Shown: positions 1 to 51,408 of the stretch, in pieces
How the letters are laid out: every line of letters begins with the position of its first letter
Numbering within the stretch: the first letter of the stretch is position 1
Source: a virus
Length of the DNA stretch: 51,408 nt
Strand: one strand, 5' to 3'
IMG/VR virus record: IMGVR_UViG_3300048837_000563
Span: 1 to 51,408 of that record
Notes under the pieces: generated by a model
The model's input: the letters and a program-made list of their open reading frames with translations, nothing else
Databases searched by the model: none
What the model was told of the DNA's origin: nothing
Made by a program: the position numbers and the translations under genes

Positions 1-127
1 TAACTCTTCGTAGTTTACTTTGGGCTGTCTTGTAAATGGGTCTACATCCCATTCGTACCACTCATTCAACCCCTCTTCTTTCTCTGGGAGGGAATGTGTG
101 ATGGCGAAAAAGAACGGTAGGCATCCG
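1..127. repeat. 127-bp terminal direct repeat, left copy
   Basis: These 127 bases are identical to 51282-51408. The length of 127 matches a common assembler k-mer size, so this is best read as the overlap of a circular contig and not as biological terminal redundancy. The polymerase reading frame continues correctly across the join, which supports closure into a 51,281-bp circle. Confidence 0.93.
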
Positions 128-171
128 TGCCAAAGGTCGGTTCCTGTTGTCTCTGTATCATAGGAGAACAT
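1..171 (-). CDS. Family A DNA polymerase, N-terminal part (continues at the window end)
   Basis: This is the 5' end of the polymerase whose main part is at 49023-51408. The ATG at 169-171 opens MFSYDTETTGTDLW, which supplies the missing exonuclease motif I (Asp5 and Glu7 of DTET). The window end alone would give only an internal TTG as start. Reading through the 127-bp overlap adds 34 residues and gives a protein of about 809 residues. The gene above it (177-410) stops only five bases upstream, so the two are probably co-transcribed. Confidence 0.9.
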   Translation of the reverse strand, partial: MFSYDTETTGTDLWHGCLPFFFAITHSLPEKEEGLNEWYEWDVDPFTRQPKVNYEEL

Positions 172-176
172 TATTG

Positions 177-410
177 TTAAACACTTTCCTTTGTTGGTCT
201 TTCGAGAAAGTAGTTTCTCATTCTCTCATATTCAATGGGGTCAAGATAGATACAGAATTCTTGTGGATGCTGCGTTAATAGCTCTTTGTCATCTGCCTGC
301 CCTAAATTAAGAATTGTACCTCCCTCAAAATAAAGGAAGAGAATTTCTGTTAGGTCATCATACATCGCATGAGAGAATCTTGTTTTTGGGTCTGGGTCGG
401 TTCCTGTCAT
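177..410 (-). CDS. Hypothetical protein, 77 aa
   Basis: This small acidic protein belongs to no family I recognise. Its ATG overlaps the stop of the preceding gene (407-637) in an ATGA arrangement, which indicates translational coupling. It ends five bases before the DNA polymerase start codon, so it belongs to the replication operon. No membrane segment or metal motif is visible. Confidence 0.75.
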   Translation of the reverse strand: MTGTDPDPKTRFSHAMYDDLTEILFLYFEGGTILNLGQADDKELLTQHPQEFCIYLDPIEYERMRNYFLERPTKESV

Positions 411-637
411 TGGATTTTATCCTTGTGCTCTTGTTGGAGTTTGTCAAAAACCTTTTGGTAGGTTGTGGATTTACCTCTTGTGTCGTGTAGGTTTTCTAGT
501 TCCTTACTGTAGAAGTGACTATGTGTGAAGACTCCACATTTGGGACACTTAATACCAACTTCGTAAACGTCACCTTGGACGGGTCGGGTTGTTAGGTCTT
601 GTGCGGTAGAGGCTTTACAATTGCATGTGGTTGCCAT
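407..637 (-). CDS. Small zinc-ribbon-like protein, 76 aa
   Basis: The start chosen is the ATG at 635-637, giving MATTCNCKAS. It sits in a TAATG overlap with the upstream stop and is preceded by AAAGGA. A longer version starting at 664 would overlap the neighbour by 28 bases and is less likely. Cysteines pair as CxC (residues 5 and 7) and CPKCG (31-34), which could bind one zinc ion. The C-terminal part is charged and helical. Function unknown. Confidence 0.72.
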   Translation of the reverse strand: MATTCNCKASTAQDLTTRPVQGDVYEVGIKCPKCGVFTHSHFYSKELENLHDTRGKSTTYQKVFDKLQQEHKDKIQ

Positions 638-915
638 TAGTTCGTTTCCTTTGGTTCCATCCATCCCCGATTATAGGCCAATTTGACATTAACCCATATC
701 GAACGGAAGTAAGTAGGCGGTAAGATTGGTTTGCCGCCTGTATACTTCAGCATACTCACCGGGATAAAGGTTACCGTGTCCTTTGGGTTACCCCTTTGCC
801 GAATACAGATTGCTTGGAGTGTGCTTCTGCGATGGTCGTAAACCATTTCCTTCTCAAAATGTATTTCTATGTACTCGGCTTCGTTTGGGTCGGTTAGTTT
901 GTTGTAATCGTTCAT
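637..915 (-). CDS. Hypothetical protein, 92 aa
   Basis: The gene starts with an ATGA overlap on the stop of the zinc-finger gene at 912-1436 and ends in TAATG with the next gene, so it is embedded in a coupled run of small early genes. The product is mixed alpha/beta in appearance, with no cysteine clusters or membrane helices. I recognise no family. Confidence 0.75.
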   Translation of the reverse strand: MNDYNKLTDPNEAEYIEIHFEKEMVYDHRRSTLQAICIRQRGNPKDTVTFIPVSMLKYTGGKPILPPTYFRSIWVNVKLAYNRGWMEPKETN

Positions 916-1436
916 TTTTCCAGTGACCTAACGATTGATGCCGCGTGGCGGTCTTCTATATGAACTACCAATGCGGCGGGATTACGAAAGTACGAACGAC
1001 AATAAGGGCAGGTTTGTAGTTTTTCGTTTACCATTTTTCTAGCGGCGGCTGTAATTCCGATGGGTCTACGAGAACGTAGACGATGGAAAGCCGGTCGCTG
1101 TATTCCTTTTGTTAAACGAGTTGAGACAAAATACCGATCTTCGGGGGCTATCGAATCGAAGATAGGGTCAAAGTGTAGGTAGCAAAATAGCCTCACTTCC
1201 GGGCAACCTTTTGACTCGTGTGGTAACTTACCTGTGTCGATTAGTCGGTTCTTAATCCAGTCTCGTATATTTACTGGTGCGATAAAATTGCTGTCATGTA
1301 CGCGATACCACCCAGCTACCTCTGTTGTTGACACGTTGAGTGAGTATCGACCGAGAACGTATCCGGCGGGGGCATCAAAGTTCTTCGTTGAAAACCAATC
1401 TCGAAGCCTGATTACTTCGCTTTTGCTTAGTACCAT
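912..1436 (-). CDS. C2H2 zinc-finger protein, 174 aa
   Basis: The C-terminus carries a classic C2H2 finger, C-x2-C-x12-H-x4-H, at residues 143-164, beginning CPYC and ending EDRH. The first 140 residues are not recognised but contain a basic stretch (RLRSRRP) next to the finger that could contact nucleic acid. The start has AGAGG eight bases upstream. Single C2H2 fingers occur in phage DNA-binding proteins and in nuclease accessory domains. No nuclease motif is visible, so the role is open. Confidence 0.78.
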   Translation of the reverse strand: MVLSKSEVIRLRDWFSTKNFDAPAGYVLGRYSLNVSTTEVAGWYRVHDSNFIAPVNIRDWIKNRLIDTGKLPHESKGCPEVRLFCYLHFDPIFDSIAPEDRYFVSTRLTKGIQRPAFHRLRSRRPIGITAAARKMVNEKLQTCPYCRSYFRNPAALVVHIEDRHAASIVRSLEK

Positions 1437-1446
1437 TATATGGCCT

Positions 1447-1635
1447 CTACTTTTTGAAGCGAATCGGGTCTAGTTGAAGTTTTGGTTTTTGAAAAAGTAG
1501 TTTTGCCCGAAGCGTATTGATGCGGTTTTGGGTGTTTTTATTCCATTCACGGAAGCGTTCCCTGATCCGCTTGGGATAAGAAGTTTTGATTTTGCTCATC
1601 ATCAATGGGACTTCATATAGTCTTAGGTCGTCCAT
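1447..1635 (-). CDS. Small basic protein, 62 aa
   Basis: The ATG at 1633-1635 is chosen because GGAGGAAAATTAGAA lies directly upstream, an excellent ribosome-binding site. A longer frame extending to 1788 would run through the upstream gene. The product (MDDLRLYEV...) is rich in Lys and Arg throughout its second half and probably helical. Function unknown. Confidence 0.7.
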   Translation of the reverse strand: MDDLRLYEVPLMMSKIKTSYPKRIRERFREWNKNTQNRINTLRAKLLFQKPKLQLDPIRFKK

Positions 1636-1637
1636 TT

Positions 1638-1862
1638 CTAATTTTCCTCCGGGTAATAGTCGGGGTAGGGGTTTGTGTCTTGTTCGTCTAATCGTCGGAC
1701 GAGGTAACAATATTGCCGATTCCAAAATTTGGTTTGGTCTACTTGTTTTGCAAGTTCCCGTTGATAGCGATGTACGATTTTTCTCCAATGATGGGCTGCA
1801 AGATTTACGCCGACGAAGATTCCAAGTAAGGTGCCGCCTGTAAAGAATAGGATACTTTCCAT
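1638..1862 (-). CDS. Single-pass membrane protein, 74 aa
   Basis: Starting at the ATG at 1860-1862, preceded by AAGGATT, the protein opens with a hydrophobic segment (about residues 3-20, Gly-rich) followed by a basic stretch and a charged, probably helical tail. The upstream extension to 1970 has no ribosome-binding site and would cross the terminator-like hairpin at 1885-1913. It could be a lysis accessory or membrane anchor, but nothing specific is recognised. Confidence 0.68.
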   Translation of the reverse strand: MESILFFTGGTLLGIFVGVNLAAHHWRKIVHRYQRELAKQVDQTKFWNRQYCYLVRRLDEQDTNPYPDYYPEEN

Positions 1863-1884
1863 TTGTTGAATCCTTGTAAAAGAG

Positions 1885-1913
1885 GAAGAATAAAAGAACC
1901 GCTTACGGCGGTT
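1885..1913 (-). terminator. Rho-independent terminator-like hairpin
   Basis: On the minus strand AACCGC and GCGGTT pair around a five-base loop, followed by CTTTTATTCTT. It lies between the Tudor-repeat gene (2104-3072) and the membrane protein gene (start 1862), only about 23 bases before that start codon. It could terminate transcription from upstream or act as an attenuator. Confidence 0.6.
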
Positions 1914-1984
1914 AGTCGGTATGTGTAAGGTTACTACGATTTTGCTTTCTGGGCGGGAGCTAACATACATAGCCCCTTCAAGGA

Positions 1985-2053
1985 TTTGCTGTCTGGTACA
2001 GCAAAACTAGGAGTTCTATCAAGTGTACTCGCAAGTCTGAAATTTGATAGAAC
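1985..2053 (-). other. Two intergenic stem-loops
   Basis: The 240-base gap between 1862 and 2104 holds two perfect inverted repeats: TTTGCTGT/ACAGCAAA (1985-1992 and 1998-2005, five-base loop) and GTTCTATCAA/TTGATAGAAC (2013-2022 and 2044-2053, 21-base loop). The second loop can form a small inner hairpin ACT-TGCG-AGT. Neither is followed by a U-run, so they look more like structured leader RNA or protein-binding sites than terminators. Confidence 0.55.
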
Positions 2054-2103
2054 CGAACATCGACGCGATTAACCTTTCTCTAGTCGAGCCTAGCCGATAG
2101 TGA

Positions 2104-3072
2104 TTACTCTTTTGGCTTGATATTCTTCAGAGGGACTTCGCCTACTTCCCCGTCTTCCCATTCGACACTTGCCGTGTCTCCGTCTACTGATTGGATCGTC
2201 CCGTCGTAGTCTTCTCCGTTTCCGAAGAAATCCCCGGTAGACGTAATTGCGTCTCCCTCATCATAGACCGGTTGCTGAATTCCCTTGACGGGAGCTTTCT
2301 TAACAGGGGCTTTCTTGGCCCCCTTTGTCGGAGCGGCTTTCTTAACGGCTGCCAAGTTTTCACTTGGTACGTCTTGAACGTCCCCATCCTCGAATTGTAC
2401 GGAAGCCGTGTCGCCGTCAATCGCAAGGATTATACCTTTGTATACGTTGCCGTCTCCAAAGTAGTCCCCGGTCGTCTCAACCTCTTCACCTTCCGACAAC
2501 GATCCGGCCTTTGCTTTAACGGCCTTCTTGGTTGCCGGTTTGTGAGTCTCTGGTTGCTCGTTCTTTACTGTCTTTTCAGGAACGGTGTAACCCTCTTCAA
2601 CTAGTGACTGAATGAAGCAAGTTACATCCCCATTCGTGCGGACCTTTCTTCCGGTGTTGAAGTAGTAGACTGGCTTATCTTGTTCAATCCGTTCTCCGAT
2701 ATCGGAAATTAGAGTAAACAAGTCGTCATGGGAGTGGACAACCTCTTCGTATCCGAGCAACTTGAGAGCAACCGTAAACTTGGATTGATTCTCTTCCTCT
2801 GTGTTGTAGTTGTCCTCTTCGAGCGGAAAGTAAAAGCCGTTGGCTACTCCCTTGTGAGATTCCGGCTCGATAACCGACGAGTAGAGGTAGATATAGGCTC
2901 GCTCGTTTTTGTCTTCTCCCAGCTTGGTGCCGGTGATTTGAGCGATTCCGTTTTCAAGTCCCAGAGGTAAAACCTTACCTCCGGCCTTAGCTTCAACCTC
3001 TTTTACTTTTTTGTAGTTGCTCTTGGAACGCTTCCGAAGTTTGGCGAGGATTTGTGTTTCTTCTTTCGACAT
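2104..3072 (-). CDS. Possible ssDNA-binding or recombination accessory protein with two Tudor/KOW-like repeats
   Basis: The 322-residue protein has an N-terminal domain (about 1-165) of unrecognised fold. Two near-identical modules follow at about 195-245 and 272-320, each containing TGDxFGxG, a Gly-Thr/Ile turn and DGDTASVxxEDG, a pattern typical of small Tudor/SH3-like barrels. The linkers are Lys/Ala/Pro-rich (KKAPVKKAPVKG). It sits immediately before the Sak4-like ATPase and nuclease genes, where many phages place their single-strand binding protein. That role is inferred from position only. The start has AAAGA upstream. Confidence 0.62.
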   Translation of the reverse strand: MSKEETQILAKLRKRSKSNYKKVKEVEAKAGGKVLPLGLENGIAQITGTKLGEDKNERAYIYLYSSVIEPESHKGVANGFYFPLEEDNYNTEEENQSKFTVALKLLGYEEVVHSHDDLFTLISDIGERIEQDKPVYYFNTGRKVRTNGDVTCFIQSLVEEGYTVPEKTVKNEQPETHKPATKKAVKAKAGSLSEGEEVETTGDYFGDGNVYKGIILAIDGDTASVQFEDGDVQDVPSENLAAVKKAAPTKGAKKAPVKKAPVKGIQQPVYDEGDAITSTGDFFGNGEDYDGTIQSVDGDTASVEWEDGEVGEVPLKNIKPKE

Positions 3073-3120
3073 GGTAAATCTTTCTCAATGTGTGTGGGGA
3101 AAATTCAACGGTTGGACGAA

Positions 3121-3474
3121 CTACTCTTTTTCAAATTTCTCAAGTAACTTAATCGCATCTTCACAATTTGTGAGCATGATACGGTCGGTTATCTGATTGT
3201 ACTCCTTTCTTAAGATTTTTAGGTCGTTACTGTACGCCTTTTGGTCAAGGCTGATTGTGGTAGTTGATTTGTATTTGAAGCATTCTCCGATCGGTGTTTT
3301 TAGTGTCCATCCTCTAGGTTTTATCGTGGCATCCCAATCGATGATTTGCTGAATTTTGTCTTTATCGGTAACTTCTGTTTTTGTTTTTGCGTGTTTCTCT
3401 TTGAGTGCGTTTTGCCTTTCGTTAAAAATTGCTCTTGCCCGCTCCATGCAGTATGTTCGTTCAGCTGGTTTCAT
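3121..3474 (-). CDS. Hypothetical protein, 117 aa
   Basis: This charged, largely helical protein has a lysine-rich segment (KHAKTKTEV) and no recognised domain. It lies between the Tudor-repeat protein and the Sak4-like ATPase in the recombination block, so a recombination or replication accessory role is plausible but not shown. Confidence 0.72.
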   Translation of the reverse strand: MKPAERTYCMERARAIFNERQNALKEKHAKTKTEVTDKDKIQQIIDWDATIKPRGWTLKTPIGECFKYKSTTTISLDQKAYSNDLKILRKEYNQITDRIMLTNCEDAIKLLEKFEKE

Positions 3475-3506
3475 TATAATTGTCCCTTAGTGACGGTTCT
3501 TTGGGC

Positions 3507-4334
3507 TTACTGTCCAACTTTTGCAAATGCTTTTCTTAGGTTTTCGTATCCCTCCTTTCCGGTATCTCCTAAATCGATCGTTCCTTCAAGACCGAACCAA
3601 TTCTTTGCCACACAATAAGGGGTAGACTCAAGGAATAGTAGCCTCTGTCCCCCTTCGCGTGCAACCTGTTTCAGTCCGGTCTTTTTCTTATCTGTTTCAA
3701 GCTGTACCTTTTTGGCGATTAGGAAAACGCAAGATGCCCATTTGTGTGCTCGTTGCCAAATGTCTTGATCGACATAAGGGGAATACTTGAGAAATTTTCC
3801 GCCTTGTGGGTCTTGTTCCTCTTTGGTTTTTGAGTGTGCCGTCAAGATAACATCTTTTCCCGCCCCAGCAACTAGATTAAGGGCTTCGATAAAGATCGGC
3901 CAAGTGAATTGGGCTGCGTTTCTTGGCCCTCGTTGGTAAGAGAAAAATCCATTTTCTGAATTGTTCCCGTCAAAGTTCTCTTTGCAGTTCTTTGCAAAGG
4001 TCATTGCTTGGAAGTCGGTGATTGTTTCACACACAAGTGTGTCAATCGTCGGATCAAGAGCGGCTTTGTGGATTCGATTTACCACCTTATCGAAGGAAAG
4101 TGGTGAGTCGGTATCGTATTCGTCAATCCATACCGGATCGGGGACAAGGTTATTACCGGAAAGATAGCGAATCCCTTGTTCTTGACTACCGATGATGAAA
4201 CCGCACCTTGGGAAGTGGGCGGCAAGCGTTGATTTGCCTAGTCCCGATTCAGCATAAAAGATTAAGGTCTTCGGTAGTTTCTTACTGGATTTGGTGTTTT
4301 TTTGTTGCGGGCGTTTCGGTGGTTGGGGGGGCAT
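3507..4334 (-). CDS. Sak4-like RecA-fold recombination ATPase
   Basis: The 275-residue protein has a Walker A motif AESGLGKST at residues 28-36 after a basic, Pro-rich N-terminus. A beta-strand TLVCETITD fits Walker B, and a later LTAHS motif is typical of phage RecA-like (AAA_24, Sak4) ATPases. These are single-strand annealing or RecA-like recombinases that act with an SSB. The start codon overlaps the stop of the exonuclease gene in TAATG, pairing ATPase and nuclease as in other phage recombination modules. The first Gly of the P-loop is replaced by Ala. Confidence 0.85.
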   Translation of the reverse strand: MPPQPPKRPQQKNTKSSKKLPKTLIFYAESGLGKSTLAAHFPRCGFIIGSQEQGIRYLSGNNLVPDPVWIDEYDTDSPLSFDKVVNRIHKAALDPTIDTLVCETITDFQAMTFAKNCKENFDGNNSENGFFSYQRGPRNAAQFTWPIFIEALNLVAGAGKDVILTAHSKTKEEQDPQGGKFLKYSPYVDQDIWQRAHKWASCVFLIAKKVQLETDKKKTGLKQVAREGGQRLLFLESTPYCVAKNWFGLEGTIDLGDTGKEGYENLRKAFAKVGQ

Positions 4335-5113
4335 TAGAGAGCCTTTTCTAAACGAGATACGATTCTGTAAACTTCGACGAGTCTTAGGAAGGCGAAGCGG
4401 GGTTCCTTTAGGTCTTGAAATTGGAAATGTTGAAAATCACCTGTTACCTTATGGAACAAAATCACATGGGCTTCGTCGATCGGAGTATCGTAGTTTTCGT
4501 TCCATAAGATTGTATAAGCGGCAACTTGCAGAAGGTAATCAACATAGATTCTCTTACTGGTCTTCCAATCCAAGAGAATCAATTTGTTACCTAACCATCC
4601 GGTGCAATCTAGCGTACCTCCGAATTTGTAGCGTTCTGACACCAAGCTATCTTCCGTAACAGAAAGCTCAAATTTGCTTTGTCGAATCCACTTGATGAAC
4701 GCACTAAATGATCGAAGTGCTTTTGTTGCAATTTCGATATCACATTTCTTTCTGGAAGAGAAAATGCGGGGCGTCATTCGTTCCAGATTTGACCTTTCTC
4801 CCTCCGAACCATGAATCCATTGCTCGACTAGTCCATGAGCATAGGTTCCCGCTGTAGCAGCGTCAAGAGCTTCCTTTCTAAACTTGCCTTTCTCTAGTGG
4901 TCGGGTTGCAAGAAACTGTTTGGCCTTTTGAATAGCGGAAATTTGCCCATGTGTTTTGGTAACTTCTTCAAGATGATAGACGGCTTCCTCAAGCGGCTTG
5001 TAGGCACATTCCCACGACCAGTGCATTAAGGCCCCTGGGTCTTTGAAGCGAGATAGGACGGTTGTTACCGATGGGACTTTTTTACCGGCAACGTAATAGG
5101 ATGGATGGGCCAT
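4334..5113 (-). CDS. PD-(D/E)XK exonuclease, RecB/lambda-exonuclease type
   Basis: The motifs of the PD-(D/E)XK family appear in order: YAHG with His93, acidic Glu154, GTLD with Asp169, LDWKTS with Asp182 and Lys184, and the LLQVAAY motif with Gln196 and Tyr200. There is no C-terminal cysteine cluster, so it resembles RecB-type phage exonucleases more than iron-sulfur Cas4. It probably resects DNA ends to load the adjacent Sak4-like protein. Stop and start overlap with the ATPase gene. The gene also contains one copy of the interspersed TTTCTGGAAGAG motif. Confidence 0.85.
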   Translation of the reverse strand: MAHPSYYVAGKKVPSVTTVLSRFKDPGALMHWSWECAYKPLEEAVYHLEEVTKTHGQISAIQKAKQFLATRPLEKGKFRKEALDAATAGTYAHGLVEQWIHGSEGERSNLERMTPRIFSSRKKCDIEIATKALRSFSAFIKWIRQSKFELSVTEDSLVSERYKFGGTLDCTGWLGNKLILLDWKTSKRIYVDYLLQVAAYTILWNENYDTPIDEAHVILFHKVTGDFQHFQFQDLKEPRFAFLRLVEVYRIVSRLEKAL

Positions 5114-5130
5114 TAGCTTTTCTTACTTTC

Positions 5131-5400
5131 TTAATTTCTTTCTAGTTCGCGTCGTTGGTTCTCTCGGATTACCTTGTTTAGTTTGTGGAAGATATCCTGT
5201 GCTTGTAGGATTATCTCTTCTATTTTTTTTGTGTCTTCCGAAGGTACGTTATCCTCAAGTACCATTTGTAGTGTTTTTGCTATTACTTGGTTACATCCGG
5301 GGATGTATTCACAAATTGCCGATATTAGCTTGTGATACTTAGCAATAACGATTAGCTCATCTTTGGTTAGTTCTTGTAGTGGGTCGATTGCTGATGGCAT
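5131..5400 (-). CDS. Hypothetical helical protein, 89 aa
   Basis: The product is all-helical in appearance, acidic in the middle and with a basic C-terminus (RENQRRELER). AAAAAGGAAAAAG lies directly upstream of the ATG, a strong ribosome-binding site. Its start overlaps the 3' end of the RHH gene by 44 bases in another frame. No family is recognised. Confidence 0.7.
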   Translation of the reverse strand: MPSAIDPLQELTKDELIVIAKYHKLISAICEYIPGCNQVIAKTLQMVLEDNVPSEDTKKIEEIILQAQDIFHKLNKVIRENQRRELERN

Positions 5401-5545
5401 GTTCTTTTTCCTTTTTAATACGTTGACGAATAGCAGCTAAGCACCAGCTAGAGAAGCTATCCCCTTCAATGGCTAGTCGGGACTTAATGAATTCTACGTC
5501 TTCTGGTTTTACCCGGACATTGATTTGTTTATCACTTCTTGACAT
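5357..5545 (-). CDS. Ribbon-helix-helix protein, 62 aa
   Basis: The sequence KQINVRVKPEDVEFIKSRL, followed by FSSWCLAAIRQRIKK, fits the ribbon-helix-helix pattern of an N-terminal beta-strand and two helices. Such dimers bind operator DNA and often autoregulate. The gene overlaps the UDG gene by 14 bases and the next gene by 44 bases. It could regulate the recombination/repair operon. The target is unknown. Confidence 0.72.
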   Translation of the reverse strand: MSRSDKQINVRVKPEDVEFIKSRLAIEGDSFSSWCLAAIRQRIKKEKEHAISNRPTTRTNQR

Positions 5546-6107
5546 GACGTAGAATTCCGTTAAAGAGAACGCTAACGGCTTTACGTGTCATTACACCTTG
5601 TTGGCTACGATCGGCCTGTAGGATTGACGACGGATGAACCATATCAACCGTAGGGAGCTTGGTCTTGTATCCTGTTGCCAGTTTTCCTACGCGAACTACA
5701 AGTTGTGGACCGCAACACTTGACTATTTCTTCTAGCCGTGGTTGGCAAGCCGCTATCTCTTCTTTTGTGGGCGGTCTAGTATCCTTGCCGTCCTTTGGTA
5801 TGCAGGCGATTAGGTTGGTAATCGCAAAAGAGGGAAATCTTCTACCGCAATCCTCAAATAACTCATCGCGGGTTTGGCTGAGAATATCATCTAGTTTGTT
5901 GCCTGCGGGGCCTACGAAGGGGAAGCCGTCTGCGTCTTCTGTTTTCCCTGGGGCTTCTCCAATGAAGAGGATTTCAGCGGGAAGGTAGCCCCTCCATAAT
6001 ACGACCTGGGTTCGGGTTTTGCATAAGTGGCATAGTGTGCATGTTTCCCATCGTTCAATCTTCTCTTGAATGTTTTCCCCATGCACACTGTTTTCAATGA
6101 ATTGCAT
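5532..6107 (-). CDS. Family 4 uracil-DNA glycosylase
   Basis: Motif A GEAPGKTEDADGFPFVG (from residue 50) and the MVHPSS motif (His158) are those of family 4 UDGs. Four cysteines (23, 26, 102, 121) have the spacing expected for the family's [4Fe-4S] cluster. The enzyme removes uracil from DNA and starts base-excision repair. In phages it is found with family A polymerases and recombination genes, as here. Its presence argues against a uracil-substituted genome. AAGGACC lies upstream of the ATG. Confidence 0.92.
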   Translation of the reverse strand: MQFIENSVHGENIQEKIERWETCTLCHLCKTRTQVVLWRGYLPAEILFIGEAPGKTEDADGFPFVGPAGNKLDDILSQTRDELFEDCGRRFPSFAITNLIACIPKDGKDTRPPTKEEIAACQPRLEEIVKCCGPQLVVRVGKLATGYKTKLPTVDMVHPSSILQADRSQQGVMTRKAVSVLFNGILRHVKK

Positions 6108-6137
6108 GTTTGGTCCTTGGTAGTTGCTTCGTAGTGT

Positions 6138-6512
6138 TTACTTTGTGATGTTTACTTTGACTGGCTCTAGTGTTCCCGTTCCTTTACAAGCGGGACAATC
6201 CTTTTTGTGTCCATTACAGACTGTACAAAGTATTGTGTTGTTGGGGGCATTCCAAGGATTTCCATGACATACCGGACAATCTCCAAAAGGGTCGTCTATT
6301 GGTCCTGTTCTTGGTATTCCGTTAATATGCGTTGGGTTGCATTGTGGCCATCGGCTACCTGTTTCTTTTTTCGGAAAATAGGCTACTCCGATCGTACCCC
6401 CGTTAATTTTCTTACTGAAGGTAAGGTTTCTTTTTTCCCCCATCCCCTCAAGTACCTCGTCTAAAGCGTTTAATATTGTCTCTTTAGCGATAGGTGTTTC
6501 TCGATTACTCAT
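6138..6512 (-). CDS. DnaJ-type zinc-binding protein, 124 aa
   Basis: The C-terminal half contains three zinc-knuckle elements: CPVCHG, CTVCNG and CPACKGTG, the last matching the CxxCxGxG repeat of DnaJ zinc domains. The N-terminal half is unrecognised. The start overlaps the stop of the resolvase gene by four bases. Similar CxxCxGxG proteins are common in phage replication blocks, but their roles are mostly undefined. Confidence 0.75.
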   Translation of the reverse strand: MSNRETPIAKETILNALDEVLEGMGEKRNLTFSKKINGGTIGVAYFPKKETGSRWPQCNPTHINGIPRTGPIDDPFGDCPVCHGNPWNAPNNTILCTVCNGHKKDCPACKGTGTLEPVKVNITK

Positions 6513-7048
6513 TTTATGTGTTTCCTATGTACGTTAGATGGTGTGTGAAAACGATAGCAATACTCTGCCAAGAGGATTGCATCTGCATTCCAAAGAGTTA
6601 CCTTGTGGTCGGGGAAGAGTTCTAAGGCTTTGTTCTTTAGAACATTTTTCCATTTGTTGTCGGAACGGGATTGCCGTTTGTGCCCTAGAGACATTTCGGC
6701 CTGCCATGTTTCGGGAACTACAGCTTGGAACGGGATACCAAAACATCGAAGGGCAGTTCTCAACTGCATATAGTTGGCATAGAGGATGCAGGTACTTTTG
6801 AGAATTGATGATTGTAGCTTTTGTGTCCTTGGGTCAAAATAGACGGTTGGACGTGGTATCTGCTGTTCTATGGTGGCTACAATCCTACCGCCTAAGTGTT
6901 TGAGTTGGTCAAAAAGGAAAACTAGCGACTCCTCGCTTTTTGGTATTTTGAATGTTGCTAGAGTCTTTGTTTGGGGGTGGTAAAGTGCTAGCCCCCCTGA
7001 TTGTCCTGGGTCGATTCCGAGATAATGTATATTCGGTTGTGGCGGCAT
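6509..7048 (-). CDS. RuvC-like Holliday junction resolvase
   Basis: The 179-residue protein shows the RNase H-fold acidic residues of RuvC: YLGIDPGQSGG with Asp13, VATIEQQ with Glu61, and a C-terminal NADAILLAEY with Asp156. These coordinate the metal ions that cut four-way junctions. It would resolve replication and recombination intermediates before packaging. AAGGATTCTCAAC precedes the ATG. The length is typical of phage RuvC-like enzymes. Confidence 0.88.
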   Translation of the reverse strand: MPPQPNIHYLGIDPGQSGGLALYHPQTKTLATFKIPKSEESLVFLFDQLKHLGGRIVATIEQQIPRPTVYFDPRTQKLQSSILKSTCILYANYMQLRTALRCFGIPFQAVVPETWQAEMSLGHKRQSRSDNKWKNVLKNKALELFPDHKVTLWNADAILLAEYCYRFHTPSNVHRKHIK

Positions 7049-7060
7049 TGTTGAGAATCC

Positions 7061-7360
7061 TTAGCGACGTGGTGGTTTTGGTGGAGGGGACGGAAGTTTT
7101 CTTTTCTTCGTCTCTGTCTTTCGAGGTTTATCCTTGAGTGTCAAATCCACATGGGCTACCCCATTCTCTTCGCCTATCTTAGCCCGAAGTGGTATTTTTT
7201 CTTTGCGGGTGTAGGCCCATAGATACTCTTGGATCGTCTTGGGGCTACAATCGAAGTCTTCTCCTTGTGTGAGCCGTATGGCCTCATTAGGAGCTAAGTT
7301 TTTGAGAAGGGCAACCCATTCGGTAATAGGCAGCGTTTCTTTTTTTACGACTTTGGGCAT
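7061..7360 (-). CDS. Hypothetical protein with basic Pro-rich tail, 99 aa
   Basis: The first 75 residues look like a small folded domain, and the last 20 are Lys/Arg/Pro-rich (PSPPPKPPRR). There is no strong ribosome-binding site. It is the first gene after the terminator at 7470-7508 and may open the DNA metabolism operon that runs down to 2104. The basic tail suggests nucleic acid or protein binding. Confidence 0.65.
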   Translation of the reverse strand: MPKVVKKETLPITEWVALLKNLAPNEAIRLTQGEDFDCSPKTIQEYLWAYTRKEKIPLRAKIGEENGVAHVDLTLKDKPRKTETKKRKLPSPPPKPPRR

Positions 7361-7469
7361 AGGTCACTTTGGTTATCTTGGCTATTACCTAATCTTTATC
7401 GGCACGGCACGATTAAGACTTGATCGAATCTTGGTGGATTGTTGCAGAAACCCGATATCTCTGCAAGCC

Positions 7470-7508
7470 CATAAAACGGGGGGTAGAAAAGATTTTTTCT
7501 TACCCCCC
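7470..7508 (-). terminator. Strong G/C hairpin terminator
   Basis: GGGGGGTA (7478-7485) pairs with TACCCCCC (7501-7508), and the stem extends inward through A/T pairs. On the minus strand the hairpin is followed by GTTTTAT. It lies about 90 bases downstream of the sulfotransferase stop and insulates that accessory locus from the DNA metabolism operon. The remaining 7361-7597 gap also holds a TTGCAG/CTGCAA hairpin (7442-7466) and a GTGTAGACAC palindrome (7520-7529). Confidence 0.75.
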
Positions 7509-7597
7509 CTCTTAGGTAGGTGTAGACACTCTTTACCGTGGGCCGCTTAAAGCGATCTATCGATACCCTCTAATCAACCACCATAGTTTGCGTAGGA

Positions 7598-8206
7598 TTA
7601 GCAACATTTGTAATGTTTGGCGGTCTGATCTATGGCGTGTGCAGTCTCTAGGTAGCCGAATCGGGCAGCATCCTCAGACAGCCATTCCGCAGCAATGTTG
7701 CACAGCTGCTTATTCCACACTGGGGACACAGACCCGTCGTCGTAGGTGTACGCAGGAACCACATCAACAGGTGTGCCGAGCAACCGCGACACGTCCGCGT
7801 CTAATGCCTCGAATCGGATAATCTCATCAGGCACAAGATCGCGTACTAAGCGTGAGATGGTGAATCGATACAACCAAGACAAAGAGTGCCAATCGTCACG
7901 AGCTACCGATCGGACAAACACAGACCACTGCATCTCGTCACGACGCTGTTGCTTTATCCACCAGTTGTGATGCCGAAACAATCCCATCAAGCGTGTTCTT
8001 GGGTTTCGTACAACCAATGCCTTGCGAAACGTCCACCACTCTTCCGGTACACGAGCAACGTGTTGATCGAATGAGATGCCATCTGGTGCGGGACCGACGA
8101 CATAGATGCCACCCCATGCCGGTGAACAGAGCGTCTTGTGTAAATGACGACTGCCAGTATGTGGCGGGGTAATGATAACGAGTTCGCGATCTTCCAAAAC
8201 GATCAT
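7598..8206 (-). CDS. Sulfotransferase-like protein
   Basis: Residues 12-25 (ITPPHTGSRHLHKT) match the PAPS-binding P-loop of sulfotransferases (usual form PKTGSTSL). KALVVRNPRTRLMGLF (62-77) matches the 3'-phosphate-binding motif. The serine usual in the second motif is Gly here, so activity needs testing. The family moves sulfate from PAPS to sugars or small molecules. The start overlaps the stop of the PRTase-HAD gene by four bases, so both proteins probably act in one pathway. The + strand here lacks the T-runs seen in neighbouring genes, suggesting recent acquisition. Confidence 0.72.
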   Translation of the reverse strand: MIVLEDRELVIITPPHTGSRHLHKTLCSPAWGGIYVVGPAPDGISFDQHVARVPEEWWTFRKALVVRNPRTRLMGLFRHHNWWIKQQRRDEMQWSVFVRSVARDDWHSLSWLYRFTISRLVRDLVPDEIIRFEALDADVSRLLGTPVDVVPAYTYDDGSVSPVWNKQLCNIAAEWLSEDAARFGYLETAHAIDQTAKHYKCC

Positions 8207-9531
8207 TGATACACTCGTCCGCTGTCAGGAACGATTACCGGCTTCTGTGCCACCTTTTGAATAATCCGAGCTTGCATCTCGTTCGATTCAATGAACAAGC
8301 AGCAATCCGATTCTCGGAACGTGTCGCCCTTGTGCTTTGCAACGTCGAATCGTCTGGCCGCAAAGGTGTCTGATTGATCCATGACGAGTCGATCACACGT
8401 CACGCCCCATTTGTGCATCCACGCTTCTGTTTCGCGTCGGAATCGCTCTTGTCGAAACGTCACGATTAACGGAACGCTGGTAATGCGTGGTAACCATTTT
8501 GGTTGTGCGTTGATTATCCACTGACGATACCGTTCGGTGCCTTCTGGCGTGTCGTCGCCGTCGCGTGGGCAGTCCTCGCAAATCACCCCGTCGAAGTCCA
8601 GTCCCATGCCACCGTGTAATGCTGGATTCGCTGCATTGCCCGCTAATATTCCGTTGTTAAACAAGTTCCAGGTGAACAGATGCGGTGACGGCAACAACTG
8701 CCCAACAATATCAACCGATGCCCTCGATTCAGGACGCACAAAGGCTGCCGCATAGATTGCCGGTCGATCTCCCATTATGTTGCGAATCTGTTGCATCGTT
8801 CCACCTCGATACACCGAGTCGTCAACAACTAGGATTGGCGAGTCCGGTTCGACTTTGATTCGTCGCCCTCGACTGCCAAAGCCAATCGCTTGTAAACCGT
8901 GCTGTGGCGACACTTCGTAGAGCGGGACATGCAACCACATCGAGAGTAACGCCGCCGAATACATCCCGCTTCGTGGTACACCGGCCACACCGCTAATCGT
9001 TGGCGGTAGTTGACGGAAGATGCACCGTGTTGCTTGCTCAAGGTCACTGGTTTGTTGCAATCTTATCGGCCCGTCGAAGTTAATGCGGGACGGGGTGGGT
9101 TGTTGGATCTCAAGCAATGTCTGTGCTGACACCTCGCAGGAATCACATGCGTCGAGGATTAACCGTTCGTAAGCATCTAACGAACTTGGATAGCTCCCTA
9201 TCCATTGCTGTAGTTTTTTGTTGTGACCAACTTTTTTTGCTTTCATTTCGGCTACGTTTTCGCCGATAGCTTTTGCGAAGTCGCTTGACTTTTCTCGTAT
9301 CTGAGTAATACTTAACTTATCTAGGTCGGTTAGGGTTTTTTGGAAACAAGAGGTACATCCTATGTTGAATTCTTTTTGTAAGCGGGCCCTAAGGATGTTA
9401 CTAACATTTCTTGCTCGGCCTACAGCACCTTTTGGTTTTGTTTTGTGTGTTGGTTGTTTACGACTTCGTGTAGCCCCTTGTCCGGCTACTATTCTAAAAT
9501 GTTCCGCTAGTCTTTCTTCTCTTGTTTTCAT
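8203..9531 (-). CDS. Three-part protein: Cys domain, phosphoribosyltransferase, HAD hydrolase
   Basis: Residues 1-150 form an unrecognised domain with GCTSC (58-62) and CDSC (129-132). Residues 155-300 are a type I phosphoribosyltransferase: ILVVDDSVYRGGT (233-245) is the PRPP-binding motif. Residues 305-442 are a HAD-superfamily phosphatase: GLDFDGV (Asp312, Asp314), a Thr motif IVTFR and Lys401 in HKGD. The combination suggests attaching or removing a phosphoribosyl group and then dephosphorylating. The first 150 codons look like the rest of the phage, while the remainder has different base use, with a junction near 9.08-9.13 kb. Substrate unknown. Confidence 0.75.
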   Translation of the reverse strand: MKTREERLAEHFRIVAGQGATRSRKQPTHKTKPKGAVGRARNVSNILRARLQKEFNIGCTSCFQKTLTDLDKLSITQIREKSSDFAKAIGENVAEMKAKKVGHNKKLQQWIGSYPSSLDAYERLILDACDSCEVSAQTLLEIQQPTPSRINFDGPIRLQQTSDLEQATRCIFRQLPPTISGVAGVPRSGMYSAALLSMWLHVPLYEVSPQHGLQAIGFGSRGRRIKVEPDSPILVVDDSVYRGGTMQQIRNIMGDRPAIYAAAFVRPESRASVDIVGQLLPSPHLFTWNLFNNGILAGNAANPALHGGMGLDFDGVICEDCPRDGDDTPEGTERYRQWIINAQPKWLPRITSVPLIVTFRQERFRRETEAWMHKWGVTCDRLVMDQSDTFAARRFDVAKHKGDTFRESDCCLFIESNEMQARIIQKVAQKPVIVPDSGRVYQ

Positions 9532-9543
9532 GGGAGGTGTGTT

Positions 9544-9681
9544 ATGAAGTTTCGTTTTACCACTCGCGATTTATTCTGGTTGATTCTAGTCTTGGCCATC
9601 AGCCTGTCATGGTATTTAGATCGTGATGCCGTGTTGCGAACGTGTCCCATTTGCAAACATCTTGTGCAAGAGAGGCATTGA
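9544..9681 (+). CDS. Plus-strand RDLxWL membrane microprotein, 45 aa
   Basis: This is the only convincing plus-strand gene. GGGAGG lies seven bases before the ATG. The product starts MKFRFTTRDLFWLILVLAIS, a basic N-terminus followed by one transmembrane helix and WYLDRD, and ends with a CPIC knuckle. Short proteins with RDLLWLTLVVAL...GWW are, to my knowledge, a hallmark of Planctomycetota. The gene is divergent from the PRTase-HAD gene (start 9531) and ends three bases before the convergent stop at 9685. It probably came from the host and may act at the host membrane. Confidence 0.72.
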   Translation: MKFRFTTRDLFWLILVLAISLSWYLDRDAVLRTCPICKHLVQERH

Positions 9682-9684
9682 CGA

Positions 9685-10215
9685 TCAAACACATGGAGAA
9701 GTGCTCCTGCTCCAACGGACTGTGACTATTAGCGGCCCCGGATTGCATGGACAATCTTCTGTGACCGCGATTATCTCGCGGTGTATTACGCCGATAAATT
9801 CGCATTCAGAGCATGACCAACTTACCAGTACCGGTGGCCCAAGCGAGCACACCGCCGCACCTAGATTGTAGGTTGCCCTTTTCAAAATGACGGTTGACGG
9901 ATCGCCATCTTTGCAATCGAACCACACATTGAAACCACCAGCCAATGCGTCAAAAGTTGGATATCCTTCTGCGTATCCAACGTCCCAGCCTTGGCATTGA
10001 GCACCAGTCAACTGACGACCTCGTAATGTGAGTGTTTGTGCTGGTCCACATCCTTCGACAGTTACCTCTGGATCTCTATCCATCAGGTCAACGTAGTCTT
10101 GGCATGGACAACAAATAAATGGAGTACCGCAACAACAATCGTAACCATTCTCATTGGTGAAGAGTTTACCGTTACGAAGCATTAGTTTGCCGGTGGCCCC
10201 TAGTGTTAATCCCAT
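9685..10215 (-). CDS. Cysteine-rich probable distal tail protein, 176 aa
   Basis: The protein is unusually rich in cysteine, with CCCG, CCPC, CSEC and CPC clusters and a C-terminal CV, about 9% Cys. It opens with MLRNGKLFTNENG after a short lead, a strand-rich start. It lies at the distal end of the tail operon with a TAATG overlap on the 771-residue protein, so a virion tip or adhesion role is likely. Metal binding or disulfides are both possible. Confidence 0.62.
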   Translation of the reverse strand: MGLTLGATGKLMLRNGKLFTNENGYDCCCGTPFICCPCQDYVDLMDRDPEVTVEGCGPAQTLTLRGRQLTGAQCQGWDVGYAEGYPTFDALAGGFNVWFDCKDGDPSTVILKRATYNLGAAVCSLGPPVLVSWSCSECEFIGVIHREIIAVTEDCPCNPGPLIVTVRWSRSTSPCV

Positions 10216-12530
10216 TATTGTTCACCCCCGCTTCCTTCTATTGGGCAAGGCTCACATTCAGCCTCATGTTCTGCTTCGTTGCCGCATGTACCTAATACCA
10301 TAATTACGCTGGTAGTCCATGTAGGGCAACCATCCATGTTTAGTTCAACAACAACGGTTTCCTGTGTTAATGGGATTTCGTCTTCCCCGGATGTTGACCC
10401 TGTACATAGAGTTAGAACGTCTAACTGAACCCATTTTAACCGTAGTACGGGGTCACATTGTATGCCCGTTCCACTACCAGATTGTCCGGTGTCGAGTTCT
10501 AGCTCATCCACAAACTTCTGAAGTTGTGAGCGGTAGGACAAGAGCGTTACGGGCGTCGGTTGCTTGCACGTTTCGATATCGATCTCTAATAGACTACCGG
10601 CGATTGTCGTGCAATTCGTCTGCTCGTCGAACGTAGCCTTGATTTCCAACGACGCGTTGACGGTCGTCTTTTGCATGTCCCAGACGACATACTTTTGTTC
10701 AGGCTCCGACCAGCTTGCTTTCCAATAGTAGCCCGCGAAGCCTTTGTGTGTATTGCCAATCGTTAGCGGTAATGTTGGCGTCTGAGAAAACGGCCAGAAG
10801 TCTAACGTCTCGACTCCGGTGACGCCAAAGTCATCACCGCAATTCGTCGCCGGAAGACTCCCTGCGACTCGCGTCGATTGTTGATTCGATTCAGCAACAA
10901 CGTAACGCATGTCCGCCGGATCGTCTGACCACGCCGCGTTGTCCAATTTCGCGAGGCCGTCCGCTCCCTTTAAGGCACGCGGCCATTTTAGCTGCGGATA
11001 TCGCACGTAGAATTTAGGGTCTTGTTGCTGCGGGTCTGATCCGTTGCATGGGGCTGATTGTTCGGGACGGGTGAGCACGCATTGCAATCCGATAATTTGC
11101 TCCACTCCGCCAGCACTGCAACCTTCACCACATGCCTCCAGTAATCGCCAAATTCCGACACGTTCGCCTTGCTCATTGAACACTGGATTCTGCGGATCAG
11201 GATCATAGCAATCGAAGCGAAATGTTCCGCAACTCGACGTTGGCGACAAGTCCCAATACTCGATTGGAAGATCGTCCTGTGCAGCACCATACGCACGGAT
11301 CGGTGTTGCTTGCACGTCTTGGTCTGGAGTGTATGGATCACGATCTTCTGTCGTTTCAAACGCGATCCAAAGCGGCAGCCCTTGGCATTCCGTGACGACG
11401 TAAATGTCTTCGGTAACAATTCCTTCGGGAGTTGAATAGCTCGGGAAATAATCCGCCTCGCCTTCGCAATTCTTAACGGCCTCTGCCCATCTGATGCCGC
11501 CGAAATTCACCGTGACCTGATCGCCAATAGATACGGGCACTTCGCCGACAATCCACTCGACGATTGCTGTCGCCGTACCGTAGCGTGATCCATCTGACTG
11601 CCGAAGCCGCAATCGTGGCCCTGTCATCTTGAAGCCGATGCGGCCAGTGGTGGCATTTCCACCAGTCCGCACCCACGCATTCTCTACCCAATGGACGATG
11701 ATTCTTTCACCTTGTGTTACTGCTCCCTTTTTGTTGCAAACTACGATTTGTTCAGAAACCACTTCTCCTAAACAATCGCTGTTTTCTGGATGGTAGACTA
11801 ATTGAGCGAGGATCGGGCTGCCCGATTGGGCCGATTGTAAGACAATTGCTTCTCTTGTTAACCCCGCCTCTCCAACCCAATGCCATCTCTCTTCATCATC
11901 GGGACTAGGGACTTGTTGTACGTCGTGCATTTCCCCGATAAGGACACAACAATCCGAATTTCTATCCCATACTCTGACTCGTTTATGTTGTCCGTCTGGT
12001 TCGAGAACAGGTATCCAATCTTCTGTTAAGGCGTCAAACTCCATTAACGTCGCCCAATGGATTGAATCATCGTGGGCCGGTACGTGGTTAGGCTCTACGG
12101 TTATCTTTGCCTTGTAGTGTTTTTGGGCTGTTGGGCATACCCAAAAGTCTCCGTCACGGTCTTGTTTGACTAGAAGGATAGTCCCAATCGGGTATTTTTT
12201 TGGTGTCAGATTGAAGATATCAATCTCGACTTTTACCCCTGGACTTGAAAACCAATAATCTAAGATATCGTTTTCGTTACCGTTTTGGTTTAGTTCTCTA
12301 TCTCTTTGTGTGATGTAACCTTTACCCCTACCTACCTTCTCTAAGATAAGTAAAGGGTCTACTGCCGCTGTTACCTCTTCACTAACCTCGACAACGTAGC
12401 AACGTAAATCCCCAAATAGTGTTTCTGGGTAACCTACTTTCTCATTGAACTTTGGTTCTAATGAGGTTGCTTGCTTTTTAAGCTTTTGGGCAATCTTCGG
12501 ATCGGTAAATCCGGTAATTTTCTTTTTCAT
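10215..12530 (-). CDS. Large tail/baseplate-associated protein, 771 aa
   Basis: This long protein has no motif I recognise. It is beta-rich, acidic and holds many cysteines in its second half. It follows the tape measure and the 305-residue protein in a chain of TAATG overlaps, the position of baseplate or receptor-binding proteins. Base composition changes within the gene. The first third (down to about 11.7 kb) and the end (below about 10.5 kb) look like the rest of the phage, while the middle looks foreign. This suggests a swapped central domain in an adhesin. Confidence 0.65.
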   Translation of the reverse strand: MKKKITGFTDPKIAQKLKKQATSLEPKFNEKVGYPETLFGDLRCYVVEVSEEVTAAVDPLLILEKVGRGKGYITQRDRELNQNGNENDILDYWFSSPGVKVEIDIFNLTPKKYPIGTILLVKQDRDGDFWVCPTAQKHYKAKITVEPNHVPAHDDSIHWATLMEFDALTEDWIPVLEPDGQHKRVRVWDRNSDCCVLIGEMHDVQQVPSPDDEERWHWVGEAGLTREAIVLQSAQSGSPILAQLVYHPENSDCLGEVVSEQIVVCNKKGAVTQGERIIVHWVENAWVRTGGNATTGRIGFKMTGPRLRLRQSDGSRYGTATAIVEWIVGEVPVSIGDQVTVNFGGIRWAEAVKNCEGEADYFPSYSTPEGIVTEDIYVVTECQGLPLWIAFETTEDRDPYTPDQDVQATPIRAYGAAQDDLPIEYWDLSPTSSCGTFRFDCYDPDPQNPVFNEQGERVGIWRLLEACGEGCSAGGVEQIIGLQCVLTRPEQSAPCNGSDPQQQDPKFYVRYPQLKWPRALKGADGLAKLDNAAWSDDPADMRYVVAESNQQSTRVAGSLPATNCGDDFGVTGVETLDFWPFSQTPTLPLTIGNTHKGFAGYYWKASWSEPEQKYVVWDMQKTTVNASLEIKATFDEQTNCTTIAGSLLEIDIETCKQPTPVTLLSYRSQLQKFVDELELDTGQSGSGTGIQCDPVLRLKWVQLDVLTLCTGSTSGEDEIPLTQETVVVELNMDGCPTWTTSVIMVLGTCGNEAEHEAECEPCPIEGSGGEQ

Positions 12531-13447
12531 TAGGGTAAGATTATTCCCAAATCGTTGAAATTTGATGTTCGGTATTTGTTGAACATTTTGTAAAGAGGCG
12601 GTAAGTTTGGCCCACCTTGTGCGTTGCGTCTTGTGCCGTCAAAGTTTAGGTCACCATCAGTTACGTCTTTGAATGTGTCCCTAAACTTAATCTCTGTTTT
12701 GTCTGACGCACTCTTATAATACTTGGTCCCTCTGTTTCTTAGTCGAGATTTCCAGCCGATAAGGATTTCTGATCCATTCTGGCTCGATTCAATCTTTCGC
12801 AAATTGAATTTGATTACGTAGGTATATTGTCTTTGTAGAAATCCGGCTCTTTCAATAGGAGCATCTTGGATATCTGCCATTAACGCAGTTCCCGTAGGAA
12901 AGCCTAAGAAAGGTTGGGAGTTGACGGTATCAAGATAGTTTTCTATTAGGTCATGTCGAATCGGCCCAATAGTAGACCATGTTAGTACGGGTATTGCGAT
13001 GGGTGCTTCGAGGATGAACGGTTCCCCAACGGAATTGGCTATGTCTTCTCCGGTAACAGGATCAACTGTTATGACTTCCATAACACTCTCTGCCCCCCAA
13101 GAGTATTCATATTGTCTCTTAGGTCCGTATTGTACTTCGATGGATTTTACATCGGTATGTTTTTCATAATAGCAATCAACTTGCCATAGCATGGCCCCTG
13201 AATTAAGTTCTCTAGCATTTTTTCTGACAAGAAAAGACCCGCCTCTTTGCGTTCGGAAGGCCGGAATATCATTTGCCGGGAGTGTGACACTTGTAGCATT
13301 ACAGATAGATTCGAGTGTTTCGGTTATACTATCCGCTATAGCCATGTAGCTGATTGTAAAATTCTCTCCGATGGTGAGAAGCGGGTTATTATCGAACCCT
13401 ATCTCTCCCGCGAAAGTTTTGTTGATCTCTCCTAACGAAGTTGCCAT
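12530..13447 (-). CDS. Tail protein downstream of tape measure, 305 aa
   Basis: The gene starts in a TAATG overlap with the tape measure stop, behind GGGAGG, and is the first gene after it. In siphoviruses this position is taken by the distal tail protein. The sequence is beta-rich with no catalytic motif. The family is not recognised and the distal tail role is inferred from synteny. Confidence 0.65.
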   Translation of the reverse strand: MATSLGEINKTFAGEIGFDNNPLLTIGENFTISYMAIADSITETLESICNATSVTLPANDIPAFRTQRGGSFLVRKNARELNSGAMLWQVDCYYEKHTDVKSIEVQYGPKRQYEYSWGAESVMEVITVDPVTGEDIANSVGEPFILEAPIAIPVLTWSTIGPIRHDLIENYLDTVNSQPFLGFPTGTALMADIQDAPIERAGFLQRQYTYVIKFNLRKIESSQNGSEILIGWKSRLRNRGTKYYKSASDKTEIKFRDTFKDVTDGDLNFDGTRRNAQGGPNLPPLYKMFNKYRTSNFNDLGIILP

Positions 13448-16263
13448 TAGATACCTCCCAACGATAAATCTGGGTTCCTTTGTTGAGACTCAATAACCCT
13501 TAGACGGTCTTCGATTCTGCGAAGCTCGTTGAGAACACTTTCTTGTTGCCGATCTTTGAAAGTTGCTTCTCTGTCGGCTACGCTACCGGCTTCCATTGTG
13601 ATTGATGAGGCGGTAACTGTGTTTCCTAGTTCCATCCCTAGTTGTGACTTTCGTCTCAATAAATCCATTTTTTCTTGTATCGGATTTGGTTTTTCTGGTT
13701 CTTTATATTCAATCAACCCCATATTTTCCATTAATCGTTTGAGTAATGGATGTTGGTTGACGAAATCCTTAAATGCTTTGTTGGCTTCGTCCATCATCTT
13801 TATCATATCCTCGAAAGGTTTTATGATTACATCTGCTAGTGCCTCAAATCCGATTATCATAAGCTCAAGACCCGCATTTATCAGGGTTAGAGCGATATTG
13901 ACGATATTCATTATTTGGGAAGCGGTTAAAAAGTATCCGATAAGTTTTCCTATTGGAGCGAGTATTTTACCGACGATTGTCATAAGGGCTGAGAACAGTT
14001 TAATCGGTGCTTCGAGGGCGATGGAAAATAGTTTCTTCATGTTTTCCCAAAGTTTGCCTAGTTCTCTTGTAGTCCCTGCGAATTGTCGTAGAGGGACAAT
14101 CATAAGTAGTTTTGCTAGTTCTACAACCCCTCCTACGATTGTTTTTATCACCCACCAGATACCTTTAAGGAGTCGCCATAGACCTTGAAAAAGAAGACCG
14201 ATTGTTTTAATCGGCAAAAGTAGTACCCAGAGGGCGGCTTTAATCGCCATAACGACTACTTGAATTGCAGCGAGCGGGATTCGTATTAGCTTGTCGATTA
14301 CCCAACCGATTCCGATAATGATACCTTGGATTATTTTAAGAAACAGGATTGTGGTATTTAGAGTTAGGTTAATCCCTTTACGGATAAGGGAAGCGATGAT
14401 AAGGAAGGGGGCAAGCAGAAGTTTTACGATTGGTGAAAGTATCCGAAGGAGAAGTATGATATTTTTGATTGCACCTAAGATACTGTTGTATAGAATTTCG
14501 CCTATTTTTGCCCATATACGAAGTAAGGCGGAAAGGTAATTTATCACGTCTCTTCCAGAATCCCCGAAGATTAAGGCCCAAGAGTCCCATAGTCTGTTGA
14601 CTTCGACCCAAATGCTATGGACACCCTTAACGATAGTTTTCCACAAGCTATCGAAAGCATTGCTTACTTTACCCCAAGCAGCAACAAGTGTATCCTTAAT
14701 AAGAGGGATAAGTTTCTTTATGTGGAATATCATTCCCGCAACCCCAAGTACGATGGTGACAATGGCTGCGGCAATGATTGCGAGGGCGGGACCAAGACTA
14801 ATACCGGCTGCCCCAAGGGCTGTAATGGCTACGCCTACCGCTTCTGCTATTGCTGCCAATCCCGCAAAGACACCGGCGATTGCTCCCCCGGTTATCCCAA
14901 ATGTTATTAATGCTCCGGCTGCTGCTATTGTCGCAACAACCAATGCACCGAACATCTGTACTGCTTTATGGTTTGCCTTAAACCAAGGTATCATTTTATC
15001 AACTAGCCTTTCGACAAGGTTAGCGATTTGCTCAAGCGGTTTTCGGAAGGCTTCTCCTAGCTCGACTTTGAGCATAGATACAGAACGTAGGATACGTCGA
15101 ATACTGCCCTCGAACCCTCTATCTAGGATTCCTGCTTGAGTAGCAGCAATACCTGTTTGTTCATTCATTTTGTCGATCATCGACGTTAGATTCTCTAGTG
15201 TTCGCAAGGCTTTTACTGCTCTTGCTCCCCGGACATTAAAGATTCTCGTTAGGTGCGGTAGCTTCTCTTCATCAGGAAGGGCACGTAATACGTCTCCCAA
15301 TTCGGCAAGTAGGTCTAGGGGGTTACGCATCTGCCCCGATATGTCGTAAGCTTTTATACCAAATGTCTCTTCGATATCTTCTGCTTTCTGTCCCAAGGTT
15401 TCTAAAAATTGGTTAAGTGAAGTACCACCTTTAGAACCTGTTAAACCAGAAAACGAAAGTTGGGCAAGGGCGGCTAGGGTCTTTGTTAATCCGAATCTTG
15501 TTGATTCTGCTGTACCTGCCACGTAGGAGAATGCCGCCCCTAGATCATCCATATCTACGACGGATTCGTTAGCTGCTGTAACGAAGTTGTCGGCTACCTT
15601 TTGGTATTCATTAACACCTTTGTCAAAAACCGTAATTGCCTGTACGAATAATTCGGCTGCTCTTTCTGGGTCGTAGTCTGTACTGCGAGCTAAATTGAGA
15701 ACGGGAAGTAGTCCGGCTTCTAGTTGTTCCCCTTTTAGACCGGCTCTTGCTAGGTTCTTAGCGACTTGGGCAATCTCCGTCGATAAGAAAGTTGTTCCCC
15801 GCGAAGTCTCTTTGACAGTTTTTGAAAGATTTTGTAATTCTTCGTCTGTTAGTTCGGCGGCTGCCTTTGCTTTGAGAAGTTCCGTATCCAGTTTGGCGGC
15901 TTCTTGGACTGAATCCTTTAGAGGCATAAACATAACGGCTGCGGCTGCCGCTAGTTGAAAACCTAGCATAAGCGACTGTTGCCCTAGTTGCTTTATTTTC
16001 ATCCCAATGGTGTTGAGGACGAATCCCGTTAGTTTGCCGAATGCCGTCCAATTCTTTTCCATTCCGACTAGGGGTAGCACTAATCTGGAAAGGGCGATTC
16101 GATAGGCGTCGATTGAGGACATCCCGCGAGACTTTAACCGTTCAATTGTTTTATTGAGATTGTTAAAGCGGGCCATGACCTTTGTAAAAACTTTCCCAGA
16201 CTTATCTACAGCTTCAATTAGGACAAGTGCCCTACCAGCTATCACTGATGATGCGGTTGCCAT
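13447..16263 (-). CDS. Tail tape measure protein
   Basis: The 938-residue protein has the TP901-type tape measure core: a conserved stretch around residues 120-220 with TTFLSTEIAQVAKNLARAG and AINLAR-like repeats, then a long run of Gly/Ala/Ile-rich hydrophobic segments (about 430-830) and a coiled C-terminus. It sets tail length and is ejected ahead of the DNA. Its length implies a long non-contractile siphovirus-like tail; no sheath gene was seen. The start has only a weak ribosome-binding site and carries the GAAAAAATACCA box directly before the ATG. Confidence 0.92.
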   Translation of the reverse strand: MATASSVIAGRALVLIEAVDKSGKVFTKVMARFNNLNKTIERLKSRGMSSIDAYRIALSRLVLPLVGMEKNWTAFGKLTGFVLNTIGMKIKQLGQQSLMLGFQLAAAAAVMFMPLKDSVQEAAKLDTELLKAKAAAELTDEELQNLSKTVKETSRGTTFLSTEIAQVAKNLARAGLKGEQLEAGLLPVLNLARSTDYDPERAAELFVQAITVFDKGVNEYQKVADNFVTAANESVVDMDDLGAAFSYVAGTAESTRFGLTKTLAALAQLSFSGLTGSKGGTSLNQFLETLGQKAEDIEETFGIKAYDISGQMRNPLDLLAELGDVLRALPDEEKLPHLTRIFNVRGARAVKALRTLENLTSMIDKMNEQTGIAATQAGILDRGFEGSIRRILRSVSMLKVELGEAFRKPLEQIANLVERLVDKMIPWFKANHKAVQMFGALVVATIAAAGALITFGITGGAIAGVFAGLAAIAEAVGVAITALGAAGISLGPALAIIAAAIVTIVLGVAGMIFHIKKLIPLIKDTLVAAWGKVSNAFDSLWKTIVKGVHSIWVEVNRLWDSWALIFGDSGRDVINYLSALLRIWAKIGEILYNSILGAIKNIILLLRILSPIVKLLLAPFLIIASLIRKGINLTLNTTILFLKIIQGIIIGIGWVIDKLIRIPLAAIQVVVMAIKAALWVLLLPIKTIGLLFQGLWRLLKGIWWVIKTIVGGVVELAKLLMIVPLRQFAGTTRELGKLWENMKKLFSIALEAPIKLFSALMTIVGKILAPIGKLIGYFLTASQIMNIVNIALTLINAGLELMIIGFEALADVIIKPFEDMIKMMDEANKAFKDFVNQHPLLKRLMENMGLIEYKEPEKPNPIQEKMDLLRRKSQLGMELGNTVTASSITMEAGSVADREATFKDRQQESVLNELRRIEDRLRVIESQQRNPDLSLGGI

Positions 16264-16288
16264 TTTGGTATTTTTTCTCTAAAAGAGG

Positions 16289-16501
16289 CTAAATGAAATC
16301 ATCTGGTTCGGGAAGCCTTCTCACTAGGGCTTCTTGGAATAGCTCGGCTGTTTCTTTGTCTGTAAGAGGGAAGTCATTCCCGTCTGAATCGATTGCGTAA
16401 ATATGGTAAGGGCCAAAAGGGATACCTACCGATTCGTCTTCATCCCAATCGTCGCAGAAGATTTCTAGTTCTGTTTCTCGGATAACCTTGGTGAAATACA
16501 T
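16289..16501 (-). CDS. Small acidic protein upstream of the tape measure, 70 aa
   Basis: The start at 16501 is chosen over 16546 because it forms a TAATG overlap with the upstream stop and has AAGGAA before it. The product is strongly acidic (CDDWDEDES) with no recognised domain. It lies between the gp10-like gene and the tape measure gene, so it is probably a tail assembly factor. Confidence 0.65.
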   Translation of the reverse strand: MYFTKVIRETELEIFCDDWDEDESVGIPFGPYHIYAIDSDGNDFPLTDKETAELFQEALVRRLPEPDDFI

Positions 16502-17061
16502 TATATGGTATTCCTTACAGTAGAGACAGTTATCGAATCTTTCCAAAATTGGGGTAGCTTTAGTTTTGCCTTTTCGAGAGCGGGGTAAGCAAACTTACGT
16601 TCCGGCATCTTGATTGTTTTTACAATTGCCGGTTTGGATTTGATTCGTCCCGCTAAGAAAAGTTTTCTCGCTGCGTCTGCTTGTTTTCGGGTACGGGCTT
16701 TCTGACGACCTGCTTGGTAGGTTTTGATTTGTACCCGTTGGCCGAATTCCTGAATTTCCATCGGGGTCTGTTTTTGCCCCAATCCCTCATGTCCGATAAT
16801 CTCGGCAGTTTTCCAAGGAGCGGGAACAGAAAAGATCCTTTTGAAATCCGCCTTACCTCGGTACTCTTTAGGTTTGTGGGCATGGGGTGGTTTACCGACC
16901 TTGGAAGGCTTGTCGTTAGTCACTCTGCGGATCGACCCCCGCATGATTTTACGGACCAGCAACCCGGCATGTTGGAGCGGTCTTTTGTTGACCGTTTTCC
17001 AACTGCGGGTTACTATGCCTTTGTCGAAATGTCTTTTCAGCACTTTGAAACTAACTTGCAT
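16501..17061 (-). CDS. HK97 gp10-like tail-completion protein
   Basis: The 186-residue basic protein has the layout of HK97 gp10-like proteins: an N-terminal helix, a mid-region (RRVTNDKPSKVGKPPHAHK) resembling the SIR...PGxPPh motif, an EFG element and a C-terminal PALEKAKLKLPQFW. Such proteins join the head-tail interface or tail tube end. Its position between the chaperone frames and the tape measure is less usual, so the assignment is moderate. Confidence 0.6.
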   Translation of the reverse strand: MQVSFKVLKRHFDKGIVTRSWKTVNKRPLQHAGLLVRKIMRGSIRRVTNDKPSKVGKPPHAHKPKEYRGKADFKRIFSVPAPWKTAEIIGHEGLGQKQTPMEIQEFGQRVQIKTYQAGRQKARTRKQADAARKLFLAGRIKSKPAIVKTIKMPERKFAYPALEKAKLKLPQFWKDSITVSTVRNTI

Positions 17062-17072
17062 CGATCTTGCCT

Positions 17073-17321
17073 TTAGGCTTCTGTCGGGCTAATCAAGTTT
17101 CCAAGTAATCCAGTAGTAGGAACGACTGCTCCCTTAGATTGTCTACCGGCGTTCGCATTCATGTAGGGGTGAAGGTCTGAAATGCGAAGGTTTTTCTTTG
17201 TGGAGTGAATTGCTTGAAGGGATGCTGTATGTGACCAACTTTCTAGTAAGACCGCTTGGTATTGGATGAAAAGTTCCCGGTAGGTTTTAGGCCGCCAATC
17301 TTGCTTGACGACCGCAGACAT
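17073..17321 (-). CDS. Tail assembly chaperone, T-like frame (probable frameshift extension)
   Basis: This frame is the probable -1 extension of the gene at 17342-17887, like gpGT of phage lambda. The -1 frame is open back through the end of that gene and encodes GWKDIWV just before the ATG at 17321. With this addition the product reads GW...TYRELFIQYQAVLLESW...TASLQAI, closely resembling gpT-type chaperones (GW...TLREL...W..TA.L.A). The conserved GW lies before the ATG, which favours synthesis by frameshift. A weak GGAAAG could still allow independent initiation. Confidence 0.7.
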   Translation of the reverse strand: MSAVVKQDWRPKTYRELFIQYQAVLLESWSHTASLQAIHSTKKNLRISDLHPYMNANAGRQSKGAVVPTTGLLGNLISPTEA

Positions 17322-17341
17322 TACCCAAATGTCTTTCCAGC

Positions 17342-17887
17342 CTATACCTGTAGATTTTTTGTCTCCATTGAATTGAGAACTTTCTCCATTTCTTGTGGAA
17401 GCGTTTTGCCCCCCATCGTCTCGTCGATGATCTGATTGATTTTCTGATCGCTCAGTTCCTCGTTCATTTTGTCTGCCATTCGCTGATCGACTATCCTTGT
17501 GAGACTCGAAAACCGTTCGGTCAAACGCTTCAAGGTAGTCCGCATCTGTGGGAAAAAATCCGATAGTTCCTCAAAAAATGCCACCTTCCCTTTCTCGATT
17601 GTGTCACCATTGAAACAATGGGCAAAATCTTCTTCGTTGGTTACGGGCAGCTTAGCTGCTGTTTTTTTGCAAATGTAGGTTTTGCCTTCGATCTGGTCCT
17701 GACAAAGCATCCAAAGAGCGAAGAAAGAAACTTCTGTTTCGGAGAGCATCTGAAACAGTTTTTCGGATGGCGGAAAGAAACTGATCTTTCCAAAGTTTGG
17801 GAATTCGTAGGACTCGATTTTGCGGACGGCGGAAAGGTCCATATCGAGTTGCCATGTCTGGTCGTATCGGTCGATAAAGGTTCTCAT
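17342..17887 (-). CDS. Tail assembly chaperone, gpG-like
   Basis: The 181-residue protein begins with a strand-rich FIDRYDQTWQLDMDLSAVRKIE and continues as an acidic, helical protein. This is the form of the G-type tail chaperones that load the tape measure before tail tube polymerisation. It follows the tail tube gene and ends at a slippery heptamer leading into the T-like frame. The leader (17888-17935) contains a TTTTCTGGAAAAGAAAA hairpin. Confidence 0.75.
   Translation of the reverse strand: MRTFIDRYDQTWQLDMDLSAVRKIESYEFPNFGKISFFPPSEKLFQMLSETEVSFFALWMLCQDQIEGKTYICKKTAAKLPVTNEEDFAHCFNGDTIEKGKVAFFEELSDFFPQMRTTLKRLTERFSSLTRIVDQRMADKMNEELSDQKINQIIDETMGGKTLPQEMEKVLNSMETKNLQV
17354..17360 (-). 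other. Predicted -1 ribosomal frameshift site A AAA AAT
   Basis: In the minus-strand frame of the upstream chaperone the codons are ACA AAA AAT CTA CAG GTA TAG. This gives the heptamer A AAA AAT, an X XXY YYZ slippery site, four codons before the stop. A -1 slip continues TCT ACA GGT ATA GGC TGG into the T-like frame without meeting a stop. Position and arrangement match the G/GT frameshift conserved in long-tailed phages. Confidence 0.72.
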
Positions 17888-17940
17888 GGTCTGTGCTTTC
17901 TAAATTTTCTGGAAAAGAAAAGGATGGGCGGTAGAGCTAC

Positions 17941-18405
17941 CTAGCTCTTTTTCTTAGGGTCGTCAACAATATCCGAGATTATCCCGGTGGTCGGTACGGT
18001 TGTTGATTTGGAAGTCGGGACCGATTTCTCTTTTTTTGGGGTTGGTACTTCCGGGACGACGGCGGTTACTGTTTGTTCGCCTTGTCGAAGAATGTCAAGG
18101 TCTTCTTGTAGGACGACGACAATTGTATCATCGGGCAACCCGATAATGTGTGTGCGTTTGCGGATGGATAGAGGATGGTCTGGTTTCTCCAAGCAGATTT
18201 CCCGTAGCTCCTTAACGGTAAGCTGTTCCAGTGGGCTTACGTCGAAGATGAAGTTATCCGGGAGAAGTAGGAAGCGTGGGTCGTTGACAGCTTCCGGGAA
18301 TTGTTCAGCAAATTCTGTTTTGTTGAAAGATCGGCGGATTACCTTACCGGAATTACGACCTTTGATAATCGCTTCTTGTAAGGCTCTTTTGTAATCGTGG
18401 AACAT
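17941..18405 (-). CDS. Hypothetical protein between tail tube and chaperone genes, 154 aa
   Basis: The first 110 residues look folded (Leu- and Asp-rich). The last 40 are a flexible Pro/Thr/Ser/Lys tail ending DDPKKKS. It lies immediately after the tail tube terminator at 18428-18454 and before the G-like chaperone. No family is recognised. Confidence 0.7.
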   Translation of the reverse strand: MFHDYKRALQEAIIKGRNSGKVIRRSFNKTEFAEQFPEAVNDPRFLLLPDNFIFDVSPLEQLTVKELREICLEKPDHPLSIRKRTHIIGLPDDTIVVVLQEDLDILRQGEQTVTAVVPEVPTPKKEKSVPTSKSTTVPTTGIISDIVDDPKKKS

Positions 18406-18427
18406 GGTTTGTCTTTCTACGTAGATA

Positions 18428-18454
18428 GAGAAAAACCCCCGCGTAAAGCAGGGG
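18428..18454 (-). terminator. Terminator after the tail tube gene
   Basis: On the minus strand CCCCTGC pairs with GCGGGG (one bulged T) around TTTAC, followed by GTTTTTCTC. It is placed directly after the stop of the probable major tail protein, as expected for a highly expressed gene whose transcript is partly cut off from the chaperone genes downstream. Confidence 0.72.
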
Positions 18455-18477
18455 AAGTGTCGGGCTGTTTTTGTTCG

Positions 18478-18930
18478 TTACGGTACGACGTTCCAAGAAG
18501 GTTCGATAACCGCACCTTGGCTGTTTTCTTTCCAAGAGAGAGAAAGGGTCGCATCGTGGGAAGCAATCTCTTGGGTCGGTTGACCCCAGGGGAAGTTGCT
18601 GAAGTGGCAGTAGGCTTTGAAATATTCCGTACCGCTTGTAGCGATGTTTGCGTTGGCCGATGCGAATTGGGTAATCGTTCGGCTAAAGGCCATTGTGTTG
18701 AGGAAGCTCCATATCGCAAGGCCGATGCTGTTCGCCAAGAAGATATTGATTGATCCACTGTGTTTGGCCGGAAGGTTTAAGAGCCATTGTGAACAACGTA
18801 GATCGACCTCCGCATCGTTGATTGCGTGATCGACCGTTACATCACCGACAATACAAATTTCTACCCAAGTCGGGGACTCGTTAGTTCCCGAGTTATAGTA
18901 GAGCTTCATATCGTTGCCGACTTTTAACAT
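18478..18930 (-). CDS. Probable major tail (tube) protein
   Basis: The 150-residue protein opens with VGNDMKLYYNSG and a short Ser/Pro segment ending TWVEI, then VGDVTVDHAINDAEVDLR, a beta-rich pattern I associate with siphovirus tail tube proteins. It precedes the chaperone pair and tape measure, the usual order. A strong terminator follows it. An HNH-AP2 gene has been inserted just upstream, separating it from the tail terminator gene. Confidence 0.7.
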   Translation of the reverse strand: MLKVGNDMKLYYNSGTNESPTWVEICIVGDVTVDHAINDAEVDLRCSQWLLNLPAKHSGSINIFLANSIGLAIWSFLNTMAFSRTITQFASANANIATSGTEYFKAYCHFSNFPWGQPTQEIASHDATLSLSWKENSQGAVIEPSWNVVP

Positions 18931-18932
18931 AG

Positions 18933-19484
18933 TTAGTTCTCCGTGTTAAAGTTTGTTTGTCTTTGAGAAGTTAGGTTGTACCTTTTGATCGCGTTATCGT
19001 AAGCTTCGGCGGCTTGAATTTCTGTGTCGAATAAACCCAGATATATCCTAAGCTCACCAAGGTTAATTCTTGCCCTCCATTTCCCGGCTTTTGTGTGCCA
19101 ACCAACACCAAAATATTGGGATGTTGTTTTGTTTTTGCTTTTCCTTCCTTGGCTGATAGACTTACTCATTTCCTTTCCGTGAGCCTGTCTACCTTTATCT
19201 ACTTTGTCTTGATTGTTATCTGCTAACGTTCCGGTGAATAGGTGGTCTGGATTACAACATTTTCGGTTGTCACATGTATGGAGTATGCAAATGTTATTAG
19301 TTAACGGATGTTTCCAGTTATGAAAGGCTATCCTATGGGCCGACCGTACTTTGTTGCGTAGAATAAATCTTCCATATCCGTTGTATGTGTATGCTGCCCA
19401 TTCCCAACAACCACCTTTTATTTTAACGATCTTTTTTTCAAATCGTTTTAAGTCTTTTTGGGATAGGGTAAGGTTAGCGGGCAT
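18933..19484 (-). CDS. HNH-AP2 homing endonuclease
   Basis: Residues 26-95 are an HNH_3 domain: CWEW, then AHRIAF, then ILHTCDNRKCCNPDHLF and NNQDKVDKGR. Residues 120-170 are an AP2 DNA-binding domain (SQYFGVGWHTKAGKWRARI and FDTEIQAAEAYDNA). Free-standing HNH-AP2 enzymes cut a DNA target in related phages and copy themselves in. This one fits exactly between the tail terminator (stop 19485) and tail tube (start 18930) genes without damaging either. It is a selfish element with no expected virion role. Confidence 0.93.
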   Translation of the reverse strand: MPANLTLSQKDLKRFEKKIVKIKGGCWEWAAYTYNGYGRFILRNKVRSAHRIAFHNWKHPLTNNICILHTCDNRKCCNPDHLFTGTLADNNQDKVDKGRQAHGKEMSKSISQGRKSKNKTTSQYFGVGWHTKAGKWRARINLGELRIYLGLFDTEIQAAEAYDNAIKRYNLTSQRQTNFNTEN

Positions 19485-19961
19485 CTAAGGTTGTTTGATG
19501 TAGTGGTAGAAGGCTGTGAAAATCACATTGAAGACACCTTTTTGTATTAGGTCTTGATAGCTAAAGGTATTTCCTTCTGGGTCTTGGAGCGGTTCGGTTT
19601 TTTGCCATTGGTAATCTTCTCCCGATACTAGTTCATCGTCTTCTAGTGTTTGTCTGATCTGTTCAGCGAACAAAACTAGCTTGTCAATGTATTCGGTATC
19701 CTCAACATTTACTCTTTGTTGGATAGCGATTTGTACCGGAAGGGATAGGAGAACTTTTGTTGTGTCGCGGAGGATTCTTTGTCGTTCGGCGGAGTGCCCT
19801 ATCGAGACGACCTTGACAAATGGTTTTTCCCCAAGGTCTTCGAGGCTTTCTTGCGGGAGGTATGTTTCCTTTAAGTCAAAATCCGAGAAAATGTAATTAG
19901 CCCGATTTCCATCGATGGCTACTGTTGCGGCTTTTCGGATTCTGACTTCGTAAGCAAACAT
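19485..19961 (-). CDS. Probable tail terminator protein
   Basis: The 158-residue protein has a strand-helix layout with LPVQIAIQQRVNVEDTEYID and LVLFAEQIRQTL. I associate this pattern with gpU/neck-type tail terminators that cap the tail tube and join it to the head. It lies between head-completion genes and the tail tube gene, the expected order. The assignment rests on synteny and general pattern. Confidence 0.65.
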   Translation of the reverse strand: MFAYEVRIRKAATVAIDGNRANYIFSDFDLKETYLPQESLEDLGEKPFVKVVSIGHSAERQRILRDTTKVLLSLPVQIAIQQRVNVEDTEYIDKLVLFAEQIRQTLEDDELVSGEDYQWQKTEPLQDPEGNTFSYQDLIQKGVFNVIFTAFYHYIKQP

Positions 19962-19964
19962 GGC

Positions 19965-20324
19965 TTATAGATCAAGAACGAGGATTTTGGCGGCAACGTC
20001 ACAATCGATGTAAACTTTGCCGTCTGATTGTTTGAAGAGGGTCGGAAGACGCATAGCGTGAATCTTCGCGGTCACTACCGTGATTGTGATATCGCCTACG
20101 GTTGCTCCAACCGCTGTGAGGCTTGCGGGAGCGGGAACTTTGATGGTGTAGGTTGCGTTACCCCCGGTATCGTTTCGCAGTACAACTAGGTCTGCTCCGT
20201 CGTGATCGAAGGTTACTCCGTTGCCTGCTCCGGTGGACATGGTGACGTAGGTTGCGTCCGTTAGGTTAAGGCCGTTGCTTGTTAGAGCAACTTCTACAGT
20301 TTTGGTTAATGCTGATCTTGGCAC
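19965..20324 (-). CDS. Small beta-rich virion protein, 119 aa
   Basis: The gene starts with GTG (minus strand GTGCCAAGA), seven bases after AGGAG. The product is Thr/Val/Ala-rich and beta-stranded (ADLVVLRNDTGGNATYTIKV), resembling capsid cement or neck proteins of other head-tail modules. It has its own 202-base leader (20325-20526) with three tandem copies of a 20-base repeat, hinting at separate control. Confidence 0.6.
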   Translation of the reverse strand: MPRSALTKTVEVALTSNGLNLTDATYVTMSTGAGNGVTFDHDGADLVVLRNDTGGNATYTIKVPAPASLTAVGATVGDITITVVTAKIHAMRLPTLFKQSDGKVYIDCDVAAKILVLDL

Positions 20325-20477
20325 GTTAGGACTCCTATTTGGGTGTTTTTATTCAAGAGATTAGTAATGTTACTTAGTAGTTCTTATTACTCTTCTCTTC
20401 CAGAGCGTAGCGTTTCGGGGTCGTTTTGCTGTTTTTTCTCTGAAAACGTGTTTTTGGGGCTAGGTCGATGGGAAAAT

Positions 20478-20530
20478 GGGTGTTTTTTCTCCAAAAATGG
20501 TGTTTTTTCTCCAAAAATGGTGTTTTTTAC
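20478..20530. repeat. 20-bp tandem repeat, 2.6 copies, in a 202-base intergenic region
   Basis: The unit TGGTGTTTTTTCTCCAAAAA begins at 20478 (first base G instead of T) and at 20498, with a partial third copy at 20518. On the minus (transcribed) strand each unit reads TTTTTGGAGAAAAAACACCA and so contains the GAAAAAAYACCA box found before several other genes. The rest of 20325-20477 is AT-rich with no gene. Confidence 0.85.
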
Positions 20531-20889
20531 CCTGTTTGCCGTCCATGTATCCGAATTCTGACCCTTGTAGAGGTTGTAAATCGGAAAACTTGGTCACCAA
20601 TCAGAAAAGTTTCAAAGGTTTTACCATTCCACTCGATTTGATCCCCTTGTTTTGGGAGCGGGTAGGTTAGGCTTGAAAGGTCTGCGGTGTCAAAACAAAA
20701 GTCTTGAAGTTTATCTAGGACTAACGGAATCCCGTACATCGCCAATTCGTTTACGTCACACTTTTGTGGTGTGAAGTTCTCAATCTCGATTGCCACTTCT
20801 CCCGGACGAGTGTAGATAAGCGAATTATCGTTTATCGTTTTCATCCGAGTACCTAAGCGGTCTAGTCGTGTTGAGAAGTCGTAAACCAT
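20527..20889 (-). CDS. Head-closure / head-tail joining protein, 120 aa
   Basis: The protein has the usual plan of siphovirus head-closure proteins: an N-terminal helix with a following IYTRPG element, a DFCFDTADL segment, PLPKQGDQIEWNGKTFE and a C-terminal TSTRVRIRIH strand. These seal the portal after packaging and provide the tail dock. Its place between capsid decoration and tail terminator genes agrees. Confidence 0.68.
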   Translation of the reverse strand: MVYDFSTRLDRLGTRMKTINDNSLIYTRPGEVAIEIENFTPQKCDVNELAMYGIPLVLDKLQDFCFDTADLSSLTYPLPKQGDQIEWNGKTFETFLIGDQVFRFTTSTRVRIRIHGRQTG

Positions 20890-20896
20890 AGTATCA

Positions 20897-21304
20897 CTAA
20901 GCGTGCGGAATACCGGCTGCTTTGAAGTTCAGAACAAGCTCTGTTGCGGTCTTTGCCCGTCCGATCGTTGTAGGGTAGTTGCCGGTTGCCAAGTCTGCTT
21001 CGGGGTCAATCTCCCCCGCAACAGCACCAACAACGTAGCTTGTGCCTACTCCCATTGTTCCACCTAGATCAATTGATCCAGTTTTTGCAATAACGAAGTA
21101 AACATCGGCTGCGGGGGCGTAGCTGGCGGCAATTCCGACTGCATTTGCCTCTGTTGCCCCGGAACTGATTGATTTGTAATACTTTCCGTCCGATTTGAGA
21201 TAGACCGGCATACCCGGACTAATCGCTTCACCGGCTTGAACGAGGGCAACCGTCGTATCAGAAAATAGATGAACGCTTGCCGGTGTTTGTGATAACGCTG
21301 TCAT
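20897..21304 (-). CDS. Capsid decoration-like protein, 135 aa
   Basis: Gly/Ala/Val-rich and beta-stranded, with QAGEAISPGMPVYLKSDGKY and VGIAASYAPAADVYFV. This is a pattern I know from DUF2190-like decoration or cement proteins (G..V.........A.G.A......G..V.V). It is next to the larger decoration protein and the capsid gene. It could be a capsid stabilising protein or a head fibre base. Confidence 0.6.
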   Translation of the reverse strand: MTALSQTPASVHLFSDTTVALVQAGEAISPGMPVYLKSDGKYYKSISSGATEANAVGIAASYAPAADVYFVIAKTGSIDLGGTMGVGTSYVVGAVAGEIDPEADLATGNYPTTIGRAKTATELVLNFKAAGIPHA

Positions 21305-21354
21305 TGGTTAGGTCTTTCTTTTGAATAATCCTACTAATCTGTTAAGCAAGATTT

Positions 21355-21392
21355 GGAAAAAGCCTCTTCTCTTTTTCTGGAGAGAAGAGGCT
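21355..21392 (-). terminator. Strong terminator after the decoration gene
   Basis: AGCCTCTTCTCT (21361-21372) and AGAGAAGAGGCT (21381-21392) form a perfect 12-bp stem with an eight-base loop. On the minus strand the stem is followed by TTTTTCC. It lies after the stop of 21418-22185 and is one of the cleanest terminators in the genome, consistent with very high expression of capsid genes. Its loop holds a copy of the TTTTCTGG motif. Confidence 0.85.
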
Positions 21393-21417
21393 AGTTTCGA
21401 CCAGTCGCCGAAGGCCA

Positions 21418-22185
21418 TCAGACCAACGGGCGAGCGATAACGTAGACCTTGATCTTTCCTGCGGGTGTTCCGCCGGATGTTTGCTGCGAAACGAAACCTT
21501 GTACCGCTTTACCGGCTGCGACGGTTTTGATTACCGCACCGCTGGCAATTGCGAAAATGTTATTCGTTCCAAGTAGAATATCGCCCGCTGCGTCGCCCGC
21601 TGCGTCCGCTGCGGTAATCGTGCTAAGAGCGTTATCGTCTTCGTCTTCGATGGTGATAATGCCTTGGTCTTCTGAAGACCCTGCCATTACCTCTGTGACG
21701 ATACCGTAGCAGGCTTCGATAACAAGACCGTGACGATTTTGCCAAGCCGGAATGAGGATATGTTCCGAAACATCCCCGTTTGCTCCATCGCAATCGAATT
21801 CATAGACGAACGGACGAATCACGTTGTATCGGTCAAGCACGCTTACCGGAATGAACTCGACAAAGAGGGCACCGCTTCCCGCTGCCTTGGAACAAATCCC
21901 AAGTTCCAAGTCTGCCGAACCATCTAGGGCTAGTCCCGGATTGACGGCTAGGCCCGTTGACGAATCGTACATCACGGTGTTACCCACCGCGAAGACCGTA
22001 GCCGATGCCTTATCGGCTTTGCGAAGTCCCATAAGCGTAAGGGCGTCGAATTCGCTTGCGGCGATATCTCGGTCTGGATAACCGATAATACCACCACCGG
22101 GGTTTGTTGGGGTTCCGCCTAGAACGGCTGCTCCGGGCGTATAGTCAATTCGATCCGACGTGTTTTGTACTCTTGTAGTACCCAT
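21418..22185 (-). CDS. Capsid decoration / head fibre protein, 255 aa
   Basis: The N-terminal half resembles DUF2190-type decoration proteins (IGYPDRDIAASEFDALTLMG, KADKASATVFAVGNTVMYD). The C-terminal half is a separate Ala/Gly/Ile-rich beta domain. It directly follows the capsid fusion gene and is followed by a strong terminator. The leader carries the AAAATACCAAAAT box and TTTAGGAGC. Confidence 0.65.
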   Translation of the reverse strand: MGTTRVQNTSDRIDYTPGAAVLGGTPTNPGGGIIGYPDRDIAASEFDALTLMGLRKADKASATVFAVGNTVMYDSSTGLAVNPGLALDGSADLELGICSKAAGSGALFVEFIPVSVLDRYNVIRPFVYEFDCDGANGDVSEHILIPAWQNRHGLVIEACYGIVTEVMAGSSEDQGIITIEDEDDNALSTITAADAAGDAAGDILLGTNNIFAIASGAVIKTVAAGKAVQGFVSQQTSGGTPAGKIKVYVIARPLV

Positions 22186-22275
22186 TTGTAATGCTCCTAA
22201 AGCATGATTTTGGTATTTTAATGCGGAAAAAATGGGGAAGTGTATCGGTTACCCCCCACTCCGGTTTATTTGGTA

Positions 22276-24522
22276 CTAGGCAGCACCCTTGTTATACTGT
22301 GCCCACTTTGGATCGCCATTATCCGCACCGGCATCATGGAACGCACGCCATTGCAACCCCAATACCTCGAAGGCGGCATCGCCTTGTTGGATCGTTGGGC
22401 GTTGTTGGCCGTTCAGGAACGAACCGATTACCAAACCTCCCATCGGACCAGCGGGGCGAACAAGCAACCATTGATTAGCTGTTTGGTTCGGGATTGCTTG
22501 ACCAAGGTTTGTGATGCGTTGCTTGATATTGGTATTGCTTAGATACCGGGCTTGTACCGGGCGGTATTTGCCAACGTGAGGATTCTTGTTCGGTCGTCCC
22601 TTTGCGTTGGCTGTTTGCAGAACATCCAAAGACGATTCTTTGTAAAGTTCATTTGCCAAAACCGTATCCTGAACACCATGAAGCAAAAGACTTGCTTCAA
22701 TCAGGATTGGCGAATTATCCGAATCGACCATATTGGATAATTGGTTTTCGGCGGCACTCAAGCCGTCAACTCCCAAATCGCTTCCCGTACCAGCAAGGTA
22801 GTTGTTGTTGGCGTTGTTGGTCGGAAACAATGTCGCCAATTGGTTCAACAAGTGAACGTAGAACAACTCCTCAAGGAATTTGGCACCCTCTTCACCGAGA
22901 GCGGTCATAATGCCGTTGAGGGCACCAAGATCATCATTGATGATATCTCGACGGCTTAGACCTACGATCTTACCGTAGGTATCTGCCGAATGGGTGAACT
23001 TCTGATCGCTGAATCCGCCATGCTTCAATTCACCATCGGCACCTACTTGTTGATAACCTCCTTTGGAAGTCAATCGGTAGGCATTGTGGACCTTGAAGTC
23101 GGAAACCGAAGACACTTTGACCCACTCTTGCCAAGTGGTGTTTTGGGCTTCATAGGCTGCCCAAAGCATCTTGTTGGCTGCATCGTCGAAGATGTTCAAA
23201 CCGCTCCAAGTCGTGTTCCCGGAAGCTCGCAATTGATGTTGAGCATCGCGAACAGCCGCGATAAAACCGTCCGTGTTGAGACGACCACGATAACGCGATC
23301 CTGTGGCCGCGATAATGTGGTGTTCCAACAATTGGCACAACGAGATATCTCGGATTTCAGGATTGTCCGAAGCTTCCAAAGTCTCTTCATCGAAAGAGTG
23401 TTCGTAGCCGAATTTCTTTCCGGTGATCTTGTGAGTACCGCTTGCGACTACTCCGGTATTCCGAAGAATAGCACAAGAGAGAGCCAACGGCTTCTTGAAG
23501 ACGCTGGTAAGCGATTCGCGGGAATGAACCCCGATATGCCCAACATCGTCTTTCTTGGCCCGCATCATTTCAAGCTCGAATTTGTCAACGGACCAACCGT
23601 TGGAAATGGCGTAGGAGCAAACACCGCGAACCGTCTTGCGACGACACTTGAGAGTTTTCAGATACTCTTCGTTTAGGTCTTCGTCGTCGAAATTCTCTGC
23701 CGCTGCCCGAATCCCCTCGATTCGCTCATCTTCGGCGGCTTCTTTTTCTCGACGTGCCGTTAGTTTGGCATCATCGTCGATGGGTTCGGTCTTTGGCTTA
23801 CGGGGCGGCGGTGTGGCGAGTGTCTTGTTATAGACAGCTTCCAATTTTGTCCGTTGTTCATCGGTCAATTTGGACGCATCCAACCCAAGGGTTTCGCAAT
23901 GCTCTTTGAGCCACTTTTCAAACATGGTCTTTACTCCGTTATGTAAACTTAGTTTTGCTGCAAGTGAAACGAAATTTGCCCCTTTAACTAACTTCCCAAT
24001 CTCAACAATCTCTGTTGCGAAACCGGCCTCAAGAGCCTCTTGAGCGGTAAACCAATTGTCCCCCTCCATCCAAGATTTGACAGTATCTACCGAAGCTTTT
24101 GTTCGCTCGGTGTAGATATTACGAATGTTTTCGTTTGCCTTTTTGACAAGTTCTAATAGATCAGCTAGACCGGCTTCTTGTGCCCCGAAAGCCGTAACCG
24201 CCGATGAATGGGTCATTAGAAAGGCGTTATCCGCAATTTGTCGAACGTCGCCAGCGAGGAAAATAACCGAAGCAATCGAGGCGGCGATACTATCACAAAT
24301 TGTGGTAACCCCACCTTCCCATTGTCGGAGAAGATTGTAGATTCCCAATCCTTGGAAAACATCACCACCGTCACTTCCTAAACGGATTATAAGTTTGGTG
24401 TTTTTCGGCAGGGTTTTTAGAGCATCCCGCAAATCTTGTAATGAGAACCCAAATCCTTGCGAGATATCGTTATAGATTTCGATTGTCGCAACACCAGATT
24501 TCATCGTTAAGGAAATGGTCAT
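22276..24522 (-). CDS. ClpP-type prohead protease fused to major capsid protein
   Basis: Residues 1-200 are an S14 (ClpP-like) protease: LIIRLGSDGGDVFQGLGIYN, then CDSIAASIASVIFLAG with the likely nucleophile Ser82, and MTHSS with His105. Residues about 205-300 are charged and helical (KWLKEH..., EKEAAEDERIEGI), suited to scaffolding. The remainder to 748 is consistent with an HK97-fold major capsid protein. Such a polyprotein would be cut by its own protease during head maturation. It follows the portal gene as in lambda-like heads. AGAAAGG precedes the ATG. Confidence 0.85.
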   Translation of the reverse strand: MTISLTMKSGVATIEIYNDISQGFGFSLQDLRDALKTLPKNTKLIIRLGSDGGDVFQGLGIYNLLRQWEGGVTTICDSIAASIASVIFLAGDVRQIADNAFLMTHSSAVTAFGAQEAGLADLLELVKKANENIRNIYTERTKASVDTVKSWMEGDNWFTAQEALEAGFATEIVEIGKLVKGANFVSLAAKLSLHNGVKTMFEKWLKEHCETLGLDASKLTDEQRTKLEAVYNKTLATPPPRKPKTEPIDDDAKLTARREKEAAEDERIEGIRAAAENFDDEDLNEEYLKTLKCRRKTVRGVCSYAISNGWSVDKFELEMMRAKKDDVGHIGVHSRESLTSVFKKPLALSCAILRNTGVVASGTHKITGKKFGYEHSFDEETLEASDNPEIRDISLCQLLEHHIIAATGSRYRGRLNTDGFIAAVRDAQHQLRASGNTTWSGLNIFDDAANKMLWAAYEAQNTTWQEWVKVSSVSDFKVHNAYRLTSKGGYQQVGADGELKHGGFSDQKFTHSADTYGKIVGLSRRDIINDDLGALNGIMTALGEEGAKFLEELFYVHLLNQLATLFPTNNANNNYLAGTGSDLGVDGLSAAENQLSNMVDSDNSPILIEASLLLHGVQDTVLANELYKESSLDVLQTANAKGRPNKNPHVGKYRPVQARYLSNTNIKQRITNLGQAIPNQTANQWLLVRPAGPMGGLVIGSFLNGQQRPTIQQGDAAFEVLGLQWRAFHDAGADNGDPKWAQYNKGAA

Positions 24523-24540
24523 CTTTTACCTTTCTAACAA

Positions 24541-24570
24541 AGAGGGTTAGAATTTTCATCCCAACCCTCT
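24541..24570 (-). terminator. Hairpin between portal and capsid genes
   Basis: AGAGGGTT (24541-24548) and AACCCTCT (24563-24570) form an eight-base stem with a 14-base loop, followed on the minus strand by TTTGTTAG. It is a moderate terminator and could also stabilise the capsid mRNA 5' end, since the capsid start is only about 20 bases away. A weak promoter-like TTGACG lies at 24622-24627. Confidence 0.45.
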
Positions 24571-24634
24571 AAGCACAAACCGAACCGCCGAATGAATACT
24601 ATTCTCAACTAGTGGTCTTTGTCGTCAAGATTTC

Positions 24635-24656
24635 AATTCCCTATATTTAGGGAATT
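24635..24656 (-). other. Post-stop hairpin after the portal gene
   Basis: AATTCCCTA (24635-24643) pairs with TAGGGAATT (24648-24656) and overlaps the TAA stop of the portal gene. A nearly identical element follows the zinc-ribbon gene at 30416-30435. There is no U-run, so it may protect the 3' end of an mRNA or mark a processing site. Confidence 0.55.
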
Positions 24657-26211
24657 ATTCTTCCTCCTCTGAATTGCTATTTTTTTGCACCAAGTTGCTA
24701 TCCGGCGTATTTAGCATTCCTAGCTCTTTACGACGATTTTGTTGTCTTTCAAGATTTTCGTAATGCTCTTCAACTGGACGATTAAATCGACCTTCTTGAA
24801 TATCTGTATCCGAAAGGTGTCCGCCTATATGTAGTAGATTCATCGCGTGAGCAACTTTAACCGGGTCGGTGTGTTCTGAAATCTCATCCCAGCGGTAGGT
24901 ATGTTCGGGGGTTATTTCTCGAAGAGATGGATATCTATCGACGATTCCTTTAATCTTTTCTGGAGAAGAGCGGTCGTCGTCTAGGTAATCGTCAAGTCGG
25001 ATAGCTTCATACCACCATTGGTAGAAATCTTTGTCAAGGATATCTTCATTGCATCCTAGTCGGTCCTGTTCGTGCGTACCTGCGTAAACTTGGCGATCTA
25101 AGGCACCGGAAGCCATGTTGTATCCACCACTATATCCAAGTGCCATATTTCGCGGGACGCATAGAGGGCGGGCGGCTTCTTGCACAAGAGCATTAATAAA
25201 CCCATCGTACATATTGCACGGTTGTTCAGGCTTAAGCTGTGTCATGTCATACATGGACGGTAGAACGGTCATTAGTCCCCGATCAATCGGAAAGCTATCA
25301 AACCAGTCTTCGGCGGCTTGTTGATTTGCGGTATCCAGATTTCCCGTAAAAGGATTAGTGGCAACCGGCTGCATGGATTTAAGCAAAACCGTAAAATCGG
25401 CGGCGATTTCAGCATTTTGGACAACCGCTAAAGTGTACCTACGTAATAAGGCCCATAGTGGGAGTGTGGTTGTGGTTTCCGGGATACCCCGTAACCAAGG
25501 CCGTTCTTTACGAAACCAATGTATTACGTTGTCTGCATCGATCCATTTACCACCGTATTGACGAATACTAAACATTTCAGATTCGCCCGGATGATCGTCT
25601 AACATCCAATACTGTTGGGGTTCCCCGCTACTCCGATCAATCCGAACAGCATCAATTTCGTATCGATTTTTTGGACTGTAATCACTGTTTTGGAAATGGT
25701 CACACTCGATTGTGCGGAATGTGATTTTAGTTTTGAGTTTACTTCGTCGGTCTGTATAGTAGACCCCGAAAGCTTCTCCACTATCTGTGCGAGCGTATCG
25801 CATTTGCCAAAGCTTTTGGCGTAGCTTAATCGACTTTGCGCGTGCTAACCAAAGACGTTCGATAGTTCGTTTTTGCGTATCACTGAATCGTGGGTCTGTG
25901 ATTTGTAGGGAGGGTCCGCCCCCTGTAAAATCGTTGGCAAGGGTTAAAAGGATACCTTTTAGATACCCTGAATTGGCCGATTCGTAACGTGCCCTTGAGC
26001 GGATTTTACTACGTGTAGCTAGGTTATGTGCGGTGTTCGGAGAGAACATATCCGCATTTGCCCAATGTAGTTCGTTCTGACTTGTTGTTTTTTCTGCGTC
26101 GTAACGTGAACGAAGTGCCCTCTTAATCTCTTCACGAATACGAATAACTTCGTTAGAGGGAGCTACCTCTACGAAGGGTTTTCCTGTTGCCGGGTTTATG
26201 ACTTTTCCCAT
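24655..26211 (-). CDS. Portal protein, lambda gpB family
   Basis: The 518-residue protein has the lambda-type portal features: ARYESANSGYLKGILLTLAND (N-terminal domain), VIHWFRKERPWLRGIP, then a stem helix region with VVQNAEIAADFTVLLK and the C-terminal GYNMASGALDRQVYAGTHEQDR, where YxxASG...D is diagnostic. Twelve copies would form the DNA channel. An acidic C-terminal tail (EEEE) is present. It is separated from the terminase gene by a fibre/adhesin module, which is unusual. Confidence 0.92.
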   Translation of the reverse strand: MGKVINPATGKPFVEVAPSNEVIRIREEIKRALRSRYDAEKTTSQNELHWANADMFSPNTAHNLATRSKIRSRARYESANSGYLKGILLTLANDFTGGGPSLQITDPRFSDTQKRTIERLWLARAKSIKLRQKLWQMRYARTDSGEAFGVYYTDRRSKLKTKITFRTIECDHFQNSDYSPKNRYEIDAVRIDRSSGEPQQYWMLDDHPGESEMFSIRQYGGKWIDADNVIHWFRKERPWLRGIPETTTTLPLWALLRRYTLAVVQNAEIAADFTVLLKSMQPVATNPFTGNLDTANQQAAEDWFDSFPIDRGLMTVLPSMYDMTQLKPEQPCNMYDGFINALVQEAARPLCVPRNMALGYSGGYNMASGALDRQVYAGTHEQDRLGCNEDILDKDFYQWWYEAIRLDDYLDDDRSSPEKIKGIVDRYPSLREITPEHTYRWDEISEHTDPVKVAHAMNLLHIGGHLSDTDIQEGRFNRPVEEHYENLERQQNRRKELGMLNTPDSNLVQKNSNSEEEE

Positions 26212-26214
26212 TAG

Positions 26215-26937
26215 TTACGGTCCTGCTGGCTTACATCGCGAAATACGTAAACCGTGAAGTGGTGTTTCTGGGGCTAGTAGTTCGGCTTGATACCGTTCGT
26301 AGGCGATGATTTCTCGTAAGTCTCTTTCTTCAACACTCCCCTCGTCGGTTACTGTTTTCTTAGGGGCACCTGCTAGACCTTCTAGGGCTTGTGTTTGTGT
26401 TTGTGAGGCTACCTCGATATGACTTTCTAAGGCGGTGTCTATTGCTGCCAATTGTGCTAATAGAACTGCTTGGAGTGTTACTAAATCTTGTGAAATGCTT
26501 GTTGTGGTTGGTTCCCCGATACGTGGGAAAGAGTCGCCTGTCTGAACAACTTGTTCTTGCCCTATTACGCTTGGTTGTAGGGGGGCAACGTCATAGAGAG
26601 TTACAGTTGTATTAACATCGGTATCTGCCGCATTAGGGCTAGTTATTTTTACCGTTAGTGCGGTGTTAGCGGGGACTAAGACGGGTATAGATTGAAATCG
26701 TGTTCGTGTTGTAGGAGATATTGATTTTGTTTGTGTCGCCCCATCGAATATAACCCCCCCGATTTCAATTTTGAGCGTGAAATCTCCGCCCGTACCATCT
26801 AAGTCTTTTGTCCCGTTACCTAAAACTATATCTGCTTGGATAAGTCTCGGATTTCCTGTGTCGGGCGTATTGTTGTAAATCGTGCTTTCATTAGTCAAGT
26901 CATGGTCTGTGTCTACAGGAGAACCGATAACTCTCAT
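26215..26937 (-). CDS. Virion-associated hypothetical protein, 240 aa
   Basis: The N-terminal 120 residues look like a beta-sandwich (DFTLKIEIGGVIFDG, NTALTVKIT). A helical segment rich in Gln/Ala and a C-terminal charged region follow. It sits between the fibre protein and the portal, with a TAATG overlap at 26937. It is probably part of the fibre module, but no family is recognised. Confidence 0.6.
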   Translation of the reverse strand: MRVIGSPVDTDHDLTNESTIYNNTPDTGNPRLIQADIVLGNGTKDLDGTGGDFTLKIEIGGVIFDGATQTKSISPTTRTRFQSIPVLVPANTALTVKITSPNAADTDVNTTVTLYDVAPLQPSVIGQEQVVQTGDSFPRIGEPTTTSISQDLVTLQAVLLAQLAAIDTALESHIEVASQTQTQALEGLAGAPKKTVTDEGSVEERDLREIIAYERYQAELLAPETPLHGLRISRCKPAGP

Positions 26938-28217
26938 TAAAATGCTCCCCTTGTTCTGGAATTTAGTTCGTTGAGCGTTGGTAAAACTTCTAGCTGTATA
27001 TCGAGATTTGCCTCATCTAAACCTATTGCCGCTCGTATACCTGAGGCATCCAATCCGCCCGCTCCGCTTAGAGCGTTGGCGTCTATTTGGTTAGGAATAG
27101 TGAATACCAATTGATCTGTTTTCGCTTTAATCGCCGTGACATTCGATCCGACAGTTCCCGCGACAATAGCCGAATTACAGGCAGCCGCGATGGCTGCAAT
27201 GGTGGCCGTTGCGTCGCCTTCGTTCACGAGGAATTCTTCGACCTTGGCTGCGATCGCGGCGAGTAATGCCGTGGCATCACCTTCGTCGAGGATCGCTGCT
27301 TCAACTGCCGCCGGAATCGCACTCACACTTGTTGCCGTCGCAAGCCCAGCCTGAATCTTCGTGACTGCGGTTGGGCTTATCGCTGTTCCGGTCAGCACAT
27401 CAGTCAGCATGGCATGGACGGCGACTCCCGCAGGGACGATCTGATACGTCGTAGAACTGTCCGGTGAAGCTGTTGTCGTCCATGCCTTCGCAACGTACAA
27501 ATCCCTGGTGATTGAAGAGTATCCGGTACACAGTCCGAAACTACCCTTCCCTTCTCCACCAGTCAGTAGGATTACCTGTCCGACGTACTTGTTGTTTACA
27601 CTGCCTGCGTCTGCGTCTAGTCTGATTGACGTCGAAGTACCTCCGGCGATAGCTGTGCCAGAATGTGTCACGCGGGGAAGTCCATTAACGCTCGTTTGAC
27701 TTGCTGCATTCTTAGCCGGATCGTAATCAGGATGCAAAACAACCGTGCCGTTACCTAGTGCTGTGATTACCGCCGCAAGAGCAGTTGCCGTCGCCATATC
27801 GGGAATCGCGGTGAATGATGAACCGTCTTCGGTGGCGAGCATTGGATTAGTCGGAATCGCTGCAATGTCTGCCGCAATACTCGCACCCGCTGGCCCGCCG
27901 AGCCGTGCGTAATTGTCGCCCGTCTGCTTAACCACGACTGCAAAGTTAAACGCCTTCGCTCGCCCGACCGCACCCATTGCCCACGAAACCTCAATCTGCC
28001 CGTAATCACCGACTACCCAGCCGTCGCCACTCGCGAGCGTTACACTGACGACATACAGCCCGGTTCCTTTATTCACGACTGCAATATCGGTCCCAATCAA
28101 CGCGGTTCCATTGCGTCGAATCACCGCAGTTGACAACGAGTCCGCATTCGTCAACGCACCTGTTGAAAGATCGCTCGTTACGAATTCAGCGGATAATGCG
28201 TCGTCTACGTGTGCCAT
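26937..28217 (-). CDS. Fibre/adhesin structural protein, 426 aa
   Basis: The start at 28217 (MAHVDDALSAEF) is preferred because it forms TAATG with the upstream stop. The protein is Ala/Thr/Val-rich. An N-terminal beta domain is followed by GDNYARLGGPAGASIAADI, a carbohydrate-module-like middle, and helical repeats (AAIGLDEANLDIQLEVL) at the end. I know these short helical repeats from phage fibre proteins. Codons down to about 27.13 kb look foreign and the final part is phage-like, so the exposed part may have been exchanged. Confidence 0.65.
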   Translation of the reverse strand: MAHVDDALSAEFVTSDLSTGALTNADSLSTAVIRRNGTALIGTDIAVVNKGTGLYVVSVTLASGDGWVVGDYGQIEVSWAMGAVGRAKAFNFAVVVKQTGDNYARLGGPAGASIAADIAAIPTNPMLATEDGSSFTAIPDMATATALAAVITALGNGTVVLHPDYDPAKNAASQTSVNGLPRVTHSGTAIAGGTSTSIRLDADAGSVNNKYVGQVILLTGGEGKGSFGLCTGYSSITRDLYVAKAWTTTASPDSSTTYQIVPAGVAVHAMLTDVLTGTAISPTAVTKIQAGLATATSVSAIPAAVEAAILDEGDATALLAAIAAKVEEFLVNEGDATATIAAIAAACNSAIVAGTVGSNVTAIKAKTDQLVFTIPNQIDANALSGAGGLDASGIRAAIGLDEANLDIQLEVLPTLNELNSRTRGAF

Positions 28218-29389
28218 TAAATCCACTCCGCTGGTTCTTCGAGGATTACTCCGCCGCCACCACCACCGACTAACGGAGGAACTGCCCCTCGATGCTGCCC
28301 CGACCCAAAGGGATAACCACCAGTGCGTAATAGACCGATGTCCTTCGTTCGGTAATACGCAAATCGATTTGCAAAGTCACTTAGGCTCGTTGGCTTGCTG
28401 CCAGTGCGGTTGAATGGATCTTCAGCCAGCTTCTCGTTGTTAGTTCCACCTGGAGACGCTGGCACCACGTCACCCATTAACACCGCATCCATCGCATTGA
28501 AGTCAGCAGTGTTGTCGTAGAAGCTATTTCCAAAAAAGACTGGAAGATCATACGCGCCGAGCCATCCGCCTAATGCCGCCTGAAATCCAACAAAGATGTT
28601 ATTCGTAATCTGCGACGCATAGGCCAGTGTGTCCTTACTGAACCAAATTCCGTCGTGAATCGTTCCTTTCGTCCGTTGAATCAGCGTATTGTTAGTCGCT
28701 AAAACTGGCACAGTACAGCTAATGGCAATTCCACCGTTGATGTCGAAAATTGTGTTCGCGACATTGTATGCAGCTTGACATACCGTCACGAAATTACGGG
28801 TTCCACGATCTAAGAAATAGCATGAATGTACCCGTGAAGCACCATAGCAAGCCGCTAGGCCCAAATTGTGGAAAAAGCAGCCGAACACACTCGTGGACGC
28901 GGAAGGGCCAACTGTACCGATACCGCCGCCGCTGCTGTTCGTGAATTCACAATGTGCGAAATTCCAGTATTGGTACAGTTGTACGAGAGGCTCGCTGGAG
29001 CCTCCGTTCGTGAATCGGAAGTAAAACCAATTCACGTAATTCTTCTGATGTGACGCACCATTCCAAAAATCAAAGATTGGTGTGTTGATTGCATTGCCGT
29101 CGAATGTTGGGGCAGTGAGGACAGTTGGATCTGCGTTCGGATCAAAAGCACCAGATCCCGACCAAACTACATGAGTGAGTTGGGCAAGTGATGTCGGGTT
29201 AAATGGGATCGCCCAGTCGGATCCTACAATCGTTGTACCTTGCTTTATGGCTAGGAAATTTCCAAGCGAAGTGTTAAATGTCATTGACGACAACATGTAA
29301 CCGTAGCGACCGTACGGATCGCCAAGAGTACCGTTGCCAGAGTTGGCATCGATGCTCGGATCGCAGTAGATGATTGTCGGAGTTGCCAT
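28217..29389 (-). CDS. Right-handed beta-helix tailspike/adhesin, 390 aa
   Basis: The protein begins with an IIYCDPSIDANSGNGTLGDP element typical of parallel beta-helix (pectate-lyase-like) proteins. It continues with Asn-rich rungs such as NNTLIQRTKG, ITNNIFVGF and FGNSFYDN, and ends DIGLLRTGGYPFGSGQHRG and a poly-Gly stretch. Such adhesins bind or cut surface polysaccharide. Its location between terminase and portal, and base use unlike the neighbouring head genes, suggest it came in as a cassette. Catalytic acids cannot be identified by eye. Confidence 0.75.
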   Translation of the reverse strand: MATPTIIYCDPSIDANSGNGTLGDPYGRYGYMLSSMTFNTSLGNFLAIKQGTTIVGSDWAIPFNPTSLAQLTHVVWSGSGAFDPNADPTVLTAPTFDGNAINTPIFDFWNGASHQKNYVNWFYFRFTNGGSSEPLVQLYQYWNFAHCEFTNSSGGGIGTVGPSASTSVFGCFFHNLGLAACYGASRVHSCYFLDRGTRNFVTVCQAAYNVANTIFDINGGIAISCTVPVLATNNTLIQRTKGTIHDGIWFSKDTLAYASQITNNIFVGFQAALGGWLGAYDLPVFFGNSFYDNTADFNAMDAVLMGDVVPASPGGTNNEKLAEDPFNRTGSKPTSLSDFANRFAYYRTKDIGLLRTGGYPFGSGQHRGAVPPLVGGGGGGVILEEPAEWI

Positions 29390-29733
29390 TAGTTAATCAT
29401 CTCATCGACAGTTGCTTTTGTCGGCAATTCAACCGGCCCATTGTTGAGTTCACTGAGCTTGGCGTTCAGCGAGGCGATTACATTGCGGTGTTGGCCTTCG
29501 CGTTTCTGCAATGATTCTCTTTCGGTGGCCAGCATAGCCGCCGACCGATTCTCAGCGTAAGCAACTAGATCCGTCAATTCCCGTCGCTGTTTCGCGATTA
29601 CGCCTTCGGTTAAGACCTTTTGCAAAACAACCGGGTCAAGGCCAAGGGCGTCGGCGAAAAACTGTTGCACGGCAGTGGGATTGTCCGCAAGTAGTTGCCG
29701 CATTCCAGCGGCGAGTTCTTTAGGATCGATCAT
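29389..29733 (-). CDS. Hypothetical coiled-coil protein, 114 aa
   Basis: All-helical, with an Asp/Leu/Val-rich N-terminus and a central coiled-coil candidate (ENRSAAMLATERESLQKREG). It overlaps the beta-helix gene in TAATG and shares its foreign-looking base use, so it is probably part of the same fibre cassette, perhaps a fibre chaperone. No family is recognised. Confidence 0.65.
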   Translation of the reverse strand: MIDPKELAAGMRQLLADNPTAVQQFFADALGLDPVVLQKVLTEGVIAKQRRELTDLVAYAENRSAAMLATERESLQKREGQHRNVIASLNAKLSELNNGPVELPTKATVDEMIN

Positions 29734-29742
29734 GTTGATTAC

Positions 29743-30060
29743 CTACTTTTGTTGAATAGTAGAGATTGTTTGGCGTAAATCCGTTATCGCGTCACACATA
29801 CGGTCGGAAGTTACGTTTATTGCGACTAGTTGATTTGTAAATTCTGCTCTTTGTTCTTTTATATCTTGTCGAAAAGAGTCAACCAGCTTATTGATTATTA
29901 TATCGTGTTTGTCCGCTAGGTCTTTTGTTATCTCGTTAGACCGTTTCGATAATTGTGGGATGGTAACTGTTGTTGTGTGCCAAGCATACCAAACTGCGAA
30001 TCCGATTGAGCTAAGCTGAGAGATTATTTGAGCGATATCTTTACCTTCCATCACTTCCAT
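29743..30060 (-). CDS. Membrane-anchored coiled-coil protein, holin-like candidate
   Basis: An N-terminal hydrophobic helix (about residues 8-28, ISQLSSIGFAVWYAW) is followed by a long charged helix likely to form a coiled coil. XhlA-type holin partners have one membrane helix and a coiled coil, though in the reverse order. This is one of few lysis candidates here. It could also be a virion or fibre-associated protein. Downstream composition changes at 29.74 kb. Confidence 0.5.
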   Translation of the reverse strand: MEVMEGKDIAQIISQLSSIGFAVWYAWHTTTVTIPQLSKRSNEITKDLADKHDIIINKLVDSFRQDIKEQRAEFTNQLVAINVTSDRMCDAITDLRQTISTIQQK

Positions 30061-30084
30061 GTCTGCCGCTCCAATTTTTTTGAG

Positions 30085-30348
30085 TTATCGCCAACCTACG
30101 ATTTCTGCCGCTGTCGTCCCTGTTTTGTAGATTTTCGTGATAAAGAAGATATGCTGTACCCCAATTACCAAAGCATTCGCTGGTAAGACAACACCTGTTG
30201 CGTTAGGCGTATCTACCTTAACGTTCCCGGCTGTTCCGATTGAGAAACCGCGTAAAGGAGGATCGAAAGATTGATCGGTCGCGGATATGTCGACTAAGAT
30301 TGCTTCGGAAGGCGGATAGACAGACTCTTTTGTTCGGACATGAACCAT
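30085..30348 (-). CDS. Spike-base-like small virion protein, 87 aa
   Basis: The ATG at 30348 (MVHVRTKESV) is preferred over a GTG at 30357 because AAAGG lies eight bases before it. The pattern PPLRGFSIGTAGNVKVDTP, then NALVIGVQHIFFITKIYKTG and TTAAEIVG, matches small virion proteins I know as spike base or RCAP-type. The leader contains an AAACACC/GGTGTTT inverted repeat that covers the ribosome-binding site and could limit translation. Confidence 0.6.
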   Translation of the reverse strand: MVHVRTKESVYPPSEAILVDISATDQSFDPPLRGFSIGTAGNVKVDTPNATGVVLPANALVIGVQHIFFITKIYKTGTTAAEIVGWR

Positions 30349-30415
30349 AAGAAACACCTTTCTCGAAAATGGTGTTTTTATTATGGTAAGCCCTAGTTAT
30401 TGGGTCAATAAAAGT

Positions 30416-30435
30416 ATTCCCTAGATGTAGGGAAT
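30416..30435 (-). other. Post-stop hairpin, second copy
   Basis: ATTCCCTA (30416-30423) and TAGGGAAT (30428-30435) pair around GATG directly after the TAA of the zinc-ribbon gene. It repeats the element behind the portal gene (24635-24656) in both sequence and placement. Confidence 0.55.
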
Positions 30436-30692
30436 TATTGAAAGAAGGGATTTTCTGGAGAAGAGGGCGGGGGGTCGATTGGTGGACTAGGTATCTCGAT
30501 TTTCTTTTTCCTACCTTGTCTAAACGTCTCGTCTATCTCATGGTCTACTATTTCTTTGGTCCGATACTGTTTGTCGCAATGTCGGCATAATCTGATTCTT
30601 ACGATTATCTGCTGTCCGAGAATAGTAGCCTTGCGGGTTTCAAGTACCCTAGAGTATTTCCCGTTGCAACGAGGGCATTGTAAGGCTTCCAT
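30435..30692 (-). CDS. NrdR-type zinc-ribbon protein, 85 aa
   Basis: CPRCNGKYSRVLETRKA and RIRLCRHCDKQYRTKEI resemble the N-terminal zinc ribbon of NrdR (CPxC...V.dSR...RRR.eC..C..RfTT), but the ATP-cone is absent. A Pro-rich tail follows. It begins two bases after the large terminase stop, where a small terminase subunit might be expected. Whether it serves in packaging or regulation is unknown. Confidence 0.65.
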   Translation of the reverse strand: MEALQCPRCNGKYSRVLETRKATILGQQIIVRIRLCRHCDKQYRTKEIVDHEIDETFRQGRKKKIEIPSPPIDPPPSSPENPFFQ

Positions 30693-30694
30693 AC

Positions 30695-33229
30695 CTAGCG
30701 TTGCTCCTTCTTTTTATTCTCCCAAATCTTGCGTAGAGAATGCTGTTGCTGAATTCTTAGCTGATCGTCGTAATCTGGTGTTTTAATGCTGGCACCACAT
30801 ATCGAAGCGAGACACATACAACCCGTCGCACAATCGAGGTAGTCATTCTCGTCTTTCATATTGGGTCGCACATTCCAACAATCCTTAGTAATACCTCTAG
30901 CTAGGATAGGTTCGGGGTATTCTGAACCTCCTAAATGATCGGCAAACATTTGATGGTTTGCTGGTAAGTCGTTGAATAGTGTAACGCATCCCTGTGAACC
31001 GTAAGAAGTTCCTAATCGTTTCATTAGGAAAGTTTTCAGTCGGTTTACATCAGACAATACGTATCTTGCGTTACGTGTTTCGCTATATGGTTTGATTACC
31101 CATTTACTTTCTTGAACATTGGGGAATTGTTCATGCTCAAAAAGCCAGCCATCTGTAGGTTTGTATTCTTCTAGCTGTTTCTGGGAAGGGAGAAAAGGGT
31201 GGCCTTGGTAAGCAATTATTCTTTGGTCGTTGAACTCGCGAATGAAACGTTTACATACTTCAGCCGACTTACCCCATTTTGTATCAATTCCTAATGCTCG
31301 GATACTCTTCTCTTCTAGCTCTTGTCCCTGGATTGGGAATTTCCGGTTTAGCAACCAGCTACAACATTGTGTTAGAGCTAGGTAAATCTTTTCATCGAAC
31401 GGTGCTCGCGTTTTGGTGGATTTACCTGGAGAGTTTAGTTCCGGTCGTTGATTTGGGTACGTTTTGTAGAATTCCCGCGTAAGTAGTGACCAACCGTAAG
31501 TTTGGTTTTTACGGATGTAGTTTGTTTGAACTTGAGGAAAAGTACCGTAGTCAATGAACTGCCCATTAAAGGCATGGTCGTGGGCGAAGATTGCATAAAA
31601 TAGAATTTCTTCTTGGATATCAATGAACGCGACTAGATTTGTCCACTGTACCGAAAGTTCATTTCTACTGATATTTGTTGTTTTTTCTGCAATCTCGGAA
31701 GGTGTTAAGAGTAATCCGACTGTAGCGGATTTCATTTTTGGTCTGTTTTGGCCTTCTGAAAGAAAGGCTAAATGGTCTTTGAAACGCCAATTCATCGCGG
31801 ATTGGATCGCGGAAACTTCGTCTTTGGTGGGGTCTTTAGTATCGTGTTTGTATCGATCTGCCCACGTAACCTCAAAGCCTGCGTCTAAGACTTCTCGTTT
31901 CTCGCGATAGAATTCGTTTGCTAGGCGTAAATCCCCGAATTCTCGAAAGGATTGATCTCGTATTTCTCGGTACTGATTCCACAACTGCCCCTGTATGTTT
32001 GGTGTGCTGTTTATCTCTTCATGGATAACGTCATCATCAATACCTGCTGGGTATTTAGAGATAACTCCGTATCGTACACCTGCGTAATCAGGTTTTTTTG
32101 CTGGCGTGAGGTACGTATCTGCTACGTCGCCTTCTCGAATAACCGTCGTAGGCATGAGAACAGCGGACGTTATATCCGGGCCGGATAAATGTTCGATTGC
32201 AGATTCAATAAGATGTTCTAAATCTTCGCAAGACTTAGGCGAATCTGCTTTTTGATCCTTTTGAACGTCGTCTAAAAGTATCATATCCGGGCGGGGTTGC
32301 GTTAGTAGAATTGGGTGTACGTCGGCTTCACCCCGAATCGAACCGTCTATACCAGCGACACGGATAATACAACCCGCAGAATTGATAATAAATCTCTCAA
32401 TCTCAATTCCGATATCGGGAAGATAAGTTACACATTCCCGGTCGTACTTTAAGTAATCCTTGATATCCTCTTCCTCAAAAAGCATCGAAGGATATTGGAT
32501 TTCTTTGGAAGTATAGATTAGGTGTGTCCGTTCCCCCTTGTAAGTCTGTCCGTGCATACCTTGTGTAGGTCTGCCTTCGATACGGTAGATCGGATAAGCT
32601 ATTTCCGGGAAGTCTTGTTTGAGAGCTTGGGAGCGATACCAATACGCTTTAATGAATTCAAGTGTCTGGATTGCTTTATCTTCTTTGCTGCCGATGAAGA
32701 AAGGGAATTTGCGATATCCGTAAGCGGTAGCTCGACGGATCATACCGCGAGCGATAGCAGTTTTACCCCCGCCACGAGGTACACCAAATGCTTTTTTACC
32801 ACCATAACGGATACGGTCTTCGATTTCCCTGATTAGCGAAATATGATAATCTGCAAAGCCCATGTAGAAGACCTTTGGCATGTAGGTCTGTAGGTCTAGC
32901 AGAGGATCGGCCTTACATGCCATTCTCCGTTCCCAATTGATTGCGGAGAAGTCGATAGGCTTGAAGTCGGAAAATTCGGGGGTATTAGCGATATCCCGTA
33001 GGTTAGTGCTTTTCTTCCATTCGTCTTTTGCCCGATTCGCACTAATCTGTTCTTGACGACGCATCCGTTTAACGGGGTCGGTAGGCATCGCCCCTGGATA
33101 TGGAAGGGGGGTAGATGATGCCTTTTTTGGTGTTTTTTTGCGTGGGGGGGCTTTCTTTGTAGCCTTTTTAGGTGCTTTCTTGTGTTTTACGGCTTGGGAA
33201 AGCCCCCCAATCACTACTTTCTTGACCAT
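30695..33229 (-). CDS. terL: Large terminase subunit
   Basis: The 844-residue protein has an ATPase domain with Walker A VPRGGGKTAIARG (Lys156) and Walker B DMILLDDV. The RNase H-like nuclease domain has FIDIQEE, ALGIDTKWG and DYLDCATG acidic elements. It packages DNA into proheads. It is longer than the usual 450-650 residues. The extra length includes a Lys/Ala/Pro-rich N-terminus (residues 14-40) resembling histone H1 tails, and insertions in the ATPase domain. No clear small terminase gene was found beside it. Confidence 0.92.
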   Translation of the reverse strand: MVKKVVIGGLSQAVKHKKAPKKATKKAPPRKKTPKKASSTPLPYPGAMPTDPVKRMRRQEQISANRAKDEWKKSTNLRDIANTPEFSDFKPIDFSAINWERRMACKADPLLDLQTYMPKVFYMGFADYHISLIREIEDRIRYGGKKAFGVPRGGGKTAIARGMIRRATAYGYRKFPFFIGSKEDKAIQTLEFIKAYWYRSQALKQDFPEIAYPIYRIEGRPTQGMHGQTYKGERTHLIYTSKEIQYPSMLFEEEDIKDYLKYDRECVTYLPDIGIEIERFIINSAGCIIRVAGIDGSIRGEADVHPILLTQPRPDMILLDDVQKDQKADSPKSCEDLEHLIESAIEHLSGPDITSAVLMPTTVIREGDVADTYLTPAKKPDYAGVRYGVISKYPAGIDDDVIHEEINSTPNIQGQLWNQYREIRDQSFREFGDLRLANEFYREKREVLDAGFEVTWADRYKHDTKDPTKDEVSAIQSAMNWRFKDHLAFLSEGQNRPKMKSATVGLLLTPSEIAEKTTNISRNELSVQWTNLVAFIDIQEEILFYAIFAHDHAFNGQFIDYGTFPQVQTNYIRKNQTYGWSLLTREFYKTYPNQRPELNSPGKSTKTRAPFDEKIYLALTQCCSWLLNRKFPIQGQELEEKSIRALGIDTKWGKSAEVCKRFIREFNDQRIIAYQGHPFLPSQKQLEEYKPTDGWLFEHEQFPNVQESKWVIKPYSETRNARYVLSDVNRLKTFLMKRLGTSYGSQGCVTLFNDLPANHQMFADHLGGSEYPEPILARGITKDCWNVRPNMKDENDYLDCATGCMCLASICGASIKTPDYDDQLRIQQQHSLRKIWENKKKEQR

Positions 33230-33253
33230 TTTTAACCTTCCGAGAAGTCGAAT

Positions 33254-34336
33254 TTAGAGTTTCGGCTTTCTCTGGAAGAGAAAAGTTGTGCCTTGGATGG
33301 TCACTTCGTTAAGAATGATAGTCCGACCTTTGCTATCTTTCTCAATAATTAGGTCAAGTTCGATATGTTCTGTGCCTGTAGGTGGCGGTGTAACACCCTC
33401 GAACCGTCCCTTCCAAGGTTTTCCTACTGGCTCCCCACCGTAATAGTTAGTCAAGACGTTGACGCTAGGTGATTTTGGGAGCTTATAGGCGGAGCTTCCA
33501 TCGGAGTAGCCAACGAATAAATGATTTCGGTAGCTGTAGCTCATTGGTTCTTGGTGAGAGCCTTGGCTGCCGAATTGGTGTCGTAGCCCTACACAATGGC
33601 CTGTCTCATGGCAGCTTAGCCCTACATCGGCTTGCCACCCTGAATTGTAGGTTACGTCGATATGTTGGTTAACATGGCTTCCTGGGCAGGGGGCGTTAGA
33701 GGGAAACCATCCAACACCAATAGTGCTACCAGCGATAGGTACGCTTTTGATGTGAATGTTATGTTGTCCATTCGATCCGGTAAAGACTCTTTTCAGAATT
33801 AGCCCATAACGACGGTAAGCCTCTTCGACAAAATCGAGAGCAACCTCATACCCCGGTTTTCCTCCCCAAGTTTGCTTTAGCTCTTCCATCGTAAATGGTC
33901 GGTCTTTCGGGTTTCCGCTTGGCCCCCATACTCCCGATTTGATGATTGTTTGAAAATCATCATCGTTTAGCGGCTCTTTTACACCGTTGTTGAATTGTTC
34001 CCACTCGACAAAGTACCAAGCACAATGAACCCCTGGAAATTCCGGGTCGCAACCAGCGGGATACGCTCCTTGACCCGTCGCAAGAGCGTGTAAATTACGA
34101 TGTTGGCTAAGGTAAAACTCGCTTTCTGTTTCTGTGATTTGCAGAATTTCGGCTAGGTCATGGGCGTTAGAAGAAACTAGTTCAACATCGTAGGCGTCGA
34201 TACTCCCGCATGTCCGATGATTAACGTCGGGAATGTCGGCGGGTAAATCTAAAGAAAGGTTTTCTTTGTTGATATCGTCTAGTGAAAGTGTTGGCAGGTT
34301 CCCTAACAACTTTAGTTTCTTGACTGTCTCTAGCAT
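33254..34336 (-). CDS. Matrixin-type zinc metalloprotease, 360 aa
   Basis: SCHETGHCVGLRHQ (His243, Glu244, His247, His253) is the HExxHxxGxxH zinc motif of metzincins, and MSYSY (Met265) supplies the Met-turn. A pro-region and a C-terminal beta domain flank it. There is no signal peptide, so it would need a holin or the virion to reach the envelope. It lies beside two secreted proteins and a membrane enzyme, and no peptidoglycan hydrolase is visible in this genome. A role in lysis or entry through a protein-rich envelope is therefore a reasonable inference. Confidence 0.8.
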   Translation of the reverse strand: MLETVKKLKLLGNLPTLSLDDINKENLSLDLPADIPDVNHRTCGSIDAYDVELVSSNAHDLAEILQITETESEFYLSQHRNLHALATGQGAYPAGCDPEFPGVHCAWYFVEWEQFNNGVKEPLNDDDFQTIIKSGVWGPSGNPKDRPFTMEELKQTWGGKPGYEVALDFVEEAYRRYGLILKRVFTGSNGQHNIHIKSVPIAGSTIGVGWFPSNAPCPGSHVNQHIDVTYNSGWQADVGLSCHETGHCVGLRHQFGSQGSHQEPMSYSYRNHLFVGYSDGSSAYKLPKSPSVNVLTNYYGGEPVGKPWKGRFEGVTPPPTGTEHIELDLIIEKDSKGRTIILNEVTIQGTTFLFQRKPKL

Positions 34337-34374
34337 TGGTTGTTTCCATCCGAAGTGGTGTTTTTTCGTCAGAA

Positions 34375-35007
34375 CTACTTACGAAAAAGCTGTAAGACAA
34401 GTGTTGCAAGTTGCACAAAATCCGCGATCGTTAGATTTCCCTTTGTGAGAATTGTAACAATCTGAATGATAACTGTGAAGTCGATAGCCTCTGTATCGAA
34501 GTTTTGTCCGGCCTGCATACCGGATGCTATCTCATCTAGTAGATCGGCATATTCGGTGAGGGGTGGGTTTGCTCGATATAAGAGAGCGTAGTATTCGTTT
34601 ACCTTATCTCGAAATGGTTTCCATGTTGCTGTTTTTTGATCCTTTAGGATTAGATCGAACGATTGGGTAATCGTAAACTCTAGCTGTTCCGTGCTTGTGA
34701 TCTTCCCACTACGGACGAAGTCACCAATTGTTGTAAATACTCCGTAGATTGCTTTCGCTGTTGGTTCATCGTTGATCTTTTCAACAATTTTAGCAATCTC
34801 TGCGGATTTGTCAGAGGGTTTAACGGGAGGGACGACTACAACGGGAGTTTCGTCAAGCTGATGAATGTCAACAGACTTGGTTGTAATTGGGCCGGTATGC
34901 TCGATTAGTACGCCTTTTGTTTTAGATAAGGCGATAACTGTGTAATCTGCAAATAGCGAGGAAGAGAGAAAGGAAAACAAAAGTAGGAATGTTGTTCGGG
35001 TTTTCAT
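34375..35007 (-). CDS. Secreted protein with signal peptide, 210 aa
   Basis: The start at 35007 (MKTRTTFLLLFSFLSSSLFA) gives a typical Sec signal with cleavage after SLFA, and AGAAAG lies upstream. An extension to 35052 would hide the signal. The mature part is helical, with a Pro/Val-rich linker and a hydrophobic C-terminal third. Function unknown. Its neighbours suggest an envelope or lysis role. Confidence 0.72.
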   Translation of the reverse strand: MKTRTTFLLLFSFLSSSLFADYTVIALSKTKGVLIEHTGPITTKSVDIHQLDETPVVVVPPVKPSDKSAEIAKIVEKINDEPTAKAIYGVFTTIGDFVRSGKITSTEQLEFTITQSFDLILKDQKTATWKPFRDKVNEYYALLYRANPPLTEYADLLDEIASGMQAGQNFDTEAIDFTVIIQIVTILTKGNLTIADFVQLATLVLQLFRK

Positions 35008-35032
35008 GTCTGTACTTTCTGGAAAAGGGGGG

Positions 35033-35527
35033 TTATCGACCGTCAGTACCAAACCAACGATCTAAGAAAGGGAAAACTACACTTAATCCGGTTGCCGGGT
35101 CTTCGTGATGAGCTAAGTGGTTTGTTTTTACTGCCTCAAACCAAGGGAGTTTTGTTGCCCAATTGTTGGGTTCTACGTTATGTATGGCCCTATGGGAATA
35201 GTTCCATAAGACCATATGTGTTAGGCAGGCAAGTGAAGCACCTATTACGCTGGCGAGTCCTTCCGATTGACTCCAAGCAAAATAACGGTAGGCAGCAAAT
35301 CCAATAAGCGGAAATGCTGCAAAGTAATCAATCAGAGAAAGATTGATATGGTGCCATTTGTTTTCGCCTAAGCCGTGATGTTCGTAGGCGTGCCAACGTG
35401 AAGACCAGCTTTGAAAAGCTCTACCATGTAGAACGTAGTAGTGTAGTTGGCGTTCAACGATGGCGATAAAAGCAAGGGTCAGACAGAACTTGAGAATTGC
35501 AATCGCGACAAAGAGAAACCAAGTCAT
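35033..35527 (-). CDS. Fatty-acid-hydroxylase-like membrane enzyme, 164 aa
   Basis: The protein has several membrane helices and the His-cluster pattern of the fatty acid hydroxylase/sterol desaturase superfamily: H29...H34, HAYEHHG (H46, H50, H51), SHRAIH (H112, H116) and NHLAHHEDPATG (H137, H140, H141), with a final DRWFGT. Family members bind two iron atoms and hydroxylate lipids or carotenoids. At 164 residues it is short but keeps all clusters. A phage copy may remodel host membrane lipids. It overlaps no neighbour and precedes the secreted protein gene. Confidence 0.8.
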   Translation of the reverse strand: MTWFLFVAIAILKFCLTLAFIAIVERQLHYYVLHGRAFQSWSSRWHAYEHHGLGENKWHHINLSLIDYFAAFPLIGFAAYRYFAWSQSEGLASVIGASLACLTHMVLWNYSHRAIHNVEPNNWATKLPWFEAVKTNHLAHHEDPATGLSVVFPFLDRWFGTDGR

Positions 35528-35618
35528 AAGATTTCTTTCTTGCCCTAATCGAGGAAAGTTAGTATCGGGTGATAAGGCCGTTACTAACTTTGTAATCCCC
35601 GATTTGTTGCAACTAGGG

Positions 35619-35801
35619 TTATTCGGTTACCATCATCACGACCACACCATCTTCGTAGCAATGTGGGCAGCGATTAGGTGTTACTTTACCGTGCGGAATT
35701 TCGAGACGGTACAAGCATTCCGGGCATACGTGGGTTACGGTTGTGATTTGTGGGACGTAAGTTCGGAATTGTCGGGGAGCGGATTCAACTACTGTGAACA
35801 T
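35619..35801 (-). CDS. Small zinc-ribbon protein, 60 aa
   Basis: The ATG at 35801 is preceded by AGAAAGGA. CPECLYRLEIP and CPHCYEDG form a two-knuckle zinc ribbon in the second half. The longer frame to 35924 is not needed and would overlap the upstream gene. Function unknown. The 91-base gap to 35527 shows nothing else. Confidence 0.7.
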   Translation of the reverse strand: MFTVVESAPRQFRTYVPQITTVTHVCPECLYRLEIPHGKVTPNRCPHCYEDGVVVMMVTE

Positions 35802-35838
35802 TTTGATTTTCCTTTCTCCCCGGTCAATTCCGGGGTGA

Positions 35839-36033
35839 CTAGCGACAAGCTTTCCCGTTGCTGCGGAACAAGTTTTTGCCGAGATACCAACCGTTTCGTT
35901 CTTTGGCGTTTGATCTTCGACCAACGACTAGACGGCCAATGTTCTTTCCGGGAAACCATCCGGCTTCGGATTTTTCTGGGAAAGAAAATGCGAACAAGGA
36001 TGTGACGGCAGCGATTAGTAGCATACGTTTCAT
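35839..36033 (-). CDS. Small secreted basic protein, 64 aa
   Basis: GGAGG lies eight bases before the ATG. Residues 1-24 (MKRMLLIAAVTSLFAFSF..EA) are a clear signal peptide. The 40-residue mature part is basic and contains a degenerate repeat, GWFPGKNIGR and GWYLGKNLFR. It is the first gene behind the best promoter in the window (36082-36111). It probably acts in the periplasm or outside the cell. Confidence 0.75.
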   Translation of the reverse strand: MKRMLLIAAVTSLFAFSFPEKSEAGWFPGKNIGRLVVGRRSNAKERNGWYLGKNLFRSNGKACR

Positions 36034-36081
36034 CGAGAAACCTCCGTAGAACTAAAATGGTGTTCATCAACTTCGTCCGGG

Positions 36082-36111
36082 ATTCTATCAAGAATGGGTG
36101 GGGGGTGTCAA
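36082..36111 (-). promoter_or_regulatory. Strong sigma70-like promoter
   Basis: On the minus strand TTGACA (36111-36106) and TAGAAT (36087-36082) are separated by 18 bases, an 11 of 12 match to the consensus. The -35 box lies inside the palindrome GTGTTGACAC (36105-36114), itself within a GGGTGTCAACACCC inverted repeat, so a repressor could block it. It would drive the secreted protein gene at 36033 and the envelope locus. Confidence 0.7.
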
Positions 36112-36117
36112 CACCCA

Positions 36118-36466
36118 TCAAACAAGAATCGCCAAAGTAGCCAAGTTGATGGCTCCCCCGGCAGTCGAGGGGCTACCAAACGGGGGGAGTACCTTAGACG
36201 ATGGGGGGCTACCACCCCTAGGCCAGTCCGACCCTACCCCATCGGCAAGGCGAGTAGCCCCCCACAATCCCACAATCCCGAATACTCTCCACCTAGTCAG
36301 CATGTAGGGCAGGAGGGGCTAGACACTTGGGTGCAGAGGGGGTGTATACACTAGCCCCCACAACCGCGATCAATTGCCGATGGGTGTCCGCAGTAGCCTA
36401 TCGGGATATCGTGCGGGAGAATGCACGCTAGAGGGCTTACCGGGCATGTTCCCTATTGCCTGCCCT
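36118..36466. other. Structured noncoding region
   Basis: No credible gene is seen here. The region contains an 11-bp perfect inverted repeat TGGGGGGCTAC/GTAGCCCCCCA (36202-36212, 36254-36264), a second stem GGGGCTAG/CTAGCCCC (36315-36322, 36351-36358) and the palindrome GTGTATACAC (36342-36351). GGGGCTA occurs five times, in both orientations. It could encode a structured RNA or act as a replication or packaging site. Confidence 0.5.
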
Positions 36467-36473
36467 ATGGCCA

Positions 36474-36499
36474 TAAATAAAGCCCACATATAGTGGGCT
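36474..36499 (-). terminator. Terminator of the small-gene cluster
   Basis: AGCCCAC (36481-36487) pairs with GTGGGCT (36493-36499), and the minus-strand stem is followed by TTATTTATG. It lies 30 bases after the stop of 36529-36780 and ends the leftward cluster that begins at 39723. Confidence 0.75.
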
Positions 36500-36528
36500 T
36501 GTGGGAAGGGCTGGTTGTCGGATCGTAG

Positions 36529-36780
36529 CTACTCAAAGTAGCTTGGGGTGTTCTGTAGCTTACGGTCTTGTGCGGCTTGTCTTTGACACCGCCACAAGGG
36601 GGCTAGGATACGTTTGCACGTCGCGATTACCTTCGAGGCTTTCTCACCTTTTCCCATCTCCTCATAGTCGAATATACGGAGTCTAACGAGGCGTAGTGTG
36701 CGTTCGGCACGTCGATATCTAGCCTGCTTGATTCGGTTACGTTTGATAGCGTCTTTTAGTAGCATCGTCCCATTCCTCAT
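36529..36780 (-). CDS. Small very basic protein, 83 aa
   Basis: More than a quarter of the residues are Arg or Lys (KRNRIKQARYRRAERTLRLVR), and the protein is probably helical and nucleic-acid binding. Its start overlaps the upstream stop by four bases (ATGA). It is the last gene of the accessory cluster before a terminator. No family is recognised. Confidence 0.65.
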   Translation of the reverse strand: MRNGTMLLKDAIKRNRIKQARYRRAERTLRLVRLRIFDYEEMGKGEKASKVIATCKRILAPLWRCQRQAAQDRKLQNTPSYFE

Positions 36781-36977
36781 TGCGGAAAGTGTGAATCAAA
36801 AACTAGACGAAACAGCGACCAACTATCTCGGTCATTGTGCCAAGCACTATCGACTAGAGACCTAGCACGTCTGCGAGTAGCAACATAGTCGCGTAGTTGC
36901 CTTGGCGTCATGGCATAGCCTATACGTAGGCTATCCGCGACCGCACACAATTGACGTAGTTCGGCTAGTGCGTTCAT
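36777..36977 (-). CDS. Hypothetical protein, 66 aa
   Basis: Helical and Arg-rich in the middle (VATRRRARSLV), with aromatic residues near the C-terminus. ATGA overlaps on both sides couple it to its neighbours. Function unknown. Confidence 0.65.
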   Translation of the reverse strand: MNALAELRQLCAVADSLRIGYAMTPRQLRDYVATRRRARSLVDSAWHNDRDSWSLFRLVFDSHFPQ

Positions 36978-37498
36978 TGTGTAACCTTGATTGTTTGGTA
37001 CAGGTAATCAGATAGTGCGTAGTGGATTGTGTCAACGAGATAGTCTCGTAGTCCGAATGCCCAACTCCGACGAACTAGTCCGCCTACCGAATTCAATCGG
37101 AAGTCTAGTATCTGCGGATTGTAGTCGCTGCGGCAAGCATTACACCGGAAAGCGTATTGTCCAATCCATTCGACGTGCAACGAATCCCGATCGATCGACG
37201 TTACGTCTACTCCACGAATCTTGGCGATATCATGGAGCAACCGAAAACCTTTGCCATCGCATTGTGGACATTTATCTGCAATCGGTATCGGATGAATGAC
37301 AATCTTGAAATCTTGCCACCCGTCATAATATCCGTGTTCGTCCATACCATGGTAGGAACAATTCGCAACTACGTTGCCATTGCGTAGTTGTTCTATTTGC
37401 CATTCAGCGTCGATTCCGCTTCCATGTGGAAGGATATCAACTAGCCTATTGTTGCCTAGATAGTCTAGTCTCTTACGTTGTTCGATTGTAGTTTTCAT
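36974..37498 (-). CDS. Zinc-binding hypothetical protein, 174 aa
   Basis: CPQCDGKGF (from residue 97) and RCNACRSDY supply two CxxC pairs, as in DnaJ-like or rubredoxin-like zinc knuckles, in the middle of the protein. The remaining sequence is not recognised. The start overlaps the stop of the 44-residue membrane microprotein gene by four bases. Confidence 0.7.
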   Translation of the reverse strand: MKTTIEQRKRLDYLGNNRLVDILPHGSGIDAEWQIEQLRNGNVVANCSYHGMDEHGYYDGWQDFKIVIHPIPIADKCPQCDGKGFRLLHDIAKIRGVDVTSIDRDSLHVEWIGQYAFRCNACRSDYNPQILDFRLNSVGGLVRRSWAFGLRDYLVDTIHYALSDYLYQTIKVTQ

Positions 37499-37629
37499 CG
37501 TTGACCTCGTTTGAAATTGTTGCGGTTATCATCAGACTTACGGTATTTTTTTGGTGCCGGGCAGGCTAGGGATAACGCATTGCTTACCGCAATTATCAAT
37601 AGTCCGACTACGACGGTGATACAAGACAT
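37495..37629 (-). CDS. Membrane microprotein, 44 aa
   Basis: A short frame starts in TAATG with the stop of 37629-38474 and ends in ATGA with the next gene, filling the gap exactly. The product MSCITVVVGLLIIAVSNALS has one hydrophobic helix followed by ACPAPKK and a basic tail. The Cys after the helix could be a weak lipobox. Coupling on both sides is the main evidence that it is real. Confidence 0.68.
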   Translation of the reverse strand: MSCITVVVGLLIIAVSNALSLACPAPKKYRKSDDNRNNFKRGQR

Positions 37630-38474
37630 TATTCGCCCTCACATTCACAATCAAAGCTTTGGCAATCAGCGCAATACTCGTTATCGGTCATATCCACTAG
37701 TGCGGGACAATTGCCGTACTGGGGTTGATCCGCGGGCGATTTAATCTCATCCACGACGTCTTCGATCCGCACAAACATCGAACCATGTCCACCCTCACAT
37801 TCCCAGTACGTGTTTGCCGATTCTCGCCAATCCTCAAAATAGGAGCGTAGGTTGCTTTCTCCCACTTCGTTTAAATCGAATTCGCCAAACTTCTCTTGCA
37901 AAGCTTTGACAAAATCATCCTTAGCCCAACTATCCCAGTTTTCATCCGCCCACTCCATCTCAACAAACCAACTATCCTCGTCGTCGATCAACGGATAATT
38001 GTCGAGACCGTTAATACACTCCCGGATATCCTCCCGTCGTGACCAAACATCTAATCGGATGGCTACGGCGTAACCGCCATACCCATAGCTTCGTTCGATA
38101 ATCCCACCATCAGGTAAGTAAACATCAGGGTCAACTTCACAATCTGTCATGTCACCTACGGTGTCGTCGCGGTATCCGATACCAGCGAACTCGTAAAGGA
38201 ATACCCGATAGTTACTGGCACCTAATGAGCCATTGTTGCCATAGTCACCACCCGATAGATAATTCGGAATTACGTAGAGTTGCTCGATATCATCTTCATT
38301 AGGTACGTACAATCCGCGATCGTTTAGCACGGCGACGATATTGGATTCGGTCGCGGGATATTCCATCGAATATGGTCCAATCCTGGCTATCCTACAATTC
38401 GCTGGGAGTTGCTTGAGAATTCGACTAGCTGTATGTTGCTTGCGATAATCCGACCTAGTGTTTTTGGTGTTCAT
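37629..38474 (-). CDS. Acidic hypothetical protein, 281 aa
   Basis: The start at 38474 (MNTKNTRSDY) is preceded by AAGGATTCTGC and overlaps the stop of a 23-residue microprotein gene. The protein is strongly acidic in its second half (DDEDSWFVEMEWADENWDSW). It ends with a CADCxxFDCEC cluster that may bind metal. Acidic proteins of this kind in early accessory clusters sometimes mimic DNA. This is speculation here. Confidence 0.7.
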   Translation of the reverse strand: MNTKNTRSDYRKQHTASRILKQLPANCRIARIGPYSMEYPATESNIVAVLNDRGLYVPNEDDIEQLYVIPNYLSGGDYGNNGSLGASNYRVFLYEFAGIGYRDDTVGDMTDCEVDPDVYLPDGGIIERSYGYGGYAVAIRLDVWSRREDIRECINGLDNYPLIDDEDSWFVEMEWADENWDSWAKDDFVKALQEKFGEFDLNEVGESNLRSYFEDWRESANTYWECEGGHGSMFVRIEDVVDEIKSPADQPQYGNCPALVDMTDNEYCADCQSFDCECEGE

Positions 38475-38542
38475 TGCAGAATCCTTGTCAAAATAAAGTA
38501 AACCAACGTACCGACATAGCACGTTGCAACGAGACTGGTCAT
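38471..38542 (-). CDS. Very small membrane peptide, 23 aa
   Basis: AGGTGA lies directly before the ATG at 38542. The product MTSLVATCYVGTLVYFILTR is a single hydrophobic helix and stops in an ATGA overlap with the next gene. It is short, so confidence is limited, but it fits the coupled arrangement of the cluster. Confidence 0.5.
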   Translation of the reverse strand: MTSLVATCYVGTLVYFILTRILQ

Positions 38543-38550
38543 TATGTCAC

Positions 38551-38685
38551 CTATGGGAGAATGATCTTACTACGCTGGGACTTGCCGCGTTGTCGATCGT
38601 ATTCGGCCAACCCCGCACGAATAGACTCTGCGATACGGAGTAGCGTCTGACCGATCGATTCGATGATGTTAGCTAGAGTGTTCAT
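38551..38685 (-). CDS. Microprotein, 44 aa
   Basis: AAGGATAAGAGAC precedes the ATG at 38685, the same leader type as the next gene upstream (39399). The product (MNTLANIIESIGQTLLRIAE...) is an amphipathic helix followed by a basic tail (RQRGKSQRSKIIL). The frame stops eight bases before the 23-residue frame. Function unknown. Confidence 0.65.
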   Translation of the reverse strand: MNTLANIIESIGQTLLRIAESIRAGLAEYDRQRGKSQRSKIILP

Positions 38686-38724
38686 TGTCTCTTATCCTTG
38701 TAATTGAATGTGGGAACGTAGGAA

Positions 38725-39399
38725 CTAGATGCCCGAACCAGCAATGTGGCATTGGCGAGCGATTGCCATGTCGACAGCGAATTTTGCCCGGCCATTGAAT
38801 CGTGCGAGAATATTGCCAAGTACGCCAGCGTAGATATCGGTCGTATCGCCGAGATTATTTTGCCGTGCGAATTGTACAGTGCCACGCAGACAATTACCCG
38901 CTCGCAAACTATCGCCGATTGTCACTTTGACCAATTTGACCATGTCCACGAATTGCCCCTTGTCGATTGCGGAGTAAATCCAATCTTGAACAATGTCAGG
39001 ATGATATTCGGCCCGTCGTAGCTGGTCGCAATCAGGGCGGTAGTCGCAATCAGGATTGTCGCGATTAACGATTCGTAATCCGTTATCGTTGCAATCCCAA
39101 TACCAATTGTGTGGCAGTGTAATTATGTGTTGGTGTCTAGATAATGCGTCGACGGCGAGTACATCGTACGACAAATTGAGGGACCGCCCACGAATCTGGT
39201 AGCACGAATGTACGTATATGTGGTGTACGATCTTGTGATATTTGCAGCTTCGCGAATATCGCCCGGTATCCTCGTCTCGTACCCGACTAGTCAAATTCGT
39301 CCGATGATATTGGCAATTGGTTCGGTATGGTCGGTCAAGATATGATTGTACAGTGCGGTCGATCGTTTGCGGGGTGGGCGTCATTTTGTCTGTATTCAT
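38725..39399 (-). CDS. Hypothetical Cys/His-rich protein, 224 aa
   Basis: Many His, Cys and Tyr residues occur in the first two thirds (NCQYHRTN, CKYHKIVHHIYVH, DCDYRPDCD), suggesting metal binding. The C-terminal third looks like a separate helical domain. AAGGATAAGACC precedes the ATG, and a GTGTAAACAC palindrome lies just upstream (39419-39428). No family is recognised. Confidence 0.7.
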   Translation of the reverse strand: MNTDKMTPTPQTIDRTVQSYLDRPYRTNCQYHRTNLTSRVRDEDTGRYSRSCKYHKIVHHIYVHSCYQIRGRSLNLSYDVLAVDALSRHQHIITLPHNWYWDCNDNGLRIVNRDNPDCDYRPDCDQLRRAEYHPDIVQDWIYSAIDKGQFVDMVKLVKVTIGDSLRAGNCLRGTVQFARQNNLGDTTDIYAGVLGNILARFNGRAKFAVDMAIARQCHIAGSGI

Positions 39400-39447
39400 G
39401 GTCTTATCCTTGTGATGGGTGTAAACACTAGTGCGTTGAAATCGACG

Positions 39448-39723
39448 TTAGGCTGTTGCAATGTCGGTTGATACTCCTTGTATTGAACGTGCGTTAGAAC
39501 GCGATTTACGGGACCGTGCTTTGTGATCCTCCATTTCATCTAGAGCAAGACGGATAACTTCGCTCTTGCTAATCCATGCCCCTCGTGTGCCTTGATCGGT
39601 CAACTCAACTCGACTAGTCAATCCGGCCTCGTAGGCCGCAAGCAATTCCGCTTGAATGCGTTCAATGCGTTCGGCCAATTCAGCCGGGACTCGTATCATT
39701 TTGTGGTTCGCTGTTTTGCTCAT
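39448..39723 (-). CDS. Ribbon-helix-helix regulator, 91 aa
   Basis: HKMIRVPAELAERIERIQAE and the later SKSEVIRLALDEMEDH match the strand and two helices of RHH repressors, with a short insertion between. GAGG lies before the ATG. It is the first gene of the accessory cluster, and its promoter contains a perfect TTTACA/TGTAAA inverted repeat, as expected for autoregulation. Confidence 0.78.
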   Translation of the reverse strand: MSKTANHKMIRVPAELAERIERIQAELLAAYEAGLTSRVELTDQGTRGAWISKSEVIRLALDEMEDHKARSRKSRSNARSIQGVSTDIATA

Positions 39724-39763
39724 CTTGTCGCCTCGTGAATAGTGAAACTACCGTCATTAGGAC

Positions 39764-39792
39764 AATTTACACCCGATGTAAACAAGAGGCAA
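39764..39792 (-). promoter_or_regulatory. Promoter with overlapping operator for the RHH gene
   Basis: On the minus strand TTGCCT (39792-39787) and TAAATT (39769-39764) are 17 bases apart, a fair sigma70 match. The inverted repeat TTTACA-N5-TGTAAA (39766-39782) fills the spacer and -10, a classic repressor site. It would control the cluster from 39723 to 36529. Confidence 0.5.
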
Positions 39793-39980
39793 TAGACTTG
39801 GCAAAATAATTTGACAGGCGGGTGTAGATACCTGATCGACAATCCACCAAGATCGAATCAAGAGAATCTGACAATGTTAAGATAGGGCAATTGGGCAAGA
39901 TGAGCATAATAGGAAAGATGAGGAGAATAGGCGGGATAGGCGGGATAGCTCCCCGAACGCCGATATCCCTAAACATGCGG

Positions 39981-40126
39981 GTTTCTAAAATGTGCGTGTT
40001 TCTAAATTTTAGAAAACAAAGTGTTAGCGTATGTGTTTCTAAATTTTAGATCGACGTAGGCGTTTCTAAATTTAGAAGGCCAAGTAGAACGCGGGCGTTT
40101 CTAAATTTCTCGCGTGTTTCTAAATC
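39981..40126. repeat. Array of six GTTTCTAAATTTTAGA motifs
   Basis: Copies start at 39981, 39998, 40035, 40062, 40097 and 40116. The full form TTCTAAATTTAGAA is a perfect palindrome; the outer copies are half sites. The array lies in a 477-base gene-free region (39724-40200) between two transcription units. Further copies occur at 44818-44848 and 45225-45240. It may be an operator cluster or iterons of a replication origin. The remaining stretch 39793-39980 is AT-rich with GGCGGGATA repeats and no gene. Confidence 0.85.
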
Positions 40127-40131
40127 CCTAC

Positions 40132-40160
40132 GAAAAAAGCCCACTAGATAACTAGCGGGC
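40132..40160 (-). terminator. Terminator after the Ala-repeat gene unit
   Basis: GCCCACTAG (40139-40147) pairs with CTAGCGGGC (40152-40160) around ATAA. The minus-strand stem is followed by TTTTTTCG. It ends transcription of 40906-40201. Confidence 0.82.
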
Positions 40161-40200
40161 CTATGGTCAAAGTGGTGTTTTAATGGTGCGGAACAATCAA

Positions 40201-40317
40201 CTAATCATCGTCGTGGTTTCGGAATCCTCTACTAGATTTTCTGGAAGGAGAAAGGCTACCGGCTACGCTGCCGATCAAGATCAATAAGAAGGCAAGAGGG
40301 ATCATTATGCAACCCAT
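40201..40317 (-). CDS. Small membrane protein, 38 aa
   Basis: MGCIMIPLAFLLILIGSVAG is one hydrophobic helix, followed by a Ser/Arg-rich and acidic tail. The ATG lies one base beyond the stop of the Ala-repeat gene, so translation may be coupled. A 134-residue extension reads the Ala/Tyr repeat in another frame as poly-Leu/Met and is not believable. The tail codons include a TTTTCTGGAAGGAG motif copy. Confidence 0.55.
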   Translation of the reverse strand: MGCIMIPLAFLLILIGSVAGSLSPSRKSSRGFRNHDDD

Positions 40318-40318
40318 A

Positions 40319-40906
40319 CTATTGCTTTTTGAAGGGATTGTATAATGATCGTAAATACTTTGCTTGGTCTGCTTTACTTGTTTGTCTAGCAGCATCGGCA
40401 GCATCGGCAGCATAAGCAGCAGCAGCATCGGCAGCATAAGCATCGGCAGCATAAGCAGCAGCAGCATAAGCAGCAGCATAAGTAGCATAAGCATTAGCAG
40501 CATAAGTAGCATAAGCATTAGCAGCATAAGTAGCAGCAGCATCAGCAGCATAAGTAGCAGCAGCATAAGCAGCATAAGCATTAGCAGCATAAGTAGCAGC
40601 AGCATCAGCAGCAGCTTTTAGTTCTTTTTCTGTCGCTTCCCCCTTTGCGAATTTTTCAGCGACTATAATAGCGTTTTTTGATCGCTCATCGGTCGGTAAA
40701 TCCCAAATTTGCCGAACGCACCAACAAGCAAATAAACGCAATTCCTTATCTGCTAAGACCCCCTTTCTCGTCGCTACCCAAATCAACCAATCCGGTTTCG
40801 CGGTTCGCCAAACTTCGTCCATTGTTTGACAATTCTCTAAAGCCCAATCTTTACCCTCTTGGCAAGCGTTGTGCTTATCACAGAATTCTTGAATCTCGTT
40901 CATCAT
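40319..40906 (-). CDS. Ala/Tyr-rich repeat protein, 195 aa
   Basis: The ATG at 40906 follows GAGGATAGGG; a TTG four codons earlier is less likely. Residues 1-95 form a domain with CDKHNACQEGKDW, then PDWLIWVA and ELRLFACWCVRQIW. I know this combination from phage and bacterial proteins that carry alanine repeats. Residues about 97-175 are an almost pure Ala helix with Tyr, Asp, Asn or Thr at regular positions (AAYAADAAATYAANAYA). The tail is basic. Function unknown; possible roles are structural or ice/surface binding. Confidence 0.78.
   Translation of the reverse strand: MMNEIQEFCDKHNACQEGKDWALENCQTMDEVWRTAKPDWLIWVATRKGVLADKELRLFACWCVRQIWDLPTDERSKNAIIVAEKFAKGEATEKELKAAADAAATYAANAYAAYAAATYAADAAATYAANAYATYAANAYATYAAAYAAAAYAADAYAADAAAAYAADAADAARQTSKADQAKYLRSLYNPFKKQ
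40389..40615. repeat. GCAGCATAAG-type microsatellite inside the Ala/Tyr gene
   Basis: The plus strand is built of AGCAGCATAAG, AGCAGCAGC and ATCGGCAGC units for about 225 bases. It encodes Ala-Ala-Tyr repeats on the minus strand. Such tracts change length by slippage, so the protein is probably variable between related phages. Confidence 0.9.
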
Positions 40907-40943
40907 CCCTATCCTCAAAATGATATTTTAATGGTGCGGAAAC

Positions 40944-40970
40944 AAAAGGGGCTAGGGTATCCTAGCCCCC
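40944..40970 (-). terminator. Terminator after the ParB-like gene
   Basis: GGGGCTAGG and CCTAGCCCC (40948-40956 and 40961-40969) form a perfect nine-base stem. The minus strand continues TTTTGTTT. It follows the stop at 40983 by about a dozen bases. Confidence 0.85.
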
Positions 40971-40982
40971 TTAACACAAAAG

Positions 40983-42461
40983 CTACTCGGTTGTGGCAAT
41001 CTCTTCGTCAACCGGGACAGCTTCCGGTTCATCGGTCTGCAACCAAGATACTTGGCACGTAAACGTGGCGTCGTCTTCTGCCGAGTACACTTGAGCGTAA
41101 ACCCCATCATCCGACAATTCCTTGAGCGTACCGAACCAAGCAATTTGCTCGGTCGTATCGGTCGCTGGTTGAACAACCCATAGAGTATCCCCAACTTTCC
41201 AACCGTCGACCGATTGTCGGCCCGTTGAACCAAGGGCCTTTGGATCGTCATTGTAACCTAGTTCGGTCAATACGCTCCGCTCAAGATCAAGACCGCCGAA
41301 CCGTTCAAACGTCGGCGTAAAATCGGCTTCTTGCTTGGAGTTAATCAAGCCCGCTCGTAACTTATTTGTCGTGATAGTGGCCTTCTCATCATCCAGATAA
41401 GCCAGCATAGCCCGCGTCACAACGCAGCACATAGCATCGCGGTCAAGCACCTGCTTTTGGTCTTTCGACTCAGCTAAGACCTTGTGCGTTTCCCACACAA
41501 TCGGAGGGGTAGACGACTTACCGGCAATCGCAACTTGTGCGAAAGCTTGCCAAAACGCTTCTGCTTTGTCCCACAATTCGCGGTTTGGCCGACGAGACAT
41601 ATCCCGGCTACCGTCCAGATAGGATTGCGAGGGGATATCCTTGAACGCTGCTAGGTAAAGATGGGCGGCAGCGTATCCCAACGAAAAACCGAATTTGTCA
41701 ATCGGTTTCTTGTTGTCTTTATCCCCCTTGTTTTCCTTATAGATGAAAACGGTAGCTTCCTTGAGTAAGGGGTGAGCTTGAAGGAACGCGACGGCCTCAG
41801 CATGATAGAGCTTCGGGGCACCCTTGACGCGGTAGCCGTTGGACCGTAACCATACATGCCGAACCGCGACGGATAGAGCGGTTGCTAAGCCTTTCAAATC
41901 AGACTCGGTATAGTCCTTGCTGGCGAATTCGCCACGTCGGAACAGCACGTCACCCAACGACCGAGATTTTCCGGTGTCTGTGTTGTCGGCGGAAAGTGGA
42001 TCGACCCCGGTAACTAGAACAACATCGGGTAGCACGATTTCGGAAGTACATCCCAAATCTGCTATTTTTTCGTCGGCACCGATTGCAACCAATCGCTCCC
42101 GCTCGAAGTCTGCAATAATCAGGGCAGCCGAACGATGGGCACACGAGACGATATGTCCCTTGTAGTCGATCGTCCAGCTATCTCCCTCCCCGGTCTGTGC
42201 TGGGGAATTCCATTGTCCCGACCATTCCCCCTTGAGCATTTGTTCAGCGTATTGCTTAGCAAGCGACAACGAGAAAGGCCGGTTCGATGTGTTGTTATCA
42301 AACATATACCGTTTTGTTCCATCCTTGCTTGTGATGGCTACGCCTTTTTCACCTTCCTTGGCTTCCCGGAAACCGAGAATTTCCTTTGCTTTTTTCGCGG
42401 TCATGTTGACCACTTTGACGGCTACTTTTGGGGCTTCGGCTTGTGCTTTGGACTTGGACAT
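40983..42461 (-). CDS. ParB-like DNA-binding protein candidate, 492 aa
   Basis: Residues about 55-150 contain SNRPFSLSLAKQYAEQMLKG and DYKGHIVSCAHRSAALI. These resemble the phage ParB-type segment in which a variable strand is followed by DGQHRL...; here the motif is SCAHRS. GVDPLSADNTDTGKSRSLGD follows. The C-terminal 80 residues look like a small beta-barrel (WKVGDTLWVV). GGAG precedes the ATG, and it has its own terminator. It could regulate or organise phage DNA. Confidence 0.5.
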   Translation of the reverse strand: MSKSKAQAEAPKVAVKVVNMTAKKAKEILGFREAKEGEKGVAITSKDGTKRYMFDNNTSNRPFSLSLAKQYAEQMLKGEWSGQWNSPAQTGEGDSWTIDYKGHIVSCAHRSAALIIADFERERLVAIGADEKIADLGCTSEIVLPDVVLVTGVDPLSADNTDTGKSRSLGDVLFRRGEFASKDYTESDLKGLATALSVAVRHVWLRSNGYRVKGAPKLYHAEAVAFLQAHPLLKEATVFIYKENKGDKDNKKPIDKFGFSLGYAAAHLYLAAFKDIPSQSYLDGSRDMSRRPNRELWDKAEAFWQAFAQVAIAGKSSTPPIVWETHKVLAESKDQKQVLDRDAMCCVVTRAMLAYLDDEKATITTNKLRAGLINSKQEADFTPTFERFGGLDLERSVLTELGYNDDPKALGSTGRQSVDGWKVGDTLWVVQPATDTTEQIAWFGTLKELSDDGVYAQVYSAEDDATFTCQVSWLQTDEPEAVPVDEEIATTE

Positions 42462-42510
42462 TTTTCAAACTCCGATACAAAAAAGGGGAAACTAGCAAAC
42501 TGGAAACAAG

Positions 42511-42538
42511 AGAAAGAAGGGGGCCAAAGGTGGCCCCC
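42511..42538 (-). terminator. Terminator after the DUF932 gene
   Basis: GGGGGCCA (42519-42526) pairs with TGGCCCCC (42531-42538) around AAGG. On the minus strand it is followed by TTCTTTCTC. It separates the DUF932 and ParB-like genes. Confidence 0.82.
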
Positions 42539-42546
42539 ATAGAACA

Positions 42547-43728
42547 CTAGAAATCGATAGTCATCATTTTGCCCGCTGCCTTGTCGAGCGTAGCCCGATC
42601 ATCGGCATGAGGGAGCTTGCGGGAAACTGCCGTAACCCCTTGGACCATGCCCCAAATCGAACGCGGGGAAGTCTTGTAGATATGCTCGTTTTGTACGGCA
42701 TGGTCGTAAGCTTCCCCGATAATCCCCTTGGTTAGACCGAGTGTTTTTTTACCGAAAATCTTATCGATAACCTCGTCTTTTGAGCAACCAATTTCGATAC
42801 GCTTGCACATTTTGATGCGGGCTTCCTCGACACTGCTGGATTGGTCCGAATAGTTTCGCAATTCGATCGACATTTGCGAACCGAACCGCGAGTTAGCCGA
42901 ACCCCGGTGAACAATCTTTAATTCCTTGACTTCCTTGGCATCCCATACGATATGGTTGGCACACACGTAGGCGTAAAGGAACTTGACGACCTTGAATGCG
43001 GCTTTCCCTACTTCGGAATTGCTCACGAACACACCACGACCTAGACCGCAATCTGTACCGTCGTCAATCACTTGCTCATTGACCAAAAAGGCGAACATAT
43101 CATGGTCGGAAGCGTAAAGACCAGCCGGACCTATCACGTCACCTGGCTTGATTGACAGCATACCTCCCCGCAATTTCAGGCAATCCTCTTCGGTTGCCAA
43201 GCGGGTATTGTCCGCGTCACATTCCCCGCGAAACATCGGTCGTGCTGGCGGAACTTGCCACCCTTGCTCCGGTAAATCGAGTAATCGCCTTACAATATCC
43301 CGATTCCAGATTCGGCTATAGTTCTCCGAAGTCAGCGAACGGCATACTAGCCCGGTTTCCGGCTGATTGTGGAAGAGTAGCCGTGTATCCTCATTCTCTT
43401 TGTTGAACCGATCCAAGCCGGTATTTAAGCACGTAGCAGCGACCGAAGCCGGAAGCGATGCGAGATAACCAGCGGGAGCGGAAACCCTCGTAGCCAATTG
43501 TCGGAAAGCCCAATTGGTTAGCTTGGCTTGGGCACCTTTACTACCCCTCAAGGTTAGATCGTTTGAGGGTGTAGGCTCGATAATCAAATCGCTCATTTTG
43601 GCGGTTGCTTGGCAGGCCGATACCGCGTAGCCGTTTGTGCGATCAAACATATCTTCTAGCGTCCAAAAGCGTTCGTCGGCGGGTCGGTTGGCCCATTGAT
43701 TGGAAGCTGCGTAAAGGTTTGTGACCAT
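42547..43728 (-). CDS. DUF932-family phage/plasmid protein
   Basis: The 393-residue protein matches the DUF932 plan: AFRQLATRVSAPAGYLASLP, LVCRSLTSENYSRIWN, SDHDMFAFLVNEQ, GVFVSNSEVGKAAF, YVCANHIVWD and HRGSANSRF. DUF932 proteins are widespread in phages and plasmids and are highly expressed early. Their function is unsettled, with links to recombination and DNA replication. Its own promoter and terminator suggest high expression. Confidence 0.85.
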   Translation of the reverse strand: MVTNLYAASNQWANRPADERFWTLEDMFDRTNGYAVSACQATAKMSDLIIEPTPSNDLTLRGSKGAQAKLTNWAFRQLATRVSAPAGYLASLPASVAATCLNTGLDRFNKENEDTRLLFHNQPETGLVCRSLTSENYSRIWNRDIVRRLLDLPEQGWQVPPARPMFRGECDADNTRLATEEDCLKLRGGMLSIKPGDVIGPAGLYASDHDMFAFLVNEQVIDDGTDCGLGRGVFVSNSEVGKAAFKVVKFLYAYVCANHIVWDAKEVKELKIVHRGSANSRFGSQMSIELRNYSDQSSSVEEARIKMCKRIEIGCSKDEVIDKIFGKKTLGLTKGIIGEAYDHAVQNEHIYKTSPRSIWGMVQGVTAVSRKLPHADDRATLDKAAGKMMTIDF

Positions 43729-43791
43729 GACTAAAATCCTTGTGAAAGTGGAAACCGAAAAACTAAACTATTGAAATCTTAGGAAGTCTTG

Positions 43792-43825
43792 GGAGAAAGT
43801 CAAGAGGGGGTCAACCCCCCCTTGA
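43792..43825 (-). terminator. Terminator upstream of DUF932, with possible promoter
   Basis: TCAAG-A-GGGGG pairs with CCCCC...CTTGA (43800-43825), and the minus strand continues CTTTCTCCC. A weak promoter (TTGACT, 16 bases, TAAGAT) begins within the terminator tail on the minus strand and would drive the DUF932 gene. Confidence 0.65.
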
Positions 43826-43833
43826 CCGAAGAC

Positions 43834-44091
43834 CTACGAAAACTCGGCAACCTTTTTGCGAAATAGGTAGCTCGATAGATTCGCCGCCGCAATCAGCCGA
43901 CATTGCACCATTCCGATTCGGGCAATTGCCCACATTGCTTGCCGGGTTGGTCCGGTGTGCGGGAACTCCGCAATCAGGACTAGAGCGGATTCGTGTAGCT
44001 TCGCGGTCTTCGCTCTCTCCTTCTCCGCGTGCTGATTGTCTTTCTTCACTCGGCGTAGGTCTTTGGTCAACGACATTTGTAAAGCTTTCAT
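43834..44091 (-). CDS. Hypothetical helical protein, 85 aa
   Basis: The ATG at 44091 (MKALQMSLTK) follows AAAGGATTCCGAACC, a leader shared exactly with the next gene. A longer frame to 44139 lacks a ribosome-binding site. The first half is Lys-rich and probably coiled; the second half is more hydrophobic. Function unknown. Confidence 0.7.
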   Translation of the reverse strand: MKALQMSLTKDLRRVKKDNQHAEKERAKTAKLHESALVLIAEFPHTGPTRQAMWAIARIGMVQCRLIAAANLSSYLFRKKVAEFS

Positions 44092-44131
44092 GGTTCGGAA
44101 TCCTTTAAGGAGGGGGGCGGGGGTTGGTAAA

Positions 44132-44479
44132 TTAACCACAAGTAAACGTGCTAAGAAACTTACTTCGGGGAATAGACATACTTTCGCCGGTGAGATACCT
44201 TTCTAGCAAGGTTTCGCCGTTGTGATTGTCTTTTATTCGTAAAAAGATTTCTCCTTGAGGGGAAGTGAATAAGTTTTCCCCGGTAGCTGCCCGGTGTCGC
44301 TCGATTGTGTTTTTTGCGATCTTCCATCTTGTTGCTATGTGTGACGGAAGCATCACGGAGTCTATACGCCGTTCTTCTAGGCAGAGTAGCCTATCGCATT
44401 CTTTTGCGATCGGGTTTAGCTCGCCAGTTTCAAGACGGACAACATATCCTAAACCGGCTAAAATCTTTTCGTGTTTCAT
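44132..44479 (-). CDS. Hypothetical protein, 115 aa
   Basis: AAAGGATTCCGAACC precedes the ATG. The product has a central segment (ATRWKIAKNTIERHRAAT) that could be a helix-turn-helix, and a beta-rich end. If so, it may be a small DNA-binding regulator. The assignment is weak. A promoter-like TTGCAT-N17-TAAGAT lies about 50 bases upstream. Confidence 0.62.
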   Translation of the reverse strand: MKHEKILAGLGYVVRLETGELNPIAKECDRLLCLEERRIDSVMLPSHIATRWKIAKNTIERHRAATGENLFTSPQGEIFLRIKDNHNGETLLERYLTGESMSIPRSKFLSTFTCG

Positions 44480-44580
44480 GGTTCGGAATCCTTTGCAAAT
44501 TGGGAAAGATCAAACTTGACTTTGTGGATCTTAGACTCTTGATCGAAACAATGCAAGCCCTTGTTTAGAAAATTTTCTGG

Positions 44581-44620
44581 AAAGAGAAAAACCCGCCTAA
44601 AGAACTAGTCTTCGGGCGGG
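44581..44620 (-). terminator. Terminator after the 30-aa membrane peptide gene
   Basis: CCCGCC (44592-44597) pairs with GGCGGG (44615-44620), and the minus-strand stem is followed by TTTTTCTC. A TTTTCTGGAAAGAGAAAA motif copy adjoins it (44573-44590). The rest of 44480-44723 has a GTGTTTACAC palindrome (44706-44715) and no gene. Confidence 0.8.
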
Positions 44621-44723
44621 CTTCATACTTCGCGTCTAACGATCTATGTGGTAAGGGGGCTGATTGTGTACGTTTTGCTAGTCGATCGCTCAATAGCGGG
44701 CTTGTGTGTTTACACCCTTTGAT

Positions 44724-44816
44724 CTAGTCGGCCTGCCACGTCGTTACGGCGTAGCCGAGACAGAGCGTAGCGAGGGTGGCGGTAGCCAGCACTAGGGGCC
44801 AGTATGGGATAAGCAT
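44724..44816 (-). CDS. Membrane peptide, 30 aa
   Basis: The frame MLIPYWPLVLATATLATLCL continues to GYAVTTWQAD and is one clear transmembrane helix. AGAGGA lies 12 bases upstream, inside the TTTCTAAAT motif pair at 44818-44848. Too short for automatic annotation, but it is the only frame between two regulatory elements and a terminator. It may be a host-membrane effector. Confidence 0.55.
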   Translation of the reverse strand: MLIPYWPLVLATATLATLCLGYAVTTWQAD

Positions 44817-44817
44817 G

Positions 44818-44848
44818 GTTTCTAAATCCTCTGTTTCTAAATTTTAGG
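44818..44848. promoter_or_regulatory. Two TTTCTAAATTTTAG-type motifs
   Basis: GTTTCTAAATCC and GTTTCTAAATTTTAGG lie directly before the membrane peptide gene and at the 3' end of 44837-45205. They match the six-copy array at 39981-40126 and may bind the same factor. The second copy overlaps the TAG/TAA region of the upstream gene. Confidence 0.55.
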
Positions 44849-45205
44849 TTTCGGAGCGGCTAACAACAACAAACAATAAGCTCCTAAGTCTCGAATCGAA
44901 TCCTCAAGAGACTCATCGACTAAAGATTTCCCGCTTGATAACAGTTGATGGATACGAGAAATCTTATCACTCATCCGTACCCTGATCGCTGAAGACGCTG
45001 AGCATTCGGGAGCAAGGATCGGTGTTTGCCATACAGAGCTACCGTAATCGGTGTTTTTTTGCAGGAGAAGATTACCCCACTCTAACACTGTTTGGGCTAT
45101 CCGTTGTTGGTCTTCCCCGTTGTCTCCACAAGCGGCTGCGGTAAGGTTTCTAAATAGCTCCACATTCTTTTGTTGTGAGGGATTTTCGACCCATTCGTAG
45201 TTCAT
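44837..45205 (-). CDS. DUF1599 (Nmad1-type) protein, 122 aa
   Basis: The start at 45205 (MNYEWVENP) is preceded by AAAGG and overlaps the upstream stop. NTDYGSS, RVRMSDKISRI and DESLEDSIRDLGAYCLLL are the signature segments of DUF1599, proposed to be a nucleotide-modification-associated domain (Nmad1). Members occur in phages that handle modified nucleotides. With the MazG-like and UDG genes it suggests control of the nucleotide pool. Confidence 0.78.
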   Translation of the reverse strand: MNYEWVENPSQQKNVELFRNLTAAACGDNGEDQQRIAQTVLEWGNLLLQKNTDYGSSVWQTPILAPECSASSAIRVRMSDKISRIHQLLSSGKSLVDESLEDSIRDLGAYCLLLLAAPKPKI

Positions 45206-45435
45206 TGGGTTGCCTTTGTGCTTGTTTCTAAATTTGGAAAACATCGCTTACATAACAGTTTGTGTTTTGGTGGTTCTTTGTAAATTCGTGCTGGTCGATC
45301 TTTACTTATGAAGCCAGAATTACCGCAAATAAAGATAACCGAAGAATGTGTATATTTGGTTCCTCCGTTGTGATGGTGTCTGATTGCTCTTACACCGTGA
45401 ACAAACTTCCCTCTCCAATTGAAGTAGTATTGCAT
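45202..45435 (-). CDS. Hypothetical protein, 77 aa
   Basis: The gene begins in TAATG and ends in ATGA, coupled on both sides. The product has a His-rich turn (RAIRHHHNGGTKYTHSS), one lone Cys and a CKRC pair, and may bind a metal. No family is recognised. Confidence 0.65.
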   Translation of the reverse strand: MQYYFNWRGKFVHGVRAIRHHHNGGTKYTHSSVIFICGNSGFISKDRPARIYKEPPKHKLLCKRCFPNLETSTKATQ

Positions 45436-45800
45436 TAGGACTCCCGGATTTCTCCCGGTTTCATTGCTTGCACGTAAGGAAGGTTAAGCCCCCCTAACTC
45501 GACAACTTGTTCTGCCCTCTCTACTTGTATTCTATCGGATAATAGCATACTCCAACTTGAATGTTTTTGAAACAATCCTATTGCTTCACTTCGCGTAGGG
45601 GCCTTTACTTGGGCGACGATCGCTTGACCGTCTTTTGTGGACCGGATTAACCCGAATAGCTTTTGGGGGTAGCTGGCTCGGGTAGGTCCATAGTCCCGAT
45701 TTGGTATTTTTTCTCTGTCAACCTTTTTACATGGCGGCTTAGGCGGTTTGATCTTTACTTTCTTTGGCGGTGCTTTTTTGACGGGTGCTTTCTTTTTCAT
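45435..45800 (-). CDS. Protein with Lys/Pro-rich tail, 121 aa
   Basis: Residues 1-35 are almost only Lys, Pro, Ala and Val (KKKAPVKKAPPKKVK), like histone H1 tails and like segments in the terminase and the Tudor-repeat protein. The rest looks like a small alpha/beta domain. It could bind DNA. The start overlaps the stop of the 58-residue gene. Confidence 0.68.
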   Translation of the reverse strand: MKKKAPVKKAPPKKVKIKPPKPPCKKVDREKIPNRDYGPTRASYPQKLFGLIRSTKDGQAIVAQVKAPTRSEAIGLFQKHSSWSMLLSDRIQVERAEQVVELGGLNLPYVQAMKPGEIRES

Positions 45801-45973
45801 TTTTTGGGGTCTTCTATACGATCAATGGATATTACCTTTCTATTTCTTTCGTTGTACTCTCTTATAAGCTCAAGCCGGAATTCCTTCTCTGATACCGCTA
45901 GAGGTTTCTTGTGTTCCGAATTTCGTATTACTTTTGATCCGGTCTTTCGACGGTAGTAAACGACGAATCTCAT
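45797..45973 (-). CDS. Small charged protein, 58 aa
   Basis: GGAGGG lies seven bases before the ATG at 45973, and the frame overlaps both neighbours by ATGA, filling the gap between the primase and the Lys-rich protein. The product begins MRFVVYYRRKTGSKV and continues as an amphipathic, charged helix. Function unknown. Confidence 0.75.
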   Translation of the reverse strand: MRFVVYYRRKTGSKVIRNSEHKKPLAVSEKEFRLELIREYNERNRKVISIDRIEDPKK

Positions 45974-48147
45974 CGTAGACCCTCCTTACAGAGATTGAAG
46001 ACTGTTTCTGTTAAGCTGTGGTAATGGGCCTTCCTGCCACTACCGTTGGATATTTTCTCGGAAGCCTTTTCGAGTATTCCTAATTCCTTCATATCGTTGG
46101 TGATGTTTACTACCTGTGTTTTCGACAACCCTAGTTTATCCTTGAGGTATTCAGAGGTTGCTGGGCGGTTCTTTTGGTTGTAAAGAATCTCGATAATTTG
46201 AAACTGCCAGTTGTCGCTACTGTCGCGGACTAAATTTTTGACAATCTCAAATATCTCGTTTGTTATCTTCGGTGTTTTAGAGTCGTACAGAACGATCGCC
46301 AAGAGCATAAAGAACCGCATTAAGCTTTCATTGATTCGGGCGGGCACTTCTCGTTCTCCCCGTCTCTTTAGGTTCTTTTGTCTATCGCGATCTACCTTAG
46401 CACGACCGAAAGCTAAGAGGTTTGCTAAAGCCTTAGCTCTTTTTGCCTGCGATTCGGTAAAGGGGGCTATACGTATACCCTCTTTAATTTGTTGCGTTTT
46501 ATGGCGAAGAAAGCCGTTTAGATAAGGGGCTATTCGCATGGTGATACTCTTACGGGAAGTCGTATCATACTCATCGGCTTCCCCTGATAGTTGCTTCGCA
46601 ATGTTTGAGAAAGAAGTCTCAAAACTGGTTTCGAGAATCTTGTTCGTGTCTGTGTTTGCTCGGTGGATAACAATATCAAAAAATCGAGAACCTAGACGGG
46701 CATCATCGATATCTTGTATTCGATTTGTGCCACACATAATACAAGTAAAGAGGCAATGTACCTCAATAGCTTGTTTGCTATTTCTCCATTCCGCACGGAT
46801 AACCCCGTCGCCTAATCCCGATCGTAGCTCACTTTCGATCTGGCTTAAATTGGGAAGATTCAGTAGCGTGTCTGCTTCTTTGATGATAAGGCATTTACCA
46901 TCCATTCTTTTCGCCATCATGTTAGAGGCGGAAAGACTACCGCTAATGATCCCAGTAAATGTATCGCGGGGATAGACAAACTCTTCATCATTTTGAGAAC
47001 ATATCTCGGCTAAGGTAGACTTGGCACTACTGGCAGGCCCACGTACTCTAAGCCCAAGTTGCCCGCCTTTAATGGGCGTAGAGAGAATGACAGCCAGCAT
47101 AGCTGCGAACGTATGCTTAATGTCATCGGTCATGTGCAACCCCATTTTGGTGGTAGGTTCGTAGCTCATCATTTCGATAAGCTCTTTGAAGTTGGTGCAA
47201 TCACGATATTCTAGATTAGTATCCGATTCGACATTAAGCCTTACCTTTTCTGGGGAAAGGGAAATGGAGGTGGTTCGTTCCTGGATTCTTTGGAACGCTT
47301 TAAGATGTGAAAGCCTTTCGATTGCCAGAAGATCGCGAATATCATTAGGGTCGTCTTCGGACCAAATGACCTTAGCTAGACTTTTCGGAACGTGGGAACT
47401 TTCCTGAACCATTCTCGTAAGCCGATCGCATCCCGTTCTACCGGCCTTATCGTTATCAAAAATTAGGATTACCTCTTTACCTTTTAACAGAGGTAGCCAA
47501 ACCTCTTTGAAAATACCTGCTCCCGGAACAGCAACAATTGCGTTGTTGGTTAATAGCTCGTTTTCAAAATCCGGCTTCCCCTTTAATTTGTAGCCGTCTT
47601 CGATTGGTGCGAGATGAGCCATGATTTCAATAAGTGCCATTCGATCCCAATGACCTTCAACAACATAGACCGTCTTGTGTGACGGTTTTATTGTTTCTTG
47701 GCCGTAAAGATGTTGTGTGCAGGGGGCAGGGGAAGAGATAACATTAAGACGGTCTTTACCGTCTTTATCCGTTAATAAGAAAGCTCGATAGAGATTGACT
47801 ACCGAACCTTTTTGATTGCGAACTGGGATTAGCCATTCCCCGGTAGGTGATTGGACAACCCCAACGTGCTGGAAAGTTGATTCTTTGAGAAACCGATTCT
47901 CACACAACCAGCTATAGTCTTGTGGCTCTTGTGTTAGCTGTTCGTGTAGCTGTTGAAGGAATGACCAGTTATTACCCTTTCTCATGCAGGCCCCTGCCTT
48001 ACACTCAAATTGACCTGTATTCCGATTGATGTAAAAATGGTCTTCTTTTCCACAAAAGGGGCAAGCGGCAACTAGTTGACTTCCTTGAATTGTCGTTGTC
48101 AATCCAAAGACGTAGTAAAACTTTCTATGATCTGTTTCGCCGGGCAT
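45970..48147 (-). CDS. TOPRIM primase fused to MCM-like AAA+ helicase
   Basis: The 725-residue protein has a CHC2-type zinc finger (CPFC at 29-32, Cys49, Cys54), a TOPRIM domain (YVVEGHWD with Glu164; ILIFDNDKAG with Asp231 and Asp233), and an AAA+ domain. The AAA+ part has Walker A GPASSAKST (370-378), Walker B-like LIIKEAD, sensor CGTN and arginine-finger LGSRFFDIVI. The AKS in Walker A and the SRF motif are MCM-like, not DnaB-like. A C-terminal winged helix (about 655-715) follows. It would prime and unwind phage DNA. Confidence 0.82.
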   Translation of the reverse strand: MPGETDHRKFYYVFGLTTTIQGSQLVAACPFCGKEDHFYINRNTGQFECKAGACMRKGNNWSFLQQLHEQLTQEPQDYSWLCENRFLKESTFQHVGVVQSPTGEWLIPVRNQKGSVVNLYRAFLLTDKDGKDRLNVISSPAPCTQHLYGQETIKPSHKTVYVVEGHWDRMALIEIMAHLAPIEDGYKLKGKPDFENELLTNNAIVAVPGAGIFKEVWLPLLKGKEVILIFDNDKAGRTGCDRLTRMVQESSHVPKSLAKVIWSEDDPNDIRDLLAIERLSHLKAFQRIQERTTSISLSPEKVRLNVESDTNLEYRDCTNFKELIEMMSYEPTTKMGLHMTDDIKHTFAAMLAVILSTPIKGGQLGLRVRGPASSAKSTLAEICSQNDEEFVYPRDTFTGIISGSLSASNMMAKRMDGKCLIIKEADTLLNLPNLSQIESELRSGLGDGVIRAEWRNSKQAIEVHCLFTCIMCGTNRIQDIDDARLGSRFFDIVIHRANTDTNKILETSFETSFSNIAKQLSGEADEYDTTSRKSITMRIAPYLNGFLRHKTQQIKEGIRIAPFTESQAKRAKALANLLAFGRAKVDRDRQKNLKRRGEREVPARINESLMRFFMLLAIVLYDSKTPKITNEIFEIVKNLVRDSSDNWQFQIIEILYNQKNRPATSEYLKDKLGLSKTQVVNITNDMKELGILEKASEKISNGSGRKAHYHSLTETVFNLCKEGLR

Positions 48148-48209
48148 GGTGTCTTTCTTATCGGGAATGAGGTTATGTTAATTTTGGTATTTTTCGTTGT
48201 AGACGTTAT

Positions 48210-48833
48210 CTATTCCGGCGATACCCGGCCACCGCAGTACCCTTGCTCTGTGAGTAGCTCAAGGATAGGCGGGGCTTGCCAGTCTTTAGGTTTGATCCAC
48301 TTACCGTCTTCTCTGCGATAACCACCGAATTCTGAAAGCGGTCTATCATCAAAATCAGAACACCCTTTAGCCGAGCAATAACAATAGTCACCATTTATTA
48401 CCATAGGAGCGTTGCAAGTTGGACATTTGGGTTCAGTAAATTTTGCGAGGTTGCTATGATCGACAGCTTTTAGGATTGGTTTATCCTTGATACCGCAGGC
48501 GGATAGTGTACCTGTTGTGACTACCATTAGATCACAACATCCATCAGCGATCTCAACTATATCGGGTTTCTTGTGTTTGTTCTCTTCGATGAGAAGGTTG
48601 TTGATCCTGATTGGTAATCCTTCTTTCGGTACAACATTACCCCCGGATGCCTTTACTGTTAGACCTAATCCCTTTTGGATCGTTTCTAAAGCTTCCTCAA
48701 GGATTAGTTTGGCTCGCAGAATGCGAACGTCTAGGGAAGGTATCTTCGGTGAGGGCGGTAGCTCTTGACCGGCTAACCGCATGAATCTTTCTACTCGTAG
48801 TTGGTGTGCTGATCTGTCGATTGGTTTACTCAT
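48210..48833 (-). CDS. MazG-like NTP pyrophosphohydrolase with zinc knuckle, 207 aa
   Basis: Starting at 48833 (MSKPIDRSAHQL), in ATGA overlap with the previous gene, the protein has the all-alpha NTP-PPase motifs: RAKLILEEALETIQKG (ExxE) and DGCCDLMVVTTG (D...D helix). CPTCNAP and YCYCSAKGC add a zinc knuckle. The family hydrolyses dNTPs and other nucleotides. A longer frame to 48971 would overlap the neighbour. Confidence 0.82.
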   Translation of the reverse strand: MSKPIDRSAHQLRVERFMRLAGQELPPSPKIPSLDVRILRAKLILEEALETIQKGLGLTVKASGGNVVPKEGLPIRINNLLIEENKHKKPDIVEIADGCCDLMVVTTGTLSACGIKDKPILKAVDHSNLAKFTEPKCPTCNAPMVINGDYCYCSAKGCSDFDDRPLSEFGGYRREDGKWIKPKDWQAPPILELLTEQGYCGGRVSPE

Positions 48834-49012
48834 TTTCTTTCTTTCTGTTGTAGATAGATTTGGTAACGTTGGTAACGACGGAATTTCTTTTCTGCTTTGT
48901 AAATAAAGTAGTTCGCTACGATCGGGTTTATCCAAGGCGATATGCTTTGCGGTATGAAGCCTGCCCACCAAGACCCCGCAATCTCGTAGAGAATTGCCTC
49001 TTTAAGATTCAT
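48830..49012 (-). CDS. Small membrane-associated protein, 60 aa
   Basis: The ATG at 49012 follows AAAGGG at five bases. The product has a hydrophobic, Trp-rich segment (GSWWAGFIPQSISPW) and a basic, Tyr-rich tail. It lies between the polymerase and the MazG-like gene. Function unknown. Confidence 0.65.
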   Translation of the reverse strand: MNLKEAILYEIAGSWWAGFIPQSISPWINPIVANYFIYKAEKKFRRYQRYQIYLQQKERK

Positions 49013-49022
49013 TTGACCCTTT

Positions 49023-51408
49023 CTAAATTGCTGTGCCATCGGACCAATTAATTAAATGTTCCTTGCCGCCTACGGGTAAAGGTATGCCGATTCTCTCTCC
49101 CTGTTTTTCCATGTTGTGTCGGATGAGTTCTTTGATCTCTTGATCGTAAGGGTTGTTAATTTGTGTCTTAAAAACTAGCTCATCGTGAATCTGTAGAATC
49201 ATCTTCGTCTTTAGTTCTGGGCGTGATTCTAAAGCTTCGTGACAATCGATCATTGCCCTTCCGATGATTGCCCCCGCTGTTCCTTGAACTTTACCCGATA
49301 CGGATTTGTGCGGATCGTTATATGGGATATGTAACCGATATCCGGTCAGTGTTTCAATATATCCTCTGCTCTTAACTTGACCGAAAAGCTTCTCTGTAAA
49401 CTGTCGTACCTCCGGGAAGCGTTTTGATAACCTTTCGTAAGCTCCGGGGACACCGTAAGTGATATCTGCTTTATTCGGTGATGATCCATAGATGATTGCG
49501 AAGTTTCCATTTTTTGTTCTCTTGTATCGTTTATCCTCTTTGTAGATTTCAGGCGGCATATTTTTTAGTTCGGGGTGAAGCTCGCAAGCTATCAGATAAT
49601 GTACGGGGGTATCATTCTCAAAACACCAAATAAACTCTTTGTTCCCGCACTCATATCCCCATATCCGAAGTTCGATATTTGAGTAGTCGTAGGAAAGCCA
49701 TTTGTTACCTGGGAGCGGGCCGAAGTCTTCCCGTAGGTTGTAATCTATTTGGCCGTCTGCGAGTTCTTTGCCAGTACCGATGTTTTGTAGGTTTGGACTG
49801 CTAAGCGACTGCCTTGTAAACTTGGTTCCTGTGATGTTGATGGATGGATGAATTGTTGCCTTCGTCGCCCATTTGCGATAACTTGAAAGATAGCCCGCTG
49901 CCTTCTCGTTATTTCTGGAAAGGAGGATTGATTGTAAAAGGCGGGATGTTTCCTCATCTTCCGACATAAGCCACAAGGCTTTTAACGCTGGGGCGGCTAC
50001 CGATGGTTGTCCTGTTTCTGTTTTGACAAGTATCGGAAGCCTCCGATCTTGAAAGAGGGCTTTCTGTAGCTGCTTGTCTGATCGGATGTTTATGGGGGGT
50101 GACTCGGGTTTTTTGTTGTCGTTGTCGTTTGCTAGTTCAGCTAGATAATCCCCATGACATTCTTGCGGCTTACATACACATCCTAATCGTTTGCCTCTTA
50201 GTTCGTGAATAGCTGCCAATAGTTTTGGTTGTGTTGGTAGCCATGTCTTGTATTTTTGACAAACTTCTTTTCGATCCCCGTCTATCCCGATAACAAATGG
50301 GTTGCCCCATTTTCCTTTTCGTGTTATGTCTATGTCGAATTTTTCTTTGTGTTTGTTAGCTACTATTGCCGGTTTTGCTATTTTTTTGCTGCCGGAAGAA
50401 AGTATTTTAACTGCCTTCTCTTCCTCCGTCTTAGCTTTGTTGATATACCTCTCTGCATCCGTATGGATTTGGGGGGTCACTGTGACCCCCTCTTTAACCA
50501 TGTCGTGTGTGACCTTTAGTAGTCTCTTACGTTCTGTGTACTGCTCCCACAATCCGGCTTTTTCAAGTTCTCGTTGCAAGAGTTCCCACAACACGATGGT
50601 CGATTCGCTGTCTTCAAGGGCGTAGTCTCGCAAGACGGTATGCCAAGAATGTACCGAAGTTGGCGGCAATAGTCCTGTATCTCGTTGGCCGTGTTTTCCA
50701 TATCGTCTTTGGTATTCTTCCCCAATTTGTGTTTGACGTGTGCTGTCGTTACCGATACATCGATCGCTAGTAAGAGAGACGATACCTTGCTTCGTGGGGC
50801 GACTGTTTCTAAGGCCATCTTGGTTTTCTTTCGGTAGGAATTCAGGGGCTAAGGTTGCTATGGCTCGCGGTAACCATGTATCCAGATACCACCAGCCGGA
50901 AATTTCTTCGTTCTTTTCTTTGGGGGCTTTGTCAACTGCTGGCCAATGAGGATCGGAGCTATCCGCTATTCTCCATTCTCCGTGAGCTTTGATAAAGGTT
51001 TTAGTACGGACGATTCGACGGGCATGATTTGTTGCGATCCTTAGATTGTTCTGTCGGTAGTCGTCAATCAGTAGTAGTGAGTTTCTCAATTCCTTGAGAC
51101 TGTGACTCCATAGATTTTCGAGAACATGACTTGCTATGCAGGTGTCTTCGATGTTTTCCCATAACCAATCCAAAGAGTAATCTACTTTTGCGAATTGCAG
51201 AATCTTCTCTGTGGCTAGGATATCAAAGTTTGCGTTGTGCATAACAACAGGGCCGGAACAGAGACAATCACAGAGTTGGTTTAACTCTTCGTAGTTTACT
51301 TTGGGCTGTCTTGTAAATGGGTCTACATCCCATTCGTACCACTCATTCAACCCCTCTTCTTTCTCTGGGAGGGAATGTGTGATGGCGAAAAAGAACGGTA
51401 GGCATCCG
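49023..51408 (-). CDS. Family A DNA polymerase with inserted DUF4326 domain (5' end at 1-171)
   Basis: With the 34 residues supplied by the other end, the protein is about 809 residues. The exonuclease domain has DTET (5-8), HNANFD (to Asp77) and YALED (Asp281). The polymerase has motif A YDYSNIELR (Asp589), O-helix RTKNGNFAIIYG with Phe at the E. coli 762 position (Phe651), and motif C QIHDELVF (Asp757). Residues about 360-440 (DNA 50136-50375) are a DUF4326 domain: GKWGNPF, LRGKRLGCVC and CHGDYLAEL. It replicates the phage genome. The stop is followed by the membrane protein gene at 49012. Confidence 0.93.
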   Translation of the reverse strand, partial: GCLPFFFAITHSLPEKEEGLNEWYEWDVDPFTRQPKVNYEELNQLCDCLCSGPVVMHNANFDILATEKILQFAKVDYSLDWLWENIEDTCIASHVLENLWSHSLKELRNSLLLIDDYRQNNLRIATNHARRIVRTKTFIKAHGEWRIADSSDPHWPAVDKAPKEKNEEISGWWYLDTWLPRAIATLAPEFLPKENQDGLRNSRPTKQGIVSLTSDRCIGNDSTRQTQIGEEYQRRYGKHGQRDTGLLPPTSVHSWHTVLRDYALEDSESTIVLWELLQRELEKAGLWEQYTERKRLLKVTHDMVKEGVTVTPQIHTDAERYINKAKTEEEKAVKILSSGSKKIAKPAIVANKHKEKFDIDITRKGKWGNPFVIGIDGDRKEVCQKYKTWLPTQPKLLAAIHELRGKRLGCVCKPQECHGDYLAELANDNDNKKPESPPINIRSDKQLQKALFQDRRLPILVKTETGQPSVAAPALKALWLMSEDEETSRLLQSILLSRNNEKAAGYLSSYRKWATKATIHPSINITGTKFTRQSLSSPNLQNIGTGKELADGQIDYNLREDFGPLPGNKWLSYDYSNIELRIWGYECGNKEFIWCFENDTPVHYLIACELHPELKNMPPEIYKEDKRYKRTKNGNFAIIYGSSPNKADITYGVPGAYERLSKRFPEVRQFTEKLFGQVKSRGYIETLTGYRLHIPYNDPHKSVSGKVQGTAGAIIGRAMIDCHEALESRPELKTKMILQIHDELVFKTQINNPYDQEIKELIRHNMEKQGERIGIPLPVGGKEHLINWSDGTAI
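51282..51408. repeat. 127-bp terminal direct repeat, right copy
   Basis: This segment is identical to 1-127 and closes the genome into a 51,281-bp circle through the polymerase gene. It is probably an assembly overlap of one k-mer length. Confidence 0.93.

Follow-up and report, generated by a model that had tools for sequence, protein, structure and literature searches.

The locus analysed here raises the question of whether a DUF4326 domain has become part of a phage DNA polymerase and, if so, where in the enzyme it sits and what it might do there. The window, by which we mean the whole stretch of DNA analysed, is IMG/VR record IMGVR_UViG_3300048837_000563, 51,408 bases from a bacterial virus.

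A DUF4326 domain in the frame of a family A polymerase

A six-frame search of the window for protein families matched PF14216 on the minus strand (E = 3e-26, 87.9 bits), in a stop-free interval that lies in the frame of a 794-codon polymerase ORF (Table 1). In agreement with this, hmmscan assigned DUF4326 to the translated ORF at a score of 84 bits (cut-off 25). The match spans model positions 4–82 of 82, indicating a full-length domain, and a chance match is excluded. The preliminary description had proposed a DUF4326 domain within a polymerase from the segments KWGNPFVIG, LRGKRLGCVC and CHGDYLAELAN, followed by the polymerase element NIRSDKQLQKALF; all of these are present, and the proposal is borne out by profile scores far over the cut-off without internal stops. 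In particular, the GNPF and CxCxPxxCHG signatures of the family are all kept in the insert.

The ORF that surrounds the domain is matched by PF00476 (DNA_pol_A) over residues 438–781 with 176 bits, and alignment indicated that the residues of polymerase motifs A, B and C (D574/E579, K632 and H741-D742) are present. The exonuclease domain gave a weak, sub-threshold hmmscan match of 15.4 bits. The earlier statement that polymerase and exonuclease motifs are both intact holds for the polymerase motifs and for exonuclease motifs II and III; the contig ends within the ORF, and motif I lies outside the window, the polymerase of a sister phage having 15 extra N-terminal residues that include DTET. 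A PADLOC match of the polymerase to RTasPolA was rejected as ordinary PolA similarity.

Table 1 Positions of the polymerase, its inserted domain and adjacent genes in the window
Feature	Position	Strand	Basis or remark
Primase/helicase gene, downstream of polA	45970..48147	-	Also in sister phage
MazG/PRA-PH-like nucleotide pyrophosphohydrolase gene, between polA and primase	48210..48971	-	Not found in sister record
ORF of 794 codons for the family A DNA polymerase, DUF4326 nested in it	49023..51407	-	5′ end (exonuclease motif I) beyond contig end
Polymerase motif C, HDE	49179..49187	-	Alignment
Polymerase motif A, DYSNIELR	49665..49688	-	Alignment
NIRSDKQL, beginning of next thumb helix, where polymerase sequence resumes	50067..50090	-	Alignment
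Whole insert relative to L002, about residues 336–439 (linker, DUF4326, linker)	50091..50402	-	Alignments with L002 and 50 other polymerases
DUF4326 domain (PF14216), residues 350–424	50136..50360	-	Profile matches
CVCKPQECHGD loop, residues 410–420 (strand, Cys-rich loop, helix); predicted likely active or metal site	50148..50180	-	Conservation and model
KWGNPF signature, residues 366–371	50295..50312	-	
Long thumb helix preceding the insert, residues 313–339	50391..50471	-	AlphaFold2 model
Exonuclease motif III, Y262...D266	50610..50624	-	Invariant in polymerase alignment
Exonuclease motif II, HNANFD	51222..51239	-	Alignment

Position in the thumb and an empty site in a sister polymerase

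Alignment placed residues 335–438 of the polymerase opposite residues 251–333 of T7 gp5 and residues 564–577 of enterobacterial Pol I. Because the thioredoxin-binding domain of T7 polymerase, which spans approximately residues 258–333, falls in the aligned interval, the insert occupies the site of that domain. The NIRSDKQL element with which polymerase sequence resumes has as its counterparts FNPSSRDHI in T7 gp5 and FNLSSTKQL in enterobacterial Pol I. When the entire polymerase was modelled with AlphaFold2 (pLDDT 81.6, pTM 0.78), the helix of residues 313–339 led into the DUF4326 fold (block pLDDT 77–93), which is followed by a helix of residues 444–454; confidence is low in the truncated N-terminus and in some segments between residues 149 and 252, and the model as a whole matches Pol I structures (E = 2e-22). 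An insertion that had been placed near the thumb is thus indeed in the thumb region, but is nested within it, between these two helices.

The only close relative of the polymerase found in IMG/VR is that of IMGVR_UViG_3300029146_000001 (L002), a protein of 708 residues with 65% identity throughout the polymerase, both before and after the insert. At the insert site this sister polymerase has a short loop, ...VEAATEIARKTKSKKQTQDV-NIRSDKQL, and DUF4326 is absent from the whole 43-kb L002 record, which may be incomplete. L002 is a clean empty site for the DUF4326 insert. Patterns drawn from the window–L002 alignment, which were poor, yielded no new close relative of the polymerase. In a polymerase alignment to which five DUF4326 rows had been added, and from which conservation and column counts were taken, 48 of 51 other polymerases have only 5–8 residues in the DUF4326 columns; L024, L026 and L025 have 20, 21 and 36, respectively. 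In a second alignment, with 50 other polymerases, only L024 (31 residues) and L025 (52 residues) stand out at the thumb loop; the polymerases with these other thumb-loop inserts are at L024:3925–5943 and L025:3484–5628.

Between polA and the primase/helicase gene, the window holds an extra small ORF and the MazG/PRA-PH-like gene, no counterparts of which were found in the L002 record; in L002 the primase/helicase gene follows polA. Elsewhere in the window (22276–24522, minus strand) is a 748-residue protein that resembles a fusion of a head maturation protease with the major capsid protein (phrog_133, phrog_4523).

The inserted domain and its relatives

Modelled in isolation with 72 relatives, the DUF4326 domain reached a mean pLDDT of 90.9 and a pTM of 0.80, and its secondary-structure elements are the same as in the whole-polymerase model. 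The insert is therefore predicted to fold as a domain of its own and not as part of an ordinary thumb, the outcome that would have spoken against the preliminary description. The isolated model matches many viral DUF4326 models, including a Marseillevirus 'NADAR domain with protein tyrosine phosphatase'. Compared with PDB folds, the same model (pLDDT 91) gave no match better than E = 3, and a profile search of PDB sequences with DUF4326 returned nothing below E = 0.03. The order of strand, Cys loop and helix in the insert is compatible with the rhodanese/Cys-phosphatase superfamily, a relationship that was looked for by fold and by profile against solved structures and was not recovered.

We compared constraint on the inserted domain with that on 72 free-standing DUF4326 relatives. 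The insert keeps all positions that are at least 95% conserved among them (R363, W367, G368, N369, P370, G374, G377, R379, L396, L403, L408, C410, C412, P414, C417, H418, G419 and L422); C412, P414, C417 and H418 are invariant in the 72 relatives, and C410 is 99% conserved. The insert has V411 at a position that is aromatic (W/F/Y) in 94% of relatives, and IDITRK in place of the VYIGRP segment of the family. Its nearest relative found is 66% identical, and its root-to-tip distance ranks 35 of 73, which is average and not unusually fast. The retention of these positions, together with a lineage that is not unusually fast, argues that the domain is not decaying, and because the retained residues include those of the CxCxPxxCHG loop, the insert looks functional. 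We infer, from sequence conservation, that the inserted DUF4326 is under constraint and functional.

DUF4326 is widespread (2,049 of 50,697 phage records have a match), and we found no assigned activity for any DUF4326 protein. Free-standing DUF4326 adjoins polA in L042, L101, L106, L145, L175 and phage YuA, where the order is gp21 polA, gp22 DUF4326 and gp23 dCMP deaminase; T4-like phages carry it between td and nrdA, under the name NrdA.1, and phage DoCa5 has it directly next to a gene for a nucleotide pyrophosphohydrolase. The commonest families among 89 neighbour proteins, taken from distinct viral loci, were DNA_pol_A and N6/N4 methylase (4 each), and PolA adjoined DUF4326 at 4 of 72 loci as compared with 12 of 888 other genes, a modest excess (Fisher p = 0.027). 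DUF4326 is also joined, within single viral proteins, to a uracil-DNA glycosylase domain (L099:4959–5930; IMGVR_UViG_3300037087_000144), to a 5′–3′ exonuclease of the PolA N-terminal type (L162:4570–5859; IMGVR_UViG_3300031788_000731; also L163) and to an SNF2-type helicase (L128:4983–6647; IMGVR_UViG_3300033153_007339), and forms the C-terminus of a protein with a YAcAr (SLOG) domain (L174:227–982). These neighbours (polA, td, nrdA) and fusions (glycosylase, exonuclease, SNF2, SLOG) indicate that DUF4326 is repeatedly paired with DNA-acting enzymes.

Further polymerases with the same insert, a search for which the preliminary description had suggested, were not found. In particular, tblastn with the whole polymerase and with the DUF4326–thumb stretch, against 50,697 phage and 72,556 plasmid records, gave no fused gene among the matches listed, and there was no fused case among the best 80 DUF4326 loci and the best 80 PolA loci. 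Degenerate junction patterns likewise detected no fused case in IMG/VR or GTDB contigs; their control was the match to the window itself, and since the window's own record was left out and the collections had no positive control, these negatives are moderate evidence only. A single example of a nested PolA/DUF4326 fusion is known. Candidates that we rejected were A3Wally, whose DUF4326 gene is distinct from polA and lies two genes downstream of it, Escherichia virus TH47 and a Bradyrhizobium plasmid, in which it is free-standing, and Curtobacterium phage Shrew, which is without DUF4326 and whose family A polymerase, gp79 (L005:861–3392), instead carries a uracil-DNA glycosylase domain at its N-terminus. 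At L145:384–2951 and L146:368–3034, PolA matches fall on two ORFs 0.5–0.9 kb apart, possibly because of an intron or another insertion.

Possible roles and comparison with known systems

Burroughs, Aravind and colleagues predict that DUF4326 is a rhodanese-phosphatase clade directed at terminal phosphates of ADP-ribose derivatives (PMC9503650), and fusions of DUF4326 to Macro, SLOG, NADAR and, in general terms, 'DNA replication or R-M components' are mentioned (PMC7824862, PMC9503650). The reading that we favour, tentatively and at close to even probability, is that the inserted DUF4326 is an active phosphate- or nucleotide-handling domain that acts in cis on the DNA behind the polymerase. A complete DUF4326 lies in the loop between two thumb helices of a replicative polymerase, and was gained there by in-frame insertion. 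The domain would retain whichever function, ligand binding or catalysis, its free-standing relatives have. Because the thumb contacts the upstream duplex in family A polymerases, the domain would be positioned at the thumb tip alongside the freshly synthesised duplex, close behind the active site, and might there act on a phosphate- or ribose-linked group of DNA or of a nucleotide while copying proceeds. Against this reading stand the modest size of the PolA excess among neighbours, the departures at V411 and in the VYIGRP segment, the single example of the fusion and the searches of solved structures that gave no match. Alternatively, C410-x-C412-x4-C417-H418 may be a metal site. A long shot is the more specific proposal that DUF4326 strips adducts of the ADP-ribose or phosphate type from DNA or primer ends at the fork, that the replicase thereby resists host defences of the DarT kind, and that the thumb tip is a general port for processivity, lyase and lesion-removing modules.

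A somewhat unlikely alternative is that the insert is a structural DNA grip, or a docking site for a helicase, SSB or host factor, that raises processivity, its catalytic residues being incidental. The insert is basic, with a net charge of +8 across residues 334–439, and its DUF core carries a charge of +5 as compared with a mean of +1.8 (s.d. 2.2) in free-standing relatives; the thumb site is that of the T7 thioredoxin-binding domain, and thumb inserts of family A enzymes give processivity or lesion bypass in T7, human Pol gamma and plant organellar polymerases (PMC7699545). However, the insert comes from a family unrelated to the T7 domain, the sister polymerase is without it, and its catalytic-type motif, which mere grip would not need, is fully kept.

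Decidedly unlikely is that the insert is a tolerated passenger, placed in frame in a permissive loop and not selected for any role in replication. It has kept every family-invariant residue even though identity to its nearest known relative is no more than 66%, and its codon choice fits the large genes of the phage no less well than that of the flanks (z = +2.5), which argues against a fresh arrival. There is, on the other side, the single example, the tolerance of the thumb-tip loop for inserts of 31 and 52 residues (L024, L025), and a GC3 of 0.29 as against 0.45–0.47 in the flanks, compatible with a separate origin. That two genes were joined by an assembly artefact is scarcely credible: although the arrangement is known from one contig and has no second example, both junctions are in frame without a stop, the polymerase sequence before and after the insert is 65% identical to L002, and a chimera would require two coincident in-frame joins.

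The replicase with DUF4326 and its sister without it form a matched pair, in which the domain's effect on DNA synthesis is directly measurable, and the fusion shows the T7 thumb loop acting naturally as an insertion port, here for a domain that is unrelated and apparently enzymatic. T7 gp5, likewise a family A replicase of a phage, has its extra sequence in the same thumb loop, immediately ahead of N-x-x-S. Its insert, however, is unrelated and binds host thioredoxin, whereas here a compact DUF4326 with a conserved Cys/His loop is found; profile and alignment identify the window's insert as DUF4326, and homology to the thioredoxin-binding domain was not detected. In plant organellar polymerases, thumb insertions 1 and 2 also add function (lesion bypass, dRP lyase; PMC7699545), but they are short and lysine-rich and are not recognisable as a domain that also occurs on its own. 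Free-standing DUF4326 proteins (T4 NrdA.1, YuA gp22, PhiH1_375) have the invariant residues in common with the insert, the relatives examined being 47–66% identical to it, but they are small proteins in their own right, encoded in some cases next to polA or genes of nucleotide synthesis, and are not nested. Published DUF4326 fusions resemble the present one in being joined to other enzymes, replication components included, whereas a nested PolA-thumb insertion is not described in the accessible text of PMC7824862 and PMC9503650. The component families are known, and the arrangement of DUF4326 within a PolA thumb appears to be new.
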